A program made the position numbers and the translations under genes. The notes beneath the pieces are model-generated. The model did no database searches, was not told where the DNA came from, and saw only the letters and a program-made list of their open reading frames with translations. From a virus, in the IMG/VR virus record IMGVR_UViG_3300027805_000008, positions 27,330 to 91,329 of that record: 64,000 bases of DNA; one strand, written 5' to 3'. Shown in pieces: positions 1 through 64,000 of this stretch (position 1 is the stretch's first letter; every line of letters begins with the position of its first letter).

Positions 1-2
1 TC

Positions 3-398
3 TATGATCCAGTTACTAGCACTAAGTATGCCTGGAATGGGTCTGGAACGGTCTCTAAGGCCTCTATAAGCAAAGTTTACGTCAATGGGGTAGACAAGAC
101 CTCACAGACAAATATAAGCAATTTCCTGGTGGCTGGAGAGCCTCATCATATAGTACTAGTTTTATCTTCTTCTGTTTCTGGCAACATTCAGTTTAATTAT
201 GAAACTTCAGGAGGACCAGATAATTTATACAACAATATAGGAATATATAATAGGACTCTCACTCAAGCCGACGTAGATACCCACTTTGACCTATATTGTG
301 GAAGACCTGCTTCTACAACCACTGATCCAGTAATTGACCTGACAGAATTGTCTCCAATATATTATGATAATGACTGGATTGTGTTACAAAGTACGTAA
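3..398 (+). CDS. LamG-like structural protein, 3' end only
   Basis: The reading frame is open from the left edge, so only the last ~131 residues are visible. The C-terminal part contains the segment IGIYNRTLTQADVDTHF, which matches the closing strand and helix of laminin-G/concanavalin-like lectin folds common in virion decoration and fibre proteins. The position directly before the portal module fits a capsid decoration or fibre protein. The true start lies outside the window; a GTG at 129 in the same frame is probably internal. Confidence 0.6.
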   Translation, partial: YDPVTSTKYAWNGSGTVSKASISKVYVNGVDKTSQTNISNFLVAGEPHHIVLVLSSSVSGNIQFNYETSGGPDNLYNNIGIYNRTLTQADVDTHFDLYCGRPASTTTDPVIDLTELSPIYYDNDWIVLQST

Positions 399-423
399 TT
401 CTGTCAATTTGGGTGACAAAAAG

Positions 424-453
424 CTGGACTTAAACCATAAAGAATGGTAAAAT
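424..453 (+). promoter_or_regulatory. Promoter, extended -10, leaderless start
   Basis: TAAAAT at 448-453 is preceded by TGG, an extended -10 context, with a weak TGGACT at 424-429 as -35 (18-nt spacer). The -10 ends 8 nt before the ATG at 462 and no Shine-Dalgarno lies between, which argues for a leaderless transcript and for 462 over the ATG at 444. Confidence 0.45.
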
Positions 454-461
454 TAAACTCT

Positions 462-806
462 ATGGACATTAACAAAATAAATACAAAGGTGTTAGATGAA
501 GAATCTACCCTAGGCATATATGTCTGGGAAATGCCCGATGGTAGGTGGATTGGAGACGATGATGGAAACTTTCTTTCAGTCACGTCGAAAAAAGGAAATA
601 GATCCAGAGTCGATGCTTTGGCTAGAGAGGTTCGCTCATACGGTATTTATGAGGGGCAGCCTAAATTCCTTTCTGCCAGACGCAAAATCACAGATGAAGA
701 GTTTGCAGAACAAGAACAAAGACTTAAGTGGGGACTAGTTCCAGATCCTTTGGATATTGGAAACTATAAAGACGAAATTAAAAATTTGAGGGCTCAGGGA
801 CAATAA
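462..806 (+). CDS. Conserved hypothetical protein before the portal
   Basis: Encodes 114 residues, acidic at the N-terminus, without signal peptide or membrane segment. The motif DGRWIGDDDGNFL followed by a basic stretch suggests a small soluble protein. An in-frame ATG at 444 overlaps the likely -10 box, so 462 is preferred. The stop codon overlaps the portal start (TAATG), so the two are translationally coupled and probably co-transcribed. The position suggests a virion or terminase-associated role, but the sequence does not name one. Confidence 0.6.
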   Translation: MDINKINTKVLDEESTLGIYVWEMPDGRWIGDDDGNFLSVTSKKGNRSRVDALAREVRSYGIYEGQPKFLSARRKITDEEFAEQEQRLKWGLVPDPLDIGNYKDEIKNLRAQGQ

Positions 807-2389
807 TGATTAGATACGAAGAAGATAATGATTCTCAAGATATAGCAATATCTAATGTTGCAGACTGGATGAAGTTTAATACTCCAATGCAATCTACAAG
901 CAATGATCCATTTAAAATTGAAGGCGAAGAGATAGCAAAGGTATCTGGCCTCGGCGCATCATTTAGAAGAAAAATGAATCGTGATCTTCAAAAGAGATTC
1001 CAGGGAATCGAAGGAACAGAGACTCAGCAGAACTTACTTGCACAAGCAATTACTGGATATGCAATGTTTGATCTTATCGAGCCTCCATATAATTTAGATT
1101 ATCTTTCAACTATTTATGAAATTTCACCATACAACTATGCAGCAATTAATGCAAAGGTTTCAAATATTGTTGGCCTAGGCCACGATTTTGTTGAGACAAG
1201 AAAAACACAAGAAGCATTTGATAATATAACAGATGATAAATCACTAGATCGTGCACGTAGAAAATTAAATAGACTTCGTCAAGATTTATATGATTGGCTA
1301 GAAGAGTGCAATGAAGAGGAAACGTTTACAGAAACATTGATTAAAGCCTATACAGATGTAGAGGCAACAGGAAATGGCTATATTGAAATAGGCAGAACAT
1401 CAGCTGGAAAGATTGGCTATATCGGACATATACCAGCAAAGACAATGCGTGTTCGCCGCCTTCGTGATGGATTTATTCAATTGCTATACGGTAAGGCTGT
1501 ATTTTTCCGTAACTTTGGAGATCAAGAAACAGAGAATCCAATTGCAGGCGGACTAGATAGACCAAATGAAATTATTCACCTTAAGAAGTACACCCCAACG
1601 AATAACTATTACGGAATCCCAGATATCGTTGCTTCATCAAACGCTATGGCTGGTAACGAGTTTGCTGGCAAGTATAACCTTGACTATTTTGAAAATAAGG
1701 CTGTCCCTAGATATATTATTACAGTAAAGGGAGCAAAGCTTTCTACAGAGTCAGAGCGCAAATTGCTTGAATTTTTTCAGGTTGGCCTAAGAGGTAAGAA
1801 TCACAGATCTTTATATATTCCACTTCCACCAGATTCACCAGACTCAAAGGTTGAGTTTAAGATGGAGCCAATTGAGGCAGGAACTCAAGAGTCTTCATTT
1901 AACGTATATCGTAAATCTAATAGAGACGAAATTCTTTTATCTCATCGTGTCCCAATTAATAAAATCGGAACTCCTGAAGGAGTTAATTTGGCAGTGGCAA
2001 GAGATGCAGATAAAACATTTAGAGAGCAAGTTTGTCGTCCAGCTCAAATGAATTTAGAGAAAAAATTGAATAAAATTATTGAAGAAATGACAGATGCCCT
2101 TCTTCTTAAATTTAATGAGCTTACTTTGACCGACGAGGATACTCGCTCAAAAATTGATGAAAGATATTTAAGAATGCAGGTACTTACCCCTAATGAGGTT
2201 AGAATTAGAATGGGAATGGTTCCTCTAGATGGTGGAGATAAAGTTGTTGAATTGAAGCCACAGCAGCAAGCAGAGGTTAGGGCACAGGCAGGAAAAACCA
2301 GAAATAGAGACTCCGAAAGGTCTGCAAATTCACCAGATATTTCAGGGGAGGGTAGAAATACCCAAGGCGACGGAAGGCAAGTCGACTAG
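806..2389 (+). CDS. Portal protein
   Basis: Encodes 527 residues, the usual length for a siphovirus portal. Portals form the dodecameric ring at one capsid vertex through which DNA enters and leaves. The PBSX/SPP1-type portal core is visible: the EISPYNYAAINAKVSNIVG segment near residue 110, then NEIIHLKKYTPTNNYYGIPD near 250 followed by a helical stem and KAVPRYIITVKG near 300. The C-terminal ~40 residues are polar and probably disordered. It is followed by the protease/scaffold and capsid genes in the standard order. Confidence 0.9.
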   Translation: MIRYEEDNDSQDIAISNVADWMKFNTPMQSTSNDPFKIEGEEIAKVSGLGASFRRKMNRDLQKRFQGIEGTETQQNLLAQAITGYAMFDLIEPPYNLDYLSTIYEISPYNYAAINAKVSNIVGLGHDFVETRKTQEAFDNITDDKSLDRARRKLNRLRQDLYDWLEECNEEETFTETLIKAYTDVEATGNGYIEIGRTSAGKIGYIGHIPAKTMRVRRLRDGFIQLLYGKAVFFRNFGDQETENPIAGGLDRPNEIIHLKKYTPTNNYYGIPDIVASSNAMAGNEFAGKYNLDYFENKAVPRYIITVKGAKLSTESERKLLEFFQVGLRGKNHRSLYIPLPPDSPDSKVEFKMEPIEAGTQESSFNVYRKSNRDEILLSHRVPINKIGTPEGVNLAVARDADKTFREQVCRPAQMNLEKKLNKIIEEMTDALLLKFNELTLTDEDTRSKIDERYLRMQVLTPNEVRIRMGMVPLDGGDKVVELKPQQQAEVRAQAGKTRNRDSERSANSPDISGEGRNTQGDGRQVD

Positions 2390-2406
2390 CCCTACTCAAC
2401 CATTAT

Positions 2407-2435
2407 TTGCCTTATATACAATAACGTTATAAAAT
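2407..2435 (+). promoter_or_regulatory. Sigma70-type promoter, leaderless start
   Basis: TTGCCT at 2407-2412 and TAAAAT at 2430-2435 are 17 nt apart. The -10 ends 7 nt before the ATG at 2443, with no Shine-Dalgarno between, placing the predicted transcription start at the start codon. Confidence 0.5.
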
Positions 2436-2442
2436 TAAGCAT

Positions 2443-3771
2443 ATGAATATTGAGAAATCTCTTTGGTCTTCGCATGGCGACAACATTACGTTGTCCGTGC
2501 CTTTTACCAAAGTTAACCGTGAAAAAAGAACAGTCTCAGGATTTGCAACTCTAGATAATCTTGACCAGACTGGTGACGTTGTTACTGCAGATGCAAGCAT
2601 TAAAGCGTTTGAAAATTTTCGTGGAAATATTCGTGAGATGCATGGATCAAATGCAGTTGGCAAAATGGTTTCATTTAAGCCAGAAACATTTTATGATCCT
2701 ACTACAAAAGAATTTTATAATGGAGTGTATGTTGATGCATACATCTCAAAGGGCGCACAGGATACTTGGGAAAAGATTCTTGATGGAACTTTAGCAGGAT
2801 TTTCAATTGGCGGAAAGATTATAGATTCAGAAAACGAAGTTAACAAGTCAACTGGTAAGCCAGTTAGATTTATTAAAGAATACTCATTGATGGAGCTATC
2901 AGTAGTTGATTCTCCAGCAAACGAGCTATGCAACATTTTGTCTGTTCAAAAAATGAACGGTCAGCTAGTATTTAAAGGAATGGCAACAGAAGTTGTAGCA
3001 GAAAATATTTTTTATTGTGCAGATAGCGATTCGGTATTTGTATCAACAGAATCATCATATGATTCTCCAGTTACAGGTAAGCCTGCGACACTAATTGGGT
3101 GGGTTGAATCAAACGATGTTAACAAAGCAAAAGAGATAGATAAGATTCTTGATTTACATAAAAAGTCAAGATTGTCGATGCCTGAAACACAAATTGCAAA
3201 ACAGGCAGACATAGAAGGAGGTAAAGAAGTGTCAGATAATACAGAAAACGTAGTTGCAGAAGATGCAGTAGCACCAGAAGCAGCCGTAGAAGACACAGCA
3301 GTAGATGCTCCCGTTGAGGAAGCACCAGCTGTTGAAGAAGCTCCTGCAGATGCAGTAGCAGACGCTTCTGCCGAAACTCTAGAAAAAGCAGCCGACGTAT
3401 CAGAAGTTATGGTTGATGAACCTGATTTTGCAAAGATGCTTGGCGATCTTAAAGGCTTTTTCTCAGAAACACTAAATAAGGCTTCAGAAGCAAATGCTGC
3501 TCAAGTTTCAGCTATTAAAGAAACAGTTGAAACATTTAGCAAGAGCGTTGATGGCCGTATTTCAGAATTGGCAGAACAGCATACAGCACTTTCAAAGGCT
3601 GTAGAAGATATCAAGAACACGATTGATGGCGTAGAAAAGCGTGTCGATGCAGTAGAATCAGAGACTGCAATTAAGAAGTCCTCGGACCTTGGCGGGTCTC
3701 AGGAAGTAACAATCAAAAAATCAAAGTGGAACGGTTCTTTCCTCGGTTCCGTAAATGAAATTTTTAACTAA
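2443..3771 (+). CDS. Prohead protease fused to scaffold
   Basis: Encodes 442 residues. Residues ~1-170 form an XkdF-like/HK97-type serine protease domain: the catalytic His candidate lies in REMHGSNAVGKM near residue 66 and the Ser in SLMELSVVDSPAN near 150. Residues ~270-420 are acidic, Ala/Glu/Val-rich and then coiled-coil, as expected of a scaffolding domain that is degraded as the capsid matures. The C-terminus carries KKSKWNGSF, probably the capsid contact; a near copy ends the protein at 54073-54939. The gene lies between portal and major capsid genes. Confidence 0.85.
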   Translation: MNIEKSLWSSHGDNITLSVPFTKVNREKRTVSGFATLDNLDQTGDVVTADASIKAFENFRGNIREMHGSNAVGKMVSFKPETFYDPTTKEFYNGVYVDAYISKGAQDTWEKILDGTLAGFSIGGKIIDSENEVNKSTGKPVRFIKEYSLMELSVVDSPANELCNILSVQKMNGQLVFKGMATEVVAENIFYCADSDSVFVSTESSYDSPVTGKPATLIGWVESNDVNKAKEIDKILDLHKKSRLSMPETQIAKQADIEGGKEVSDNTENVVAEDAVAPEAAVEDTAVDAPVEEAPAVEEAPADAVADASAETLEKAADVSEVMVDEPDFAKMLGDLKGFFSETLNKASEANAAQVSAIKETVETFSKSVDGRISELAEQHTALSKAVEDIKNTIDGVEKRVDAVESETAIKKSSDLGGSQEVTIKKSKWNGSFLGSVNEIFN

Positions 3772-3793
3772 AAAAGGTAGGTGAAAATATAAA

Positions 3794-4846
3794 ATGAGTA
3801 ATGAACTATTAGAAAAGACTATTGCTGCAGGTACAACTGCAACAGGTACTTTTGCTTCCACTACAGGTGGAACAGGCGTACACCGTGCATCCGAAAACGG
3901 AAACGGTGGTCTACTAAACGCAGAACAGTCAGCTCGCTTCCTAGACTACATGTTCGATGCTACCGTAATTGGTAAAGTCGCACGTACCGTCCGAATGAGA
4001 GCAGATACTACTGAGATTGATCGTATGTCAGTTGGCGAGAAGCTTATGAAGCTTGCTACTGAAGGAGACGACACAGCAGGTAACAGCGCTGTCACTTTCT
4101 CGAAGATCTCTCTTACAACAAAGAAGCTTCGTCTAGATTGGGAGCTTTCAACAGAATCTCTAGAAGATAATATTGAAGGTGCTGATCTCGAAGATCATAT
4201 TGCCAGAATGATGGCAACACAAGCAGGTAACGATATTGAAGATGTAATCCTTAATGGAAATACATCACTATCATCAGATAACCTATATAAGGCATTTGAT
4301 GGTGTTGTAAAGAAGGCTAAGGCTAACGGTCACGTTGTCGATGCTGCTGGTGCAGGAGTTTCTCGTGCTGTATTCAATTCAGCTCTTAAGGCTCTTCCAC
4401 GTAAGTACAAGCAACGTCGTGCAGACCTTCGCTTCTTGGCAGGTTCAAACCTAATCCAAGACTTCCTATATGCTAACAGCATTGGAACAAACAACACAAT
4501 TCCACAGGATATCGCTTCAAGCGTAATCCGTGGACAAGGCGTACAGCCTCTAGGTGGTCCAGCAGGTTATGTGGCTCCATTCGCATTTGGTATTCCAATT
4601 GTCGAAGTTCCACTACTTCCTGAAGCACAAGATGGCGATTACACAGGTGAGACTGGTAATCACGGAGATATCCACTTGACATTCCCAAATAACGTAGTTA
4701 TTGGTATCAAGCGTGATGTAACTGTTTACCGTTTCTTCTGGCCACGTAAGGACTCAATTGAGTACACAATGTATACTCGTGTTGGCGTCCAGATCGAGCA
4801 AGCAGACGCTTGGGTCGTTGTAAAGAACGTTAAGGTCGCTTCCTAA
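3794..4846 (+). CDS. Major capsid protein (HK97 fold)
   Basis: Encodes 350 residues, typical for HK97-fold capsid proteins of the XkdG/PBSX type. Features include a flexible Gly/Thr-rich N-arm, a long central segment with KLRLDWELSTESLEDNIEG near residue 115 (beginning of the spine helix) and LEDHIARMMATQAGNDIED, and a C-terminal IGIKRDVTVYRFFWPRKDS strand motif. Codons are more uniform and more C-ending than in the neighbouring genes, as expected for the most highly expressed phage gene. A strong terminator follows. Confidence 0.9.
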   Translation: MSNELLEKTIAAGTTATGTFASTTGGTGVHRASENGNGGLLNAEQSARFLDYMFDATVIGKVARTVRMRADTTEIDRMSVGEKLMKLATEGDDTAGNSAVTFSKISLTTKKLRLDWELSTESLEDNIEGADLEDHIARMMATQAGNDIEDVILNGNTSLSSDNLYKAFDGVVKKAKANGHVVDAAGAGVSRAVFNSALKALPRKYKQRRADLRFLAGSNLIQDFLYANSIGTNNTIPQDIASSVIRGQGVQPLGGPAGYVAPFAFGIPIVEVPLLPEAQDGDYTGETGNHGDIHLTFPNNVVIGIKRDVTVYRFFWPRKDSIEYTMYTRVGVQIEQADAWVVVKNVKVAS

Positions 4847-4870
4847 TTACTAGGATTTAGATCCCAGAAT

Positions 4871-4906
4871 AGCCCCCTAAATTAATTTTTGGGGGGCTTT
4901 TCATTT
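4871..4906 (+). terminator. Intrinsic terminator after capsid gene
   Basis: AGCCCCC pairs with GGGGGCT across an A/T-rich loop and is followed by a T-rich run (TTTTCATTTT). It closes the head transcript. Confidence 0.85.
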
Positions 4907-4926
4907 TAATTTACTAATGCTATAAT
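4898..4926 (+). promoter_or_regulatory. Promoter for connector/tail operon
   Basis: Consensus TATAAT at 4921-4926, with a weak TTTTCA at 4898-4903 (17-nt spacer) overlapping the terminator's T tract. A Shine-Dalgarno AGGAG at 4943-4947 precedes the ATG at 4954. A terminator and promoter back to back restart transcription for the connector genes. Confidence 0.55.
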
Positions 4927-4953
4927 TGTTTAGAGTAGAAATAGGAGATTTAT

Positions 4954-5355
4954 ATGTCATTTGAGACATTAAAGGTATCTGAGTTAAAAAAGATTGCAGA
5001 AGATTTTGCAGTTGATACAGATGGGCTAAAAAATAAAGCCGATGTTATTGCGGCCCTCGCAGAAGAAGGCGTAACTTGGTCTGTATATAACAAGACCATT
5101 GAAAAGATGGAAGAAGACGCAGAAGATATGTCAGTAGAAGTCTTGCCAAAGTTTGATCCAAAGGCGGAGCAGCCAGAGAATACAGTGCTAGTTAGAATGA
5201 CTAGAGCTAATTTTAGATACGATATACTAGGATTTACATTTACAAAAGATCATCCTTTCGTAGCAATGCATAAAGATGATGCTCAAAAAATTTTTGATAA
5301 GGAGGAGGGCTTTAGATTAGCAACTCCAAAGGAAGTCCAGGAGTACTACAACTAA
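4954..5355 (+). CDS. SAP/HeH-domain head protein
   Basis: Encodes 133 residues. The N-terminal ~38 residues (LKVSELKKIAEDFAVD followed by NKADVIAALAEEG) form a helix-extended-helix SAP/HeH or Rho-N-like module, a small nucleic-acid-binding fold often found in phage head-tail genes. The C-terminal half is a compact beta-rich domain (RANFRYDILGFTFTKDHPFVAM). The position between capsid and adaptor genes suggests a head completion or DNA-end-binding role; this is inferred from order. Confidence 0.6.
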   Translation: MSFETLKVSELKKIAEDFAVDTDGLKNKADVIAALAEEGVTWSVYNKTIEKMEEDAEDMSVEVLPKFDPKAEQPENTVLVRMTRANFRYDILGFTFTKDHPFVAMHKDDAQKIFDKEEGFRLATPKEVQEYYN

Positions 5356-5369
5356 TCTACGCCTTTTAA

Positions 5370-6350
5370 ATGGCAGAGATATTAATAAATTCACAGTCCC
5401 CAATAACACATAATGTTTTTTGGAATGGGGATATAGTAGAACCAAGCTCGCTTCCAGTAGTAAAATTATTTGATGTTACTACTGATCCAGCAATTAGTCC
5501 TGCCATCAACCCTACACAAATTCTTGCAGTTCTTAATTCTATTGCAGACGAAAATAATCCTGGCTCATATATAGTATATATACCGTATTCTTATACTAGC
5601 AGAAATAGAACTTTAAGACTTCAGTGGGAATATCAGGTTAATGGTACAAACGTTGCAAGGGCAGACGAGGTTTTTGTAGTAACCCCTTATGTAGACTTTA
5701 ATCATGTTCAAGATTTGGGATTTAGCACTGACTCATCTGATCCAAATTATAAATCATATAAAGAATTGATTAAAGCAGAAAAGTATGCAAGAAAACAAAT
5801 AGAGCAGCATACTGGCCAAAAGTTTTACCTGTACGATGATGTTGCTGTAGCTTATGGACATGGCTCAGACATACTGCCACTTTCCTCAAAAATTTATCAA
5901 ATTCATGAGCTTTATGCCCAAGACATTTTGTTATTAGACAATATTAATGAAATTAATAACTGGAACTATCCAGTTGAAATTTCAGAAAGCGGATATGGAA
6001 TAAAGATTAATAGGGCTGGGCTATTAGACAATACTGTATACACTGCAAATGGGATGGTTCCTCCAAGCATTAATGATTCTTCTGGAGTATTCCAGTCTGG
6101 AGTCACATATAAAATTCAGGGAAGATTTGGCTGGGAAAAAGTTCCAGACAACGTTGAGCTTGCCGCAATAGAGCTTATGAAAGACTATTTCTCTAAGGAC
6201 ACAATGTGGAGAAATAAGTATGTCAAAACAATATCTACATTCGATTGGGATTTTGAATATACTGGAGATGCATATACTGGTACAGGAAATGCATATGCCG
6301 ACAGCCTATTGGCAGATTATGTCTTAACAACAAAAGTAGAGATTATATAA
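5370..6350 (+). CDS. Head-tail adaptor (gp6/gp15-like)
   Basis: Encodes 326 residues. The C-terminal ~200 residues carry the head-tail connector signature: AEKYARKQIEQHTGQKF near residue 135, and VPDNVELAAIELMKDYFSKDTMW near 275, equivalent to the paired helices of HK97 gp6 and SPP1 gp15 that dock under the portal. The N-terminal ~115 residues form an extra beta domain that most short adaptors lack. No clear Shine-Dalgarno precedes the ATG, 14 nt after the previous stop. Confidence 0.75.
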   Translation: MAEILINSQSPITHNVFWNGDIVEPSSLPVVKLFDVTTDPAISPAINPTQILAVLNSIADENNPGSYIVYIPYSYTSRNRTLRLQWEYQVNGTNVARADEVFVVTPYVDFNHVQDLGFSTDSSDPNYKSYKELIKAEKYARKQIEQHTGQKFYLYDDVAVAYGHGSDILPLSSKIYQIHELYAQDILLLDNINEINNWNYPVEISESGYGIKINRAGLLDNTVYTANGMVPPSINDSSGVFQSGVTYKIQGRFGWEKVPDNVELAAIELMKDYFSKDTMWRNKYVKTISTFDWDFEYTGDAYTGTGNAYADSLLADYVLTTKVEII

Positions 6351-6778
6351 TGAATAGCATCGTAGACTCTGTCTTGTCTATGAATTTAGATGTTTATAGG
6401 CAATATGAAATTCAAGATCCAGATACTGGTGCAATCGTAAGAGAATGGAATTACTATAAAACTATTCCATGTCATGCCAAAGGAGTTATTAGCAATTCAG
6501 CTACAACTCGTTCTAGCGACAAGCAAATATTTTCAAATAAATATTTAAATGATCAAATTATTCAAGTAAGAACTGCAGAAAAATTAACAGCAAGAGAAAA
6601 AGTAACAAATATAAGAGATGTTGAAGGAAACACTATTTGGAATGAAATTAATTATCCAAATGAAACTCCTACAGTATTTGAGGTAATGGGAACTACACCA
6701 ATTACAGACCCATTTGGCCGTGTTATAGCCTATAACTCATCAATGAAGAGATCGGAGAACCAGCAAATTGGACAATAG
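6350..6778 (+). CDS. Head-tail stopper / closure protein
   Basis: Encodes 142 residues and overlaps the adaptor stop (TAATG). Size, position and beta-rich composition with the N-terminal MNLDVYRQYEIQDPDTGAI segment fit the head-closure (stopper) family that plugs the connector after packaging. No single catalytic or diagnostic motif is present, so the name rests mainly on order. Confidence 0.6.
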   Translation: MNSIVDSVLSMNLDVYRQYEIQDPDTGAIVREWNYYKTIPCHAKGVISNSATTRSSDKQIFSNKYLNDQIIQVRTAEKLTAREKVTNIRDVEGNTIWNEINYPNETPTVFEVMGTTPITDPFGRVIAYNSSMKRSENQQIGQ

Positions 6779-7550
6779 CGGATTACTGGTTCAAGCATCA
6801 AGCGGACTCGAAAGAATGATGTATGCAAATCAAAATGGGCCACTGAAGGATAGCACTGTATCTCAAATATCCGCATTTGTGTATTATGAAGCAGCTGTAA
6901 TATCTAAGCTTACAACAAATGCTCAGTTTAAAGCAGCATTTACAAAAATTATGTTTGATCAAATAGAGTCAGATTTTGGCAACTACATAGATGCTCTGGC
7001 AAGATCAAAACCAAAATCTTTACATCATGTTTATGAATGGAAAAAGGCTGGTAATAAATCAGCAAGGCTTTTTAAATTAAATAAAGTTTCTGAAGATGGA
7101 CTCTCGTTTAAAATCAACTACACCTTGCTACCATCAAAATCTTTAGTACCATCAAATAATAGTAAGCGTCGTCATGTTTTTGCAAATAAAGCTGCTGTTA
7201 TGGAAGAAGGCAAGCCTTTGGTTATTAGACCTAAAAATTCAGAGCGCCTAGTTTTTGAATATGAGGGAGAGACTGTATTTATGCCTAAAGGAAAATCGGT
7301 TACAGTTAAAAGACCAGGTGGATCTGGATCAACAAATCAATTTAATTTAGCTCATTCAAGATTCTTCAGCGGTAGATTAGTTAATGAATCTATTAAGAAG
7401 TCTGGATTTCAAAGAATATTTAATTCTAGTATGACCAAAGCATTAAGAGTTCCTTCTGATATAAAGACAGTTAAGTATTCTTTTTCAGCTAATACTATTA
7501 GGTCTCAAGCAGATGCAGCTCTAGCAGCATCATTTGGAGGTGTAATGTGA
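6768..7550 (+). CDS. Neck / tail-completion protein
   Basis: Encodes 260 residues. The start is a TTG at 6768 overlapping the previous gene by 11 nt; the nearest ATG (6817) would cut the N-terminal helix. The protein is basic, with a predicted helical N-terminus and a central beta domain, and ends in helices. It occupies the slot of HK97 gp10-like neck proteins between stopper and tail terminator. Assignment is by position and size. Confidence 0.5.
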   Translation: MDNSGLLVQASSGLERMMYANQNGPLKDSTVSQISAFVYYEAAVISKLTTNAQFKAAFTKIMFDQIESDFGNYIDALARSKPKSLHHVYEWKKAGNKSARLFKLNKVSEDGLSFKINYTLLPSKSLVPSNNSKRRHVFANKAAVMEEGKPLVIRPKNSERLVFEYEGETVFMPKGKSVTVKRPGGSGSTNQFNLAHSRFFSGRLVNESIKKSGFQRIFNSSMTKALRVPSDIKTVKYSFSANTIRSQADAALAASFGGVM

Positions 7551-8059
7551 CAGCAAACTATAAACTAGACGCAATGCTTGAGCTCAGAAAGTACCTTTGG
7601 AAAGAGCTTTATACAAGAAATATTTTTGACGAGGACGATTATTGGAGCGATAATCTAAATGAAAATATAATCCCAATAATTCCAGTTCAGCAGGCTGCAG
7701 AAATGAATCAGTTCTTGAGCGGCAAGAAGCATATGGTATATGACAAGATAGGAATGTCTTATGAAGACAACTGGCTAATTTGTTGCGAGCAGGTCATGTT
7801 TACAGTATATTCAACATCTGTGGCTGATATAAATGAGATTAGAAACTATATGACAGACGAGTTTAGAAGAATGGACGAGTCTGCTAGGGATATAAATAAA
7901 TGGGTTGATCTTTCAGATAAGTTTAAATTTCATACATTATGGGTTGCAGACATATCCCCTACTGCCCCATCTGAAGAATTACAGGGATTCTTCTCCTCGG
8001 AAATCATACTCGAGATAAAGTATTCTAGAATTACAGACTCCCAGGGCAGGTTCCTGTAG
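7547..8059 (+). CDS. Tail terminator protein
   Basis: Encodes 170 residues from a GTG overlapping the previous stop (GTGA). An alpha/beta layout with MVYDKIGMSYEDNWLICCE and an acidic helix NEIRNYMTDEFRRMDES fits the tail-terminator fold that caps the tube and joins head to tail. It lies immediately before the tube protein, the conserved position for this function. Confidence 0.6.
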   Translation: MTANYKLDAMLELRKYLWKELYTRNIFDEDDYWSDNLNENIIPIIPVQQAAEMNQFLSGKKHMVYDKIGMSYEDNWLICCEQVMFTVYSTSVADINEIRNYMTDEFRRMDESARDINKWVDLSDKFKFHTLWVADISPTAPSEELQGFFSSEIILEIKYSRITDSQGRFL

Positions 8060-8180
8060 GGTTTGCCTTTTTACCCTCAATGGAATACAATTAGACCAAG
8101 AGGAAAGAGGCCTAGCCAGCCAGATTTAATTTTGATTTACAATTTAATAACTCAAGAATTCCAGGAGGTGGAAACACAAT
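8060..8180 (+). other. Leader region of tail-tube gene
   Basis: No gene is seen in these 121 nt. A strong Shine-Dalgarno AGGAGGTGG lies at about 8163-8171 before the ATG at 8181, as expected for a very highly expressed gene. A possible TTGATTTACAAT-like element lies near 8131, but no convincing -35/-10 pair is visible. Confidence 0.4.
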
Positions 8181-8903
8181 ATGGCACAAAACGCAGGTAA
8201 TGCTAAAAACATTCTCGTAGGTGCATCTCCGTTGTTTATTTCGAATATCGATTCAACAACATCAGGATACGCAACATATGAGAACTCAGAGCCAGGTACA
8301 ACTAATGCAGGAGCATTTGCTACAGGAACATCCTATACAAATACACTTAACGCAATTGAAACTGGTACATTTTACTACAGAAACGTAGGATTTACAAACA
8401 ACGGTTTGCAAATTACATATAACCCAACATATGATTCAGTAACAGTGGATCAGCTTCTTGATACAGCTAAGCTGTTCAAGTCTGCTATGGAGGTTATGAT
8501 CGCAACTGAAATGTCAGAAGGTACACTAGAAAACGTTCTAGTTATTTTCGGTCAGCCAGACGATCCAACTAACAATACCGCAATCTCACAGAATAATACA
8601 ATTATTTCAACAGGTACAGGTACTTCAAAGAAAGACACACTAGGTATCGCAGCAGGTGCTCTTGGTATTGCACCAACAGAGCGTCAGCTCATTGCAGTTG
8701 GTCAAGCACCAACTACAGCGGGTGCTCAGACAGAGCGTGTATATTATGCACGTCGTGTTTTGTCAGTGCAGCAATCAGCTTTCACATTGGCAAGATCAGC
8801 CCCAACCACATTCCCAGTAACATTCCGTCTTCTTCCAACCGCTATGAGCGGCTACGAAGGACAAGAGTACGGTAAGATTATTGACCGTGTATTGGTAGTT
8901 TAA
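8181..8903 (+). CDS. Major tail (tube) protein
   Basis: Encodes 240 residues, Thr/Ala/Gly-rich, with the composition and codon evenness of an abundant structural protein. It follows the tail terminator and precedes the tail-assembly chaperones, the fixed position of the tube gene. No sheath gene neighbours it, supporting a non-contractile tail. Its own strong ribosome binding site and a terminator after it suggest a separately expressed monocistronic unit. Confidence 0.8.
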   Translation: MAQNAGNAKNILVGASPLFISNIDSTTSGYATYENSEPGTTNAGAFATGTSYTNTLNAIETGTFYYRNVGFTNNGLQITYNPTYDSVTVDQLLDTAKLFKSAMEVMIATEMSEGTLENVLVIFGQPDDPTNNTAISQNNTIISTGTGTSKKDTLGIAAGALGIAPTERQLIAVGQAPTTAGAQTERVYYARRVLSVQQSAFTLARSAPTTFPVTFRLLPTAMSGYEGQEYGKIIDRVLVV

Positions 8904-8926
8904 TAATTTAATAATTATTCTACAGG

Positions 8927-8950
8927 GCCCCCAAGAAATTGGGGGCTTTT
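8927..8950 (+). terminator. Strong intrinsic terminator after tube gene
   Basis: An 8-bp perfect stem (GCCCCCAA / TTGGGGGC) with a GAAA tetraloop is followed by TTTT. This is among the clearest terminators in the window. Confidence 0.92.
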
Positions 8951-8954
8951 GTGG

Positions 8955-8983
8955 TTGTGTTAGTATATAATTTTTAGTATAAT
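8955..8983 (+). promoter_or_regulatory. Promoter for tail chaperones / tape measure
   Basis: TTGTGT at 8955-8960 and consensus TATAAT at 8978-8983 are 17 nt apart, directly after the terminator. A perfect AGGAGG Shine-Dalgarno at 9001-9006 follows. Confidence 0.65.
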
Positions 8984-9012
8984 GATTTAGACTAGATCCT
9001 AGGAGGATTAAA

Positions 9013-9345
9013 TTGGCAACAACAGTATATAGCGTAGAAGAGGTTCAGTTACAAAACGGTCAGACCGTAAAGCTAAAGCCTCTATCAATTAAAGAACTTC
9101 GTAAGTTCATGATAGCAATAAAGAAAACAGCAGAATCTCAAACAGAGGATGAGACATTAAACATCCTAATAGATGCATGTGCAATTGCACTAGAAAAGCA
9201 GCTACCAGAATTAGTAGCGGATAGAGAAGCGTTTGAAGATGCTATCGATGTACCAACTATGAATCGCATTCTTGAAGTTTGCGGAGGGATTAAGCTTGAC
9301 GACCCAAACCTACTAGCGGCAGCGGTTCTGGCTGGTCAGAACTAG
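9013..9345 (+). CDS. Tail assembly chaperone, short form (gpG-like)
   Basis: Encodes 110 residues from a TTG placed 6 nt after AGGAGG. The N-terminal segment EVQLQNGQTVKLKPLSIKELRKFM is typical of Siphoviridae gpG-like chaperones that coat the tape measure during tail assembly. A minority of ribosomes probably slip into the -1 frame at 9303-9309 to make the long form described separately. Confidence 0.8.
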   Translation: MATTVYSVEEVQLQNGQTVKLKPLSIKELRKFMIAIKKTAESQTEDETLNILIDACAIALEKQLPELVADREAFEDAIDVPTMNRILEVCGGIKLDDPNLLAAAVLAGQN

Positions 9346-9677
9346 ACTTAGCCGCTTTAGAGGGTGAAATTTTTTTACTAGGACATTGGAAAAATTACGA
9401 TGATCTAGAAGAAAATTTATCAATGCCAGAGCTTATAAATACTTTACAGGCTTTAAAGAAAAAAGATCACGAAGATAAAAAGTTCTTTGCTTCTTTAAAG
9501 GGAGTAGAGATAGGTGAATACGAAGATGATAAAAAAGGAGGCCCTAGTTTCGAAGACATTCAGTTGAGAGCAGCAGGAATAGGTGCAACTAGCAACGATG
9601 TTGTTTCGCTACAAGGAAATTTCGCAGCGCAAGCTGGATTTGGAATTGGAGCGGGACTAGGATACTCTAGGGAGTAG
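9013..9677 (+). CDS. Tail assembly chaperone, frameshifted long form (gpGT-like)
   Basis: After slippage at CCCAAAC the -1 frame is open to the stop at 9675-9677, giving a product of about 221 residues. The joined sequence after the site reads through SGSGWSELDLAALEGE, a natural continuation with no start codon of its own for about 110 nt, which supports translation by frameshift rather than separate initiation at the ATG at 9423. The C-terminal half contains a charged helix (LINTLQALKKKDHEDKKFF) and a Gly/Ala-rich tail, the usual T-domain that recruits the tape measure. Confidence 0.85.
9303..9309 (+). other. -1 programmed frameshift site CCCAAAC
   Basis: The heptamer fits X XXY YYZ in the gpG frame (C CCA AAC) and lies 12 codons before the gpG stop. 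After tandem slippage the P-site and A-site tRNAs re-pair with CCC and AAA. Such sites at the end of gpG are conserved among long-tailed phages. Confidence 0.88.
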
Positions 9678-9687
9678 TTTGATATAA

Positions 9688-12600
9688 ATGGCTGACGAAA
9701 CAATCAGTACCAAGATAGTCGCTAATGCCGACTTCTCATCCCTTATTGCCGATGTGCATAAGGTTACCGCCAGCCTATCAAAATTACAAGAACAATTAGC
9801 TAACTCTAATAAGATGATGGCAAATCAAATTGCTGTCATGAACAGATCATTTGCAGACACACTAAGAAGTACAGGACAATTCTCCACACACTTTGTAAGC
9901 CTACAATCAGATGTAGAAAAATTTGGTAAAAATCTAGATGGCGGAAAACTAAAGTTAAATCAATATTTTAATACTTTTAGGGATCATGCTAGAACATCTG
10001 GCGGACTTATAAGAGAATTAGCAAAGCAACAAGTAGCCCTTCAGAACTCAGTATTACAACCGCTAGGCAGAAACGCACAAGGACTTATGCAGTTCAATGT
10101 GCATGTTCCAAGAGGGCTAGATGAAGTAAAAAATAAAACAGCAATAGTAAGACAAGAATTGCAAATTATGAATAAGGTTATTCAGGATGGTGCTGGACAA
10201 CTTATTAATTGGGGTAAAAATACTCAGTGGGCAGGCCGTCAGTTAACAGTCGGTTTAACCGTACCACTTGTAGCCTTTGGAGCACAAGCTGCAAAAGCAT
10301 TTAGAGAAGCAGATCAAGAGTTAGTTCGTTTAACTAAGGTTTACGGAGATGTTGCAGGAACATCAGCAGCAGAATTAGGTAGAGTTAGACAAGAAGTTAC
10401 TTCTACTGCAAAAGAAATTTCTGCAGCGATGGGTGTTTCATTTAAAGAAACTATTGGTCTTGCAGCAGATATTGCGGCTACTGGTAAAACTGGAGATGAG
10501 TTACTAGGGTCAATTAAAGAGACCACAAGACTTGCAGTACTTGGAGAAGTAGACAGACAAGAAGCTATGAAGGCCACACTTGCAATTCAGTCAGCATTTA
10601 AGCAAAATACAGATCAACTTTCAGAGTCTATTAACTTCCTTAACGCAGTTGAAAACCAAACTTCAACTACTCTAAATGACCTTGTAGAAGCAATTCCAAA
10701 AGCTGGTCCAGTAATTCAAGGTTTGGGAGGAAGCGTACAAGACTTAGCGCTTTACCTTACAGCTATGCGTGAAGGCGGAATTAACGCATCAGAAGGAGCT
10801 AACGCATTAAAGTCAGCTCTCGCATCTTTAATTAACCCAACAGATGTTGCTGTAGGAAAGTTTCAATCATTAGGAATAGATCTTTTAGGAATAGTAAATA
10901 ACAATGCTGGTAATTTAACTGGAACATTAATGGAATTACAAGGGGCTCTAGATAACCTAGATCCACTTCAAAAACAACAAGCAATCGAGCAGCTATTTGG
11001 AAAATTTCAGTTTTCAAGACTAAATGCTTTATTTGAAAATTTAGGTAGACAGGGAAGTCAAACGCTTCAGGTTTTAGATTTAATGAAGGCTTCTACTGGG
11101 GAATTAGCAACTGTAGCAGATCGAGAATTAGCAGCAGTAACCGAGTCGGCTTCTGGTAAGTATCGCAGGGCAATAGAAAGCTTAAGAGCATCTTTAGCTA
11201 CAGTAGGAGAACAATTCCTTCAAATTAATACGGTTCTTATTCAGGTTATTGATAAGATTGTACAGTTTGCTAATAATTTGCCAGGCCCAGTAAAACAAAT
11301 ACTTGCATTAGCTGGAGGATTTACAGCAATCATAGGTCCAGTAATTATGTTAACTGGTGTACTTGCTAACTTCTTTGGGTATTTGTTAAAGGGCGCATTC
11401 CATATGAAGGCATTCTTTAAGGGTGGCGAAGGATGGAAATATTTAACTCCAGAAATGTTAGCAGCAGAAAAAGCTGGCAGGCTAGTTGAGCAATCATTTT
11501 ACGATGACGCAAAAGCTGCAGCTGTACTACAGCAAGCGCTTAGAAATTTATTAGATGAATTTGCTATTCTAGAACAAAAAGCTAAAATAGGGTCAATGTC
11601 AATAAATCCAGCAGTATCAACAATGGCTGGAAGCATGATAGTGGGCGGACAGAGAGTGGTTAATCCCTCACACCCACTTGCGGGAGAACAGGGAACAAGA
11701 GCAAGTTCTCACATGGTTCCAAGAGCTGGTATGACGGAAGCTCAAAGACTGCAACAAACAATGTTTGGAATGGTTCCAGGATCAATCCCAGTAAATCAGA
11801 AAATTGGTCAGAACCCACAAATTTATATGAACGAACCTCTTCCAAATGTTCCTGGACTTACAACGGTTAATGGGGTATCTACAGGCATTGTTTCTGGAGA
11901 AGCTGCAAGATGGCATGCAATGATGGCTACACTTGGAATGCAGTCAAAGGCGGAAATTGAAACTTTAAAGAAAACAATTGTGGCTACTGGAACTGTAAGC
12001 AAAGAATTTATGATGCAGTTTGATGATATTCTTCCTGTTGTTTCAAGACTTACAGATAATGCAGCAAGAGAATCTGCAATGATTGTCGCAGAACTTCGTG
12101 CAGGAAAAATGACTGTAGAAGCTGCTAGGGCAAAAATTGTAGCTCTTAATTTGCAAACAGAACAAATGATTGCTTCTTCTGTTCAATCACAAGCACTGGC
12201 TATGGGCAGAACAATTAATCCAACAATGGTTCCAACATTAAATCAACCAGTAGTTGATGCTACTGGAAAATCAAATATGAGAGAGTTGTTTAAAAAGGGT
12301 AAAACAAGAGATTTCATTAATCGTATTGCTGGAGTATTGGGTGTAAGAACATCAGGTGCTGGGTACAATGTTGAAACCACAATTCCTAAAAAATTTAATA
12401 GAGGAAATATAGTTCCAGGATCTGGAAATACAGATACAGTTCCAGCAATGCTTACACCTGGAGAGTTTGTTGTTAATAAGCAAGCAACTCAGCAAAATAG
12501 GCCATTACTAGAAGCAATCAACAATAGTACATTGGGTGGGCAAGCAACTCCTGGAAGATCAAATTACGGTCCAATTAATCCAGGACTAATGGCAAATGTC

Positions 12601-15600
12601 TCAAGGCTATACACAAGGACTGGAAATTTTGCACGTAGGTGGTTCTGGGATACAAGCACTGGATCAAGTCTTTCTGGGCAGAGAGACTCACTTGTCAGAT
12701 CAATAAGAAAAAGACCAATACTAAATAAGAGCGGTGTTCCTTATTCTGAAGCAGAATTAAGAAAAGCTCCTAAAGAAGAAATTCAAGCATTATGGGCTAA
12801 CTATGATAGAGGACATGTAGCTCCACACAGGTCTATAGGCGGAACAGATAACTACTTTGCCCCAGGAATATTAATGCCTATGTTTAGAGGATCCAATAGG
12901 TCAATGATCTCTGCAGGAGATCCAATAGCAATTGCAAAAAGTTTAGAAAATCAATCAATTCATCCAACAGTATTTTTAGATGAAGCAGCCGAAGCATTTG
13001 GTTATGTTGCTGGTTCAAAAACAGATGCAGCTTATGAAGCATTGATAAAAGGATTATATAAGAGAGGTGCTAAGAAATTTGATCCTAGATCAGGTGATTC
13101 ATTTGAAAAGTTTGCGTTTGAAACAATATCTCCGTTTTTACAAAATATTAAAAATAGCTCTGGGGCAAATCTATTAGATGATCTTTCAAGAATTGGAACA
13201 GTAAGAGGAACTCAGGCAAATAGATCTTCTGGTGGACGTTCTGGAACTGGTTCAATAGCACCGTTTGCCGTAGCAGATGACTATTTCACACTAAACATGA
13301 ATACTGGCGGAATGGTTCCATCACCAAATGGACAAAAGTATAATATGGGCGGAATGGTTCAGGGTTACAATAGAGGCGGAATGGTAGCTGGACTACTTGG
13401 AGCTTCAGCAGTCGGTCTTGGCGGACAGATGCTAGGAAATGCAGTAGGCGGAGGACTTGGGTCAGCTATTACAATGGGCTCCTATCTTGCAAGTAGTATG
13501 ATAGGATTTGGTGGAATGGGTGGTAGAGGAGATCAAAAGGGTCCAGGTTTTGTTGGAAGACAAATGCAAAAAATTGATCCACAAGGTAATTTAACTAAGC
13601 CAATTGGACCATTAAATAACTTATCTGATGCAACTAAAAAGCTCTCAGGAAATCTGGGTGGGGTAAGCAGAATGTTTGGCCCATTATTAAGAGGCTTCAC
13701 AACTTTACTAAGACTAACAAGCCCGCTTGGAATAGCAATTACTGGAGTAACTGCTGCAATTGGATTTTTTGTAAAGGCTCAAAAAGAAAAAGCAAAAGCT
13801 TTAGAAACAGGTAGACAAGCATTCGGTATGGATGCTGCTGCTGCAGAAAAAGCAGGATTCAAATATACAGATTATAACGCTAAAATAAAGGTAGCAATTG
13901 AAGATGCTAAGGCATTAAAAGAAAGAAATATGATGATTTACGAAAGCATGACAAAGGCTAACGTTCCAATCAACATGACAATTGAACAATACAAAAAGCT
14001 TAAAGAACAAGTAAAGTCAACAATGGGAAGTTACATAGACCTATTTGATCAAACAGATAGAAAAGATGTTGGCAATGTTGCTGTTCAGTTAAAGGCACAA
14101 TTTATGGCAGCTGGAGATTCTGCAGAGGTTGCTACTGCTAAAATATTTACAATGATTAAGCAGTCTGAAAATGCTAATATGGCTGCGTCAGCAATTAGCT
14201 CTAATGCCTTCCAAAGCATTCAAAATATGGAACAGGCTTCTGCTCAAACAGTAAAAACATTTGAAGCAGCAATGAAAACTGGAGATGCTGAATCGCAAGC
14301 CAGGGCTTTGCACAGCACATTTATGGCAATGGATGCTACTCTAGAAGAAACCATTAGAAAGCAAAAAGAGCTAGGGGATTCAGGAAAAGCTAATGCAGAG
14401 CAGGTCGGCAGTGCAATAGAACAGAAGCTTGCAAGTATTAATAAGTCTTTTGGCACTCAGGCAAACCTATCAAAAGATGTTATTAGTGAACTAGGTAAAA
14501 CAGATCCTCTATTAGCGGAGATGTTAAATAGCACAGATACTCTTTCTAGTGCATGGGCTAAATACAGATTAATTCTTCAGGGTGCTGCTACCGATCTTGA
14601 GAATATGACTGGAGAAGCAGCAATCGCTGCGCTTTCTTTAAATGAAATAGTGAAGGCTCAAGTTCAACTAAACCCAGCTGTTGCTGCTGCAAATAAATCA
14701 TATGCTGGTATGACTGCTAGAATTAAAGAACTTGAAAAGGCACAAAGAGGCCAGTCTGTTAAAGCTCAATATAATGCTAAAGAAGAATCAGCTAGACTGC
14801 AAAAACAAATTGCAGAAATTAAAAAGGCTGCTCAAGAAAAAATTGATGGAATTCGCAAAGCAACTGAAGCAGAAAATACTCAGCTAGAAATTCAAAAAGC
14901 TCAACTAAGAGCTCAGCAAATGTTGATCCAGGGCAATATGTCTGGATACGCTGAAGAGCAAATGACAATTGAGCAGTTAATGAATGAGGCTAATCGTAAA
15001 GATGCAGAAGAAGCAATTATCGCTAAGGCAGAAATTGATATTAAGCCTCTTCAGGATGCACTTGATGCTATAGCAGACAAGAATGACAAAGCTGCAAAGA
15101 AGGCGGCACTTGCAGGAGAGAGCTTATCAGATCTTAGAACCAAGGCAAGCGATTACAATACTAAGCTTCAGGAGTATACACAAAATCTAAACACTACAAT
15201 GTTTAAGTATTTGACAGACATTAACTTTAAAAATACTCCAGAGTATGAAGCAGCAATAAAAGCCTTAGACAATCTTGGCCAAAAGCTAGGAATTAAAACT
15301 CCAGCGAAGGATGTTGTTTCAGAAATTACTAACGCATTAAAAAATGGAATTAACGCAGAAAACGTAACTCTTTATGCCGAAAAGGTTCAAGAAGGACAAA
15401 GAAGAGACTACACTAATAATTTAAAAAATATGACAGAAACCATTAAAAGGGGAGGCGGAGACGTAACAAAAATTTATGATCCAAATACTCAAGAATTAAC
15501 TCCACAAGCTAGAAGCGCTCTTATTAAGGGAGATGAGTTAATGCCTGGTGATACATTTACAGATAGTCAGGGAAGACCGTATAAGGTAACTAGAAAATTT

Positions 15601-15978
15601 GGTCCTGGACATGGAGCAGAATCAACAGGAGACCGAACTGTAAAAACAACACCGTCAATGTCGGCAAAAAGATTTTTGGGTGGAAGAGTTGTGCCAGGAA
15701 TTCCTTATACAATTAATGATGGTAAGAAAACAGAGGGGGTAGTGTTTGATTATCCAGGAATGATTAAACCAAATATTGAAACAGCCTTTAATATTCCTAA
15801 TGGAACTAAATATAACGGAATGGGCGGATCTACTACTTCAAATAGCAGTAACGTATATAATATAGAGATTGCTCTAAACGGAACAAACGTCACAGCAGAT
15901 GATGTTATAAACAGAATGAAACGAGAGATGGCTTTGATTAATGCTAAAGAAGGAATAAGTAGAAGGGTTGGTGCATAA
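9688..15978 (+). CDS. Tape measure protein
   Basis: Encodes 2096 residues. It sets tail length, acts as scaffold for the tube and probably helps DNA cross the envelope. Residues ~205-405 hold the TP901-type core (FKETIGLAADIAATGKTGDE, VEAIPKAGPVIQGLG). Hydrophobic stretches lie near 533-566 and 1347-1364. DTVPAMLTPGEFVVNK near 915, a motif recurrent in tape measures, precedes a ~200-residue insert with DRGHVAP at 1040-1046, resembling the active-site motif of DNA/RNA non-specific endonucleases. Residues ~1650-1800 are coiled coil. At about 1.5 A per residue this length would predict a tail near 300 nm. Confidence 0.93.
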   Translation: MADETISTKIVANADFSSLIADVHKVTASLSKLQEQLANSNKMMANQIAVMNRSFADTLRSTGQFSTHFVSLQSDVEKFGKNLDGGKLKLNQYFNTFRDHARTSGGLIRELAKQQVALQNSVLQPLGRNAQGLMQFNVHVPRGLDEVKNKTAIVRQELQIMNKVIQDGAGQLINWGKNTQWAGRQLTVGLTVPLVAFGAQAAKAFREADQELVRLTKVYGDVAGTSAAELGRVRQEVTSTAKEISAAMGVSFKETIGLAADIAATGKTGDELLGSIKETTRLAVLGEVDRQEAMKATLAIQSAFKQNTDQLSESINFLNAVENQTSTTLNDLVEAIPKAGPVIQGLGGSVQDLALYLTAMREGGINASEGANALKSALASLINPTDVAVGKFQSLGIDLLGIVNNNAGNLTGTLMELQGALDNLDPLQKQQAIEQLFGKFQFSRLNALFENLGRQGSQTLQVLDLMKASTGELATVADRELAAVTESASGKYRRAIESLRASLATVGEQFLQINTVLIQVIDKIVQFANNLPGPVKQILALAGGFTAIIGPVIMLTGVLANFFGYLLKGAFHMKAFFKGGEGWKYLTPEMLAAEKAGRLVEQSFYDDAKAAAVLQQALRNLLDEFAILEQKAKIGSMSINPAVSTMAGSMIVGGQRVVNPSHPLAGEQGTRASSHMVPRAGMTEAQRLQQTMFGMVPGSIPVNQKIGQNPQIYMNEPLPNVPGLTTVNGVSTGIVSGEAARWHAMMATLGMQSKAEIETLKKTIVATGTVSKEFMMQFDDILPVVSRLTDNAARESAMIVAELRAGKMTVEAARAKIVALNLQTEQMIASSVQSQALAMGRTINPTMVPTLNQPVVDATGKSNMRELFKKGKTRDFINRIAGVLGVRTSGAGYNVETTIPKKFNRGNIVPGSGNTDTVPAMLTPGEFVVNKQATQQNRPLLEAINNSTLGGQATPGRSNYGPINPGLMANVSRLYTRTGNFARRWFWDTSTGSSLSGQRDSLVRSIRKRPILNKSGVPYSEAELRKAPKEEIQALWANYDRGHVAPHRSIGGTDNYFAPGILMPMFRGSNRSMISAGDPIAIAKSLENQSIHPTVFLDEAAEAFGYVAGSKTDAAYEALIKGLYKRGAKKFDPRSGDSFEKFAFETISPFLQNIKNSSGANLLDDLSRIGTVRGTQANRSSGGRSGTGSIAPFAVADDYFTLNMNTGGMVPSPNGQKYNMGGMVQGYNRGGMVAGLLGASAVGLGGQMLGNAVGGGLGSAITMGSYLASSMIGFGGMGGRGDQKGPGFVGRQMQKIDPQGNLTKPIGPLNNLSDATKKLSGNLGGVSRMFGPLLRGFTTLLRLTSPLGIAITGVTAAIGFFVKAQKEKAKALETGRQAFGMDAAAAEKAGFKYTDYNAKIKVAIEDAKALKERNMMIYESMTKANVPINMTIEQYKKLKEQVKSTMGSYIDLFDQTDRKDVGNVAVQLKAQFMAAGDSAEVATAKIFTMIKQSENANMAASAISSNAFQSIQNMEQASAQTVKTFEAAMKTGDAESQARALHSTFMAMDATLEETIRKQKELGDSGKANAEQVGSAIEQKLASINKSFGTQANLSKDVISELGKTDPLLAEMLNSTDTLSSAWAKYRLILQGAATDLENMTGEAAIAALSLNEIVKAQVQLNPAVAAANKSYAGMTARIKELEKAQRGQSVKAQYNAKEESARLQKQIAEIKKAAQEKIDGIRKATEAENTQLEIQKAQLRAQQMLIQGNMSGYAEEQMTIEQLMNEANRKDAEEAIIAKAEIDIKPLQDALDAIADKNDKAAKKAALAGESLSDLRTKASDYNTKLQEYTQNLNTTMFKYLTDINFKNTPEYEAAIKALDNLGQKLGIKTPAKDVVSEITNALKNGINAENVTLYAEKVQEGQRRDYTNNLKNMTETIKRGGGDVTKIYDPNTQELTPQARSALIKGDELMPGDTFTDSQGRPYKVTRKFGPGHGAESTGDRTVKTTPSMSAKRFLGGRVVPGIPYTINDGKKTEGVVFDYPGMIKPNIETAFNIPNGTKYNGMGGSTTSNSSNVYNIEIALNGTNVTADDVINRMKREMALINAKEGISRRVGA

Positions 15979-15980
15979 TA

Positions 15981-16484
15981 ATGTCTATGTATTTACCCAG
16001 AGGTTCGGTTTTAAATGTAGAAGCAAAAGATCTTCTTGCCACACCGCAAGGTGCTGTAAAGGTTTGGAATAAAATTACCGAGCATAATAGATCAGATATT
16101 AGTATTTCTATAGAAAGAATTGAAAGATCAGTTAGAACATCTAATGGAACACTAAGAAAAAATCACATTGCTGATAAAAGAAGATTCTCAATGTCATGGA
16201 CAATGCTTCCTTCTTATAGAAATTTAACAGTGGATGGTGGATGGGGAGCAGAAGATTTAAGATCTTTTTACTTAAGCGACGACGGTAAAAAAGAATTTAA
16301 TATTAGAATTAACTTGGCAAAGAGCGGAACAGATACATCCTCATCTGGTGCTTTATATACGCCAACTATGGCAAATACATCATCAGAATTATATACCGTA
16401 GTATTTGGAGGCTGTAATTTTTCAGTTGTAAAACGTGGTCTACAGCCACACTGGAATGTTTCTATTGAACTGGAAGAAGTATAA
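15981..16484 (+). CDS. Distal tail-like minor tail protein
   Basis: Encodes 167 residues and starts 3 nt after the tape measure stop. The motif RRFSMSWTMLPSYRNLTVDGGWGAED recurs in actinophage minor tail proteins encoded in this slot. It is beta-rich and probably forms the ring joining tube and tail tip, like a distal tail protein. The stop overlaps the next start (TAATG). Confidence 0.65.
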   Translation: MSMYLPRGSVLNVEAKDLLATPQGAVKVWNKITEHNRSDISISIERIERSVRTSNGTLRKNHIADKRRFSMSWTMLPSYRNLTVDGGWGAEDLRSFYLSDDGKKEFNIRINLAKSGTDTSSSGALYTPTMANTSSELYTVVFGGCNFSVVKRGLQPHWNVSIELEEV

Positions 16485-19400
16485 TGATTTCATCTCCAAC
16501 GGTTAAAACTTTACTAGAAGAAAATACCACAATCCAAACTAATGTGGGCTGTACTATCGAATACAATATGAATTCAATGGTGGATAATATTTCTGTCACT
16601 GGAACAGATTATGTTAGATCAGATGGGGCTAAGCCTTATCAAAAACTTTTTCCAGCATCTTCTGTGGTTAAGCCATTTAGACCTTTAGGGGCTGGAGTCA
16701 AGTATGGAATATTTGGAGACGTATCTTTAAATACTTGGAAAGATCCTAAAAAGATAGAATACCCATTAAATTTTAGAACTTATTATCCTGGAACAGAAAC
16801 CTATTATAAGTATTGGGTATCTCAAAAAGGTGTTGGAGCAAATATAGCAATATCATACCCGCAAGCGGTTTTAACAAATAAAATTGTTGTTAGATTTGAA
16901 ATATCTCACTCTATTCCTGCAACATGGACTGTGTATAAACAAGGAGATATAGTTCTTGCAACAGGCACAAGTGCTGCTATAAAACCCTTTACAACTAATG
17001 GAATAAAAAACTATGACGCTGGAACACTAACTCTTTATTATAATGGCACGGCATGGGTAACTACAGAGCCTACAGCAATTGCAACACCAGTATCTATAAC
17101 AGGATTAAAGCTAGTAACATCAGGTGTTAATACGCCTATTAGGACGGCCCCTGAAATTAGCGGTTCTCATGTTGCAGTAATTGAGATTTCCCCTAGATGG
17201 GTAGCTGATTTAACAGATCATATAGTTGGATTTTCTATAAATCAAGAATCTTCTACCAGCGCAGACGACATTTTGCCAGTGGGAAAAGTTTCTGCTAACT
17301 CTTTATCTATGGATTTAGTTTCATATGAATCTTCTAGAAAAATTATTACATATGAAAAGGGCACGGCATTTGACTCTTCTAAATTATATATGTATAAGTC
17401 AGCAGAACTAAAGCCATATATAAAAGTTTATTATTCGGGAGCCCCATATACAGATTCAAATGGACAGCACGAGAGAGTCAAGCAGGGAGCTTTTTATATT
17501 GATAACTGGAGCACATCAGAGTTTGGAGATATTTCTTTAGACGCACTAGACGGGGCAAAGTACTTGCAAGACATATCTTGCCCTGGAATGGTTTCAAAAG
17601 ATTCTACTACAGTAGGAATTATTAGAAGGCTTTTAGACAATGTTGGATTTACAAATTATAATATAAACTATAAAACTAATATTCTTACTGGAGCAATTAC
17701 AGATACCTCTATTATAAGTCCCTTTTACTGGTGGACAGATGATGGAGAAAGTGTATGGAATGCAATCCAAGAGCTATGTAGAGACTCTCAAATGGTTGCA
17801 ACATTCGATGAAAATAATATTTTACAGTTTTACACAAGAGACTACCTATTCTCTCAATCAACAGCTCATTGGAATTTTAAGTATTCAAAAGATGGAAATA
17901 TTCTTCCTAATATAATTTCTTTTCAAAAAAGAGACCTTCCAGCAGTTAACCAAGTAAAAGTTTTATGGAGTCCAGTAACATCTAGCCAGCTCATTGGAGA
18001 TGGACAGCCATTGTGGAAATCTGGATCAGCGTATTTAGGCGCATACTCTTTGGTAACAGATATCCCGTCTAGTACCAACGGCGGTGGTGCTGGAACAACA
18101 ATTAGCTTAGTGCCAATAACAGTTAATCAAGACGTTAAACAAATTATATATAACTATGCTGGTTATTTGGTAATAGATTCTGAAATAATAGAGTATGATG
18201 CAATTGAGTATCAATATGTAAATCAACAATTAACTAGAACAAATATTTGGATCACCCAGTTCTCAGATTTGCAAAAAATTGCTAATGATATAACTACCTC
18301 GTTGCCAGCTAATCTAGCAATTGGGCAAACTGGAAGAATTCGAATAAAATCTAGAGGAGCATTTGGAACAAGCGCAGCTGCTCATGCAAGGACTGGTTCC
18401 GTAACTGGCTGGAATGGATTTGAGAATACCTTTAGGGCTAGCTCTGAAAATTTACAAGGTACAAGTACTCCATCAAGTGTTTCTCATGAACCTGCCGCAG
18501 TTCCAGATATACTGTCTGTTCCTCCAACAGCTGAAGAAGAAAAGGTTGGAACGAAGCTTGTTCAAAAATCTTTATTTCAAATAACATCTAGCGGAGATCC
18601 TAGCCAAAAAAATAAGTACTCTGTTTGTGTAAAAAATATGGGAATAGCTAATTCTGGAAACTACTATAATTTTGGCACTGGATTATTTTTTAAAGGAACT
18701 AAAGATAATACTAGGGCATCTGGCGGAATTGGATTTTTTACAAGTCCAAATGGATTAGATGGCTACTATATTAAACTAGAAACAACTAGCAATCTGGCAG
18801 ATAGCGGATCAGATAGGCCATTATCAATTTTTAAAGTTAAAAATGGAGTTATTACTCCTTTACAAGATAGTCAGGAAAAAGGTAGCAATAAATCATTAGC
18901 ATATTTAGCGCAAGGAATTTCTTATAAGGTAGATATGCGTATAAAAATTGAAAGTTCTGTTGTTGCGATAGACGTTTTTATTAATAACTTTAGAATAACA
19001 GCAGTTGATGCAACAGATACAATTTCTCCAACAAATAATATTGCATTATTTTCAAATGCTAACTCAACATTTTTTGATTATGTATATTCTATTCCTCTAA
19101 ACGAAGATCAATATAAAGATGGAATCATTGGAAGTCAGTATTCTGGAAGATTTGGATCAACAACTTTAGACTTTTTATATGGAGATAAACTATCCAGTGG
19201 ATTTGAAAACAGTGGAATCCCTGGAGGAGCCATTGACGAATTTGGAACGGTTGCTAGAGAGCTGCTAAAAGTAAATATTAAATATGACTCTAGGCCAGCT
19301 TTTCCAATAATTACCAGCCTAGGATTAAATCAATTCGTAGAGATGATTGGATATAGGCTCAATTCCTTCGGAGCAGAAGTATATGTTTTAAATAATGCTG

Positions 19401-19792
19401 GAACATTTATTCCCTTAGACGATTCTAGATTTGCCTCATTTAGTGTAATTGGTAATACACTAGTTCAGTCTGGTCAAAATGAATACTTAGATAAAACAAT
19501 AAATGAGTTTACAGTCCCAGAGCAGGTAACATTTGAGTCTGTCTGGATTCAAAAAGAATCTGATGCTAAAAGCCTCTCTGATTGGATTAAGGCACAGTGG
19601 TCAAAAAAACAATCTGTATGTGAGCTAGAAATTTTCTCAAACCCCTTGATTTCTGTAGGAGATATTGTTACAATTAACTACCCATCTAATAGTCTAGATG
19701 GAACACAAAAGTTTATAGTATCTAGCATTAATAATTCATTTGACGGGGGGCTAAGTACCAAAATAACAACTAGATCTATTTATAGTTCATAA
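16484..19792 (+). CDS. Tail hub / tail-associated protein
   Basis: Encodes 1102 residues. Residues ~225-470 resemble the tail-hub (Gp27/Gp44-like) fold, with DALDGAKYLQDISCPG and WWTDDGESVWNAIQELCRDS, and the C-terminus ends in NPLISVGDIVTINYPSN as in hub OB-like domains. A jelly-roll insert around residues 690-870 (YYNFGTGLFFKGTKDN, GYYIKLETTS) looks like a concanavalin/LamG carbohydrate-binding module. It probably forms the tail tip and contacts host glycans. Confidence 0.75.
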   Translation: MISSPTVKTLLEENTTIQTNVGCTIEYNMNSMVDNISVTGTDYVRSDGAKPYQKLFPASSVVKPFRPLGAGVKYGIFGDVSLNTWKDPKKIEYPLNFRTYYPGTETYYKYWVSQKGVGANIAISYPQAVLTNKIVVRFEISHSIPATWTVYKQGDIVLATGTSAAIKPFTTNGIKNYDAGTLTLYYNGTAWVTTEPTAIATPVSITGLKLVTSGVNTPIRTAPEISGSHVAVIEISPRWVADLTDHIVGFSINQESSTSADDILPVGKVSANSLSMDLVSYESSRKIITYEKGTAFDSSKLYMYKSAELKPYIKVYYSGAPYTDSNGQHERVKQGAFYIDNWSTSEFGDISLDALDGAKYLQDISCPGMVSKDSTTVGIIRRLLDNVGFTNYNINYKTNILTGAITDTSIISPFYWWTDDGESVWNAIQELCRDSQMVATFDENNILQFYTRDYLFSQSTAHWNFKYSKDGNILPNIISFQKRDLPAVNQVKVLWSPVTSSQLIGDGQPLWKSGSAYLGAYSLVTDIPSSTNGGGAGTTISLVPITVNQDVKQIIYNYAGYLVIDSEIIEYDAIEYQYVNQQLTRTNIWITQFSDLQKIANDITTSLPANLAIGQTGRIRIKSRGAFGTSAAAHARTGSVTGWNGFENTFRASSENLQGTSTPSSVSHEPAAVPDILSVPPTAEEEKVGTKLVQKSLFQITSSGDPSQKNKYSVCVKNMGIANSGNYYNFGTGLFFKGTKDNTRASGGIGFFTSPNGLDGYYIKLETTSNLADSGSDRPLSIFKVKNGVITPLQDSQEKGSNKSLAYLAQGISYKVDMRIKIESSVVAIDVFINNFRITAVDATDTISPTNNIALFSNANSTFFDYVYSIPLNEDQYKDGIIGSQYSGRFGSTTLDFLYGDKLSSGFENSGIPGGAIDEFGTVARELLKVNIKYDSRPAFPIITSLGLNQFVEMIGYRLNSFGAEVYVLNNAGTFIPLDDSRFASFSVIGNTLVQSGQNEYLDKTINEFTVPEQVTFESVWIQKESDAKSLSDWIKAQWSKKQSVCELEIFSNPLISVGDIVTINYPSNSLDGTQKFIVSSINNSFDGGLSTKITTRSIYSS

Positions 19793-19796
19793 ATGG

Positions 19797-19802
19797 TATA
19801 AT
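19797..19802 (+). promoter_or_regulatory. Extended -10 promoter, leaderless start
   Basis: TGG-TATAAT forms an extended -10 and ends 6 nt before the ATG at 19809, so the predicted transcription start is the start codon. No -35 is evident and there is no Shine-Dalgarno. Confidence 0.55.
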
Positions 19803-19808
19803 GAAAAA

Positions 19809-20216
19809 ATGGCATCATCAGATAAGAAAAAGCCTTCCGCAAGCAGTCAGCCAAATAGTGCTGCCCTGGTTACAGTAGCTGGGTCAGAGCTAGATTTTTA
19901 TACAAATTCAAATTATTTAGCCTATGAGCTACCTCAATATGCAGCAGCACAAAGGCTAGGCAAGCTAGGTAGCGATGATTTAGATGATGATTTAAGAGGA
20001 GATCCAGAAGAAGAAACGGGATCAGATGATGATGATACTGGTGATGAGGGAACTAAACAAAAAAATACTAGACCAAGCCTTTCTGATATTGAGATAGTCT
20101 CAAACGAAGTAGTTTTTGATTCAGCAAATAATCCTACTGCAAAAGTAGTCTTTAAGGTTAAGAATAGTAGTGGTAAAGAATTAATGGCAGTGAATGTCAG
20201 AGTGGAGAAAAAATGA
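19809..20216 (+). CDS. Acidic tail-module protein
   Basis: Encodes 135 residues. The N-terminal 60 residues are Ser/Asn/Ala-rich, residues ~55-85 are strongly acidic (DDLDDDLRGDPEEE), and the C-terminal ~45 residues form a small beta domain (AKVVFKVKNSSGKELMAV) resembling half an Ig-like module. The ATG of the next gene overlaps its stop. Function is unknown; the position suggests a tail-tip linker or assembly chaperone. Confidence 0.6.
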   Translation: MASSDKKKPSASSQPNSAALVTVAGSELDFYTNSNYLAYELPQYAAAQRLGKLGSDDLDDDLRGDPEEETGSDDDDTGDEGTKQKNTRPSLSDIEIVSNEVVFDSANNPTAKVVFKVKNSSGKELMAVNVRVEKK

Positions 20217-21139
20217 TAACTAAGTTTGGTAAAAGATTTTTAACAAGCTATTTAGCTGGCAGCGAGTCGTTTTTAAATAAGGAGCTAGCATTTGGTATTG
20301 GTTCTACTGCTCCCAATTTAAAGGGAAATGATACAAGGCTAGAATTTGAATTTTATAGAATACCAGTAGAGTTATCAAGTTTTAATATTTTGCAAAGCGG
20401 GGTAGATATAGACGGAGACCCAGTATTTAATTACTTTGTGACATACAAATCAACAATTCCACAAGACATATCTGGTGTTATTTCTGAAATAGGTCTGTAC
20501 CCTGGTGGTAGACAGTCTTTCAATAACTTTGACAGTAAGTTTATAACATCATTTACAAATGAGTTTAACTGGTTTGATGGATCAGTTAATCCTACTTCTC
20601 AGGCAAATACTCAAGATTCTAATGGAGCGTATACCTTTTTGTCAAAGGTAAGTGATAGCATGATACGGGTAGATGTTGCATCTGGGCAAACAAAAGAATA
20701 TATTAATACACTTATATCGGATGATATATCTGGATATAGCATAAATGACACAATATCTATTGCGTATAAAAAAGCGGATAATAATGTTTCTAAGATTAGA
20801 GTAAAGTTTTATAGTTCTGATTTAGCGTATTACTATGTAGACTTTACACCACAATCTGGAACAGGAGATAAGATTCAAACCCTGTCTCTAAGCAATCTTT
20901 TTTCAAACTATACAGCTTCTCCAAATTTACCAGACCCGTCATCAATAATAAAAATTGGAGTTGCAACAACAGCAACTGGCGGCGCCACAACAGTCTATTT
21001 TGATGCCATTAGAATAAACGATGAAGACACATTTGATCCAGGCTATGGGCTAATTAGTAGATCTATTTTATCAACCCCATTAATTAAAAAACCTGGTAGA
21101 CCAGTAGATATAGAATATAAATTACAGTTGGATTTTTAA
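20213..21139 (+). CDS. Minor tail / fibre-anchor protein
   Basis: Encodes 308 residues, overlapping the previous gene by 4 nt. The first ~110 residues (LAFGIGSTAPNLKGNDTRLEFEFYRIPV and then ISEIGLYPGG) resemble N-terminal domains by which tail fibres attach to the tail tip. Residues 120-280 form a jelly-roll-like module (YYYVDFTPQSGTGDKIQTLS). It probably anchors the fibres encoded next; its start is one base after this gene's stop. Confidence 0.55.
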   Translation: MITKFGKRFLTSYLAGSESFLNKELAFGIGSTAPNLKGNDTRLEFEFYRIPVELSSFNILQSGVDIDGDPVFNYFVTYKSTIPQDISGVISEIGLYPGGRQSFNNFDSKFITSFTNEFNWFDGSVNPTSQANTQDSNGAYTFLSKVSDSMIRVDVASGQTKEYINTLISDDISGYSINDTISIAYKKADNNVSKIRVKFYSSDLAYYYVDFTPQSGTGDKIQTLSLSNLFSNYTASPNLPDPSSIIKIGVATTATGGATTVYFDAIRINDEDTFDPGYGLISRSILSTPLIKKPGRPVDIEYKLQLDF

Positions 21140-24112
21140 ATGGGAGCATTAGACGCAGCTAATTGGGAAAAGTGGTACGGTAGTGGTGCCAACTATCCTG
21201 ATGATCTAAATAAAGATAATAAGGTAAAAACTGGTCAAGACTATTTTACAATACCAGTTGTTAATTTAAAAATTGACTCTCCTTATTCTTTTAATTTTCA
21301 ATGGAAATATCCAGATGGAACTGTTGGCCCATGGTCAGATGGACTATCTTTAACAACAGCTGATATTCCAGCATTAACTGTTCCTAAATTTTTAAATACA
21401 GATTTAAGTTATTTTAATGGACAATTAATTATTACATGGAATGGCCAAGATGCAAATGGTCAAGCATACACTAAGGCATTCGACAGAGTAAATGTATATA
21501 TAAAAGATGAGACCATAATTGGTTCACCCTACAGACTTGTTGGATTTTTAAAGTCTGCTGGAACCATAAGAGTTGCTGTGCCACCAAGAGCGCATAGCGT
21601 GAAGTTAACAGTAGTTTCGATAGACGGATCTGAATCCGATTTTAGTACAGCACAATTTGAAACTCCTAAATTAATTCCAAATACACTGCCAACTACAGTC
21701 ACTGGTTCATGGGTTGGTACAAACTTCAGTGTTGCTTTTAATCACAACCCCGCAGAAGAATTTTTTAGCTATTATAAAGTTACACTTACTGCTGGTGGAA
21801 CCTCAAAAGTATTTGACTTAGCCGCAGTTCCAGGAACTTCATCTCAATCATTTACGCTTAGCCTATCTCAAAATAGAGCAGCATTTGGAGTTCCTCAAAC
21901 ATCATTTAGTGGATCAGTAAAAACTGTTAATATATATGGCAATGAAGGATCTGAAGTTACGTTTTCTGCAGTATCTTATGTTAACGCACTGCCAGCAGCT
22001 ACAATTGTAGCAACTCCAATTAGTAATGGGTATAGCGTTTCATATACAAGTCCAGCGGATGCAACATTTAATACAATTGAAATTGAAGAAGTTGAATCTT
22101 CTAGTTCTACAGCACCTACAACTGGATTTACAAAAATATTTTCTGGATCAAGCAATCCAGCAGTTGTTATTGTTCCAAATACAAATAAACGATGGGTTAG
22201 AGCAAGATTTTCTGACAATATTGGAAGCTATGGAGTATATGGAGCAGCCGTAGCCGTTACCCCAACAAGTCCTGTAGTTGTTGATAATGATGGGCCACCA
22301 GATGTTGACTCCGTAACAACTTCAGGTGGATTAGATACCAGTGGAACAGTAGGCTTTAATGGATACGCAGATATATCTTGGCCTGCCGTAACAACTGGCG
22401 GAATTCGTGGATACAGAATTAGATATAAGGCAACAACCTCTTCAGTATACTCTTATGCAGACTCACCTGGTTCTGGAACATCATATAAATTAACAGGCTT
22501 AGGTGCTGGACTAGTATATGAAGTAGCCGTTGCCACATATGACGAGTATAACAATACCTCTTCTAATTATGTTGCTGGTTCTAATGTTACTGTAGGCGGA
22601 ACACCGTATATTGCAAGTACAGTAGATGTTACTGGATACTTTAAGGCAAAAGCAAATCCTACAGATTTAGATAGCACAGCATTTAAATTTGGATACGGAG
22701 TAGATACAGGCAAAAGAGGACTTGTATTTAATCCAAATAACTATTGGTATATAGATTCTAATCAATCTGCATCATTAAAAGTCGGCGGAGCAACAACAAA
22801 TTACATTGAGTGGAATGGTGCATCCTTTGTCATAGATGGAGATCTAAGGGCTAAAAAGGGATCATTTAGTGGAAACGTTAATATAGCAAGTGGTGCTTCT
22901 TTATATAGTGGAACACTAACTGGCAATACTGTTACAGCTACTGGAGACACTGGTGGATCTTTATCTGGTGCTGGATATATATTAAATTCTTCTGGGCTTA
23001 CCTTTAGCTCATCATCTGTTTCTGGAATTACAACAATAGATGCAACTACTGGCCGATTAACAACTGCTAGCGCAAATATTGGTGGATGGGATGTAACGTC
23101 AAGCACAATTAACAAAACTTCTGGCAGTGGAACAGTAACTATTGATTCTTCAAATGCTCAAATAAGAGTTTCAAGTCCAACGTATACAGCTGGTATAGCT
23201 ACTCCAAATACTAATGCTGCAACCGACATTGTATTTTGGGCTGGTGGAGCAAGAGATACAAATGCTAATTTCTATGTAAGGGCAGACGGAACAGTTGTCA
23301 TGAAATCAGCTGTTATTACTGGATATGCATCTGATGCAACACTAGATACGTTAGCTAAAAAAGATATGAGCAACGTAACTACTATCGATGGTGGTAAAAT
23401 AACTACTGGGCAAATTAAATCATCGAATCATGTAGTTGGAACAGTTGCACAGCTTCCATTTTCAGGAGCAGGAACTTTAATTGATCTATCAAATGGCTCT
23501 ATAATTTCTCCTCAATTTTACCTAAATGGATCAACTGGAACGGCAAGCTTTAAGGGAACATTATCTGCTGGAATTTCAATTGACACCCCAACAATTACTG
23601 CGGGAACAATTACTGGAGCTACGGTCACAGTAACTGCTGCAATTACATCTTCTGGTTTACCTAGCACAAGCGATAGCTCACTATCTGAATCAAATGATAC
23701 AAACCAAGATGGATCTACTAGTTACGTTGGAAATACTACATTCAATCCGATACTAACATTACAAAACGGCAAAATATCATCAAACAGTATAATGAGAATA
23801 GAGGGGTCTAGCTATACTGAAATTTTATCTGGAGGAACTCAGTCTGCAATGTTTGATTCAACTAGATCTGCGTTAAATTTTACAACTGGACTCTATCTTG
23901 GAAATCCCGCAACATCTTCTTCTGCAAACGTACAGAATCATAGCACTCCATATATAACTGTAGATGCTAGAATGCGTTTGAGAAAAGGTGCTCCACTTTT
24001 ATATCCAGGCGGAACTGCTGGAGCATATATTAGAAACATTTACATTAAACAAACAACAAGTACACCTGCCGCAACAACGGGGCATGTAGGCGACGTTTTT
24101 ATTACATACTAG
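21140..24112 (+). CDS. Tail fibre with Fn3 domains
   Basis: Encodes 990 residues. The first half is a chain of fibronectin-III-type modules; the clearest lies near residues 410-475 (GGIRGYRIRYKATTSS, KLTGLGAGLVYEVAVATYDEYNN). The second half (~570-990) is Ser/Thr/Gly/Ile-rich with short repeats such as TITAGTITGATVTVTAA, typical of trimeric beta-helical shafts. Its start directly abuts the previous stop. It probably binds the host surface. Confidence 0.7.
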   Translation: MGALDAANWEKWYGSGANYPDDLNKDNKVKTGQDYFTIPVVNLKIDSPYSFNFQWKYPDGTVGPWSDGLSLTTADIPALTVPKFLNTDLSYFNGQLIITWNGQDANGQAYTKAFDRVNVYIKDETIIGSPYRLVGFLKSAGTIRVAVPPRAHSVKLTVVSIDGSESDFSTAQFETPKLIPNTLPTTVTGSWVGTNFSVAFNHNPAEEFFSYYKVTLTAGGTSKVFDLAAVPGTSSQSFTLSLSQNRAAFGVPQTSFSGSVKTVNIYGNEGSEVTFSAVSYVNALPAATIVATPISNGYSVSYTSPADATFNTIEIEEVESSSSTAPTTGFTKIFSGSSNPAVVIVPNTNKRWVRARFSDNIGSYGVYGAAVAVTPTSPVVVDNDGPPDVDSVTTSGGLDTSGTVGFNGYADISWPAVTTGGIRGYRIRYKATTSSVYSYADSPGSGTSYKLTGLGAGLVYEVAVATYDEYNNTSSNYVAGSNVTVGGTPYIASTVDVTGYFKAKANPTDLDSTAFKFGYGVDTGKRGLVFNPNNYWYIDSNQSASLKVGGATTNYIEWNGASFVIDGDLRAKKGSFSGNVNIASGASLYSGTLTGNTVTATGDTGGSLSGAGYILNSSGLTFSSSSVSGITTIDATTGRLTTASANIGGWDVTSSTINKTSGSGTVTIDSSNAQIRVSSPTYTAGIATPNTNAATDIVFWAGGARDTNANFYVRADGTVVMKSAVITGYASDATLDTLAKKDMSNVTTIDGGKITTGQIKSSNHVVGTVAQLPFSGAGTLIDLSNGSIISPQFYLNGSTGTASFKGTLSAGISIDTPTITAGTITGATVTVTAAITSSGLPSTSDSSLSESNDTNQDGSTSYVGNTTFNPILTLQNGKISSNSIMRIEGSSYTEILSGGTQSAMFDSTRSALNFTTGLYLGNPATSSSANVQNHSTPYITVDARMRLRKGAPLLYPGGTAGAYIRNIYIKQTTSTPAATTGHVGDVFITY

Positions 24113-24120
24113 GAATATAG

Positions 24121-27100
24121 ATGCCAATATACGCTAAGATAGGAAGCAGCACTTGGTCAACAAATGCCAAAAAGGTATGGGTTAAAGCAAGTGACGGTTG
24201 GAAGTCTGCCACAAGATTATTTGCAAAGACAGTTGCTGGTTGGGTTCAAATGTGGCCTGGAGATGCTCCAGCATCAAGCTTAACAGATCCAATTGATATA
24301 AGGCTTACTGGATACAATGGTCCAAGGGCAAGCAGTCCAGAATATATAAATACAGTGTTATATGGTAATGATGGAACTATTACTGGCGCAACACCGATTA
24401 CTGTAAATTCAAGAAGAATGAAAATATCTGAAGACAATACTGGAAATACGACTAGATATCAGCTAGAGACAACAGATGTTTATAACTTAACCAGCAACTC
24501 TGAGACAAATATTGGTTTTAAAAGATTTATGGCTGATGGATGGTGGTTGTTTTACGAGCTTGTTGCCTCTAACGTATGGTCTCCATTTCCTCCAGGAACT
24601 ACTTTATATTCTCCAGCAATTAAAATCATAAAGCAGGCTCCAACATTTAGCGCAAACTCGCCGTCTTTATCGCAAGATTACTCAACATCAAATCCATTTT
24701 TTTCTTTAAGCTTTTCATTCAGCGACACTTGGTGGAAGTCAGCAGATCTTTCTAGGTCTTATATTAGGTGGTGGAGAAATACATCTAAGACTCCTGGCGG
24801 AACAGAAATAAAAACTACATATATACAAGATATATCTGGACTTTCAACTACTAGAAGTGGCGGGCAGTATGAAGAATATGACGGTCAAGGGACAACAGTA
24901 AGTGGGAATGATTATCACTCAGAGATCGGCGGTATTCCAGCAGGCCAATATATAATAGCTCAAGTTGTTTTAATTAATTCATACACTGATCACTATGGAG
25001 GATTCGTTTCTGCTTTTGTTTCTACAGGAGACAAACCATCAATAACAAGCCTTACAGTTACAGATGATAACGGTAATGGCGTTGTTGATAATCAATCTCC
25101 TCCTAGAATTATGTCAGATGGTTGGTTAAACTTTACTGCAACTGTATCAGATGCATTGTCATCTACCTATTATTTATTAGAGCCTAGAATGTATAACTGG
25201 GTAAATGGAAATACATATGAGTTTAATACGGCTAACATAATAGGAAGCACTTCATGGCCGACTGACCTTGGCCCATCATCTGTTTCATTAAATGGAACTA
25301 CAGCAACTGTAACATGGAGAATATATATTGAGCCAACTACTATTTATAATATTGGAACTCCAACATATTCTGGTGGACAAGCCAGATGGCAATTTGAATT
25401 TAGAGTAAGTGCACGAGCATCTTCAACTTCAACAAATGCATCAGCTTCTTATTTTACTGGAATCGCATCTTTGGGTGCAGATACTGTATATATGCAGGGG
25501 CTAGATGTTCCAGCCATGGTTAATGTTCATCCGTCTTCAGCAATGACATTGAATGTAAGCACAACAACACCAACTTTTGGATCTTCTGTAACATTTTCTG
25601 GAACAACAGTAGGATATCCAACATCTACATATTCTTCTTTTCCAAGAAGATACCTTATAGATTATGGTGATGGAACAAATAGCGGTTGGCAATTTTTTTC
25701 AACTGGAACAAGCAATCCAAGTTTTTCAGGAATAACTAAAACATATTCTAATTCAGGAACCTATATAGCTACATTAAAATGGGAGCCTCAAGGAGATCCA
25801 TCAAGAAGTACTAGATCTAGAGTTATTACTATGGGGGCAAATCTTGCTCCTCCTACAAGTACATCAATAGTATCTGTAAACAGATTAACAGATACTGAAA
25901 CTAGAGTTATAGTTTCTTCTTCTGGTGGAAGCGGACCATACTATCAAATGTATTGGCAGTCTGGATCTACAGCCCCATCAACTACAAATTATGACGCAGC
26001 ATCTACAACAAGCACAGTAACAGAAGACTTTAGTTTTGCAAATGGAATTACCTATTATTTTTATATTAGATCTTCTTCAGAAAATTTAGGAAACACAATT
26101 ACAGGAGGAACAGCTACTGGTGGAACATATAGTAATTATGGGCCAACAACAGGGGCAGCATCCTATACGTTTGCCCAACCAACTGGAAGCGTTAGCGTTT
26201 CTCCATCATCTGGAACTGCAGGAACTACACAATTTACAGCAAATCCTTCAGTAAGCTCAGCTCCTACTGCAAATATATCATATCAATGGCAATTTTTTGA
26301 AAGTGCTACAATTGGATGGGTTGCAATATCTGGAGCTACATCTTCAACTTATACACCACCATCAAATTATGTTTCTTTATATGGGGCTTCTTTAAGGTGT
26401 CAAATAACTGCAAATAACGGCGTTGGAACCACTCTTACAACAGCATCTTCAACCGTAACTGTTGCTGCAGCAGCAACAAAACTTACTACCCCAACAAATG
26501 TTTCTGCATCAGATACTAGAACTGACGGAATTCAAGTCTCTTGGACAAATGTTTCAAATGCTGCAACATATGGAGTCTGGTGGGGAGGAGCCCCCAGTTA
26601 TGATAGTAGCCCAGATTTTGGTGGACCAAATAATAATGGCGGGGTATCTATTACGTCTTCACCATTTTTAGATACTGCAGCTCCAGTAGGATCAAGAACA
26701 TATTACGTTCAGGCTTTTCCTTCAACAGGTTCTACTACATTTTTAAAATCAGACTGGTCTGCTGGAGATTCTGGAACAAGGCTTGAAGCGCTAGCAAAAC
26801 TTGCAACACCTACTGGAGTTAATGCATCAGATACTAGAACTGACGGGGTAAACGTTACATGGAATGCAGTTAGCGGTGCTGCATATTATGGAGTCTGGTA
26901 TGGAGGAGCTCCAGGTTACGACTCTAGTCCAGATTTTGGTGGACCAAATAATCCTACTTTAATTACTGGAACATCCTATCTTGATACGGCCATTGGTGCT
27001 GGAGTAACAAGAGACTATTATGTCCAGGCGTTTCGTTCTGGAAATCCAACAGGAACAAAGTCTGATTGGGGTGGTCCTAATTCTGGAACAAGGCTGGCCT

Positions 27101-27717
27101 TAGTAAGTATTCCATCTGGTGGATCGGTAACGCTAAATGGAGGAAATACTGTTGGAAGTATAATAACTGCATCTACAAGCGGTTGGAGCGGTTCCCCTAC
27201 ATCATATGACGTGTATATAACAACAGCATTGTCTCCAAATACTCCTACTTCTGGAAGCTCTCGTGTTGCTTCAAGCGGTGGTGGAACATCGGCCTCGTAT
27301 TCCATTACATCTGGAGATGCAGTTTCTCCAGTTAACGTATTTAGAGCATTTGCAACAGCAAGCAATAGCGCTGGAACATCTGGAACTGTTCAGTCTTCAA
27401 ACACAATCACTACTCAGGCGGCTGTAACGGGAACAGCTCCTTCAACTCCAACTGGATTGAGTAATTCATATTCATCTGGACCATCATGGACTGGATCTTG
27501 GTCTGCGTCAAGTGGTACGGCGACGATTACATATTTCTGGACACTATACCAGTCTTCTTCTAATGGAGGAGCAATTACTGCAACGGCAAGCGGAAATACA
27601 ACTGGAACATCTTTTACAAGATCAATGTCAAGCGCAAACGGACTTTGGGCATACTTTACAGTATTTGCAAGCAACTCGTTTGGCACATCTGGAACGGCTA
27701 CATCCCCATGGGCATAA
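24121..27717 (+). CDS. Large tail fibre with PKD, Ig and Fn3 modules
   Basis: Encodes 1198 residues. The N-terminal ~45 residues (KIGSSTWSTNAKKVWVKASDGWK) match a short attachment module seen at the start of actinophage tip proteins. A PKD-like domain lies near residues 505-565 (YLIDYGDGTNSGWQFF), an Ig-like one near 710-785 (ISYQWQFFESATIGWVAISG), then two near-identical 106-residue Fn3 modules from residue 787. The C-terminus repeats GTATITYFW-type strands. This architecture suggests a receptor-binding fibre assembled by module duplication. Confidence 0.7.
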   Translation: MPIYAKIGSSTWSTNAKKVWVKASDGWKSATRLFAKTVAGWVQMWPGDAPASSLTDPIDIRLTGYNGPRASSPEYINTVLYGNDGTITGATPITVNSRRMKISEDNTGNTTRYQLETTDVYNLTSNSETNIGFKRFMADGWWLFYELVASNVWSPFPPGTTLYSPAIKIIKQAPTFSANSPSLSQDYSTSNPFFSLSFSFSDTWWKSADLSRSYIRWWRNTSKTPGGTEIKTTYIQDISGLSTTRSGGQYEEYDGQGTTVSGNDYHSEIGGIPAGQYIIAQVVLINSYTDHYGGFVSAFVSTGDKPSITSLTVTDDNGNGVVDNQSPPRIMSDGWLNFTATVSDALSSTYYLLEPRMYNWVNGNTYEFNTANIIGSTSWPTDLGPSSVSLNGTTATVTWRIYIEPTTIYNIGTPTYSGGQARWQFEFRVSARASSTSTNASASYFTGIASLGADTVYMQGLDVPAMVNVHPSSAMTLNVSTTTPTFGSSVTFSGTTVGYPTSTYSSFPRRYLIDYGDGTNSGWQFFSTGTSNPSFSGITKTYSNSGTYIATLKWEPQGDPSRSTRSRVITMGANLAPPTSTSIVSVNRLTDTETRVIVSSSGGSGPYYQMYWQSGSTAPSTTNYDAASTTSTVTEDFSFANGITYYFYIRSSSENLGNTITGGTATGGTYSNYGPTTGAASYTFAQPTGSVSVSPSSGTAGTTQFTANPSVSSAPTANISYQWQFFESATIGWVAISGATSSTYTPPSNYVSLYGASLRCQITANNGVGTTLTTASSTVTVAAAATKLTTPTNVSASDTRTDGIQVSWTNVSNAATYGVWWGGAPSYDSSPDFGGPNNNGGVSITSSPFLDTAAPVGSRTYYVQAFPSTGSTTFLKSDWSAGDSGTRLEALAKLATPTGVNASDTRTDGVNVTWNAVSGAAYYGVWYGGAPGYDSSPDFGGPNNPTLITGTSYLDTAIGAGVTRDYYVQAFRSGNPTGTKSDWGGPNSGTRLALVSIPSGGSVTLNGGNTVGSIITASTSGWSGSPTSYDVYITTALSPNTPTSGSSRVASSGGGTSASYSITSGDAVSPVNVFRAFATASNSAGTSGTVQSSNTITTQAAVTGTAPSTPTGLSNSYSSGPSWTGSWSASSGTATITYFWTLYQSSSNGGAITATASGNTTGTSFTRSMSSANGLWAYFTVFASNSFGTSGTATSPWA
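26479..27111 (+). repeat. Tandem 318-bp (106-residue) Fn3 duplication
   Basis: Unit 1 begins at 26479 and unit 2 at 26797. Both carry ASDTRTDG and YDSSPDFGGPNN at equivalent places and end with SGTRL, preserving the frame. The nucleotide similarity of the two units suggests a recent duplication. Confidence 0.85.
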
Positions 27718-27917
27718 CTTTAGAAGAAAAAATTGATATTATTAATAATAGAATTGATAATATGAATATCCATATAGAAATTCTTGAGCGTGATATTGCT
27801 AGTAATCCAAACGATGACGTTGAGGGTAAAAGGCCCAGGATAGAAGTTTTGAATGACTTTTACCTTAAAAGATCACTTATGCTGCAAGAAAGGGAAGCCT
27901 TGACTAATCAAGGTTAA
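27708..27917 (+). CDS. Small helical protein A
   Basis: Encodes 69 residues from the ATG at 27708, overlapping the fibre gene end by 10 nt. An upstream in-frame ATG at 27645 lies inside the fibre gene and gives an unlikely N-terminus. The sequence ITLEEKIDIINNRIDNMNI is helical and paralogous to the next protein (shared EEK-I-I-N pattern and C-terminal ERE-LT). It may be a fibre assembly or trimerisation factor; function is unknown. Confidence 0.6.
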   Translation: MGITLEEKIDIINNRIDNMNIHIEILERDIASNPNDDVEGKRPRIEVLNDFYLKRSLMLQEREALTNQG

Positions 27918-27927
27918 ATGATATAAT
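27900..27927 (+). promoter_or_regulatory. Sigma70-type promoter
   Basis: TTGACT at 27900-27905 and TATAAT at 27922-27927 (16-nt spacer), with TGA before the -10. A perfect AAGGAGGT Shine-Dalgarno at 27933-27940 precedes the ATG at 27946, so this one has a short leader. Confidence 0.7.
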
Positions 27928-27945
27928 TATGAAAGGAGGTAGATT

Positions 27946-28176
27946 ATGACTATTGAATTAACAAATGAAGAAAAGTTGAGTATTGTTAATCAGCATATCA
28001 AGTCTATAGATTATAGCATTTATGGACTACAGCTAGATTTGATGGAAGCTCAAGCACTTGATACCCCAGATCCAATACAGATCTCGTCTGTTAGTGGAAG
28101 AATTACTTCTGCTAACGCTAGAAGATCCGTACTTGTCACTGAAAGAGATTCTTTGACACCTGAAACAGAAGAGTAA
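27946..28176 (+). CDS. Small helical protein B, paralogue of A
   Basis: Encodes 76 residues behind a very strong ribosome binding site. The pattern NEEKLSIVNQHIKSIDYSIYG followed by a second helix ending ERDSLT parallels the preceding 69-residue protein, so the pair arose by duplication. It is soluble, without Cys. Function is unknown; placement after the fibres suggests a tail accessory role. Confidence 0.65.
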   Translation: MTIELTNEEKLSIVNQHIKSIDYSIYGLQLDLMEAQALDTPDPIQISSVSGRITSANARRSVLVTERDSLTPETEE

Positions 28177-28180
28177 ATAA

Positions 28181-28384
28181 ATGGCAGATAAGGCTCAGTT
28201 AGTAATAACAGCATTACAGCAAAGAATCGGCGAAATTGTTTCTAATTACGAAACTCAAATTGCAATTTTACGTGCAGACTATACAAATGCTATGGAGCAG
28301 TTGAATAATAAAGAAAGAGAAGCGGATGCTAAAGTTGAAGCGGCAGAAGCCTATTCAGAAAAACTTAATAACCTTACCGACTAA
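28181..28384 (+). CDS. Small coiled-coil protein
   Basis: Encodes 67 residues forming one long predicted helix (QLVITALQQRIGEIVSNYE, NAMEQLNNKEREADAK). It starts 5 nt after the previous stop and overlaps the next gene by 59 nt in a different frame. It could be a fibre chaperone or a small virion protein. Confidence 0.6.
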   Translation: MADKAQLVITALQQRIGEIVSNYETQIAILRADYTNAMEQLNNKEREADAKVEAAEAYSEKLNNLTD

Positions 28385-28730
28385 TTTCCCTTCAGGTATT
28401 GCTGTTAAAACAGATAAAGATACCTATTGGATTAAAGACGGTAAAAGGTACAGGCTAATTTCAGATAGGGCCGCCCAGTCTTGGTGTTTTACTACGGTAT
28501 TAGCAACTGAGGCGGCATTATCGGGAATTAAATTGGCTGGTAAGCTAGGCTTCAGAGACGGTACCTTGATCAAGAATGTTGCTGATGGTAAAATGTATTT
28601 ATTGTCACAAAATAAACTAAGACACATTGTTGACCCAGATTCTTTTAATAAGTATGGTTTAGATAGGTCAAAAATGATTGAGGTTTCAGAAAAAGAAATT
28701 TCAGCACATGATTTAGGAGAAAGTATATAA
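28326..28730 (+). CDS. Hypothetical tail-module protein, start uncertain
   Basis: Encodes up to 134 residues. The folded part begins near residue 20 (FPSGIAVKTDKDTYWIKDGKRY), with a beta pattern of repeated WIKDGKRY / MYLLSQNKLRHI units like small repeat domains in tail or cell-wall proteins. The only start codons in frame lie inside the previous gene, hence a 59-nt overlap at 28326. A frameshift fusion with the upstream coiled coil is possible, but no slippery site is visible. Confidence 0.55.
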   Translation: MLKLKRQKPIQKNLITLPTNFPSGIAVKTDKDTYWIKDGKRYRLISDRAAQSWCFTTVLATEAALSGIKLAGKLGFRDGTLIKNVADGKMYLLSQNKLRHIVDPDSFNKYGLDRSKMIEVSEKEISAHDLGESI

Positions 28731-29164
28731 TGAGCGACACATTTAACGATGGAGATCCAATAGATGCAACACTATTACAAAAATTAAAAACAGATGTTGC
28801 TAAGGCTACTGCATTGGCTGGAGCAAAAGTTAGTGCTGGTTCAAACATTAATGTTGGCGATCTTACAGATAGGAGTGCAGGAGATATCACAACCCCTACA
28901 TTTTTTGGAGGAAAAACGTCTTCTCAAAAAGTAATTAAGGGTATTCGTTCTACATTCAATATTGATTATTCAGGTGCTAAATTTTCTGGCAAGCCTTCCG
29001 CAATAACACTAACAGCTATTTCTAAGGATGGACTTGCGGATATAAATGAACCATCTATAATTAGTGGATCTGTTACACAGACTGGTGCAGAGGCACAAAT
29101 ATGGGGTGCTGGAGATCCTAAAACCATAACATTGTTTTTTATAGCAGTACAAAATCAAAATTAA
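28730..29164 (+). CDS. Putative minor structural protein
   Basis: Encodes 144 residues, overlapping the previous stop (TAATG). The N-terminal FNDGDPIDATLLQKLKTDV resembles the short helix seen at the base of fibre and spike proteins; the remainder is a beta domain (STFNIDYSGAKFSGKPSAITLTA). It is the last gene before the promoter/terminator pair at 29.2 kb, so it probably closes the virion module. Confidence 0.55.
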   Translation: MSDTFNDGDPIDATLLQKLKTDVAKATALAGAKVSAGSNINVGDLTDRSAGDITTPTFFGGKTSSQKVIKGIRSTFNIDYSGAKFSGKPSAITLTAISKDGLADINEPSIISGSVTQTGAEAQIWGAGDPKTITLFFIAVQNQN

Positions 29165-29168
29165 TCTA

Positions 29169-29196
29169 TTGACAATCTAATTCTATATGCTACAAT
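29169..29196 (+). promoter_or_regulatory. Consensus promoter for replication module
   Basis: TTGACA at 29169-29174 and TACAAT at 29191-29196, 16-nt spacer. It lies just upstream of a terminator hairpin, so transcripts from this promoter must pass the hairpin within about 30 nt of starting. Confidence 0.75.
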
Positions 29197-29210
29197 TTAG
29201 ATAATATCAA

Positions 29211-29235
29211 GGTCACGACTCCGTGACCCTTTTTT
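29211..29235 (+). terminator. Terminator / attenuator hairpin
   Basis: GGTCACG pairs with CGTGACC (7 bp, ACTC loop) and is followed by C and a run of seven T. It should stop read-through from the tail genes and could attenuate the promoter just upstream. Confidence 0.85.
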
Positions 29236-29250
29236 ACGCAGGGAAGTTAA

Positions 29251-30051
29251 ATGACAAACGATTTAAAATGGATGTTGTCATCCGATCAGCAATTCCCTTA
29301 TCAAGATGATAAGATGATTGCGCTATGGTTTAAAGTTATGAAGTGGTTTAAGCCAGATGTGGTAGATTATCTAGGTGATACTGACGACCAAGCTTGCTAT
29401 AGCAAATATACGGAAGGAAGATCTGCAGAATTTCTTCAACTTCATAAAGATGACAGTCGTGATTTAATTGTTCCAATGATGCGTCATGAGGCAAAAGGTG
29501 CGAGAGATTTTTATGCAAAGACTCGTGAGATGCTTCCAGATGCACAATTATTTTCAGCATTAGGAAACCACGATATACGAATCTTTGATTACATAGATAA
29601 AAAGCTTCCAGATTATGCAAAGGATGTTACTCCAGAGTCGCTATGGTCTTTAGATTCATTGGGTTACGAGTATATTTATTATGACTCATTGCCTAAACGC
29701 CGATTTGGAGATGTTCACGTACATCACGGAATTTCTATTGCAGCAACGGGATCTGTTCGTAAGGATATGGAAGACCTACAGGTATCACTTATTAGAGGCC
29801 ACTCACACAGAATTGCTTCCCATATGGTAACATATGAACTTAGAAACGGTGGCGAAGGAGAAACTCTTCGTGGTTATGAGATAGGACACATGTGTGATGA
29901 AAAGGGTCCAGGAATGAAGTATACTCAGCATCATGATTGGCAAAAGGGATTTGCTATTGCACATATTGTAAATGACTATCCACATATTCAGATGATTCAT
30001 ATTGCTCCAGACTACTCTTGCGTTGTAGATGGGAAGACATTCTCGATATGA
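29251..30051 (+). CDS. Calcineurin-like metallophosphoesterase
   Basis: Encodes 266 residues. The metal-binding motifs of the superfamily appear in order: SDQQ near residue 11, YLGDTDD near 40, ALGNHDIR near 105, VHHG near 153 and GHSHR near 179. These residues coordinate two metals to hydrolyse phosphodiesters or phosphomonoesters; the substrate is unknown. As first gene of the replication module it could act on DNA ends, nucleotides or signalling nucleotides. Its stop overlaps the next start. Confidence 0.85.
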   Translation: MTNDLKWMLSSDQQFPYQDDKMIALWFKVMKWFKPDVVDYLGDTDDQACYSKYTEGRSAEFLQLHKDDSRDLIVPMMRHEAKGARDFYAKTREMLPDAQLFSALGNHDIRIFDYIDKKLPDYAKDVTPESLWSLDSLGYEYIYYDSLPKRRFGDVHVHHGISIAATGSVRKDMEDLQVSLIRGHSHRIASHMVTYELRNGGEGETLRGYEIGHMCDEKGPGMKYTQHHDWQKGFAIAHIVNDYPHIQMIHIAPDYSCVVDGKTFSI

Positions 30052-30236
30052 TGAAATGTGGAAGGTGTAACGGAAGAGTCTTTATTGATAGAGTATTCTC
30101 TCAAAAACTACACACAGAATTGTTTTGCATCCTATGCGGAAAGCGTTGGATGATCAATAAAGAAACGAATGCATTCGGTAAATGGCTAGAGAAAACAGAC
30201 AGCGACTACGCAAAAAATTCGTCTATTTCTTCTTAA
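30048..30236 (+). CDS. Zinc-ribbon protein
   Basis: Encodes 62 residues from ATG 30048 (a second ATG follows at once). Two CxxC pairs (CGRC near residue 4, CILC near 30) form a zinc ribbon, and the rest is basic and polar. It overlaps the upstream stop by 4 nt and the downstream gene by 55 nt. It may contact nucleic acid; no partner is evident. Confidence 0.55.
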   Translation: MMKCGRCNGRVFIDRVFSQKLHTELFCILCGKRWMINKETNAFGKWLEKTDSDYAKNSSISS

Positions 30237-30664
30237 ATGGTAAGGTACATAAAGTACTAAAGCTATCTAGAGCTAAAGACGAAGTTATAGCATGGTGCTA
30301 TCCCGACAAAAAAAGATTAATGTATTCTTATTCTCAGGTAGACAAGGGCATGGAGCGAGCATATAGTGTTGTAGAGGCTAGTAAGATATTAGGCAGGCAT
30401 AGGGTAACAATTGAAGAATATATTTTACAGGGTAAAATAAAACAGCCACAAAAAGTATATCCAATTAGTAATCCAGACAGCACCTGGTCTAAATATATGT
30501 TGAGCGAATCGGACATTTTGGACATTCATCAATTTATTATTGATGCTGGACATATTAGAGATTTGCCATCAAGATCAGAATTGCAGGCTATTCTCAAACA
30601 CAATTTAATATTGTATACTAAGACAGAAGATGGAAAATTTGTACCTGTATGGAAGGCGGAATAA
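30182..30664 (+). CDS. MerR/excisionase-type helix-turn-helix protein
   Basis: Encodes 160 residues. A basic N-terminal region (ARENRQRLRKKFVYFF) precedes a short beta domain. Residues ~60-90 (YSVVEASKILGRHRVTIEEY) then match the winged helix of MerR/Xis-type DNA-binding proteins. The C-terminal part is mixed helical. It probably binds DNA as a transcriptional or replication-origin factor. The 55-nt overlap with the zinc-ribbon gene is long, but the N-terminal sequence looks genuinely coding. Confidence 0.65.
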   Translation: MARENRQRLRKKFVYFFLNGKVHKVLKLSRAKDEVIAWCYPDKKRLMYSYSQVDKGMERAYSVVEASKILGRHRVTIEEYILQGKIKQPQKVYPISNPDSTWSKYMLSESDILDIHQFIIDAGHIRDLPSRSELQAILKHNLILYTKTEDGKFVPVWKAE

Positions 30665-30870
30665 TGTCAGAAACAAGAGTAAAGGTGGACCTATCGTTCA
30701 CACGCAATTTAGGAAACTACGAAAGTATTAAGATCGGTATTGGCGTGGAAGATGATGTTCGTAGTGGAGAGAATGTTGATGCTGCTACTGAAAGAGTATA
30801 TGCTTTTGTTGAGAGTAAGCTAATTGAGAAAACTCGTGAGGTTGAAGAGGAATTAAAACGTGGCAAGTGA
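30664..30870 (+). CDS. Conserved phage hypothetical protein
   Basis: Encodes 68 residues; the start at 30664 overlaps the preceding TAA. An in-frame ATG at 30649 lies inside the previous gene. The pattern VKVDLSFTRNLGNYESIKI followed by an acidic helix recurs in phage replication modules, but no function is known to me. The next start lies within its last codons. Confidence 0.65.
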   Translation: MSETRVKVDLSFTRNLGNYESIKIGIGVEDDVRSGENVDAATERVYAFVESKLIEKTREVEEELKRGK

Positions 30871-31180
30871 GAAAGAGCCATATGTTTTAATTGGTCTATA
30901 CGAAAATCTTTATAACGAAAAGTATGGAAGAAAACCACGCATAAATAAATTTCGTGAGAAATGGGCTATGCAGGATGTTATTGACAGCGTAGGTTTTGAC
31001 AAAGCCAGGGATCTTTTGGTATATTATTTTAAGACAACGAAGTCTGGTCATCCACTTAACTTTTTTTTCTATAACTTTGATAAAATGGATTACGCAAAAA
31101 CAGAACGTGAAAAAGATGAGAAGCATCGTCGATTGCTACTTAAAGCAACGAAAGAATTAGTTGAAGGCGGGAACGAGTGA
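30860..31180 (+). CDS. Possible helicase loader
   Basis: Encodes 106 residues from a GTG overlapping the previous gene. It is helical and basic (LYENLYNEKYGRKPRINKFREKW), without cysteines or membrane segments. It ends within the start of the DnaB-type helicase gene, the place where many phages encode a helicase loader. The loader role is inferred from position only. Confidence 0.5.
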   Translation: MASEKEPYVLIGLYENLYNEKYGRKPRINKFREKWAMQDVIDSVGFDKARDLLVYYFKTTKSGHPLNFFFYNFDKMDYAKTEREKDEKHRRLLLKATKELVEGGNE

Positions 31181-32421
31181 ATACAGAAGCAGAATTAATC
31201 TCAGCAGTATGCAAGAATAAGGATATTAGCACACTCCTTGCAGACAATGTTGATGAAATATTCACATCTCACAAAGATATTTGGGATTCATTAAAGTCTT
31301 ATTATTATAAGTTTAAGGCAGTTCCAGAAGTTGGAATCCTTATGGAAAGATTTAAAGATTTTGATCCAGTTGAAACAAAGGGTGAGACTGGTTATTATTT
31401 AGATAAACTTAAGAATGAATATCTAACTGGAAGACTAAAGAATATTATTCTGCAAAGTGGATCTGCTCTAAGAGAAGATGCAGCTTCTAGAGTATTGGGT
31501 GACTTGCAGGCAAAGCTTTCACAGCTTTCAAAGTTTACCAATAACGTACGTGACGTAGATATTACTGATATCGAATTAGCGGAAAAGCATTTCTTGGCCG
31601 TTAAAGAGCGTTCTAATATTATGGGTGGCGCTCCAGGAATTCTAACAGGCTTCGACGCTATCGATAAGGCATATCCTACAGGAATGGCACCTGGACACCT
31701 TATTGTGGCTATTGGTTGGCCAGGACGTGGTAAAACATGGTTCACATCGTATCTTGCTTGTAAGGCCTGGGAGCAAGGGTTTAAGCCCATGATTGTATCT
31801 CTTGAAATGTCACCAGAGAATATGCGTGACCGTATTTACACAATGATGGGCTCTGGTCTATTTCGTGCCTCGGACTTCGCAAGAGGCGATGTTAACGTTG
31901 ATACCTTTAGGTCATGGGGTCAGAAAAGATTTGAAAACAAAAATGGATTCATTCTAGTATCTAACGAAGGTATGGGTGAAGTTAACGCTAATACTGTTCA
32001 GGCAAAGATAGATCAGCATAAACCAGACCTAGTAATCCTTGATTATCATCAGCTATTTTCAGATAATAAGAGAAGCTCTGGCGCAACTGAGCGCAACATG
32101 AATGTGTCTCGTGAATTTAAAATGCTAGCCATGACAAATAACATTCCAGTGATTGATATTACTGCAGCAACAATGGATGACATTACCGATCAGGATGCTC
32201 CGCCCATGCTGTCTCAGGTTGCTTGGTCAAAAGCAATTGAATATGATGCAGATATGGCAATTGCAATTCATAAGTATACAGATACTAATATGATTGAAGT
32301 TGTTAGTAGAAAGAATCGTCATGGTCAGGATTTTAATGTGTTCTTAGATTGGGATATCAACAGGGGTATCATCAAAGAGATTTATGAGAATCCGTTTGCT
32401 AATGACGCATCGAAAAATTAA
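31177..32421 (+). CDS. dnaB: DnaB-like replicative helicase
   Basis: Encodes 414 residues from a GTG. A helical N-terminal domain is followed by the RecA-like core: GWPGRGKT Walker A near residues 180-187, SLEMSPENMRDR (the H1a-type glutamate region) near 208, LVILDYHQL Walker B near 285, and a C-terminal SRKNRHGQDFNVFLDW arginine-finger region. It unwinds DNA at the fork as a hexamer ahead of the phage polymerase. Primase, SSB and polymerase genes follow. Confidence 0.92.
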   Translation: MNTEAELISAVCKNKDISTLLADNVDEIFTSHKDIWDSLKSYYYKFKAVPEVGILMERFKDFDPVETKGETGYYLDKLKNEYLTGRLKNIILQSGSALREDAASRVLGDLQAKLSQLSKFTNNVRDVDITDIELAEKHFLAVKERSNIMGGAPGILTGFDAIDKAYPTGMAPGHLIVAIGWPGRGKTWFTSYLACKAWEQGFKPMIVSLEMSPENMRDRIYTMMGSGLFRASDFARGDVNVDTFRSWGQKRFENKNGFILVSNEGMGEVNANTVQAKIDQHKPDLVILDYHQLFSDNKRSSGATERNMNVSREFKMLAMTNNIPVIDITAATMDDITDQDAPPMLSQVAWSKAIEYDADMAIAIHKYTDTNMIEVVSRKNRHGQDFNVFLDWDINRGIIKEIYENPFANDASKN

Positions 32422-32704
32422 AAGATTTCAAATCGATGTAGAGTTTCAAGATAATGCTCAGTTAATTAGTTTGAGACCACAGTATGAGAATTTACTGGTT
32501 CAGGACATGAGAGGTAAAGGCTACGTCAGAGTACTTGACATAGACCCAGCTTTTTCGGTAGAATTTACGGGCGAGACATGGAAGTTCTTGATGAGCATTC
32601 ATGGTGTTTATGTGGGAAAGAAGAAAGCATGGCAATTAGAGGGTATAACACAAGGGAAGTCGATACCACGCACTACACGCCAACGCACATCAAGTCGATC
32701 CTAA
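32402..32704 (+). CDS. Hypothetical protein between helicase and primase
   Basis: Encodes 100 residues from ATG 32402, overlapping the helicase end. It is basic, with a beta-rich centre (GYVRVLDIDPAFSVEFTGETW) and an Arg/Ser-rich C-terminus. It overlaps the primase start region by 76 nt in another frame; the beta-domain sequence supports it being real. Function is unknown. Confidence 0.55.
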   Translation: MTHRKIKRFQIDVEFQDNAQLISLRPQYENLLVQDMRGKGYVRVLDIDPAFSVEFTGETWKFLMSIHGVYVGKKKAWQLEGITQGKSIPRTTRQRTSSRS

Positions 32705-33627
32705 AATCTATAGGACTTGAAATTGTTGGTGAGACTGGTAATGACTTTCTATGCTACTGCCCATTTCATTCCAATAGGCATACATCTAGTTTTAGCGTAA
32801 GTCGTGAAAAGGGGGCATTTATATGCTTTAATCCTTCATGCGGTGAGGCTGGAACTTTACAGGAGCTTGTAAAGCGTGTTATGAACAAGAACGAGTTTGA
32901 AGCAATGAGGTTTATTGCAACAAAAGAGGCTGAGTCACTAGAGAACTTTGACTCATTGCTTTCAGATGCCATGGAAGAAAAACCAGTATTTGAAGAATTT
33001 TCTTTAGACATATTAAATAAACTAAGTAAAGAATTGTTATCTACAGAAGAAGGAAAGTCTTATTTTAAATCTAGAGGTATCGAAGAAGAGTCTATGAGAC
33101 ACTTTGATTTAGGATACTCTAAGAATATGGGAATGGTTACAGTTCCAGTTCACAGCCCAGACGGAATGCCAATAGGAATTGTTGGCAGATCAATTGAAGG
33201 TAAGTCTTTTAAAAATAGCACCAATTTGCCAAAGAGCAAAACATTATTTAATATTCATCGTGCTAAAAAAATTGGTAACCATGTTATAGTTGTGGAGTCT
33301 AGCTTTGATGCAATCCGTGTGCATCAGGCTGGATTTCCAAATGTAGTTGCTACACTTGGTGGTTTTCTTTCCACAGAGCAGCAAAATCTTTTAAATAGAC
33401 ACTTTAATAAAATAACTGTTATGACTGATGCTGACCAAGCTGGTAGAGAATTAGGCAAAAGCATAGTAAATAAATTAAGGTTCAAAGACCTCTTGTGGGC
33501 TTCGTACGAATATGGTAAGATATATCCTCATGATGCAAAAGATGTTGGCGACATGACCGATGAGGAAATAAAAACCTGCATTAAAAATTCTGTATCCGAC
33601 ATAGAATACAGATCTTGGAACTCGTGA
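32629..33627 (+). CDS. dnaG: DnaG-type primase
   Basis: Encodes 332 residues from ATG 32629; an upstream ATG at 32578 would add 17 residues with no similarity to primases. An N-terminal zinc-binding domain (CYCPFHSNRHTSSF and CFNPSCGEAG) is followed by a TOPRIM core with VVESSFDAIRVHQAG and VMTDADQAG, the catalytic Glu and DxD. It lacks the C-terminal helicase-binding domain of bacterial DnaG. It makes RNA primers for the phage fork. Confidence 0.88.
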   Translation: MAIRGYNTREVDTTHYTPTHIKSILKSIGLEIVGETGNDFLCYCPFHSNRHTSSFSVSREKGAFICFNPSCGEAGTLQELVKRVMNKNEFEAMRFIATKEAESLENFDSLLSDAMEEKPVFEEFSLDILNKLSKELLSTEEGKSYFKSRGIEEESMRHFDLGYSKNMGMVTVPVHSPDGMPIGIVGRSIEGKSFKNSTNLPKSKTLFNIHRAKKIGNHVIVVESSFDAIRVHQAGFPNVVATLGGFLSTEQQNLLNRHFNKITVMTDADQAGRELGKSIVNKLRFKDLLWASYEYGKIYPHDAKDVGDMTDEEIKTCIKNSVSDIEYRSWNS

Positions 33628-33660
33628 TATAATAAAAAATACAGATGGATTTATACCATC
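33628..33660 (+). promoter_or_regulatory. Extended -10 promoter and leader hairpin for SSB
   Basis: TGA-TATAAT (-10 at 33628-33633) is a consensus extended -10. The short leader contains GATGG/CCATC (33644-33648 with 33656-33660) and a Shine-Dalgarno AAAGGAG before the ATG at 33680. The abundant SSB thus has its own promoter. Confidence 0.6.
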
Positions 33661-33679
33661 AACTATAAAGGAGATATAA

Positions 33680-34351
33680 ATGAGTATAGTAAAGGGTCTA
33701 AAAGACCTCAACAAGGCACTAGATAAGCCTACCTATAGCGGTGGCGATGAGAACAAGGGTCGTTGGCTAAAGATTGAAGACGGCGAAAGCGTAAAGATCA
33801 GATTCCTACAGGAACTTGATCCAGACTCACCAACATATAATGACAAGCTTGGATGCGGATTTATTGCATTAGAGCACACAAACCCAAAGGACTACCGTCG
33901 TAAGGCTCTAGATACAATGGAGACTGAGGGCCGTGATTGGGCAAACGAACAACACCGTAAGGATCCAAAGGCTGGCTGGAAAGCCAGAACACGCCTCTAC
34001 ATCAACGTCTTGGTGGACGATGGTAAAGAGGAGCCATACGTAGCAATTCTTTCACAAGGAACAAGCGGTAAAACAATTACTCCTACCCTAATTGAATACG
34101 CTGGTGAAATGGGAAGCATCACAAACCTAATGTGGAGAATCAAGCGTAACGGTTCAAAAACAGATACAAGTTATACAATTATTCCATTAGGAAAAGACGA
34201 AGCTCCATTTGATTTTTCAGGACTAGAATTGTATGATCTTGAAAAGACTGCAGTTCGTCATGTTCCATATGCAGAGCAAGAAGCTTTTTATATGGGAGAA
34301 AATGGTAATACAGAAGAGTCTTCTGCTTCATCTAGCAGCGTAGACTGGTAA
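33680..34351 (+). CDS. gp32-like single-stranded DNA-binding protein
   Basis: Encodes 223 residues. An OB-like core (RWLKIEDGESVKIRFLQEL, ARTRLYINVLVDDGKEE) is followed by a Ser-rich acidic tail ending SSVDW, the hallmark of SSBs that recruit partners by a C-terminal acidic/aromatic tip. Unlike T4 gp32 no zinc-binding cysteine cluster is seen. It lies between primase and polymerase and probably coats ssDNA at forks and during recombination. Confidence 0.8.
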   Translation: MSIVKGLKDLNKALDKPTYSGGDENKGRWLKIEDGESVKIRFLQELDPDSPTYNDKLGCGFIALEHTNPKDYRRKALDTMETEGRDWANEQHRKDPKAGWKARTRLYINVLVDDGKEEPYVAILSQGTSGKTITPTLIEYAGEMGSITNLMWRIKRNGSKTDTSYTIIPLGKDEAPFDFSGLELYDLEKTAVRHVPYAEQEAFYMGENGNTEESSASSSSVDW

Positions 34352-34375
34352 TATAAAGTTAAAGGCGGAGAGTTA

Positions 34376-37300
34376 ATGTCATTCACACATTTACATGTGC
34401 ATTCTTACTATTCATTAATGGATGGTCTTAACTCTCCTGCCGAACTTGTAAAAGCAGCGAAAGATGCTGGCCAAACAGCATTGGCAATAACAGATCACGG
34501 AACATTATCTTCGCACCGTGAAATGCAGATTGCGTGTAAGGAGCAGGGCATCAAACCCATCCTTGGAGTAGAAGCGTATATATCCCCGACAGATAGGTTT
34601 GATCGCTCCTCTAAAACAGATAAGTCTATTCAAGCTTACAATCATATTATTTTATTAGCAAAGAATAAAAAAGGCCTTGAGAATATAAATATTTTGCAAG
34701 AGCTTGCTTGGAATGAAGGCTTTTATCATAAGCCACGTATTGATAGAGAGGTATTAAAAGAATATGCAGAAGGCATTATTGTCCTTTCTGGTTGCCTTAA
34801 CGGACTTATTTCTAAGGCTATTGAGAAGGGCGAATTTTCAGAAGCCAAGCTTATACTCAAAGATTTTAGTAACACTTTTGGAAAAGACTTTTATATTGAG
34901 GTGCAGTCTCATAATCCGCATGAAATAAATTCTAAGCTTTTAGAGTTAGCGGATGAACTTAAAATTAAGGCGGTGGCAACAGGAGATGCTCACTTTGCTA
35001 AAGAAGAAGATCGTATATTAGAAGAGGCTATGCTTATTCTATCAACATCCCCTAAGTCTGATAAAGAAGCAGACTTTGATATGTCTAGGAATATTAAAGA
35101 TATGTTAGATAGATTTAACTATCTTTATCCAGACAGAAAGATCTCATTTGCAGACTATAATTTATTCATTCAGACTAGAGATGAAATTGAGGCTGACTTT
35201 AATAAGGCTGGAATTACTCGCAAGGATATCTATGAGAATACAATGGAGATAGCCGATAAAATTGGAGAATACGACTTTAACAGTGGATTAGACCTGCTCC
35301 CTGTCCCTAAGACCAATGCTGATAAAAAGCTTTCTGAAATGGCCTTAGAAGGCCTTAAAAGGCTAAACCTGTCAGGGGATAAGGTCTACCTAGACAGACT
35401 TGAAGAGGAGTTATCTGTAATTAAAGATAAGTCGTTTGCCTCATATTTTCTAGTTGTTGGAGACATGATTAATTGGGCCAAGGAAAATAATATTATGGTT
35501 GGTCCAGGACGTGGATCTGCCGCTGGATCTTTAGTTTGCTATACATTGGGTATCACGGATGTGGATCCAATTAAATATGACCTTCTATTCTTCCGTTTTA
35601 TTAACCCAGAACGTAATGACTTTCCTGATATAGACACGGACTTTGAAGACCGCCGTCGTAAAGAAGTTAAAGATTATTTAAAGAAAAAGTTTAAGCACGT
35701 TGCATCTATTTCAACATACACATACTTCAAGGATAAAGGTGTAATTCGTGATGCTGCTCGTGTATTCATGGTGCCGTTGTCTGATGTTAATCGTGCAATG
35801 AAATCAATCGATACGTTTGAAGACTTTATGGATTCTCCAAATACAAAAGAATTTAGAATGAAATACCCAGAAGTCGTCTGGCTTGCAGAAAGATTGCGTG
35901 GCAAGATTCGAAGCGTAGGCGTACATGCTGCGGGAGTTGTTGTAGCTAAAGATGACATTCGTAAGTTTGCTCCAGTAGAATCTCGTGCAGATGCTAGTGA
36001 TGATGTGTCAGGTAGAATTCCAGTCGTTGCATACGACATGGATACGGTTGCAGATATAGGTCTTATTAAACTAGATGCACTAGGACTTAAGACCTTATCT
36101 GTGATATCAGATACATTAAAGTCTATTAAGGATCGAAGCGGGAAGCAAATTAATCTTTCCAGCCTTCCTTTAGACGACCCTAAAGTTTATAAGACACTAA
36201 GCGAAGGATATACAAAGGGAGTGTTCCAGGCAGAAGCAACTCCATATACTAACCTATTGATTAAAATGGGAGTAAGCGTATTTGAAGATCTTGCTGCATC
36301 AAATGCATTGGTAAGACCAGGAGCTATGAATACTGTGGGAGCATCTTACATTAAACGTAAGCATGGCCAAGAAGCTGTTCAGTACATCCACCCAATCATG
36401 AAGCCTTTTACAGAAAATACATACGGTGTTATTATATATCAAGAGCAGGTTATGCAGGCTTGTGTACACTTAGGCGGAATGTCTTGGTCAGAGGCTGATA
36501 AAGTCCGAAAGATTATTGGAAAGAAGAAAGATGCAAAAGAATTTGACGAGTTCAAAGATAGGTTTATTATTGGGGCTTCAAAACACATTTCTAAGAAGCA
36601 AGCCGAAACCTTATGGCATACTTTCGAGGCTCATGCTGGCTATTCTTTTAACCGCTCTCATGCTGTTGCTTATTCCATGCTTTCTTATTATACTGCTTGG
36701 CTTAAAACTTATTACCCTCTTGAATTTATGTTTTCAATTCTTAAAAACGAAAATGATAAAGATGTTCGTACAGAATATTTAATTGAAGCCAAGAGGCTAG
36801 GTCTTAAAGTATTACTTCCTCATGTTAATGAGTCAGATATTTACTTCTCCTTGCAAAAAGATGCAATCAGGTTTGGGCTTGCAGAAGTTAAGTTTATTTC
36901 TGATAGTATTGCAAATAAGATCATGGAAAAAAGGCCATACGCTAACTACTCTGATTTTATAGATAAGGCTTCTAAAAAGGGAAGCGGAATTAATAGCAGA
37001 GCAATATCTGCATTAAATTCTATTGGTGCAGCAGCATTCGAAGATAATCCTAGACAAGGTAACGAAAAGGATAACTATTATGAGTATCTTGGCATTCCAA
37101 CATTTAATCTGGATCTGCCTCCAAGAATTAAAACTCAAGCAAGACCAATTTCAGAATTTGATGACCTAGGGTCTTTTGTTATGTTTGGTATGGCAAAATC
37201 TATTAAAAGAGGTAATGGGTGGGCAAGAATTGAGCTTGTAGATGAAACTGGGTCTATCGGGTTATTCCATAATGAACAAACACCAATTGAAACAAATCAG

Positions 37301-37642
37301 ATGTACTTTATTCTTGTCGGAGATAACAGAATTGCACGTTACGTAAAGGTTCAAGATATCGGTCCAGACTCAAAGGATTCTTTCGTAGACTTTTTGTACA
37401 GAAAAGAATATGCTCTTGCCGATAACGAATATGTTGTCGTAGACTTTACGCCTTATAAAACAAAGGCTGGCAAAACTATGGCACATATCGTAATGTCAGA
37501 CAAGGATAAAAATTTAACTAGAGCTATTGTATTTTCTAGTATGTATAAGATTGCCTTAGCAAAAATGCGTGAGGGAATGACATGTCAGGTAGTATTATCT
37601 AAACTAGATGATGGAACTCTGATGGTTAAGGAGATAAAGTGA
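34376..37642 (+). CDS. dnaE: DNA polymerase III alpha subunit (DnaE type)
   Basis: Encodes 1088 residues, close to bacterial DnaE. An N-terminal PHP domain retains its metal ligands (HLHVH with H7 and H9, AITDHGTL, ILGVEAYI, ATGDAH), suggesting a working PHP-type proofreading exonuclease. The palm has GPGRGSAAGSLV near residue 380 and PDIDTDF with catalytic D418 and D420. A C-terminal OB-like region follows. This is the replicative polymerase; phages with full-length DnaE are much less common than those with family A or B enzymes. Confidence 0.95.
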   Translation: MSFTHLHVHSYYSLMDGLNSPAELVKAAKDAGQTALAITDHGTLSSHREMQIACKEQGIKPILGVEAYISPTDRFDRSSKTDKSIQAYNHIILLAKNKKGLENINILQELAWNEGFYHKPRIDREVLKEYAEGIIVLSGCLNGLISKAIEKGEFSEAKLILKDFSNTFGKDFYIEVQSHNPHEINSKLLELADELKIKAVATGDAHFAKEEDRILEEAMLILSTSPKSDKEADFDMSRNIKDMLDRFNYLYPDRKISFADYNLFIQTRDEIEADFNKAGITRKDIYENTMEIADKIGEYDFNSGLDLLPVPKTNADKKLSEMALEGLKRLNLSGDKVYLDRLEEELSVIKDKSFASYFLVVGDMINWAKENNIMVGPGRGSAAGSLVCYTLGITDVDPIKYDLLFFRFINPERNDFPDIDTDFEDRRRKEVKDYLKKKFKHVASISTYTYFKDKGVIRDAARVFMVPLSDVNRAMKSIDTFEDFMDSPNTKEFRMKYPEVVWLAERLRGKIRSVGVHAAGVVVAKDDIRKFAPVESRADASDDVSGRIPVVAYDMDTVADIGLIKLDALGLKTLSVISDTLKSIKDRSGKQINLSSLPLDDPKVYKTLSEGYTKGVFQAEATPYTNLLIKMGVSVFEDLAASNALVRPGAMNTVGASYIKRKHGQEAVQYIHPIMKPFTENTYGVIIYQEQVMQACVHLGGMSWSEADKVRKIIGKKKDAKEFDEFKDRFIIGASKHISKKQAETLWHTFEAHAGYSFNRSHAVAYSMLSYYTAWLKTYYPLEFMFSILKNENDKDVRTEYLIEAKRLGLKVLLPHVNESDIYFSLQKDAIRFGLAEVKFISDSIANKIMEKRPYANYSDFIDKASKKGSGINSRAISALNSIGAAAFEDNPRQGNEKDNYYEYLGIPTFNLDLPPRIKTQARPISEFDDLGSFVMFGMAKSIKRGNGWARIELVDETGSIGLFHNEQTPIETNQMYFILVGDNRIARYVKVQDIGPDSKDSFVDFLYRKEYALADNEYVVVDFTPYKTKAGKTMAHIVMSDKDKNLTRAIVFSSMYKIALAKMREGMTCQVVLSKLDDGTLMVKEIK

Positions 37643-37842
37643 CAGAAAATGTAGAAGGGCCAATTCAGTCCGTTAGTATAAATCAAATTTTAGTAGCCAT
37701 ACTAGAAGAGCATGGAAAAATTACTGTGCCAACTCTAAAGTTTTTAGATGCCGCACAAACCGATAAAGAATTAGTTATAGATTATGATGAAACCGTTCCA
37801 TCATTTACTTTTAGCTTAAGGGATAAAATTGAACAGCAATAA
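37639..37842 (+). CDS. Conserved phage hypothetical protein
   Basis: Encodes 67 residues from a GTG overlapping the polymerase stop (GTGA). The pattern SINQILVAILEEHGKITVPT followed by an acidic strand recurs next to phage replication genes, without known function. It overlaps the next start by 14 nt. Confidence 0.6.
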   Translation: MTENVEGPIQSVSINQILVAILEEHGKITVPTLKFLDAAQTDKELVIDYDETVPSFTFSLRDKIEQQ

Positions 37843-38176
37843 TATTTTAACAGAATATGGGCTTGATGCATTATCTGCAGTGCTTCATGAAACAGCAAGA
37901 GAGAAGGGGTTTTGGGATGGAGAATATTCTAATGACAAGATTGGAAACAAGCTTGCACTCGTACATTCAGAAGTTACTGAAGTATTAGAAGCAATTAGAA
38001 AGTCTAAGGGAAGCGAATATATTGTAGAAGAAATGGCAGATGTTATTATTCGCCTACTAGATGTATACGCTGCAATGAGAAATGAAGAGCAAATTCTTCA
38101 TAGTTTGGATGAAATATTAGAGACAAAAATAAATAAAAACAAAGATCGTCCAAGACTTCACGGCAACCTTTTTTAA
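37829..38176 (+). CDS. MazG-like nucleotide pyrophosphohydrolase
   Basis: Encodes 115 residues, probably from TTG 37829. The all-alpha NTP pyrophosphohydrolase signature is present: HSEVTEVLEAI (ExxE) near residue 50 and EEMADVIIRLLD (ExxD) near 70. Such proteins hydrolyse (d)NTPs or, in some phages, are thought to affect (p)ppGpp. Placement between polymerase and RecA suggests nucleotide-pool control. Confidence 0.8.
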   Translation: MNSNNILTEYGLDALSAVLHETAREKGFWDGEYSNDKIGNKLALVHSEVTEVLEAIRKSKGSEYIVEEMADVIIRLLDVYAAMRNEEQILHSLDEILETKINKNKDRPRLHGNLF

Positions 38177-38185
38177 TGATATAAT
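38157..38185 (+). promoter_or_regulatory. Promoter before recA
   Basis: TGA-TATAAT with -10 at 38180-38185 and a weak TTCACG at 38157-38162 (17-nt spacer). A purine-rich leader (GAGAGAAGAAAG) may serve as ribosome binding site for ATG 38210. Confidence 0.55.
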
Positions 38186-38209
38186 GAGCAGAGAGAAGAA
38201 AGAATAATA

Positions 38210-39214
38210 ATGAAAATTGTATTAGATGATATATTGGCAAAATTAGATCCAAAAACAAGAGCAAGAGTTCAGTCGGCAGTAGATGTAAATGTAGATAAGC
38301 AACCAACTCCAAGCATAGGTCTTAACCTGGCCTTGAAGGGTGGACTTGCCTACGGCAGGCAGATCCTTGTTTGGGGAAATAAATCAGCTGGAAAGTCTTC
38401 TTTTTGCTTACAAATGATTGCACTAGCTCAAAAAGAAGGAAAGACATGCGCCTGGATTGATGCAGAGCATTCTTATGACCCAGCGTGGGCAGAACTTTTA
38501 GGAGTAGATTCTGAAAAATTAATTTATTCACCAGCAAAAACTGTTAATGATATGGTTGATGTTGCAACCAAGCTTATGGATGCAGGCGTGGATATGATTG
38601 TAGTAGATTCTATTTCAGCATTACTACCAGCAATTTATTTTGAAAAAGATGGAAATGAAATGAAAGATTTGCAAGACACAAAGCAAATCGGTGCAGAAGC
38701 AAAGGATATGACACATGCGGTTAAAATGCTTAACTACGCAAACAAGAACACGCTTCTTGTCCTTATCTCTCAACAGCGCAATCAATTCGGATCAATGCAT
38801 GCGAGCCATATCCCAACAGGAGGGATGGCAGTTAAATTCTTCTCCTCTACAGTTATTAAATTATGGTCTTCAGAAGCTGAAGCTAATGCTATCAAGGCTG
38901 GCATTAAGGTTGGCGATAAGATTATTGAGCAAAGAGTCGGAAGACCAGTAAATTGGATTATTGATTATAATAAGGTTGGGCCACCAAATCTTTCAGGTCA
39001 ATATGATTTTTACTACCAGGGCGATACCCTGGGTATTGACGCTATAGGAGAAACTCTTGATGTTGCAGAAATGTGCGGAATCGTGGAAAAAGGTGGTGCT
39101 TGGTATACCGTTAATGGAGAAAGATTGCAGGGAAGAGCAAAAGCAGTGCAGTACCTTCGTGATAATCCAGAAGTAGTTATATTACTACAAGAGGAGATAC
39201 GTGCCAAATCTTAA
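38210..39214 (+). CDS. recA: RecA-family recombinase
   Basis: Encodes 334 residues. RecA core motifs are present: GNKSAGKSS Walker A near residues 56-64, AWIDAEHSYDPAWAE with the catalytic Glu, MIVVDSISALLP Walker B near 125, and VLISQQRNQFG near 185. It lacks the long acidic C-terminus of bacterial RecA. It drives strand exchange for repair and replication-coupled recombination with the nucleases encoded just downstream. Confidence 0.9.
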   Translation: MKIVLDDILAKLDPKTRARVQSAVDVNVDKQPTPSIGLNLALKGGLAYGRQILVWGNKSAGKSSFCLQMIALAQKEGKTCAWIDAEHSYDPAWAELLGVDSEKLIYSPAKTVNDMVDVATKLMDAGVDMIVVDSISALLPAIYFEKDGNEMKDLQDTKQIGAEAKDMTHAVKMLNYANKNTLLVLISQQRNQFGSMHASHIPTGGMAVKFFSSTVIKLWSSEAEANAIKAGIKVGDKIIEQRVGRPVNWIIDYNKVGPPNLSGQYDFYYQGDTLGIDAIGETLDVAEMCGIVEKGGAWYTVNGERLQGRAKAVQYLRDNPEVVILLQEEIRAKS

Positions 39215-39386
39215 TGAGTTTTTTCATAAAGAAGAAATTAAAGCAGTCGAGCTTGAGCGTTTGGGTGGTAAAAAGCCATGTAATAAATGCGATAAAGATG
39301 CAGAAGAATATTTTTGGGATGCAACTACATTAACAATGAGTTGGACATGTCCAGATGGACATGATAATAGTTATAGGATTAAGTAA
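39201..39386 (+). CDS. Small zinc-binding protein
   Basis: Encodes 61 residues from a GTG with GAGGAG upstream, overlapping the recA end. CNKC near residue 27 and a downstream C..H pair (TCPDGH) suggest a zinc ribbon. The next gene starts in its stop codon. Function is unknown. Confidence 0.55.
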   Translation: MPNLNEFFHKEEIKAVELERLGGKKPCNKCDKDAEEYFWDATTLTMSWTCPDGHDNSYRIK

Positions 39387-39700
39387 TGTCTGAAAGATCT
39401 GAAGTAAAACGTGATGGGGCCAAGGCTCAAAAAAACAGTGGGCGTGGCGATTATCAAAAAGGCGACGCTAAATGGAATCAATTTTTAGTAGATTATAAAG
39501 AGGCCTCGTCTTCTTTTACTTTAAATAAACCAGTATGGTCTAAAATATGTACTGATACTTTTAAGGTAAGCAGAGATATGCATCCAGCATTAAAGATTAT
39601 TATTGGAACAGAGTCTAAAGTTAGACTTGGAATTATAGAATGGGCAGTCTTAGAAGAACTGATCCAGTTTTGGGAGGATAACAATGGCGAACAAGCGTAG
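39386..39700 (+). CDS. Hjc-like PD-(D/E)XK Holliday junction resolvase
   Basis: Encodes 104 residues. The N-terminus matches archaeal/phage Hjc-like resolvases: KRDGAKAQKNSGRGDYQKGDAKW (20+ residues; key elements GRG, KGD) supplies the first catalytic Asp, and FLVDYKEA gives the D-x-K pair. It probably cuts branched DNA before packaging. A second, RuvC-like resolvase is encoded 2 kb downstream. Confidence 0.65.
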   Translation: MSERSEVKRDGAKAQKNSGRGDYQKGDAKWNQFLVDYKEASSSFTLNKPVWSKICTDTFKVSRDMHPALKIIIGTESKVRLGIIEWAVLEELIQFWEDNNGEQA

Positions 39701-39812
39701 GTTTAATGACACAATTATTAAAAATGGAATGATTGTAAAGATTCGTAAAGATGGCACAATACGATCAGTAGTTGGTCCGTATATAGTAAATCACAAAAAG
39801 GCAAAGCAATGA
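39684..39812 (+). CDS. Very small basic protein
   Basis: Encodes 42 residues with ATG 39684 inside the previous gene's end and a GGGAGG-like site upstream at 39671-39676. It is basic, with a short beta pattern (MIVKIRKDGTIRSVVG). The next gene overlaps its stop. Function is unknown. Confidence 0.5.
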   Translation: MANKRRFNDTIIKNGMIVKIRKDGTIRSVVGPYIVNHKKAKQ

Positions 39813-39964
39813 AAGAAATAATTTATACTACCTTAACTGGAGTTGCAGTAGGAGGGATATTTAGTATATTTAAACTACCTATTCCTGCACCACCAGTATT
39901 TGCTGGACTCATGGGAATTGTTGGTTTGTGGATCGGATACGGTCTAGTTCAAAGGTTCGCATAA
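39809..39964 (+). CDS. XapX-domain membrane protein
   Basis: Encodes 51 residues with two membrane segments around IPAPP: TGVAVGGIFSIFKLPIP and VFAGLMGIVGLWIGYGLV. This matches the XapX family of tiny bacterial membrane proteins of unknown function. It overlaps both neighbours in ATGA style. It is a candidate host-derived gene; a role in membrane conditioning or transport is inference. Confidence 0.7.
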   Translation: MKEIIYTTLTGVAVGGIFSIFKLPIPAPPVFAGLMGIVGLWIGYGLVQRFA

Positions 39965-40074
39965 TGGAAATATTTCTTCTTGGAATGATGATTGGTTTTG
40001 CAGTTGGATACCCAATGGGGTTATTTGTAGATAAGTTGGATAAGAAAGAGAAGGCTAAGAATGGCGGAAGATAA
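39964..40074 (+). CDS. Single-span membrane peptide
   Basis: Encodes 36 residues: an N-terminal membrane helix (FLLGMMIGFAVGYPMGLFV) then a basic tail (DKLDKKEKAKNGGR). It starts in the stop codon of the XapX gene and ends inside the next gene, so the two membrane proteins are probably made together. Confidence 0.5.
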   Translation: MEIFLLGMMIGFAVGYPMGLFVDKLDKKEKAKNGGR

Positions 40075-40399
40075 GAATACTTTAGAGTTAATTAGCTCTA
40101 TTACTGAGTTTAATGATTTGCATGAGTATATGGGAGATGATCAATTAGATAAGGCTTTGGCTATTGTTGTAAAACTATTAATGAACCCAGATGTTCCTTC
40201 AGCCAAGGCACCGTATTTGATTATTGAGCTTCAGGCAATGTCTACTAAGTTTTCAATGATGGCGTCATACTATTCTACAATAGCTAAGGATAAGGCTGGA
40301 ACTACAAATAACAACAAGAAAAACATTTATTATTCAGCAAAGGAGTCCATAGACAAACTTGTAGATGCACTCAAATATGTCGTTAGGTATAATTCGTAA
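40061..40399 (+). CDS. Conserved hypothetical protein beside Cas4-like nuclease
   Basis: Encodes 112 residues, all-helical (QLDKALAIVVKLLMNPDV, YLIIELQAMSTKFSMMASY). It overlaps the nuclease start by one base (TAATG). The tight coupling suggests a partner of the nuclease; no family function is known to me. Confidence 0.65.
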   Translation: MAEDKNTLELISSITEFNDLHEYMGDDQLDKALAIVVKLLMNPDVPSAKAPYLIIELQAMSTKFSMMASYYSTIAKDKAGTTNNNKKNIYYSAKESIDKLVDALKYVVRYNS

Positions 40400-41190
40400 T
40401 GGGTAGAGATATTGTAAAGAACCTTAAGTTTAAGAAGCATACTGGTAAACATTTTGACCCAGAACTATTTGCACAGTTGCTTGATGAGTCATACCGAAAT
40501 ACAAAACGTGCAGATGGAGAGATGACTAAGAAGTCATTTAGCCCAAGCTCTTTAGGATACGGTCATGGAACATGCCCAAGATATTGGTACATGGCTTTTA
40601 GCGGTGCAATGTTTATTGATGATAACGATGCCGTGGCTGTTGCTAATATGGCTCAAGGGACACAGGCACATGAAAGACTTCAGAAGTTAATTGCTACAAT
40701 GCCACAGTTTGTTGCCGAAGAAGAAGAGATTATTAATGAGTATCCTCCTATTCGTGGGTTTATTGACTTGATTATGGAATATGATAATGAAAAAGTAATT
40801 GGTGAAATTAAAACTGCTAAGCAAGAAGTGTGGGATGCTCGTCAGTCTGAAATGAAGCCCACACCCAATCACCTGCTTCAGTTGCTAACATATATGAAAC
40901 TTAAGAATGCTAAAGAAGGATTTTTTCTTTATGAAAATAAGAATACTCAAGAGCTAATCGTTATTCCAGTTTCTATGAATGAAAAGAATACTAAGATTAT
41001 TGAAGATACATTTACTTGGATGTGCGAAGTATGGGATAATTTTAAAGACGGAGATTTGCCAATGAGACCAGAAGGATCTTCAAAGTCTAAGATGCCCTGC
41101 ACATATTGCCCAATCAAGAAAGAATGCTACAGTAAAGATACCCCTGTCGGTACTGTTCAGATAGAGTTGTTTTCGGTACCCAAAGTATGA
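40399..41190 (+). CDS. Cas4/RecB-like exonuclease
   Basis: Encodes 263 residues. The nuclease core shows the upstream His region (AQGTQAHERLQ), GFIDLIMEY with the catalytic Asp, and VIGEIKTAK giving E-x-K. A cysteine in TCPRYWY plus CTYCPIKKEC would form the 4Fe-4S cluster typical of Cas4 and AddB. It probably resects DNA ends for RecA-dependent recombination. No CRISPR array is nearby. Confidence 0.82.
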   Translation: MGRDIVKNLKFKKHTGKHFDPELFAQLLDESYRNTKRADGEMTKKSFSPSSLGYGHGTCPRYWYMAFSGAMFIDDNDAVAVANMAQGTQAHERLQKLIATMPQFVAEEEEIINEYPPIRGFIDLIMEYDNEKVIGEIKTAKQEVWDARQSEMKPTPNHLLQLLTYMKLKNAKEGFFLYENKNTQELIVIPVSMNEKNTKIIEDTFTWMCEVWDNFKDGDLPMRPEGSSKSKMPCTYCPIKKECYSKDTPVGTVQIELFSVPKV

Positions 41191-41465
41191 TTTGTGCAAA
41201 TAAAGAATGCGCTAAAGACTTTGAGCCAAAGACTCACAATCAAAAATATTGTACTGACGAGTGCTGCCGCATTGCAACTAATAGAAGAATTATGGAAAAG
41301 TATTACGAAAAGAAAGCTATTAGAAATGGCGCTGCTCGTGGATGTAAAAAATGTGGAGCTCAATTAAGTAGATACAATGATACTGTTTTGTGCGCTTCAT
41401 GTCAAAAAAAGATTGATATAACAAAAAGAAATAAAATTGTAGGAATGCTAGATGAAATTAGCTGA
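41187..41465 (+). CDS. Double zinc-finger protein
   Basis: Encodes 92 residues. Two zinc modules are visible: CANKECAKDFEPK..YCTDECC at the N-terminus, like the zinc-bundle of small HNH-like or MYM-like fingers, and CKKCGAQL...CASC in the second half, separated by a basic helix. It overlaps genes on both sides. Nucleic-acid binding is likely; specific function is unknown. Confidence 0.6.
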   Translation: MICANKECAKDFEPKTHNQKYCTDECCRIATNRRIMEKYYEKKAIRNGAARGCKKCGAQLSRYNDTVLCASCQKKIDITKRNKIVGMLDEIS

Positions 41466-42018
41466 ACTTATAAAAACTAAGGCGAACAGAGTTTTGGGTA
41501 TAGATGCGTCTACTAATTCAGTTGCATTCTGCTTAATGGAAAACGATCAGCCATTAAAGTGGGGCAAGATTGATTTTGTGGGAGCAGACATATATGAAAA
41601 GATATATGATGCCAAGGTAAAGATGCATGTAATGTTAAATGAATTAAAGTCTGATTATATTGCTGTAGAAGGAGCTATCCTTGTTAGATCACCAGATGCT
41701 GTGATAAAATTATCGTACGTCTACGGCGTTGTTATCGCCGAATTAATGTCTACTGGAGCTAAGGTTATTACAATTAGTCCAAGTTCTTGGCAGGCTTATA
41801 TAGGAAATAAAAATCCAACCAAAGATGAAAAGCAGGCAATTAGAATAAAGAATCCAGGATATGCGGACTCATGGTACAAGACGCAGTTACGCAATATGAG
41901 AAAACAAAGAACCGTAGATTACTTTAATAAGAAGTATAATTTACTGCTATCAGATTTTGACGTAGCAGATGCATTTGGCATTGCTCATTATGCTAATAAG
42001 GTGTTAACAGAACGATGA
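41452..42018 (+). CDS. RuvC-like Holliday junction resolvase
   Basis: Encodes 188 residues with an RNase H-like fold: LGIDASTNSVAF near residue 16 (first Asp), IAVEGAIL near 71 (Glu) and DVADAFGIAHYA near 168 (paired acidic residues). It would resolve four-way junctions from recombination or replication before packaging. Its neighbours are the Cas4-like nuclease and zinc-finger genes. Confidence 0.8.
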   Translation: MKLAELIKTKANRVLGIDASTNSVAFCLMENDQPLKWGKIDFVGADIYEKIYDAKVKMHVMLNELKSDYIAVEGAILVRSPDAVIKLSYVYGVVIAELMSTGAKVITISPSSWQAYIGNKNPTKDEKQAIRIKNPGYADSWYKTQLRNMRKQRTVDYFNKKYNLLLSDFDVADAFGIAHYANKVLTER

Positions 42019-42161
42019 AATTATATCAAAGCAAAGATTGGCTATATAGAAGATATGTAGTTCAAAAGAAAACCGTTACAGAGATAGGCAAGGAGTGTGG
42101 TGTTTCTGCTATGACTATACAGAGATACCTGGAGCAGTTTGGACTAATTAAAAAAAGATGA
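42015..42161 (+). CDS. Short homeodomain-like HTH protein
   Basis: Encodes 48 residues, almost entirely a helix-turn-helix: VTEIGKECGVSAMTIQRYL. It overlaps both neighbours by 4 nt (ATGA). Such minimal HTH proteins may act as small repressors or be remnants of larger regulators. It is the shortest DNA-binding candidate in the window. Confidence 0.65.
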   Translation: MKLYQSKDWLYRRYVVQKKTVTEIGKECGVSAMTIQRYLEQFGLIKKR

Positions 42162-42718
42162 AAATTTATGAAGGTAGCAATAGTCAAGCTGGCCAGGAGT
42201 CATTTGTCCTTAATTCATTGAAAGAAAAAAGGCATGGATTTTATGTAGAAATAGGAGGCTATCACTCAAAGAATGATAGCAATACTTATTTACTAGAGAA
42301 ACAGTATGACTGGAAAGGTGTGGCTTTAGAGATAGATAAAGAAAGATCAGATGAGTATAATGCGAATAGATCTAATATATGTTTAAATGTTGATGCCACC
42401 ACCTTTGACTACCTTAAGTATTTTGAAGAAAATAATTTCCCAAATACAATAGATTACTTACAGGTTGACATTGAGCCCGCATTTCAGTCTTTAAAAGCTT
42501 TAGAGTCGATACCCCTTGACAAGTATAGGTTTTCTGTTATAACATTTGAACATGACCTTTATGCTGATTTAAATAATTTATTAATAAAGAAAAAAGCAAT
42601 GGAAATTTTGTTTAAGTTTGGATACACCCTTGCCGTAGAAAATGTAGAGGGTGATGAAAAAATTTTTGAAGACTGGTGGTTGGATTCAAATATAAGAAAC
42701 GGGGTAAGTAATGAGTAA
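42158..42718 (+). CDS. FkbM-family methyltransferase
   Basis: Encodes 186 residues. The FkbM/Methyltransf_21 pattern is clear: GFYVEIGGYHSKNDSNTY near residue 28 (SAM-binding loop with conserved Glu), WKGVALEID near 51, then TIDYLQVDIEPA near 103. Members O-methylate sugars, lipids or small molecules. It is paired with a second methyltransferase, suggesting modification of a glycan, of surface material or of nucleotides. Confidence 0.75.
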   Translation: MKIYEGSNSQAGQESFVLNSLKEKRHGFYVEIGGYHSKNDSNTYLLEKQYDWKGVALEIDKERSDEYNANRSNICLNVDATTFDYLKYFEENNFPNTIDYLQVDIEPAFQSLKALESIPLDKYRFSVITFEHDLYADLNNLLIKKKAMEILFKFGYTLAVENVEGDEKIFEDWWLDSNIRNGVSNE

Positions 42719-43262
42719 AGATGTTTGGCTAAATGCCACCATTGAAGATGCTGGAGATCTAATATTAACTGGCTATACTGGAGACTTTAAGGATATGCCA
42801 GTATATGAAGAAGTTATTTCATTAACTAAAAGTTTAGAAGGTCATAGTCAATATGCACTAGATTTTGGATGCGGTGTTGGAAGAAACACTATGTCCCTAG
42901 CTAAAGATTATAGAAAAGTTGTAGGATTTGATTTGCCAAGCATGATCTCATTAGTTCCAGATGATAACAAGTCAAACAATATATTGTATACGTCAGACTG
43001 GAGCACAGTTAAAAGCTTTAAATTTGACTTAGTCCTTGCTAGCCTAGTATTTCAACATATACATGACGATGAATTAAATGAGTATTTATCTGAATTAAAT
43101 ACTTCTAAATTGGTTTTGCATAGCCGAACTTGGATGGACGATACTGGAACAGAGGTCTTGACAATTGTTGAGAAATATTTTAATATAGAAACTATTGAGT
43201 ATGTAAGAGATCCTAATAATCCCATTGATGATCATTTTATTGCAGTTCTAAGGAAGCGCTAA
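42711..43262 (+). CDS. Class I SAM-dependent methyltransferase
   Basis: Encodes 183 residues, overlapping the FkbM gene by 8 nt. Motif I is ALDFGCGVGRNTMSLA near residue 44, followed by VVGFDLPS (acidic residue binding SAM ribose) and DLVLASLVFQHI. The substrate is unknown. Two adjacent methyltransferases and the following Nmad1-like gene hint at a modification pathway. Confidence 0.78.
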   Translation: MSKDVWLNATIEDAGDLILTGYTGDFKDMPVYEEVISLTKSLEGHSQYALDFGCGVGRNTMSLAKDYRKVVGFDLPSMISLVPDDNKSNNILYTSDWSTVKSFKFDLVLASLVFQHIHDDELNEYLSELNTSKLVLHSRTWMDDTGTEVLTIVEKYFNIETIEYVRDPNNPIDDHFIAVLRKR

Positions 43263-43585
43263 TGTTAAGGCCAGTATTTGAAGATACTAATCAGTTTAAG
43301 TTTGAAGACTTATATCTATATGCAGTTGGTGCTCCAGCTGGAAATAAGATACTAAGCTCATGCTTAGAAATTGCCCATATGCTTATTGAGAAGAATATTT
43401 CATACGGAAACTCTGCCCTTGATCCAGCTAGAATATTTTCAACGGCGGACTCAACAGAACAATTAAAGGTTCGTATTGATGATAAATTAAACAGAGTAAA
43501 GAATAACCAAGGGTTCGCTGGAGATAATGATATAGACGACCTAATAGGATACTTAATTTTATACAAGATATCCAAATCCAGTTGA
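43262..43585 (+). CDS. Nmad1-like (DUF1599) protein
   Basis: Encodes 107 residues. MLIEKNISYGNSALDPARIF and KVRIDDKLNRVKNNQGF...DDLIGYLIL fit the nucleotide-modification-associated domain 1 family, an all-alpha group related to MazG/dUTPase-like folds and found in phages. Its start overlaps the preceding stop. A nucleotide-processing role is likely; the family assignment is from memory. Confidence 0.6.
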   Translation: MLRPVFEDTNQFKFEDLYLYAVGAPAGNKILSSCLEIAHMLIEKNISYGNSALDPARIFSTADSTEQLKVRIDDKLNRVKNNQGFAGDNDIDDLIGYLILYKISKSS

Positions 43586-43610
43586 TTTTTTAGTCGACTA
43601 AGAGTATACT
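43582..43610 (+). promoter_or_regulatory. Sigma70-type promoter, leaderless start
   Basis: TTGATT at 43582-43587 and TATACT at 43605-43610, 17-nt spacer. The -10 ends 7 nt before ATG 43618, with no Shine-Dalgarno. It drives the terminase unit. Confidence 0.7.
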
Positions 43611-43617
43611 CTAATAT

Positions 43618-44160
43618 ATGTCTGAAATTGAATTAGCTGATCATTTTGATCGCATGAATATAGTAGTCTCAGAACTACTAAAGGGAAATAACCCAACCCA
43701 AATTGCCACCCTAACAGGCTTCAAGAGAGCCGAAGTGGTTGAGTTGATAGATGAGTGGAAGAGTGTGGTCCACAACGATACAGCGGCCCGTGACAGGGCT
43801 AAAGAGGCTATCTCTGGAGCTGATCAACACTATGCAATGCTTATTAAAGAGGCATGGAAAACAGTTGAAGATGCAGATCAGGCGGGACAACTAAGCGTTA
43901 AATCAGGAGCGCTAAAACTAATTGCCGATATTGAGGGTAAAAGAATTGGTATGTTGCAGGAAGTTGGCCTATTAGATAATGCAGAGCTGGCAGATCAAAT
44001 TGCTGAGACTGAGCGCAAGCAGGATATCTTGGTTAAGATATTAAAAGAAGTAACAGCTTCCTGTTCTAAATGTAAAATGGATGTTGCAAAAAGACTTTCT
44101 CAAATTACTGGAATAGTTGAGCCAGTAGTATTAAGCGAAGAAGAGGCTAATGTACTGTGA
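43618..44160 (+). CDS. Terminase small subunit-like protein
   Basis: Encodes 180 residues. The N-terminal HTH (NPTQIATLTGFKRAEVVELID) would bind the packaging site, and the long central helices (IGMLQEVGLLDNAELADQ) could form the ring. A CSKCKM pair lies near residue 148. It lies immediately before the large subunit. The role is inferred from HTH plus position; small subunits are poorly conserved. Confidence 0.65.
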   Translation: MSEIELADHFDRMNIVVSELLKGNNPTQIATLTGFKRAEVVELIDEWKSVVHNDTAARDRAKEAISGADQHYAMLIKEAWKTVEDADQAGQLSVKSGALKLIADIEGKRIGMLQEVGLLDNAELADQIAETERKQDILVKILKEVTASCSKCKMDVAKRLSQITGIVEPVVLSEEEANVL

Positions 44161-44305
44161 TCATGTTTATAAGGAAATGGATACAGATTTGTGTCCAGAA
44201 TGTGCCATGCCTACGCATAGAATTGATTGGAAAGAAGTAGCACGATCACATAAAGAGTGGATTGATAGTGGTAAGGCAACTACTCAAGGATGGTGGTCAA
44301 TATAA
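44150..44305 (+). CDS. Small Cys/His protein between terminase genes
   Basis: Encodes 51 residues. C3, H5 and CPEC near residue 15 suggest zinc binding; the C-terminus is Trp-rich (TTQGWWSI). It overlaps the upstream gene by 11 nt and its stop overlaps the terminase start. Function is unknown. Confidence 0.55.
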   Translation: MYCDHVYKEMDTDLCPECAMPTHRIDWKEVARSHKEWIDSGKATTQGWWSI

Positions 44306-46095
44306 TGGAACTTAACTTTAATGATTTAATTGACATTCTAGACGGAGAAGAGTTTGATGAGCGCCCAGTAGATCTACGCACATTTGTAACTAGTCCAGAT
44401 TACCTAGGCCTACCGCCACTTTCTGAATACCAATATATATTAATTGAAAAATCTTCTCAGGTGTATAAAGAATCTACTTTGATAAAACTATTTGGCGAAG
44501 ATGAAGGCCGAAGAATGTTTAAGCAAACTGCTAACGAAGTGGTTGCTCAGCTAGGAAAGGGTTCTGGTAAAGATTATTGTTCTACTATATCAGTAGCCTA
44601 TATAGTATATTTACTATTGTGTTTAAAAGATCCAGCTCAATATTATGGAAAGCCTCCTGGAGACTCTATTGATATAATTAATATTGCTATTAACGCACAG
44701 CAGGCAAATAACGTTTTCTTTAAGGGATTCAGGACACGTATAGATAGGTCTCCCTGGTTTATTGGGAAATATACTGAAAAAGCTTCTGAAATAAAGTTTA
44801 ATAAAAATATAACAGTACACTCAGGGCACTCGGAGCGAGAGGCCTGGGAAGGATATAACGTTATCGTAATCATCCTTGACGAAATCTCAGGATTTGCTAC
44901 AGAGAATACAACTGGTCACGAACAGGCTAAAACTGGTAGTGCTATATATGAGATGTATCGTGCCTCTGTTGATTCACGTTTTCCAGATTATGGAAAAGTT
45001 ATTCTGCTTTCATTTCCAAGATATAAAAACGATTATATTCAACAAAGATATGAAGATGTTGTTGCAGAAAAAGAAATAGTTATTAGAACGCATCATTTCA
45101 AGTTAGACGATTCTTTGCCAGACGGAACAGAAGGCAATGAATTTGATATTGAGTGGGAAGAAGATCATATCCTATCTTACAAATACCCTAGAATGTATGC
45201 ATTAAAAAGACCAACGTGGGAGATTAATCCAACTAGAAGCATTGATGATTTTAAAGTAGCCTTTTATAAAAATGCTCCAGACGCACTAGGAAGATTCGCC
45301 TGCATGCCATCAGAGGCAATAGATGCATTTTTTAAGTCTAGAGAAAAAATTGAAAAGTCTTTTAGCAATATGGCTTCAGCCGTAGATGAGTTTGGTAGGT
45401 TCGAGCCTTGGTTTGCACCAGACCCAGATAAAGAATATTTTATACACGTTGACCTAGCTCAAAAACACGATCATTGTGCAGTTGCAATGGCTCACGTACA
45501 AAAATGGGTAAATGTAAAAGTAACAGACACATACTCTCAGCCAGCACCCATTGTTGAAGTTGATGCAGTTAGATATTGGACTCCAACTCCAGATAAATCA
45601 GTAGATTTTACAGAAGTAAAAGATTATATACTATCTCTAAGGACAAAGGGGTTTAAGGTTAGGGTCTGCACCTTTGACAGATGGAATTCTCATGATATGA
45701 TGCAGCAATTAAAACAGTATGGAATTAATACTGAAACTTTATCTGTTGCTAAGAAGCATTACGACGATATGGCAATGGTTGTTGCTGAAGATAGGCTTAC
45801 TGGACCACATATTCAATTATTAATTGACGAATTATTGCAGTTAAAAATTATGAGAGATAGGGTTGACCACCCAAGAAAGGGATCTAAGGACTTAGCAGAC
45901 GCCGTCTGTGGATCTATATTTAATGCTATTAGTAGAAGTAGGCCACAAAATAATGAAGAGATAGATATTCACACCTATACATCTTTAAAGTGGGATAGAG
46001 AAGAAGACGAAGATACAATTGTTACAAACATGATAAGGCCACCAAGAATGCCAAAGGATTTATCAGATGTATTAGACGGAATGGAAATAGTATGA
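44305..46095 (+). CDS. terL: Terminase large subunit
   Basis: Encodes 596 residues from ATG 44305; an upstream in-frame start at 44290 sits in the preceding gene. The ATPase has Walker A LGKGSGKD (residues 83-90) and Walker B IILDEISG (D192, E193). The RNase H-like nuclease shows HVDLAQ (D383), TFDRWN (D458) and DLADAV (D532). It translocates DNA into the capsid through the portal and cuts it. It is unusual in lying more than 43 kb from the portal gene. Confidence 0.93.
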   Translation: MELNFNDLIDILDGEEFDERPVDLRTFVTSPDYLGLPPLSEYQYILIEKSSQVYKESTLIKLFGEDEGRRMFKQTANEVVAQLGKGSGKDYCSTISVAYIVYLLLCLKDPAQYYGKPPGDSIDIINIAINAQQANNVFFKGFRTRIDRSPWFIGKYTEKASEIKFNKNITVHSGHSEREAWEGYNVIVIILDEISGFATENTTGHEQAKTGSAIYEMYRASVDSRFPDYGKVILLSFPRYKNDYIQQRYEDVVAEKEIVIRTHHFKLDDSLPDGTEGNEFDIEWEEDHILSYKYPRMYALKRPTWEINPTRSIDDFKVAFYKNAPDALGRFACMPSEAIDAFFKSREKIEKSFSNMASAVDEFGRFEPWFAPDPDKEYFIHVDLAQKHDHCAVAMAHVQKWVNVKVTDTYSQPAPIVEVDAVRYWTPTPDKSVDFTEVKDYILSLRTKGFKVRVCTFDRWNSHDMMQQLKQYGINTETLSVAKKHYDDMAMVVAEDRLTGPHIQLLIDELLQLKIMRDRVDHPRKGSKDLADAVCGSIFNAISRSRPQNNEEIDIHTYTSLKWDREEDEDTIVTNMIRPPRMPKDLSDVLDGMEIV

Positions 46096-46343
46096 GTATA
46101 TACCAAGAAAAAGCTAAAGAGTGTAAATGTTGTGGAAAACATGTGCCATTACCAACAGTATTAAAAGAATATAATGGAGTATCAGTATGCCCAACTACAT
46201 TTGCTAATGTTATAGAATATAAAAGAATGTGGAAGTCTTTGGGGAAAAGGCCTTCTGGAAGTATAAGAAAGCATTTCTCTGATTATGTACAACAGTTAGT
46301 AGAAGAAACCATTGACAAAAATGAAGATGGCACGTTACAATAG
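46092..46343 (+). CDS. Zinc-ribbon hypothetical protein
   Basis: Encodes 83 residues, overlapping the terminase stop (ATGA). CKCCGKHVPLPTVLKEYNG followed by a single Cys (VCP) gives a short zinc-ribbon-like element, then a basic helix. It recurs beside phage terminase genes as far as I know; function is unknown. Confidence 0.55.
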   Translation: MSIYQEKAKECKCCGKHVPLPTVLKEYNGVSVCPTTFANVIEYKRMWKSLGKRPSGSIRKHFSDYVQQLVEETIDKNEDGTLQ

Positions 46344-46350
46344 ACACTTG

Positions 46351-46424
46351 GCACCAGTAGCCAAGTTGGTCAAGGCCCCGAACTCATAATTCGGCTATCG
46401 TAGGTTCAAGTCCTACCTGGTGTA
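46351..46424 (+). tRNA. tRNA with CAU anticodon (Met or Ile2)
   Basis: Cloverleaf: acceptor GCACCAG/CTGGTGT (first pair G-U), D arm GCC/GGC, anticodon stem CCGAA/TTCGG with loop CTCATAA, T arm GTAGG-TTCAAGT-CCTAC and discriminator A. CCA is not encoded (CTA follows). The anticodon stem lacks the GGG/CCC pairs of an initiator, so it is an elongator Met tRNA or, if modified to lysidine, an AUA-reading Ile tRNA. The latter would suit the AUA-rich genes. Confidence 0.9.
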
Positions 46425-46437
46425 CTAAGGAGACATT

Positions 46438-46761
46438 ATGAATGAAAATGAATATGACGACAGCGATTCAAGATTGGCATACTATTTAGAAATAGGCGCT
46501 GTATCCCTTGAGGGTATGGACGAAAACGGCGAGATGATATTTTCTATAAGCGAAACAGCAAAGGATATAGCTCCAGAACTTTGGGAGTCTCATATAGAAT
46601 ATGTTGATAAGTCTCTTATGGAATTGTATGAAGCAGGGCTAGTGGAAGTCGAGTACGATGAAAATCTAGAGGCGACATTACACTTAAGTCCAGAAGGACA
46701 GAAGTTAGCTAAAGAAAAAGGCTTGATCGAATTAGACATGCCAGATATTCCAAACGATTAA
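46438..46761 (+). CDS. Acidic hypothetical protein
   Basis: Encodes 107 residues with a Shine-Dalgarno AAGGAG in the tRNA 3' flank. It is strongly acidic. The pattern SHIEYVDKSLMELYEAGLVEVEYDENLEATLHLSPEG resembles a winged helix, with its wing near residue 80 (key elements LYEAGLV, TLHLSPEG). It might be a small regulator or DNA mimic; no family is recognised. Confidence 0.6.
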   Translation: MNENEYDDSDSRLAYYLEIGAVSLEGMDENGEMIFSISETAKDIAPELWESHIEYVDKSLMELYEAGLVEVEYDENLEATLHLSPEGQKLAKEKGLIELDMPDIPND

Positions 46762-46780
46762 TCTCTTAGTGTCGTATAGT

Positions 46781-46809
46781 GTTAGCCTACATTTAACCCA
46801 GAGTTTCCA
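46781..46809 (+). promoter_or_regulatory. PHO-box-like triple direct repeat upstream of pstS
   Basis: Three 7-mers recur at exactly 11-nt steps: GTTAGCC (46781), TTTAACC (46792) and GTTTCCA (46803). Actinobacterial PhoP binds 11-nt direct repeats with a GTTCACC-like core, usually just upstream of the -35, which is where these sit relative to the pstS promoter. Phosphate control is inference; the match to the core is partial. Confidence 0.45.
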
Positions 46810-46816
46810 TTAAACT

Positions 46817-46846
46817 TTGTAATTATGTATTTTTAAAAGATATACT
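46817..46846 (+). promoter_or_regulatory. pstS promoter
   Basis: TATACT at 46841-46846 with a weak TTGTAA at 46817-46822 (18-nt spacer). The -10 ends 9 nt before the ATG, with no Shine-Dalgarno. A weak -35 next to direct repeats suits an activator-dependent promoter. Confidence 0.5.
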
Positions 46847-46855
46847 ATTAATACT

Positions 46856-47893
46856 ATGAGAAATAAATCTATAGTCATAACGCTAGCATTGGTTGCTAGT
46901 ATCTTTACATCACATCCCGCCACCGCATCAGAAGATGTAGTTGGATCGGGATCATCATTTATATCAAATTACCTTGACGCATGCAGAATTAGTTATGCCA
47001 AGGCAACTGGAAACACCATAACCTATTCTTCATTAGGATCTGGTGCTGGTAGATCACAATTAAACAATAAGATCATCGACTTTGCTGGAACAGATACTCC
47101 ATATAATCCAGGAGAACTAAAGCCATCTGGTATAGTCTACGTTCCTTTTATTGCTGGCCCCATTGGAGTCATCTATAGACTTGATGGATATTCAAAGCCT
47201 ATACAGCTTAAAAAGGAAACGTTGGCAAATATTTTTGCAGGTAAGATTACAAAATGGAATCATAAGTCTATTATTTCAGATAACACAATTAAGGGAGTCA
47301 AGCCAAAGATTCCAGCAACAGCTATTCGAATTGCTTATCGTGCAGACGGATCTGGGACAAGCCAGATATTCACAGAGTATTTAAATGCAGTAGCTCCAAC
47401 AATTTGGACTAAGGCAGGCAATAAAGACTTTAAGAGCGCTTACCCTGGAACGTTGTCTTTTAGCTCTCAGGCAGGTTCAGGATCTCATGGAGTCGTAATG
47501 ATAGCCCGCCAAATGAATGGCGTAATAACATACGCAGAGTCCTCATTTGCTGGCGGATTAAAACTTGCCCTAATTGAAAATGGTGCTGGTAAATTTACTG
47601 CTCCTACTTCAAAAGCAGCATCTCAATTCCTTAGTGATTTTGAGCCATTGGCTAACGGACTCATAAAAGCAAACTATAACAATAAAAACCCTTTATCGTA
47701 TAACGTATCGGCATTCAGTTATATCGTTGCATTTAAGGAAAGCACACCGAAAAACGATGCAGTAAAAGAGTTCTTGTCTTTTGCTGTAACCAAGTGCAAT
47801 AAAGAGGCCGTGGCCACTGGGTATTCCCCATTAGTTGGCCCAGTTTTAGCTATTGCTAAGTCTAAAATAGCTGAAGTTTCCTCTGGCGAATAA
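46856..47893 (+). CDS. pstS: PstS phosphate-binding protein
   Basis: Encodes 345 residues. A signal peptide covers residues 1-24 (Ala-Thr-Ala before the cleavage site) and there is no lipobox Cys. Phosphate-binding loops are present: GSGSSF (30-35), DFAGTDTPY near 76 and RADGSGTS near 162-169. It delivers phosphate to the host PstCAB importer, an auxiliary metabolic function best known from marine cyanophages. The upstream repeats suggest it answers to host phosphate control. Confidence 0.92.
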   Translation: MRNKSIVITLALVASIFTSHPATASEDVVGSGSSFISNYLDACRISYAKATGNTITYSSLGSGAGRSQLNNKIIDFAGTDTPYNPGELKPSGIVYVPFIAGPIGVIYRLDGYSKPIQLKKETLANIFAGKITKWNHKSIISDNTIKGVKPKIPATAIRIAYRADGSGTSQIFTEYLNAVAPTIWTKAGNKDFKSAYPGTLSFSSQAGSGSHGVVMIARQMNGVITYAESSFAGGLKLALIENGAGKFTAPTSKAASQFLSDFEPLANGLIKANYNNKNPLSYNVSAFSYIVAFKESTPKNDAVKEFLSFAVTKCNKEAVATGYSPLVGPVLAIAKSKIAEVSSGE

Positions 47894-47906
47894 ATAAAAT
47901 ATTTGA

Positions 47907-47912
47907 TATAAT
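47907..47912 (+). promoter_or_regulatory. Extended -10 promoter for hsp20
   Basis: TGA-TATAAT, a perfect extended -10, lies just after the pstS stop. The -35 region (TGGCGA at 47884) is weak. The predicted leader is about 55 nt. Confidence 0.6.
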
Positions 47913-47947
47913 AATATACGGGTCGTCCAATAGGAGGCCCGTATATT
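47913..47947 (+). promoter_or_regulatory. Inverted repeat in hsp20 leader
   Basis: AATATACGGG and CCCGTATATT (10 bp, perfect) flank a 15-nt loop just after the -10. As RNA it is a leader hairpin, or the end of the pstS transcript without a T tract; as DNA it could be an operator. The Shine-Dalgarno AAAGGAGG lies downstream at about 47962-47969, outside the stem. Confidence 0.6.
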
Positions 47948-47974
47948 AACTTATTCGCTTAAAGGAGGAATAAA

Positions 47975-48400
47975 ATGGTAACATCATACACATTGGATCT
48001 TTTTAAGGATCCATTTTTTATTGGCTTTAATCGTGAACTAGATAGACTTACAAAAGTTCACAGCCACGCATCACACTCAACATACCCACCTTATAACGTA
48101 ATCAAAACAGACGACGAAGATACATTTTTAATCGAAGTTGCTGTGGCGGGTTTTGCAAAAGAAGACATTGAAATCACTGTAAAGGATCAGACTCTTACCG
48201 TAAAGGGAGAGCTTAAGGATATTACAGAAGATGCAAAATTCGTGCATAAGGGTATTGCAACTCGTAAATTCACAAGAGAATTTGCTCTTGGAGAATATAT
48301 TGAGGTTACTGGTGCAAAGGTTGAAAATGGTATGCTAACTATTAATTTAGAGCGTGTCGTTCCTGAAGAGGAAAAGCCAAAGACCATCAAAATCAAGTAA
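47975..48400 (+). CDS. Hsp20 small heat-shock protein
   Basis: Encodes 141 residues. The alpha-crystallin domain spans ~40-130: YNVIKTDDEDTFLIEVAVAG (key elements FLIEVAVAGF, DIEITVKDQTLTVKGE), FTREFALGEYIE and the C-terminal VENGMLTINL, ending with the I-x-I tail (KTIKIK). It holds unfolding proteins in large oligomers. Small Hsps occur in cyanophages and may help capsid assembly or protect host enzymes. Confidence 0.92.
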   Translation: MVTSYTLDLFKDPFFIGFNRELDRLTKVHSHASHSTYPPYNVIKTDDEDTFLIEVAVAGFAKEDIEITVKDQTLTVKGELKDITEDAKFVHKGIATRKFTREFALGEYIEVTGAKVENGMLTINLERVVPEEEKPKTIKIK

Positions 48401-48403
48401 TAG

Positions 48404-48409
48404 TATAAT
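48404..48409 (+). promoter_or_regulatory. -10 element before structured RNA
   Basis: TATAAT overlaps the region just after the hsp20 stop and lies 4 nt before a GC-rich structured segment. No good -35 is seen. Confidence 0.45.
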
Positions 48410-48412
48410 AGT

Positions 48413-48498
48413 AGTCTGCACCCCGTCACTGGGGAGTCGCAGACTATATGCGGGCCGCTACCCGCAGGATCCACCTGAGCATTGTGGCTAAACTGCTC
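48413..48498 (+). ncRNA. Putative structured leader RNA
   Basis: About 86 nt, visibly GC-richer than its surroundings, with three consecutive hairpins: AGTCTGC/GCAGACT (48413-48419 with 48439-48445) enclosing CCCC/GGGG; GCGGG/CCCGC (48450-48454 with 48461-48465); and GAGCA/TGCTC (48477-48481 with 48494-48498). There is no T tract, and a Shine-Dalgarno and the nuclease gene follow about 10 nt later. It could be a riboswitch-like leader, a small RNA or a protein-binding element. I recognise no known class. Confidence 0.55.
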
Positions 48499-48518
48499 TT
48501 TAAAATTTAAGGAGAATT

Positions 48519-48926
48519 ATGTTTGAATATAGAGTTAAGCAGGTTACAAAAATAGTGGACGGAGATACTATTGATGTTGACATTGACCTTGGATTCAGCA
48601 TTTCATATTCTCAAAGACTAAGACTTGCTGGAATAGATACACCAGAATCTAGAACAACAGACAAGCTTGAAAAAACATTGGGGCTAGAATCAAAAGAATA
48701 TCTTAAGTCTAAGTTTAAAGAATCTAAAGATATTGTAGTAAAGACAGAGAAACCAGATAGTTCTGAAAAGTACGGACGTATACTTGGCTGGGTTTATCTT
48801 GACGGAAACACTAAATCTGTTAATGAACAAATGATTGAAGATGGTTATGCGTGGGGATACATGGGAGAAACTAAGGTCAAAGATTTTGTTGCCTTAGCCG
48901 AAAAGAGAAAACAGAGCGGTAAATAA
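48519..48926 (+). CDS. Staphylococcal-nuclease-like thermonuclease
   Basis: Encodes 135 residues, an SNase-domain protein with KIVDGDTIDVDIDLGF, RLRLAGIDTPESR and EKYGRILGWVYLDG carrying the catalytic Asp/Arg/Glu pattern. It lacks a signal peptide, so it should act inside the cell, degrading host nucleic acid or processing DNA. It has a Shine-Dalgarno AAGGAG after the structured leader. The next gene begins in its stop codon. Confidence 0.87.
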   Translation: MFEYRVKQVTKIVDGDTIDVDIDLGFSISYSQRLRLAGIDTPESRTTDKLEKTLGLESKEYLKSKFKESKDIVVKTEKPDSSEKYGRILGWVYLDGNTKSVNEQMIEDGYAWGYMGETKVKDFVALAEKRKQSGK

Positions 48927-49111
48927 TGCCTATTTATGAATACAAATGCGAGTGTTCGCCAGAAGAGATTGTCTCTAAAGAAAGATCTATAACTTCTGTT
49001 GAACCAAACTATATATGCAATGAATGTGGTAAAAGATTACAAAGGCACTATGGTTCATTTGGTATTAAGTTCAACGGTTCTGGCTTTTATAAAACAGACA
49101 ATCCTAAGTAG
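48926..49111 (+). CDS. FmdB-like zinc-ribbon protein
   Basis: Encodes 61 residues. The start MPIYEYKCEC and CNECGK near residue 34 match the FmdB/CxxC regulatory family of small zinc-ribbon proteins. Tyr/Phe-rich C-terminal residues (FNGSGFYKTD) also fit. Proposed to be regulatory in bacteria; its phage role is unknown. Confidence 0.75.
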   Translation: MPIYEYKCECSPEEIVSKERSITSVEPNYICNECGKRLQRHYGSFGIKFNGSGFYKTDNPK

Positions 49112-49129
49112 TTTAAATTAACATTCTGA

Positions 49130-49170
49130 TATAATATCTAAGTAAGCAAAGATCTTGCATTACTTAGGAG
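49130..49170 (+). promoter_or_regulatory. Extended -10 promoter and hairpin before the surface-protein gene
   Basis: TGA-TATAAT (-10 at 49130-49135) is followed by CTAAGTAA (49138-49145) pairing with TTACTTAG (49160-49167), extended by GCAA/TTGC with one bulge. The Shine-Dalgarno AGGAG (49166-49170) lies partly in the 3' arm, so folding could limit initiation at TTG 49179. If transcription starts near 49142 the stem is shortened. Confidence 0.5.
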
Positions 49171-49178
49171 ATACCTAG

Positions 49179-52100
49179 TTGACTAGAAAGTTACAGTACT
49201 TTGTAACCAGCCTTTTTATTATCGGCTGGCTTTTCCTTTTTGGGCCCAGTGTAGCAAATGCTGATGAGCCAACAGTTCAAGTAACTCCAGCTAATCCTTC
49301 TTCAGATACCGCCACAGCAACCACTCCTGTTACAGTTGAGATAGTTGCAGACAAGGTTGAAGCGGCAGCAGAGACATTGCAGGCAGCGGCAGAAACACAG
49401 GCAACAGCAATCACTACTACAATTCAGGCAAATGTTCCTAACACAACAACAGAGCAAGCAGCTACAATTGCTACTACACAAGAACCAATTGCTACTGCAG
49501 TAGCAGAGGCTACGGTAAAGGTACAAGAGGCCACAACAGCGATTCAGTCTGCTGAGACAGCAGTTGCAGTTGCAGAGTCAGCAACAACAGTTGTTGTTGC
49601 AGCAACCGCAGTTGTTGCAGAAAAGGTTGAAGAGGTTGCAACAGCAACAGCGGCTAAAGATACTGCTGTGCAAAATAACCAAGTAGCCGAAACAAATTTA
49701 AATACGCAAACTCCTATTACTATTGCTTCTCAGGCGGCCTACGATACAGCAAGAGATAACACAAATGCAGCACAGACAGACTTAAATGCCAAGCAGGAAA
49801 CTTTAAATTCAGCCACGACTGCAGTTCAAGTACAGACAGCAGTTGTTGCATTAGATCAATCTGCGGTAAATGCGGCACAAGCAGTAGTAGATGCAAATAC
49901 TTCTCCAGGACTTAATGTAACCGTTTACAGCAATCCAGGAACTGGGGGTTCCCCAGCTCAGGGAGGTACTGTTGTCTATACTGGAAAAGATACTAACGGT
50001 ATCAATGAGCAATACGGAGGCGGCGGCCCAACAGTAAATGGTGGGACAACAACTACTACTGAAACATTTAGCGGCAATAAGTTAAATACAAATATTGGAA
50101 TTACAGTAAATGGTACTCCTGTTTCAACTACAAACAATAGCGGTGTTTATATTGCTTCAATTGGTTGGCCAGGGGGACAAGATCCATCGCTAACCATGTA
50201 TGGTGCAACTGCTAATACAACTATAACAGTTCCAGCAAATACAGTTAATGCGAGTTTTCAAATGTTTGCTAAGAATGGCGACTCAACTGGAACTGTAACA
50301 TATACAGATGGAACAACAGAGTCGTTCACCTTGCAAAACAATGTAAGCTCTGAGTATCCAAATTATACTCATACAGAGACCTTTGTAGCACCAGAAGGAA
50401 AGAAGATAGCAACTATTCTTATACCAGCAAACTGGGACTATTATGCTATAGATAACGTATCTGCAACTACACAAACTACAACAACCGTAACAGAAGATTT
50501 TCAAATTAAGTGGGATGGAATATGGACTCCACAGACAACGGGAACTCAGTATATTACTGCTCCAGCAGATGACGGAGTTATATTAAAATTAGATGGGCAA
50601 GTAGTTATTAATGACTGGGTTGATAAAGGTGGCGGAGGGTCAACAGCAGATGTTTCGACCACAGCTGGGGTCTCTAAAACTTTTGAAATGTGGTACTACG
50701 AAAATGGTGGAGGAGCTGCAGTTTCCCTACAAAGATATAATGGAAGCACTTGGGAGGTAATTCCAGCTTCTGAGTTCTCTACTTCTTCAGCAACACCTCA
50801 ACAAATAGCAACCTTAAATGCCGCAAAGACTACCCTTGCGACAGATACGGCTACTCTAAATACTTTAACTACACAAAAAGTAACAGCTGAGACCGCAGTA
50901 AACGCTGCAACTTCTGCTTTAACAACTGCACAAGCAACTCAATCTTCCGCTGCCACCACCATGCTTGCCCAAGAAGCAGTTCAAGCTGTAGTTCAGCAGG
51001 CAGCTTGGGATACTCGTGCAGCAGTAGAAACTACTACAGCAAACTTGACAGCAGCAAATCAAAACTTAACAAATGCTAATCAAAACTTAACAACTGCTAA
51101 TCAAAACCTACAGGTGGCAATTCAAGCAGCAGACTCTCTTGCTAATACGGCAACAACAAAAGTAAATGAAGCAGTAACTGCAATGACAAATGCTGCTCAG
51201 GTTACTACAAATTATTATGCAGAACAGCAAGCGTTAGCACAAGCAGCTGCACAAGCTGCAGCGCAAGCTGCAGCACAACAAGCCGCACAAGAAGCTACAG
51301 CAGCGGAAGCAGCAGCAGCTCAAGCAGAAGCACAAGCTAAAGCAGCCGCTGAAGCAGCGGCAAAAGCTGAAGCAGAAGCAAAAGCAGCTGCAGAAGCTGC
51401 AGCAAAAGCAGAAGCCGAAGCTAAAGCAGCCGCTGAAGCAGCGGCAAAAGCTGAAGCAGATAGAGTTGCTGCTGAAGAAGCAGCAGCTAAGGCAGAGGCA
51501 GATCGTGTAGCAGCAGAAGAAGCTGCAGCAAAAGCAGAGCAAGAGGCTAAAGAGCAAGCGGAAGCAGATGCAAAAGCAGAATCAGATAGATTAGAAGCAG
51601 AGGCAGAGGCTGCAAGAGAAGCGGAAGAGCAAGCAAAGGCAGAAGCAGAGGCTAAGGCACAAGAAGAAGCAAACGCTAAAGCAGAAGCAGAAGCAAAGCA
51701 AGCGGAGGCTGAAGCTAAACAAGCAGAAGCAGATAAGTTAAAGGCGGAAGCAGAAGCAAAGCAAGCAGAAAAGGAAGCCCTTGATAAAGCAATAGAAGAT
51801 GCTAAAGCAGGTAAAGAATTAACTGAAGAGCAAAAAGATGCAGTAGTTGCTACATTGATTGAAGATTTAAAGCCAGGGCAAGCAGTAAGTTCTGCAGACA
51901 TTAAAGCATCTGGAATTGAGTATAAAGATCTTCCAGCAGCAACACCAGTAGATGTTAGAACAGATGAAAATGGAAATGCAGTTGTAATTACTGCAGCAGT
52001 TGCTGCACAAGTAGAGCTACTTCAGGATCCAGGAGCACTAGTAGAAGAATTATTTACAAATCCAGCAGCAGCTTTGGCGGCATTTGGATCAATTGGCGCA

Positions 52101-52298
52101 GACATGTCTGAAGAAGAAAGAGAAGAAGCAACAGAGATGGTTGTAGCTACAGTAGTTGCAGCAGGTGCTGCAATCAATGCAGCAGCAGTTGCCACAGGAG
52201 GAGCCACAGGAGGTGGCACGGGAGGCGGAGGAAGTTCTGGAGGAGGTGGCGCTTCAGGTGCCAATTCACCAGGTTCACGAGGAGGTAGAAAATGGTAA
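49179..52298 (+). CDS. Exported giant PA14/coiled-coil surface protein
   Basis: Encodes 1039 residues from a TTG. A signal peptide lies at ~1-28 (LFIIGWLFLFGPSVANADE). Residues ~45-240 are Ala/Thr-rich helical. At ~240-535 there are beta modules, including a PA14-like one near 445-540 (IKWDGIWTPQTTGTQYI, APADDGVILKLDGQ). Residues ~690-870 form an Ala/Glu/Lys coiled coil with 14-residue repeats, and the C-terminus is Gly-rich (GGGTGGGGSS). There is no LPxTG or lipobox. It is probably secreted or displayed on the host surface; as a virion protein it would be out of place beside Hsp20 and nuclease genes. Confidence 0.8.
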   Translation: MTRKLQYFVTSLFIIGWLFLFGPSVANADEPTVQVTPANPSSDTATATTPVTVEIVADKVEAAAETLQAAAETQATAITTTIQANVPNTTTEQAATIATTQEPIATAVAEATVKVQEATTAIQSAETAVAVAESATTVVVAATAVVAEKVEEVATATAAKDTAVQNNQVAETNLNTQTPITIASQAAYDTARDNTNAAQTDLNAKQETLNSATTAVQVQTAVVALDQSAVNAAQAVVDANTSPGLNVTVYSNPGTGGSPAQGGTVVYTGKDTNGINEQYGGGGPTVNGGTTTTTETFSGNKLNTNIGITVNGTPVSTTNNSGVYIASIGWPGGQDPSLTMYGATANTTITVPANTVNASFQMFAKNGDSTGTVTYTDGTTESFTLQNNVSSEYPNYTHTETFVAPEGKKIATILIPANWDYYAIDNVSATTQTTTTVTEDFQIKWDGIWTPQTTGTQYITAPADDGVILKLDGQVVINDWVDKGGGGSTADVSTTAGVSKTFEMWYYENGGGAAVSLQRYNGSTWEVIPASEFSTSSATPQQIATLNAAKTTLATDTATLNTLTTQKVTAETAVNAATSALTTAQATQSSAATTMLAQEAVQAVVQQAAWDTRAAVETTTANLTAANQNLTNANQNLTTANQNLQVAIQAADSLANTATTKVNEAVTAMTNAAQVTTNYYAEQQALAQAAAQAAAQAAAQQAAQEATAAEAAAAQAEAQAKAAAEAAAKAEAEAKAAAEAAAKAEAEAKAAAEAAAKAEADRVAAEEAAAKAEADRVAAEEAAAKAEQEAKEQAEADAKAESDRLEAEAEAAREAEEQAKAEAEAKAQEEANAKAEAEAKQAEAEAKQAEADKLKAEAEAKQAEKEALDKAIEDAKAGKELTEEQKDAVVATLIEDLKPGQAVSSADIKASGIEYKDLPAATPVDVRTDENGNAVVITAAVAAQVELLQDPGALVEELFTNPAAALAAFGSIGADMSEEEREEATEMVVATVVAAGAAINAAAVATGGATGGGTGGGGSSGGGGASGANSPGSRGGRKW
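51336..51461 (+). repeat. 42-bp tandem repeat (14 residues) in coiled-coil region
   Basis: Three 42-bp units begin at 51336, 51378 and 51420. Units 1 and 3 are essentially identical at the DNA level, unit 2 differs at silent sites. The protein unit is AKAAAEAAAKAEAE. Degenerate copies continue downstream. Confidence 0.8.
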
Positions 52299-52474
52299 GA
52301 GTAATAAAAAATATAATCAAGGATCTAATTGATCAGGCCTGGACCCTTCTTGGTATGTTTATTGCTTGGGTAGTCCTTGATGGTAGTGCTAAAACTATTG
52401 TGGGCTATGGAATTATAGCAACAACGGCCCTTTGGATAGTCACAAGCCCTGCTAGAAATAAAGAATCCGAATAG
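52292..52474 (+). CDS. Small membrane protein, holin-like
   Basis: Encodes 60 residues, overlapping the surface-protein gene end by 7 nt. Two closely spaced hydrophobic segments (AWTLLGMFIAWVVLDG and TIVGYGIIATTALWIV) with charged ends suit a small class II holin or an accessory lysis protein. It lies about 1 kb before the endolysin. Confidence 0.5.
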   Translation: MVRVIKNIIKDLIDQAWTLLGMFIAWVVLDGSAKTIVGYGIIATTALWIVTSPARNKESE

Positions 52475-52476
52475 GG

Positions 52477-52482
52477 TATAAT
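52477..52482 (+). promoter_or_regulatory. -10 element, leaderless start
   Basis: TATAAT ends exactly 6 nt before ATG 52489. There is no clear -35 and no Shine-Dalgarno. It gives the lipoprotein/lysis genes their own start. Confidence 0.55.
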
Positions 52483-52488
52483 AGTAGC

Positions 52489-52704
52489 ATGAGGAAATTA
52501 ATTACTATTGCCCTATCTGGGCTATTAATGCTATCATTGACTGGATGCGATTCTTTGAATAGATACCGCTATCCATGTCAAGATCCTAAAAATTGGGAAA
52601 TTGCAGAATGTAATCCTCCAGAATGTGAAGCCTCACAGACTTGCACGAAAGATGTAATAACAATTACACCTACTACACCAGAACAGGAAATAACAAATGG
52701 CTAA
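52489..52704 (+). CDS. Small lipoprotein
   Basis: Encodes 71 residues: a lipoprotein signal with lipobox LTGC (Cys20), then a mature part with six further Cys in short motifs (YRYPCQDPKNW, CNPPECEASQTC) and a Thr/Pro-rich end. It should be lipid-anchored outside the membrane. Superinfection exclusion or a lysis accessory role is plausible. The next start overlaps its end. Confidence 0.7.
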   Translation: MRKLITIALSGLLMLSLTGCDSLNRYRYPCQDPKNWEIAECNPPECEASQTCTKDVITITPTTPEQEITNG

Positions 52705-53107
52705 AGAAAAACTAACGCCCGCAGACCTAGATGCTCGTTTAAAGTTTATTCTAGGAATAACTCTTGGAAGCATTCTGTTTCTAACAGCTCTTGGAATTAT
52801 CTACGGATTGTTGTTTGTAACACAGCCTATCGGAGCACAGTCAGAGAACGATAAAATGTTTTTTAACGTTCTAGGTAGTATTGCAACATTTATTACAGGA
52901 ACACTCGCAGGAATTCTAATTGGTAACTCTGGTGCTAAAGATATTATGAAGGCTCAGTTAGATAACAAAGAGATGGATGCTAAGAACACACAAGCAGACA
53001 AGAAGCTTGAAGCAGAAATTGATGCAACTGCAGCACGTTTAGCAGCAAAGCCAGATGGCGCAATGCCAGCAGAGCAGCCAGTTGATGAAGATTGGGATAA
53101 AGACTAA
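52697..53107 (+). CDS. Membrane protein with acidic tail, holin candidate
   Basis: Encodes 136 residues. Two membrane helices (FILGITLGSILFLTALGII and FNVLGSIATFITGTLAGIL) are followed by a Lys/Glu/Ala-rich coiled tail ending in an acidic segment. The GSIATFITGTLAGILIG helix recurs in phage membrane proteins beside endolysins. It is one of three holin candidates. Confidence 0.55.
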   Translation: MAKEKLTPADLDARLKFILGITLGSILFLTALGIIYGLLFVTQPIGAQSENDKMFFNVLGSIATFITGTLAGILIGNSGAKDIMKAQLDNKEMDAKNTQADKKLEAEIDATAARLAAKPDGAMPAEQPVDEDWDKD

Positions 53108-53331
53108 TGAAGATGAAAGATAAGTTAATGTGGGTTATCACCCTCGGAATACTTGGCTTCATTGGCTTAGTAGTTCTTGGTGAATACGCTTCAATGCTTG
53201 CACAACAGTTTACTTCAGGTGAAAAATATGGAACCAATGAAGACGCAATTGCCCTAGTGCAAAATGCACTTGTAGGACTTATAGGAATTATCGGCGGATA
53301 TTTTGCTGGTAAAAGTAAAGGTGATGAATAA
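53107..53331 (+). CDS. Holin candidate
   Basis: Encodes 74 residues with two membrane helices (LMWVITLGILGFIGLVVLG and LVGLIGIIGGYFAGK) and a charged C-terminus, the simplest holin-like layout here. Its stop overlaps the endolysin start (TAATG), the strongest positional evidence among the membrane proteins. It would permeabilise the membrane to release the endolysin. Confidence 0.6.
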   Translation: MKMKDKLMWVITLGILGFIGLVVLGEYASMLAQQFTSGEKYGTNEDAIALVQNALVGLIGIIGGYFAGKSKGDE

Positions 53332-53927
53332 TGTCGCAAGATTTTCCAGTACCAGCAGAAACAGCAAAAGCACCTAAAGGTAGCGTTGCCAGATTAATTC
53401 AGGTTGCTAAATCTCAAGTAGGATACATCGAAGGTCCTAAAGATAATGAGACAAAGTACGGCGCATATACAAAAGCTAACTTCCAGCCTTGGTGCGGATC
53501 TTTTGTAAACTGGTGTGCAAATGAAGCAGGAGTAAAGATTCCTAATACAGTTTATACCCCAGGTGGCGCAGCAGCATTTAAGAAGGCTAATGCATGGATT
53601 GACGGAGACATTGCAGATCCAGAGCCAGGAGATATCGCCTATTTTGATTTCCCTTCAGACGGTGTCGATAGAATTTCTCACGTAGGAATTGTTATTGAAG
53701 ATAACGAAGATGGAACAGTGTGGTGCATTGAAGGAAATACTTCTTCAAAGAAATCTGGAAGCCAAAGAAATGGCGGAGAGGCCTGTAAACAACTTCGTGC
53801 ATTTAAGAAAAACAAAGCAGGAGTACAGGTTTCTATAGTAGGGTTTGGACGACCAAAGTTTAAATCTGGAGGAGCAACAAGGCCAGCTGTAACAGGCTCT
53901 GCAGTATGCCCAACCTGCGGAAAGTAA
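53331..53927 (+). CDS. CHAP-domain endolysin
   Basis: Encodes 198 residues without a signal peptide. The CHAP amidase/peptidase core spans ~20-160: QPWCGSFVNWC with catalytic C55, ISHVGIVIED with H117 and WCIEGNTSS with the acidic/Asn residue. The C-terminus has a CPTCGK pair instead of a typical wall-binding repeat. It cleaves peptidoglycan at lysis. Confidence 0.88.
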   Translation: MSQDFPVPAETAKAPKGSVARLIQVAKSQVGYIEGPKDNETKYGAYTKANFQPWCGSFVNWCANEAGVKIPNTVYTPGGAAAFKKANAWIDGDIADPEPGDIAYFDFPSDGVDRISHVGIVIEDNEDGTVWCIEGNTSSKKSGSQRNGGEACKQLRAFKKNKAGVQVSIVGFGRPKFKSGGATRPAVTGSAVCPTCGK

Positions 53928-53928
53928 A

Positions 53929-54072
53929 ATGAATACATACAAGATTAAACTAGAAGTAGATGCTGAAGTAGAAGCATTTTCTTCAGATGATGCAGTAGAT
54001 TATGCTAATGATATTTTTGGCGTAGACGATGAAGTTAAAAATGTTAAAGTTGTTAGCGTAAAGGAGAAATAA
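53929..54072 (+). CDS. Small acidic protein
   Basis: Encodes 47 residues, starting at once after the endolysin. It reads as a beta-alpha-beta unit (TYKIKLEVDAEVEAFSSDDA, EVKNVKVVSVKEK), similar to many short phage proteins of unknown function. A Shine-Dalgarno AAGGAG for the next gene lies in its last codons. Confidence 0.55.
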   Translation: MNTYKIKLEVDAEVEAFSSDDAVDYANDIFGVDDEVKNVKVVSVKEK

Positions 54073-54939
54073 ATGGCAAAAGAAGGATATAAGCCTACTG
54101 CTGGAATGCAATCAGCAGCACGACGTGCTATTAAGCTAAAAGAGCAGGGAAAAGCAAAAGGTGCTGGAACAGTAGTTGGCTGGACTCGTGCAGGACAATT
54201 AGCTCGTGGAGAAACATTAAGCCTATCTACAGTTAAACGTATGTATTCTTATTTCTCACGTCATGAAGTAGATAAAAAAGGTAAAGATTGGGATAACTCA
54301 GAAAATCCTTCAAACGGAAAGATTATGTGGTTAGCATGGGGCGGAGATGCAGGATTCTCTTGGTCTCGTAAAATAGTAGAGAGAGAGAAGAATATGAAGA
54401 AGTCACTTACAACAAATGAATTAGTAGAAGAAATTAAAGATATGCTGGATGATGTAATTAATCCAGCAGATACAGTAGTTGAAATTCCAGATGATGAAGA
54501 AATTACAAAAGCCCTACGCCCTGAAGTTACAAAAGAACAACTGGGCATGGTTATTGAACATTTAATGGAAGCAATTGAGGGCATGATTGAGATGCCAGAA
54601 GAGGAAGACTCAGAAGAAGAGTCAGATTCAGCAGAAATGGAAGTAGAAGACGCAAATCCTTCCAATCCAGCTCCAGTTGGAGATCCTATGAAGAACGAAG
54701 TAAATTGGCCAGTATCAAAATCAAATGACGAAGATAAAGAAGACTATGAGTCAGACAATGAAGAAGAAGATAAATGGGACAATATGGCCAAAGCTTGCTG
54801 GTCAGGATATACCCAAAGAGGCATGAAAGAAAAGAATGGCAGAATGGTTCCAAATTGTGTGCCAGTTGAAAAAGCACAAGACCTATCAGAAGCAGATCAA
54901 GTCAAAAAGTCCATATGGGATGGAACTTTTATTAAATAG
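54073..54939 (+). CDS. Conserved phage protein with capsid-binding-like tail
   Basis: Encodes 288 residues. Residues ~25-100 hold a conserved phage domain (GVVG-W-RA-QLARGETLSLSTVKRMYSYFSRHEVDKKG with key elements TVKRMYSYFSRHEVD and WLAWGGDAGFSWSR). The middle is strongly acidic. The last residues, KKSIWDGTF, resemble KKSKWNGSF at the end of the protease/scaffold (2443-3771). That shared tail suggests incorporation into or binding to the capsid. Confidence 0.65.
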   Translation: MAKEGYKPTAGMQSAARRAIKLKEQGKAKGAGTVVGWTRAGQLARGETLSLSTVKRMYSYFSRHEVDKKGKDWDNSENPSNGKIMWLAWGGDAGFSWSRKIVEREKNMKKSLTTNELVEEIKDMLDDVINPADTVVEIPDDEEITKALRPEVTKEQLGMVIEHLMEAIEGMIEMPEEEDSEEESDSAEMEVEDANPSNPAPVGDPMKNEVNWPVSKSNDEDKEDYESDNEEEDKWDNMAKACWSGYTQRGMKEKNGRMVPNCVPVEKAQDLSEADQVKKSIWDGTFIK

Positions 54940-54942
54940 CTA

Positions 54943-54972
54943 TTGACATAGCCGTAGCAAAACCTGTATAAT
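54943..54972 (+). promoter_or_regulatory. Consensus promoter for the WhiB operon
   Basis: TTGACA at 54943-54948 and TATAAT at 54967-54972, both perfect, 18-nt spacer. The leader is about 35 nt, with AAGGA before ATG 55012. It is one of the best sigma70 matches in the window. Confidence 0.82.
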
Positions 54973-54994
54973 ATATATCAGTGGGATGCTACGG
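54952..54994 (+). promoter_or_regulatory. Operator-like inverted repeat across the promoter
   Basis: CCGTAGCA (54952-54959) and TGCTACGG (54987-54994) are perfect 8-bp inverted arms, 35 bp centre to centre, bracketing the -10 and start site. The left arm is upstream of the transcription start, so this is not an RNA hairpin; a DNA-bound dimeric repressor is the natural reading. Confidence 0.55.
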
Positions 54995-55011
54995 TTTATG
55001 TTTAAGGAAAT

Positions 55012-55239
55012 ATGTTAAATTTAACAGAACTAGGTGTCGAAGTCTTTATAAAAAAGGCAAAGAATATAACTCCATATTGGGACAATTACGATCTGATTAT
55101 ATGGAAAAAAGACAATAGTGGATTTACAAACATAAAGGGCATGTTCAGAGAGAACGCTTGGGGAACAGCAGAAAGAATTGCTGTTAACGATAACGGAATA
55201 TGGAAGTTGCCCGCAAAATATGTCAGAAATTTTAAATGA
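55012..55239 (+). CDS. Hypothetical protein before WhiB
   Basis: Encodes 75 residues, soluble and aromatic-rich (NITPYWDNYDLIIWKKDNSG, then NDNGIWKLPAKYV). It is the first gene of the WhiB operon and overlaps the WhiB start by 20 nt. No family is recognised. Confidence 0.6.
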   Translation: MLNLTELGVEVFIKKAKNITPYWDNYDLIIWKKDNSGFTNIKGMFRENAWGTAERIAVNDNGIWKLPAKYVRNFK

Positions 55240-55531
55240 TCTAGGCATAGATTCAGAAGATTTAGATTGGTTTCACCTTGGCATATGCAGAGGCATGGAC
55301 ACCAATTTATTTTATGATAAATATGAATCAGATTCTAATATAGCAAAAAATATTGATGAAATGTGTTTAAGCTGTCCAGTTATAAGCATGTGTTATGAAT
55401 CTGCAGTAGAGAATAATGAATACGGTGTTTGGGGTGGAGTTTATTTGAGCCTAGGATCAATAGATAAATCTAAAAATTTACACAAAACACAAGAGACTTG
55501 GAAAAGGTTAAAGAAAAAAAATGTTTATTGA
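55220..55531 (+). CDS. WhiB-family Fe-S transcription regulator
   Basis: Encodes 103 residues from ATG 55220; an upstream TTG at 55178 would add residues read from inside the preceding gene. The four cluster ligands are C23, C49, C52 and C58 (C-x25-C-x2-C-x5-C), followed by the YGVWGGV turn (68-74) and a basic C-terminus (WKRLKKKN). WhiB proteins bind sigma-A region 4 and redirect actinobacterial promoters. It is the strongest host marker in the window. Confidence 0.93.
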   Translation: MSEILNDLGIDSEDLDWFHLGICRGMDTNLFYDKYESDSNIAKNIDEMCLSCPVISMCYESAVENNEYGVWGGVYLSLGSIDKSKNLHKTQETWKRLKKKNVY

Positions 55532-55847
55532 TAAGAGCAATGATAAATTAAAAGAACATTTTAAATACGGTATTAATCAGTGGACAGGCGAACCAAATAA
55601 GCCAGTATTTTATACAGAAGAGATGAAAAAAGCAGTACATCAAGTCAAGAAGCCTTCCATGCTTCTAATGGATATAGTAATGTATCCAGACTTCTTAGCA
55701 TTAAGACTATATGAAGATAATTTTTTACAGTTTGAGGGAACCAAAAAAGAAATGGTTATTGATTATGTAACAAAGGTCAAGAGGTTGATCGAATCATACG
55801 GAGTAAGATGCGAGTTGGAGGGAAAACCTAGTGAGAGAGTACTATGA
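55521..55847 (+). CDS. Hypothetical protein
   Basis: Encodes 108 residues, overlapping the WhiB gene end by 11 nt. Mixed alpha/beta, with LLMDIVMYPDFLALRLYEDN and a C-terminal helix. Conserved-looking but unrecognised; it is co-transcribed with WhiB. Confidence 0.6.
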   Translation: MFIDKSNDKLKEHFKYGINQWTGEPNKPVFYTEEMKKAVHQVKKPSMLLMDIVMYPDFLALRLYEDNFLQFEGTKKEMVIDYVTKVKRLIESYGVRCELEGKPSERVL

Positions 55848-56028
55848 TACAACCCATATTGTATTTATTCATTCTGAACAGTGCTATGGGACTGTCGAAA
55901 AGCTTGGTGCATGGGCATCAATTGTGAAGTACGATAATGATGGGATAGAGTATAACGAGCTTATGGAAAATGAAGAATTTACTATAGTAGACGAAATAGT
56001 ATTTAAACATGTTGAGGAATCAAATTAA
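55831..56028 (+). CDS. Hypothetical protein
   Basis: Encodes 65 residues from a GTG overlapping the previous gene by 17 nt. A beta-barrel-like pattern (GTVEKLGAWASIVKYDNDGIEY) suggests an SH3-like small domain. The next start overlaps its stop. Confidence 0.55.
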   Translation: MREYYDTTHIVFIHSEQCYGTVEKLGAWASIVKYDNDGIEYNELMENEEFTIVDEIVFKHVEESN

Positions 56029-56264
56029 TGGAAAAAATTCTGTGTTACAGTTGCAATAAGTCTAAGAATAAATTAGACGTAAAAAGATCTTCTCTTTTGC
56101 CAATAAACTTACTTGTTTGTGAGTCATGTAGTTCGGCTAAGCTTGAGCCACGCTGGGTAGTAATATTAGCAGGCAGATCAAATGGCCCAGACCATGTTAG
56201 AGATTTTATTGTAAAAAGAAAGTATTTAGGCAACGAAATTACTGCCTCTGAACTCTTAATTTAG
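56028..56264 (+). CDS. Zinc-ribbon hypothetical protein
   Basis: Encodes 78 residues. CYSC near residue 6 and CESC near 32 form a zinc ribbon; the second half (VVILAGRSNGPDHVRDFIVKRKY) recurs in actinophage proteins. It is the last gene of the WhiB operon, overlapping the previous stop. Confidence 0.6.
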   Translation: MEKILCYSCNKSKNKLDVKRSSLLPINLLVCESCSSAKLEPRWVVILAGRSNGPDHVRDFIVKRKYLGNEITASELLI

Positions 56265-56277
56265 GTTCATTTCACTG

Positions 56278-56283
56278 TATAAT
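56278..56283 (+). promoter_or_regulatory. -10 element, leaderless start
   Basis: TATAAT ends 9 nt before ATG 56293. A second TATAAT (56289-56294) overlaps the start codon. There is no Shine-Dalgarno and no clear -35. Confidence 0.45.
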
Positions 56284-56292
56284 TAGTTTATA

Positions 56293-56622
56293 ATGGATAT
56301 AAATTATACCTCTATAGTAATTGCTATTTCTGCTGCCATATTGTCTGGCATGGGAACTGCAATTATTGCTGGTTTACGAGATAATAAAAAAGAAAAAACA
56401 AGACGGCAAGAGCGTGAGCAAGATCATCTTAAATTAGAGCTAAAAGACTTAAAGCTTGAATTATATAGAATTGAAAGAGAATTGACAGAATGGAAGGATA
56501 AATATTATAATGCCATTCAAGAGCTCATATCTGTTAAGTCTGAGCTCGAGGAAACAATGCTTAAACTATCATTTATAGACCATCAAATAGAGAATTTAGA
56601 GTCGCTGGACAGAGAATTTTAA
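56293..56622 (+). CDS. Membrane-anchored coiled-coil protein
   Basis: Encodes 109 residues. An N-terminal membrane helix (IVIAISAAILSGMGTAIIAG) is followed by a basic stretch and a ~70-residue coiled coil (LELKDLKLELYRIERELTE). It may be an inner-membrane protein with cytoplasmic rod; spanin-like or exclusion roles are speculative. Confidence 0.6.
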   Translation: MDINYTSIVIAISAAILSGMGTAIIAGLRDNKKEKTRRQEREQDHLKLELKDLKLELYRIERELTEWKDKYYNAIQELISVKSELEETMLKLSFIDHQIENLESLDREF

Positions 56623-56634
56623 AAATAGTATACT
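56606..56634 (+). promoter_or_regulatory. Sigma70-type promoter, leaderless start
   Basis: TGGACA at 56606-56611 and TATACT at 56629-56634, 17-nt spacer. The -10 ends 6 nt before ATG 56641, with no Shine-Dalgarno. The -35 lies inside the previous gene. Confidence 0.65.
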
Positions 56635-56640
56635 GGGCTT

Positions 56641-57207
56641 ATGACCTGTATAGTAGCCCTTATTCACGAAAATAAAGTCCTTCTTGGGGGAGATGCCGCT
56701 GCATCTGACGACAAGTCTGGTTTAATTTTTCAAAGAACAGATCCGAAGGTTTTTAAGGTGGGCCAGTTTGGAATAGGGTTTGTAGATAGTTTTAGAATGG
56801 GTCAAATACTTCAATACAATTGGACTCCACCTAAGTATACTCCGACTGCTGGCTATAGAAACTTAGATAAATTTATTAGAACAAAGTTTGTTGAATCAAT
56901 CAAGGACGCCTTTAAAGAGCAAGGCTATGGAAATTTTAGTTCTGGTACAGAAGACGGCGATGAAGGCGGAATATTTTTAATAGCAGTGCAGGGTGCTGGC
57001 AGAATATTTACAATGGATTCTGATTTTCATATTGGAGAAGCTGACGTGCAGTATATGTCAGAGGGTGCAGGACAAGAGCTTGCGCTAGGATCTCTGTACT
57101 CTACATCAATGGTCAAGACTCCACGTAAGCGTGTACGTATGGCGTTAGAGGCTGCAGCTAAGTTTAATATGAGCGTAAGACCTCCCTTTACAATTATTGA
57201 AGTCTAG
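56641..57207 (+). CDS. Proteasome/HslV-like Ntn hydrolase
   Basis: Encodes 188 residues. After removal of Met1, Thr becomes the N-terminal nucleophile (MTCIVALI), Asp in LGGDAAAS falls at position 17 of the mature chain as in proteasome beta subunits and HslV, and a Lys follows in TDPKVFKVGQFGIGF. The alpha-beta-beta-alpha Ntn pattern continues to the end. It may form a small self-compartmentalised protease. No ATPase partner is seen; the host proteasome ATPase or none may be used. Confidence 0.8.
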   Translation: MTCIVALIHENKVLLGGDAAASDDKSGLIFQRTDPKVFKVGQFGIGFVDSFRMGQILQYNWTPPKYTPTAGYRNLDKFIRTKFVESIKDAFKEQGYGNFSSGTEDGDEGGIFLIAVQGAGRIFTMDSDFHIGEADVQYMSEGAGQELALGSLYSTSMVKTPRKRVRMALEAAAKFNMSVRPPFTIIEV

Positions 57208-57215
57208 AGTATAAT
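57187..57215 (+). promoter_or_regulatory. Sigma70-type promoter, leaderless start
   Basis: TTTACA at 57187-57192 and TATAAT at 57210-57215, 17-nt spacer. The -10 ends 6 nt before ATG 57222. There is no Shine-Dalgarno. Confidence 0.7.
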
Positions 57216-57221
57216 AGATTT

Positions 57222-57548
57222 ATGAAATGGGTCAATCGTTTATCAGCAACCCTAGTTGGATTGATCGGCGTGGGTGTAATAAAAAGCTTTTTTGAAAGAT
57301 ACGACGTTTTAATTTTTGATAAAAATGATATCGAAGAGGCTAGGCAGGAGTCTTTAAAGCCTGAGTATAACCCAGTAGATCTTCGTGGAACCCCCACGCA
57401 TGCTTGTGTTTGTGGATCAATTCATTTTTATGTAAGAGCCATATTTGAAAATTATGAGATTGCAACCTACTTTTTAGATATGCAGTGTGTTGAGTGCGGT
57501 GCCTTATTGACGGCTCCTACCCCTTTAGACAGAGAGATAACAGAGTGA
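57222..57548 (+). CDS. Membrane-anchored zinc-ribbon protein
   Basis: Encodes 108 residues. A short N-terminal hydrophobic segment (ATLVGLIGVGVIKSFF) is followed by a soluble domain with CVCG near residue 62 and CVECG near 89, a split zinc ribbon. Unrecognised; the stop overlaps the next GTG. Confidence 0.6.
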   Translation: MKWVNRLSATLVGLIGVGVIKSFFERYDVLIFDKNDIEEARQESLKPEYNPVDLRGTPTHACVCGSIHFYVRAIFENYEIATYFLDMQCVECGALLTAPTPLDREITE

Positions 57549-57715
57549 GAAAATCAGATAGAATCAGACTGCTTGAAATGGAAATGCTAAGAATGCAGTT
57601 CCAAATAGAGTATTTAAATACAGCGGTAAGGCTTTTGCTAGATGAAGCCAAGGTTACTGGGCCAGAGATGGATGCTGGCAAATGGTACAACGCTAAACTA
57701 AATAAAGATAAATAG
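57545..57715 (+). CDS. Small coiled-coil protein
   Basis: Encodes 56 residues from GTG 57545 (GTGA overlap). An upstream in-frame ATG at 57494 lies in the previous gene. It is mostly one helix (RLLEMEMLRMQFQIEYLNTA). Function is unknown. Confidence 0.5.
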   Translation: MRKSDRIRLLEMEMLRMQFQIEYLNTAVRLLLDEAKVTGPEMDAGKWYNAKLNKDK

Positions 57716-57721
57716 TAGCTA

Positions 57722-57750
57722 TTGACAGCATTAAGTATATTTAGTATTAT
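57722..57750 (+). promoter_or_regulatory. Consensus promoter, leaderless GTG start
   Basis: TTGACA at 57722-57727 and TATTAT at 57745-57750, 17-nt spacer. The -10 ends 6 nt before the GTG at 57757; the stretch between is TGTTTT, so no ribosome binding site is possible. Confidence 0.78.
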
Positions 57751-57756
57751 TGTTTT

Positions 57757-58683
57757 GTGAAGAAAAAAGTATTATTAATTGCTTTATGCATTATGTTCAT
57801 AATGCCATCATATTCCAATGCAGATCAATCTGAAAATGATATTCCAGTAATCGCAATACTTGATGGAGCGTTTGAAACCTCCTTGCCTATTTTTAAAGAT
57901 AGAATTTTATTTGAAGCATGTGTTACGGAATGGGCTTCATGCCCAAACGGTCTATCTGAGATGGAGGGTCCTGGATCTTCTACAATTAAACAAGAATGGA
58001 TTTCAAAAAATAATTTTGGTCATGGAACGCAGATGGCGTCAATAGCTGCCTTAGAAAATCCAAAAGTAAAGTTTGTGCTTGTCAGAGTTATTAGCATAGA
58101 CCATAATGGATCTAGGCTGGTGTCTAGCGAATCAACAGTTTATAATGCATTAGACTGGATTATTAAAAATAAAGATAGATTTAACATTCACTCTGTATCT
58201 ATGTCTCAAGGATATAGGATTCCGTATAGTGTGAAGAACTATTGCCCACATACTCCTATGACTGAAGAGAAGATTAAAGCCCTTATTGATGCTGGTATTC
58301 CAGTGTTTTTCCCATCAGGAAATTCTGGAGATTTATATAAAATAAATTGGCCAGCATGCATTTCTTCTTCTATTGCAATTTCAGCAACAGCGGAGAATTC
58401 AACAATCGCAAGATATACAGACTATGACCAATATAAAACAGACTTCTTTGCTAAAGGAAGTTCAAAAGCAATAAACATTAATAATAAAACTATTAATGCT
58501 ATTGGAACATCTGTAGCCACAGTAATTGCTGCTACACAGTGGGCAACAATTAAATCAGTAAATAAAAGTCTAACATATGCTCAAATATATGAGATGATTT
58601 CTAATACTGCAAAGCCAGTAAATAATTCAAAAATTATTGGCGGAAAACTAATTAACCTAAAAGGAGCGTTAAATGGAAAGTAA
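57757..58683 (+). CDS. Exported subtilisin-like serine protease
   Basis: Encodes 308 residues from a GTG. The signal peptide (LLIALCIMFIMPSYSNAD) ends near residue 22. The S8 catalytic triad is complete: D36 in AILDGAF, H89 in FGHGTQMAS, S252 in IGTSVAT, with oxyanion Asn N189 in FPSGNSG. There is no long propeptide, so it may fold unaided or be processed differently from subtilisin. It should act outside the membrane, perhaps trimming host surface proteins. The next gene begins inside its end. Confidence 0.92.
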   Translation: MKKKVLLIALCIMFIMPSYSNADQSENDIPVIAILDGAFETSLPIFKDRILFEACVTEWASCPNGLSEMEGPGSSTIKQEWISKNNFGHGTQMASIAALENPKVKFVLVRVISIDHNGSRLVSSESTVYNALDWIIKNKDRFNIHSVSMSQGYRIPYSVKNYCPHTPMTEEKIKALIDAGIPVFFPSGNSGDLYKINWPACISSSIAISATAENSTIARYTDYDQYKTDFFAKGSSKAININNKTINAIGTSVATVIAATQWATIKSVNKSLTYAQIYEMISNTAKPVNNSKIIGGKLINLKGALNGK

Positions 58684-58903
58684 TGAAAAGAGAATGTCAA
58701 TCCTAGAATCAATTATTCAGGATGTGGCAAGAGCACTTTTTCAAAAGTGGGCAAATGGTCTACCCGAAGAAAATCGCTCAGAGGAAGCACTAGCTAATTT
58801 AAATAAAAATGCTATAGACTCAACATACTTTGTTGTAAAAATGTTTATGGATCAATTTAATGCAGCAGCAGATGAATTGAAAGCACAGCCTGACGAGCAA
58901 TAA
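58673..58903 (+). CDS. Helical hypothetical protein
   Basis: Encodes 76 residues, overlapping the protease gene by 11 nt; the ATG lies within a good context (AAAGGAG at 58663). All-helical and acidic (LESIIQDVARALFQKWANG). Translational coupling to the protease suggests a partner, possibly cytoplasmic since no signal peptide is present. Confidence 0.6.
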   Translation: MESNEKRMSILESIIQDVARALFQKWANGLPEENRSEEALANLNKNAIDSTYFVVKMFMDQFNAAADELKAQPDEQ

Positions 58904-58908
58904 CCCTA

Positions 58909-58937
58909 TTGACTCTCTTATAATAATTTAGTAGAAT
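58909..58937 (+). promoter_or_regulatory. Sigma70-type promoter, leaderless start
   Basis: TTGACT at 58909-58914 and TAGAAT at 58932-58937, 17-nt spacer. The -10 ends 7 nt before ATG 58945. Confidence 0.68.
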
Positions 58938-58944
58938 AGGTACC

Positions 58945-59415
58945 ATGCAAACATTCTTACCAGAGGCGGACTTTGCCGAAACAGCAAAGCATTTAGACCG
59001 TAAGCGTTTAATTAAACAAAGTGTTGAGAACCTACAAGTTCTAAAGTCATTAGCTGGACTTTATAGTTCAGGTGCATGGAAAAATCATCCAGCAGTAAAA
59101 ATGTGGGATGGGCACGAAGACTGGCTATTTGTTTATAATGAAGCAATAATTAAAGAAATTATTATGCGTGGTTATAAAAATAGCACAAGGCAGACCTTCG
59201 ACGATATCTATCAAGAACACTTTATGCTGCTAGAGTCAGACAAGCCTTGGTGGCTAGGTGACGATAAGCTTCATTATACCCATAAGGGTCGGCTGTTTGA
59301 AAAAGATCCAGAGTCTTATTATTTCTATAATGAGTATTCAGACTATCGTGAGCTTGGGTATACATGTTGCGAAGCATGCAGTTACTATTGGCCAACCCAT
59401 GTGGAGTCAAAGTGA
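58945..59415 (+). CDS. Pyrimidine-dimer DNA glycosylase-like protein
   Basis: Encodes 156 residues. The N-terminus MQTFLPEADFAETAKHLDRKRL with KQSVENLQVL, and NHPAVKMWDGHEDWL near residue 51, match the T4 endonuclease V-related family that nicks DNA at UV dimers (key elements LDRKRL, HPAVKMW). A C-terminal TCCEACSYY cysteine group is extra. It would suit a phage of sunlit water. A GTGA overlap leads to thioredoxin. Confidence 0.75.
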   Translation: MQTFLPEADFAETAKHLDRKRLIKQSVENLQVLKSLAGLYSSGAWKNHPAVKMWDGHEDWLFVYNEAIIKEIIMRGYKNSTRQTFDDIYQEHFMLLESDKPWWLGDDKLHYTHKGRLFEKDPESYYFYNEYSDYRELGYTCCEACSYYWPTHVESK

Positions 59416-59714
59416 TAGTTACGGACACATCTTTTGAAGATGCAATTAAAAGTAACAGTTTAATCTTAGTTGATTTCTGGGCAGAATGGTGTGGACCATG
59501 CAAAAGGGTCTCCCCAATCCTAGATGAAATATCTGAATCTCATGGCTTACCAGTTGGTAAGTTAAATATTGATGAGAACCCAGAAAAAACTCAGGAATAC
59601 TCTGTACATTCAATACCGACTATGGTATTATTTAAGGATGGAATTCCAGTCCACACAGTGCTTGGCGCAAAACCCAAGCACGTGCTTCTAAAGGAGCTTG
59701 CGGAATGGATATAA
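59412..59714 (+). CDS. Thioredoxin
   Basis: Encodes 100 residues from GTG 59412; the frame extends upstream but only into the preceding gene. The active site is FWAEWCGPCKRV near residue 28, with the cis-Pro in SIPTMVLFKDG near 72. It reduces disulfides, possibly for the host ribonucleotide reductase or as a polymerase processivity factor as in T7. The start overlaps the previous stop (GTGA). Confidence 0.93.
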   Translation: MIVTDTSFEDAIKSNSLILVDFWAEWCGPCKRVSPILDEISESHGLPVGKLNIDENPEKTQEYSVHSIPTMVLFKDGIPVHTVLGAKPKHVLLKELAEWI

Positions 59715-59938
59715 CATTTGATGAATGGATTTCATACGGCATAGAAAAAGGTTGGTGCGGACCTCCTGTATGTTACACACACGACGGACTACCAATGTCT
59801 GAACAAGAAGATACCGAGTTTGGCGAAGGCCAAGACCCCTGTATTCATATTGTTCGAATGTACGAAGACATTGATACGAAAAAAGAAATAGAGGACAATC
59901 ACTCTCCGTCCCAATGGCGGAACTCGTACACAAAATAG
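59705..59938 (+). CDS. Conserved actinophage hypothetical protein
   Basis: Encodes 77 residues, overlapping the thioredoxin end by 10 nt. FDEWISYGIEKGWCGPPVCYTHDG and DPCIHIVRMYED carry four conserved-looking Cys/His positions (key elements GWCGPPVC, CIH). This small protein is common in actinobacteriophages to my knowledge, without assigned function. Confidence 0.7.
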   Translation: MDITFDEWISYGIEKGWCGPPVCYTHDGLPMSEQEDTEFGEGQDPCIHIVRMYEDIDTKKEIEDNHSPSQWRNSYTK

Positions 59939-59940
59939 AA

Positions 59941-59964
59941 TTCCACGCTCAGCAAGAGGTGGAA
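59941..59964 (+). promoter_or_regulatory. Leader hairpin before the exported Ig-like protein
   Basis: TTCCAC (59941-59946) pairs with GTGGAA (59959-59964); an AAGGAG Shine-Dalgarno follows before ATG 59986. There is no T tract, so it is not a standard terminator. Confidence 0.4.
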
Positions 59965-59985
59965 AAATTAAGGAGAATAAATTAA

Positions 59986-61047
59986 ATGAACTCATTTAAG
60001 AAAGTATCGCTAATCATCGCTGCAGCCCTGACTAGCACAATGCTTGTAGCACCATCGGCAAATGCCAACGCAGGCACTGTCACATTGACAGTAGCAGGCT
60101 CTGCAGCAACAGGTGGAACAGTAGTAACAACTCCTGTATCACTACCAGTGCCAGCAGACAACAGCGTTGATGCAGCAGATGCGCTAAAGATTGCAGTTAC
60201 AGGTGTCGACACAGGTACAGTTGTAACGGCAGTTGCAGTAAATGCAACAATTGTTCCTGCAGTAACTGGTACTACAGTAGTAACAGCATCATCTGGAACA
60301 TCAACACTTTCAGTTTCAACAGGAACTGGAAACTCAGCAGACTTTTATGTATATACTAAAAGTACAGCAGTAGGATCAGTATCGATCACTCGTTCTGGAA
60401 CTACAACAGTTTACTATGTCCAAGGCCAAGCAGGTGCTTTGAGCTCAATTACACTAACCGCTCCTGCATCAGCAGCAGCAGGTACATCACAGGTACTTAA
60501 GGTATCTGGATTTGACGTGTTTGGTAATCCAAAGGGTGGAGCCACAATTAATACTTTGGTTTCAAGCTCTGGAGTAGCATTAGCAACAGCGCTAACAACT
60601 GACACAGCAGTAGCAACACTAGGGACAAAAGAGCAGACAGTAGCAATTCCTGCAGTTGGATCAGTAACAGTAGTTGCTTATGCAACAGTAGCAGCAGCCG
60701 TAACAGGCTTATCAGCACCAGTAGGTTCTGTAAGCGCTACAATTGTAGTCCGTGATATTGCAGCAGAACTTGCAGCAAAGAATTCAGAACTAGCAACAGC
60801 TAATGCAGCACTAGCAGCAAAGAATGCAGAACTAGCAACAGCTAATGCAGCACTTAAGGCAGCTCAAGATGCTCTAGCAGCAGAGAAAGCTGGACGTGCA
60901 TCAGATTCTGCAACTGCAACAGCAGCAGCAGTAACAGCAAAGGCAGCAGCAGATCTTGCTAAGGCTACATATGTAGCAGAGTATAATGCTCTGGCTACAA
61001 AGTGGAACAAGAAGTTCCCTAAGCTTAAGGTTAAGCTAAAGAAGTAA
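59986..61047 (+). CDS. Exported Ig-like surface protein
   Basis: Encodes 353 residues. The signal peptide (VSLIIAAALTSTMLVAPSANA) ends near residue 28. Residues ~30-255 are Thr/Val/Ala/Ser-rich beta modules, one a Big-like Ig domain (ITLTAPASAAAGTSQVLKVSG). Residues ~262-300 are a coiled coil with a 14-residue repeat (LAAKNAELATANAA, twice), and the C-terminus is basic (KWNKKFPKLKVKLKK). Codons favour GCA/ACA/GTA strongly, unlike many neighbours. It looks like a bacterial surface or S-layer-type protein acquired from a host. Confidence 0.78.
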   Translation: MNSFKKVSLIIAAALTSTMLVAPSANANAGTVTLTVAGSAATGGTVVTTPVSLPVPADNSVDAADALKIAVTGVDTGTVVTAVAVNATIVPAVTGTTVVTASSGTSTLSVSTGTGNSADFYVYTKSTAVGSVSITRSGTTTVYYVQGQAGALSSITLTAPASAAAGTSQVLKVSGFDVFGNPKGGATINTLVSSSGVALATALTTDTAVATLGTKEQTVAIPAVGSVTVVAYATVAAAVTGLSAPVGSVSATIVVRDIAAELAAKNSELATANAALAAKNAELATANAALKAAQDALAAEKAGRASDSATATAAAVTAKAAADLAKATYVAEYNALATKWNKKFPKLKVKLKK

Positions 61048-61064
61048 TTCTTTATATTGTTCGT

Positions 61065-61086
61065 GGGGCAGGGTAAACCTTGCCCC
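61065..61086 (+). terminator. Terminator-like hairpin
   Basis: GGGGCA pairs with TGCCCC, extended by an imperfect inner stem around GTAAA. No T run follows (ATTGACA), so it could be a weak terminator or processing site. Confidence 0.5.
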
Positions 61087-61108
61087 ATTGACATATAAAT
61101 GATAGAAT
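61080..61108 (+). promoter_or_regulatory. Promoter, near-leaderless start
   Basis: TTGCCC (61080-61085) and TAGAAT (61103-61108) have a 17-nt spacer; a perfect TTGACA at 61088 with TATACT at 61108 has only 14 nt. Either way the -10 lies within 5 nt of ATG 61114. The exact start is uncertain. Confidence 0.4.
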
Positions 61109-61113
61109 ATACT

Positions 61114-61266
61114 ATGGCACAAGATGAGGTCTACGAGCTTGAAGGATATTTTGAACGTAAATATAAAAAGCAAATAATGGATCAAATAAATAATTTTGAG
61201 TTTCCAAACGAATGGACTCCGAAGCAGGTAGTAGACTATATTACCTATAAAATAGATAGGAAGTAA
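61114..61266 (+). CDS. Small hypothetical protein
   Basis: Encodes 50 residues, charged, with aromatic residues (ELEGYFERKYKKQIMDQI, PKQVVDYITYKIDRK). It has no membrane segment or Cys. A one-base gap separates it from the next gene. Unrecognised. Confidence 0.55.
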   Translation: MAQDEVYELEGYFERKYKKQIMDQINNFEFPNEWTPKQVVDYITYKIDRK

Positions 61267-61267
61267 G

Positions 61268-61513
61268 ATGTTTAATAAGTTAAAGTTATGGTTGTTCCCA
61301 GCATCAGTTAAAGGATTTAATTATAATGCTGTGGATAAAGACGGGGATGGCCTTGTTCAAGAAGGCACCCGATTTGAAAGAAGGGTAACTGTTGTGAAGA
61401 AAACAGCAAAGAAGCCAGCAGCAAAGAAGAAGGCCCCTGCAAAGAAGTCTCCAGTAAAGAAGACAGCTCCTGTAAAAAAGACTGCTCCTAAGAAGACCAC
61501 AAAAAAGAAGTAA
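61268..61513 (+). CDS. Histone H1-like Lys/Ala/Pro-rich protein with EF-hand loop
   Basis: Encodes 81 residues. Residues 18-38 contain DKDGDGLVQEGTRFER, an EF-hand-like calcium loop (DxDxDG) seen in other actinophage small proteins. Residues 45-81 are a Lys/Ala/Pro-rich tail (KKTAPVKKTAPKKTTKKK) like histone H1 or the tail of mycobacterial HupB. The tail should bind DNA or acidic polymers; calcium binding is inferred from the loop. Confidence 0.7.
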   Translation: MFNKLKLWLFPASVKGFNYNAVDKDGDGLVQEGTRFERRVTVVKKTAKKPAAKKKAPAKKSPVKKTAPVKKTAPKKTTKKK

Positions 61514-61635
61514 TGCCTTTAGAAGAAGTATGCGAAATGACTGGTTGTAATAGAAATGCAACTAGAATAACCAGCACAGAAACCAAATATATAGTAATTT
61601 GTGATCCATGTTGGCATGATAAGTATAGAAAATAA
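61513..61635 (+). CDS. Tiny zinc-finger-like protein
   Basis: Encodes 40 residues, starting in the previous stop codon. C7, C12, then CDPCWH near residue 30 suggest one zinc site. It reads like a single treble-clef or ribbon fragment. Confidence 0.5.
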   Translation: MPLEEVCEMTGCNRNATRITSTETKYIVICDPCWHDKYRK

Positions 61636-61642
61636 TAAATGC

Positions 61643-61648
61643 TATAAT
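61643..61648 (+). promoter_or_regulatory. -10 element with downstream inverted repeat
   Basis: TATAAT lies just after the previous gene. TAGATG (61656-61661) and CATCTA (61674-61679) form a small inverted repeat in the leader before an AGGAG site and ATG 61702. The -35 is unclear. Confidence 0.4.
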
Positions 61649-61701
61649 TATATGATAGATGTGAACGTATAATCATCTAAATATGACATATAGGAGTAAA
61701 G

Positions 61702-61860
61702 ATGTGTATTGAATGCGGATGCGAATCTGTAGGTAGCGAATCGGGTATCGAAACGATTCTTGGGGGCATGCTAAATGTTTCTACAGATGGAGAAGCAGGG
61801 CTTACGTTAAATATGACCGCAACTCCAGAACAAAGAGAAAGATTTATTTCAGGTGAGTGA
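61702..61860 (+). CDS. Small Cys-rich-start protein
   Basis: Encodes 52 residues with a Shine-Dalgarno AGGAG 7 nt upstream. It begins MCIECGCE, three closely spaced Cys plus Glu, then an acidic/hydroxyl-rich body ending RERFIS. A second tiny protein at 62128 begins MCKECGSC; the two starts are similar. Function is unknown. Confidence 0.55.
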   Translation: MCIECGCESVGSESGIETILGGMLNVSTDGEAGLTLNMTATPEQRERFISGE

Positions 61861-62068
61861 TAACGGTACGGGTATGACTACTCCGCCAAATAATCAACCA
61901 TCTGGCGCAGTAACTTCACAAGAAGCGGGAAGAAAAAATCCTTCGCAAGGTAAGTTTAAATCTGGATTTTCTGGTCCAAGACCAGCAACTAAGATAGATA
62001 CAAATAAACATGGTATTAGAAGAGAGACCGTACTTGGTCAAAAGAAAACTAAGCCTAAAAAGGTTTAA
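61853..62068 (+). CDS. Disordered basic protein
   Basis: Encodes 71 residues from a GTG overlapping the previous stop. Rich in Ser, Pro, Gly, Asn and Lys (KNPSQGKFKSGFSGPRPATK) and probably unstructured. It is followed by a terminator. Function is unknown. Confidence 0.5.
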   Translation: MSDNGTGMTTPPNNQPSGAVTSQEAGRKNPSQGKFKSGFSGPRPATKIDTNKHGIRRETVLGQKKTKPKKV

Positions 62069-62075
62069 TTAAGTA

Positions 62076-62116
62076 TTCCCCACTAAGCCCTACTCTTAGG
62101 GCTGGTGGGGATCTTT
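62076..62116 (+). terminator. Intrinsic terminator
   Basis: TCCCCAC pairs with GTGGGGA around an inner imperfect AGCCCTA/TAGGGGCT stem, followed by TCTTT. Confidence 0.75.
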
Positions 62117-62127
62117 ATTGGAGATTT

Positions 62128-62214
62128 ATGTGCAAAGAATGCGGGAGCTGTGATAAAGAACATAGCAGAACAATAGATGATTCTATTGACAAAACCTTGG
62201 ACTCTCCTATATAA
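62128..62214 (+). CDS. Possible 28-residue Cys-rich peptide
   Basis: ATG 62128 follows GGAG at 62119-62122. The peptide begins MCKECGSC and is then acidic. The N-terminal likeness to the 52-residue protein at 61702 supports it, but the length makes it uncertain; its 3' part overlaps a promoter. Confidence 0.35.
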   Translation: MCKECGSCDKEHSRTIDDSIDKTLDSPI

Positions 62215-62215
62215 T
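62186..62215 (+). promoter_or_regulatory. Consensus sigma70 promoter
   Basis: TTGACA at 62186-62191 and TATAAT at 62210-62215, 18-nt spacer. The leader of about 20 nt carries AGGCGG before ATG 62240. Confidence 0.78.
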
Positions 62216-62239
62216 TAGGAGATAGAGAAAGAGGCGGAT

Positions 62240-62434
62240 ATGTTAGAGCTATTTTTTATAGTGCTGTCATTTGCTGTTGGCAGATGGATGGGAATTGATC
62301 AGGCAAAGAATCAAGTTCACGAAGAACGAGATAAGTTTAAGTCATTATGGTTAGACGCAGAAGATAAGGCGAAAACCTGGAAGCGCAGATATAACAATCT
62401 CCTTCCAACTACACAAACATCATTTGAGGAATAG
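62240..62434 (+). CDS. Single-span membrane protein
   Basis: Encodes 64 residues: an N-terminal hydrophobic helix (LELFFIVLSFAVGRWMG) then a charged helix (EERDKFKSLWLDAEDKAK). It may be an anchored cytoplasmic rod. First of three adjacent membrane-protein genes. Confidence 0.55.
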   Translation: MLELFFIVLSFAVGRWMGIDQAKNQVHEERDKFKSLWLDAEDKAKTWKRRYNNLLPTTQTSFEE

Positions 62435-62436
62435 CA

Positions 62437-62667
62437 ATGGCATGGTCATGGATATTAGCAGTAATCGGAGTAGCTGGCATTTACTTTGTTGGGCGGAAAA
62501 CAATATGGGGTTGGCTAGTATTACTATTTAATGAATGTCTATGGATAGCATACGCATTAATAACAGACCAATATGGATTTATATTTAGCGCATTAGCATA
62601 TGCCATTGTATATATTAGATCATACATTCATTGGTCTAAAGAAAAGGTAAACGATATACCACTATGA
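62437..62667 (+). CDS. Multi-span membrane protein
   Basis: Encodes 76 residues with about three hydrophobic segments (WILAVIGVAGIYFVG, GWLVLLFNECLWIAYAL, FIFSALAYAIVYIRS). The NECLWIAYALITDQYGF pattern recalls small PnuC-like or SemiSWEET-type membrane proteins in phages. Transport function is not established. Confidence 0.6.
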   Translation: MAWSWILAVIGVAGIYFVGRKTIWGWLVLLFNECLWIAYALITDQYGFIFSALAYAIVYIRSYIHWSKEKVNDIPL

Positions 62668-62801
62668 ATAAGAAAACTATCACACTAATTGGGCTACTCG
62701 TAGCCCTTGTTGCAGTTGCTTTTGCAGCATATAACAGCTTTAGTCAACTAAAAGATATTGACTATGATCTATTTGAAACGGAAGATGAAGATGATGATTA
62801 A
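62664..62801 (+). CDS. Single-span membrane protein with acidic tail
   Basis: Encodes 45 residues, overlapping the previous stop (ATGA). Membrane helix ITLIGLLVALVAVAFAAY, then a very acidic tail (FETEDEDDD). The GroES gene starts within its end. Confidence 0.55.
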   Translation: MNKKTITLIGLLVALVAVAFAAYNSFSQLKDIDYDLFETEDEDDD

Positions 62802-63096
62802 ACCAATTGGCGGAATGCTACTTGTCACAAAAAAGCAGGAAGAGGATAAGACTACTAAGTCTGGTTTAGTTATCTCTGCAGTATTCAATGACTCTGGACC
62901 CAAGATCGGAACTATCGTAGACATGGGTGCAGGAGAGGTCAACTACAAGGGCGACTTGATCCCTATCCCAGAGCTTGATATTGGGGATGAAGTTTACTTC
63001 CCAGACCACACAGGCACGGAGATTGAGGACGATCAATCTAACAAGTATCTTCTAATTAATCATAAACATATTATGGCTAAATTAGACCGCAATTAG
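62785..63096 (+). CDS. groES: GroES-like co-chaperonin
   Basis: Encodes 103 residues from ATG 62785; ATGs at 62791 and 62794 are also possible. The Cpn10 fold is recognisable: IKPIGGMLLVTKK, the mobile loop with TTKSGLVIS near residue 30, IGTIVDMGAGEV, LDIGDEVYFPDHTGTEI and a C-terminal LINHKHIMAKL. It would cap the host GroEL, as T4 gp31 does, perhaps to fold the capsid protein. No GroEL gene is seen. Confidence 0.88.
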   Translation: MKMMIKPIGGMLLVTKKQEEDKTTKSGLVISAVFNDSGPKIGTIVDMGAGEVNYKGDLIPIPELDIGDEVYFPDHTGTEIEDDQSNKYLLINHKHIMAKLDRN

Positions 63097-63126
63097 TGAA
63101 GCGAAAAGTGCGGCGAAAGTAGAGAC

Positions 63127-63246
63127 ATGAATTCCACAGAATTTGACGAAGAGTATGATCTTGACAGATCATTGCGTCTAAAGCGTGTAATAGAGCAGGT
63201 GTTAGAAGAAAATGCTGAACTATTTGAAAGGCTGAAAGATGACTGA
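63127..63246 (+). CDS. Small acidic helical protein
   Basis: Encodes 39 residues (DLDRSLRLKRVIEQVLEE), a predicted amphipathic helix. The weak upstream GAAAGTAGAG may serve as ribosome site. It overlaps the next gene by 8 nt. Confidence 0.45.
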   Translation: MNSTEFDEEYDLDRSLRLKRVIEQVLEENAELFERLKDD

Positions 63247-63442
63247 TCCGAATCAGACACCCGCTAGAGGCGATTGGGCATGTCCATGCTCAGGATGCCA
63301 GAAGGCGGTGGCATGGGAAAGAAAACAACTCATAGAAGAGATAAAGCAATTAAGATTACATTCCCATACTTCAGAGTCTCCATATGATGATATTATTCTA
63401 TTAATTGAAAATAGAATGCCGAAACCGAAGGTGAAGAAATGA
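63239..63442 (+). CDS. Small Cys-motif protein
   Basis: Encodes 67 residues. CPCSGCQ near residue 15, followed by a helix (AWERKQLIEEIKQLRLHSH), fits a short zinc or metal site plus helix. Overlaps both neighbours. Confidence 0.5.
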   Translation: MTDPNQTPARGDWACPCSGCQKAVAWERKQLIEEIKQLRLHSHTSESPYDDIILLIENRMPKPKVKK

Positions 63443-63708
63443 TTGATTGGCTAGTAAATAGATTATTTTGGTGGACTCCACTGAGAAATGCCTTGCTTGC
63501 AGAGGCTACATTTTATAACTCCATGACTACTCTTTTGAATGATCCAGAGTCCATGAAGACTGCTACAGCATATTGGAATGAGGGAGATGGCTGGAGAGGC
63601 TGGACAATCGAGGACAATAAATATTACTTTAATGATGTACCAGAGTATGACATGCTTAGCGCATGGGAAGCTTTAGATGAAATGACAGATGGCCAGAGAC
63701 CACTTTAA
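63439..63708 (+). CDS. Hypothetical protein
   Basis: Encodes 89 residues, Trp-rich (LFWWTPLRNALL, GDGWRGWTIEDNKYYF). Starts in ATGA overlap with the previous stop. Unrecognised. Confidence 0.55.
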   Translation: MIDWLVNRLFWWTPLRNALLAEATFYNSMTTLLNDPESMKTATAYWNEGDGWRGWTIEDNKYYFNDVPEYDMLSAWEALDEMTDGQRPL

Positions 63709-64000
63709 AAAGCTGTGGTCTACTATCCTATCGAACGGTGTTCGCCAGGACTCTGAGGGTAATTGGACAGTCATTAATTCTTCCACGAATAAGAGGAGAA
63801 TGGATAAGACTGGATCCTCTGTAGGTGGAGCATCAGGTCCATCCTCTCAGGAATGGATCCCTGCTAGAATATATGTTACACCAGAAGAGTTGGCGGAGAT
63901 CTGGGATAAACAGGGCGGGAAGTGTTATTGGTTTAATATCCCCTTAGATATAACACTACTATATAAAGACCATAAAGATTGGATGCCTAAACATCCATTA
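63689..64000 (+). CDS. HNH endonuclease, 5' part only
   Basis: The frame from ATG 63689 stays open to the right edge (104 codons). After a basic N-terminus, WDKQGGKCYWFNIPLD near residues 73-88 matches the start of HNH nucleases of the type QxGRCxxTGxPL, in which the histidines follow beyond the window. It overlaps the previous gene by 20 nt. It may be a homing-type nuclease or a packaging-associated HNH protein. Confidence 0.65.
   Translation, partial: MARDHFKKLWSTILSNGVRQDSEGNWTVINSSTNKRRMDKTGSSVGGASGPSSQEWIPARIYVTPEELAEIWDKQGGKCYWFNIPLDITLLYKDHKDWMPKHPL

Follow-up and report, generated by a model that had tools for sequence, protein, structure and literature searches.

What does a phage gain from a secreted protease, and is the small protein encoded directly behind this protease its working partner? 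The question is raised by two overlapping genes at 57757-58903 of the window analysed here, a stretch of 64,000 nucleotides taken from a virus record of 91,329 bases (positions 27330-91329).

The protease and its export

Both open reading frames lie on the plus strand where the original prediction had placed them, the protease gene at 57757-58683 and the small gene at 58673-58903. The protease gene begins with GTG and encodes 308 amino acids, and its product was matched to PF00082 in the Pfam search (8.6e-19, 68.4 bits against a cut-off of 21.8) and to PHROG 3677 'protease' (2.9e-24). The catalytic residues of the S8 family align with D36, H89, N189 (in PSGNSGD) and S252 (in GTSVA) of this protein. 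The fold search of the PDB with the AlphaFold2 model (pLDDT 83.8, pTM 0.85) gave the subtilisins BPN' and Savinase at E about 1e-15 with 22-24% identity. With a PF00082 score above the cut-off, the D/H/S triad and oxyanion Asn in order and a subtilisin fold, the protein is a member of S8, and the predicted subtilisin with all four of these residues was borne out. The enzyme appears catalytically complete and its activity is strongly suggested by these residues.

The N-terminus reads VKKKVLLIALCIMFIMPSYSNA and continues with DQ; it carries KKK, a hydrophobic stretch and SNA directly before the DQ, and fits a Sec signal peptide when read by eye and by hydropathy. The signal peptide covers approximately residues 1-22 as read from the sequence, with predicted cleavage after A22. 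About 13 residues separate this site from the catalytic Asp, which ends the first strand, and therefore no propeptide, long or short, is present. The profile search found no match to the I9 propeptide in the protease, and the I9 propeptide of ~75 residues which precedes the catalytic domain in classical secreted subtilisins (S8A pre-pro-enzymes) is missing. In 102 sequences the distance from the start codon to the catalytic Asp is 32-51 residues (median 38), where the larger values are due to upstream alternative starts, so the absence of the propeptide is a property of the family, and the earlier description of a signal peptide without a long propeptide is confirmed. A strongly hydrophobic N-terminus was found in all of the 102 relatives, and export of the protease is strongly suggested.

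Four cysteines (C55, C62, C163 and C201) are invariant in all distinct relatives covering those positions and probably form two disulfides. In a pairwise comparison three of the four were located in segments which are absent from a Bacillus phage subtilase.

Distribution and conservation

Relatives of the protease were tracked in viral contigs by an alignment-based scan, which gave 486, and the same kind of scan gave 316 relatives of the small protein. When the protease was used as a single query sequence, no relatives were retrieved from the viral contigs, and the DNA pattern for GHGTQMA matched 20 contigs, only one of them (L005) having a protease relative. A PF00082 gene was present in 12 of the 41 records searched, and the small gene was present in the same 12 records (an overlapping set of 30 records). 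Wherever both genes were found they are adjacent and on the same strand (182/182 loci, a number which includes overlap as several scans matched the same contigs). The HslV-like neighbour of the protease was then used as the scan anchor, which avoids selection on the protease itself; 68 loci had room to judge, and 66 of these carry both genes and two carry the small gene only.

The family set comprises 103 distinct sequences, including a few which come from actinobacterial MAGs. In all 102 distinct relatives covering these positions the triad and the oxyanion Asn are intact, far more than chance would give. The dN/dS of the protease has a median of 0.16, with all of the 149 pairs at or below 0.24 (maximum 0.23), so the protease is kept functional by purifying selection. 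A subgroup has a longer ORF (L111 at 1186-2322, L153, L155 and L165), and the C-terminus in L111 has a proline-rich linker and a helix-like stretch of ~70 residues, which recalls the coiled-coil end of the protein encoded at 59986 in the window.

Among 50,697 annotated phage records there were 10 weak matches, all from Bacillus phages, and no close relative of the protease; at the DNA level the block matched these records in the thioredoxin region only. The claim that such proteases are rare in phages hence stands for annotated records and fails within the phage's own clade, where they occur at 66 of 68 loci. A description of these proteases was not found in the literature searched, and the papers on freshwater actinophages which were checked make no mention of proteases. 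Two of 11 members match the generic 'subtilase' model of a defence library; identity as a defence system was rejected, as these matches reflect the domain and not a defence system. The enzyme class is well known, and what is new is a clade-wide, exported and propeptide-free phage version with natural empty sites.

Promoter and empty sites

A promoter with TTGACA, a 17-nt spacer and TATTAT is located at 57722-57750 on the plus strand (11/12 match, based on the consensus only). Its 3′ end lies six bases before the GTG and the predicted start site falls on the GTG, therefore the protease mRNA is probably leaderless. Among the relatives listed, TTGAC...TTTAGTAnnAT again stands directly before the start codon, and 96 of 102 relatives have a TAnnnT box no more than 12 nt from the start. 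Only one other gene of the window has this arrangement, the pyrimidine dimer DNA glycosylase gene at 58945-59415 (PF03013, 3.6e-20), which is directly preceded by a leaderless-type promoter (TTGACT-17-TAGAAT, 58909-58937). Having its own promoter, the protease would be expressed independently of the late structural operon; the promoter match is sigma-70-like, which is no proof of early expression.

The left edge of the insert is marked by an upstream gene of 73 amino acids (57494-57715, plus strand). In the relatives L289 and L303 the protease and its promoter are cleanly absent and the stop of the 73-residue homologue overlaps the start of the small gene, the junction being TAATG in one of them and ATGAGTAA in the other. 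As these two relatives are without exactly the protease module, the protease is a dispensable moron-like insert. Loss of the module rather than an ancestral state is the simpler reading, because 66 of 68 loci carry the protease. No terminator was found in 57000-59500, and transcription therefore probably continues into the small gene; with its own promoter and empty sites but no terminator of its own, the module is moron-like and not a textbook moron.

Phage, host and neighbouring genes

The large terminase (44290-46095) resembles those of Streptomyces phages such as Francob, Gilson and BillNye, with ~63% identity, and terminase relatives with 81-96% identity are abundant in IMG/VR. The clade is one of freshwater actinophages related to the Streptomyces BE phages. 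The host is taken as actinobacterial because of a WhiB regulator (55178-55531), the terminase identity to Streptomyces phages and the occurrence of relatives in actinobacterial MAGs. There is no integrase in the record, which is possibly incomplete. In Francob, a Streptomyces relative, many tRNA genes follow the terminase, and the stretch read there has no annotated protease.

Near the protease, the HslV/Ntn-hydrolase-like gene (56641-57207, plus strand; phrog_1040, 2.6e-13) is a neighbour in 96 of 102 loci, and distant relatives of its product occur in many unrelated phages. The thioredoxin gene (59364-59714; PF00085, 5.7e-26) is a neighbour in 95 of 102 loci. Four further proteins with export signals are encoded in this region, which looks specialised for the surface of the infected cell: a PstS-like phosphate-binding protein (46856-47893), a PA14-domain protein of 1039 amino acids with TTG start (49179-52298), a small lipoprotein with an LTGC lipobox (52489-52704) and a coiled-coil protein (59986-61047). 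The window also encodes two phage-borne chaperones, HSP20 (47975-48400, 3.3e-20) and Cpn10 (62758-63096, 4.5e-17).

Related proteases and their origin

The nearest known likeness is given by subtilases from freshwater Actinomycetota MAGs (L285-L288, L367-L376 and L381), which have a signal peptide, no propeptide, the four cysteines and the triad as in the phage protein; those of L285-L288 are 30-35% identical to the phage protease. They are chromosomal, patchy and uncharacterised, and lack the 76-residue neighbour which accompanies the phage gene. Of 201 genomes from one actinobacterial order, 14 carry chromosomal relatives (E<=1e-15), again in a patchy manner, and these relatives share the triad and, with one distant exception, the cysteines. 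A tree of 77 sequences, whose root is not fixed, groups the phage proteins together and leaves most of the cellular ones outside; four cellular sequences, three of them on long branches, fall within the group, but the test does not reject monophyly of the phage proteins (p-AU 0.52). The gene was likely acquired long ago from a freshwater actinobacterium, with the direction of transfer inferred.

Other known subtilases are more remote. BPN' and Savinase (S8A) have the fold and catalytic residues in common with the phage protease but not the four cysteines or the absence of the propeptide. The Bacillus phage subtilases (Goe3/Goe25 group; PHROG 3677) are likewise phage-borne S8 domains with about 28% identity; compared with one phage subtilisin of this kind, the protease has a longer D-to-H segment and an extra loop, which hold three of the cysteines, and the Goe25 subtilase, the one translated, is without a signal peptide like the intracellular serine proteases. 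The best structural match among viral models is 'AprE' of an uncultured Caudovirales phage (A0A6J5NRV7, E 9.7e-19), having 487 amino acids against 308. The best NCBIfam match is to the T7SS mycosins (TIGR03921), which are also secreted subtilases of actinobacteria; identity as a mycosin was rejected, as the score is 35.3 bits against a cut-off of 278.75, a C-terminal membrane anchor is absent and no ESX genes were seen nearby.

Possible role of the protease

The reading which we hold to be probable is that of a moron-like, exported and propeptide-free subtilase which cleaves proteins in the envelope or on the surface of the infected cell, with receptor removal as its leading candidate role. 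The leaderless promoter and the subtilase gene would form a module in the accessory region of the freshwater actinophage clade; the host would transcribe it, and Sec would export the protease. Once outside the membrane the enzyme would fold with no propeptide, two disulfides probably stabilising it, and may then cut proteins which belong to the envelope of the infected actinobacterium or are exposed on its surface; the foremost candidates are surface proteins which serve as phage receptors. With the receptor lost, competing phages and the phage's own progeny would fail to adsorb to infected cells and debris (superinfection exclusion). Receptor removal as the benefit is our guess, and a somewhat less than even one. 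Where the HslV-like neighbour is ~78% identical (70-85%), identity is 49% for the protease, 51% for thioredoxin and 44.5% for the exported 59986 protein. Accelerated divergence of the protease as a mark of an arms race was accordingly rejected, since the protease diverges no more than thioredoxin or the 59986 protein; a clear sign of such a race with a receptor was looked for and not found.

A role of the homologues in capsid maturation, which the original prediction had named as the finding that would count against it, was checked and rejected, as the window encodes a separate head maturation protease (2443-3771; phrog_9427, 3e-130), the subtilase has a signal peptide and its gene is far from the head genes. 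Outside the membrane of the infected actinobacterium the enzyme could encounter surface proteins, proteins bound to the wall and the exports of the phage itself. In our ranking the removal of surface proteins stands first, its foremost proposed benefit being the loss of the receptor; help in lysis comes second and processing of the phage's exports third.

The protease could aid lysis or release by degrading surface or wall-associated proteins late in infection, which would help the CHAP endolysin or the release of virions. A CHAP enzyme, separate from the protease, and small membrane proteins form a putative lysis cassette (53331-53927) 4 kb upstream, and the gene at 53331 is syntenic in 63 of 102 loci, that is in most relatives. 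However, some ten genes including those of WhiB and the HslV-like protein stand between the cassette and the protease, the protease has a promoter of its own, and the protease-less relative L251 retains the region of the cassette, so we consider this role unlikely. Maturation of the phage's own exports is more improbable still: no fewer than four other exported proteins have their genes within 12 kb, the PA14, coiled-coil and PstS proteins being the proposed substrates, and the coiled-coil protein encoded at 59986 is a common neighbour (73/102 loci), but its homologue is retained in both of the protease-less relatives.

The small protein offers another possibility, that of a chaperone or temporary inhibitor which replaces the missing propeptide. 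The serine protease ASP of Aeromonas sobria (S8B) is among the few subtilases known without a propeptide, and its chaperone ORF2 is encoded just downstream (PMC9549277, PMC5638518); the phage locus has the same layout of a propeptide-less secreted subtilase and a small gene, and their adjacency at every locus with both genes fits such a pair. The small gene begins with ATG, overlaps the end of the protease gene by 11 nt and has its ribosome-binding site AAAGGAG inside it (58660-58666, plus strand), which makes translational coupling to the protease plausible. Its 76-residue product is modelled as a two-helix hairpin (pLDDT 87), in agreement with the helical protein foreseen, and is predicted to be cytoplasmic. 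The product gave no PDB fold match at E<=0.001, no Pfam match above the cut-off and no match in the annotated phage records; PHROG gave no match for the protein of the window and only chance-level ones for its relatives.

Its role as the functional partner of the protease did not hold. Unlike ORF2, the phage protein has neither a hydrophobic N-terminus nor an export signal, and it persists after loss of the protease, being present in all 68 anchored loci; in both protease-less loci it overlaps the upstream gene, so it is not dedicated to the protease. Chromosomal relatives of the protease are without such a neighbour, and dN/dS is lower for the small protein (0.08) than for the protease (0.16), which marks slower evolution and stronger constraint. 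For these reasons we do not regard it as a dedicated partner, and a pair of the ASP-ORF2 type is very improbable. Least probable of all is a nutritional role, in which the protease would supply the infected host with peptides released outside the cell, much as phage PstS would serve phosphate uptake: a PstS gene lies in the same region and the cellular relatives are proteases which freshwater bacteria secrete, but a diffusible product would presumably benefit neighbours in dilute lake water and a lytic infection is short.

Significance

Freshwater Actinomycetota, the likely hosts, include some of the commonest bacteria of lakes, and little is known about the effects of phages on them. Removal of surface proteins may extend to a general strategy, undescribed before, in which lytic phages that infect abundant freshwater actinobacteria would as a rule secrete a self-folding subtilase without a propeptide, which shaves the surface proteome of the infected cell, excludes rivals and frees the progeny from receptor-bearing debris; we offer this wider idea tentatively and hold it to be rather doubtful. 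The subfamily is a large set of subtilases which seemingly fold without a propeptide and is hence of interest for enzyme folding. As the exported protease is near-universal in this phage clade and natural relatives without it exist, the idea that surface proteins are cut during infection can be put to the test there.
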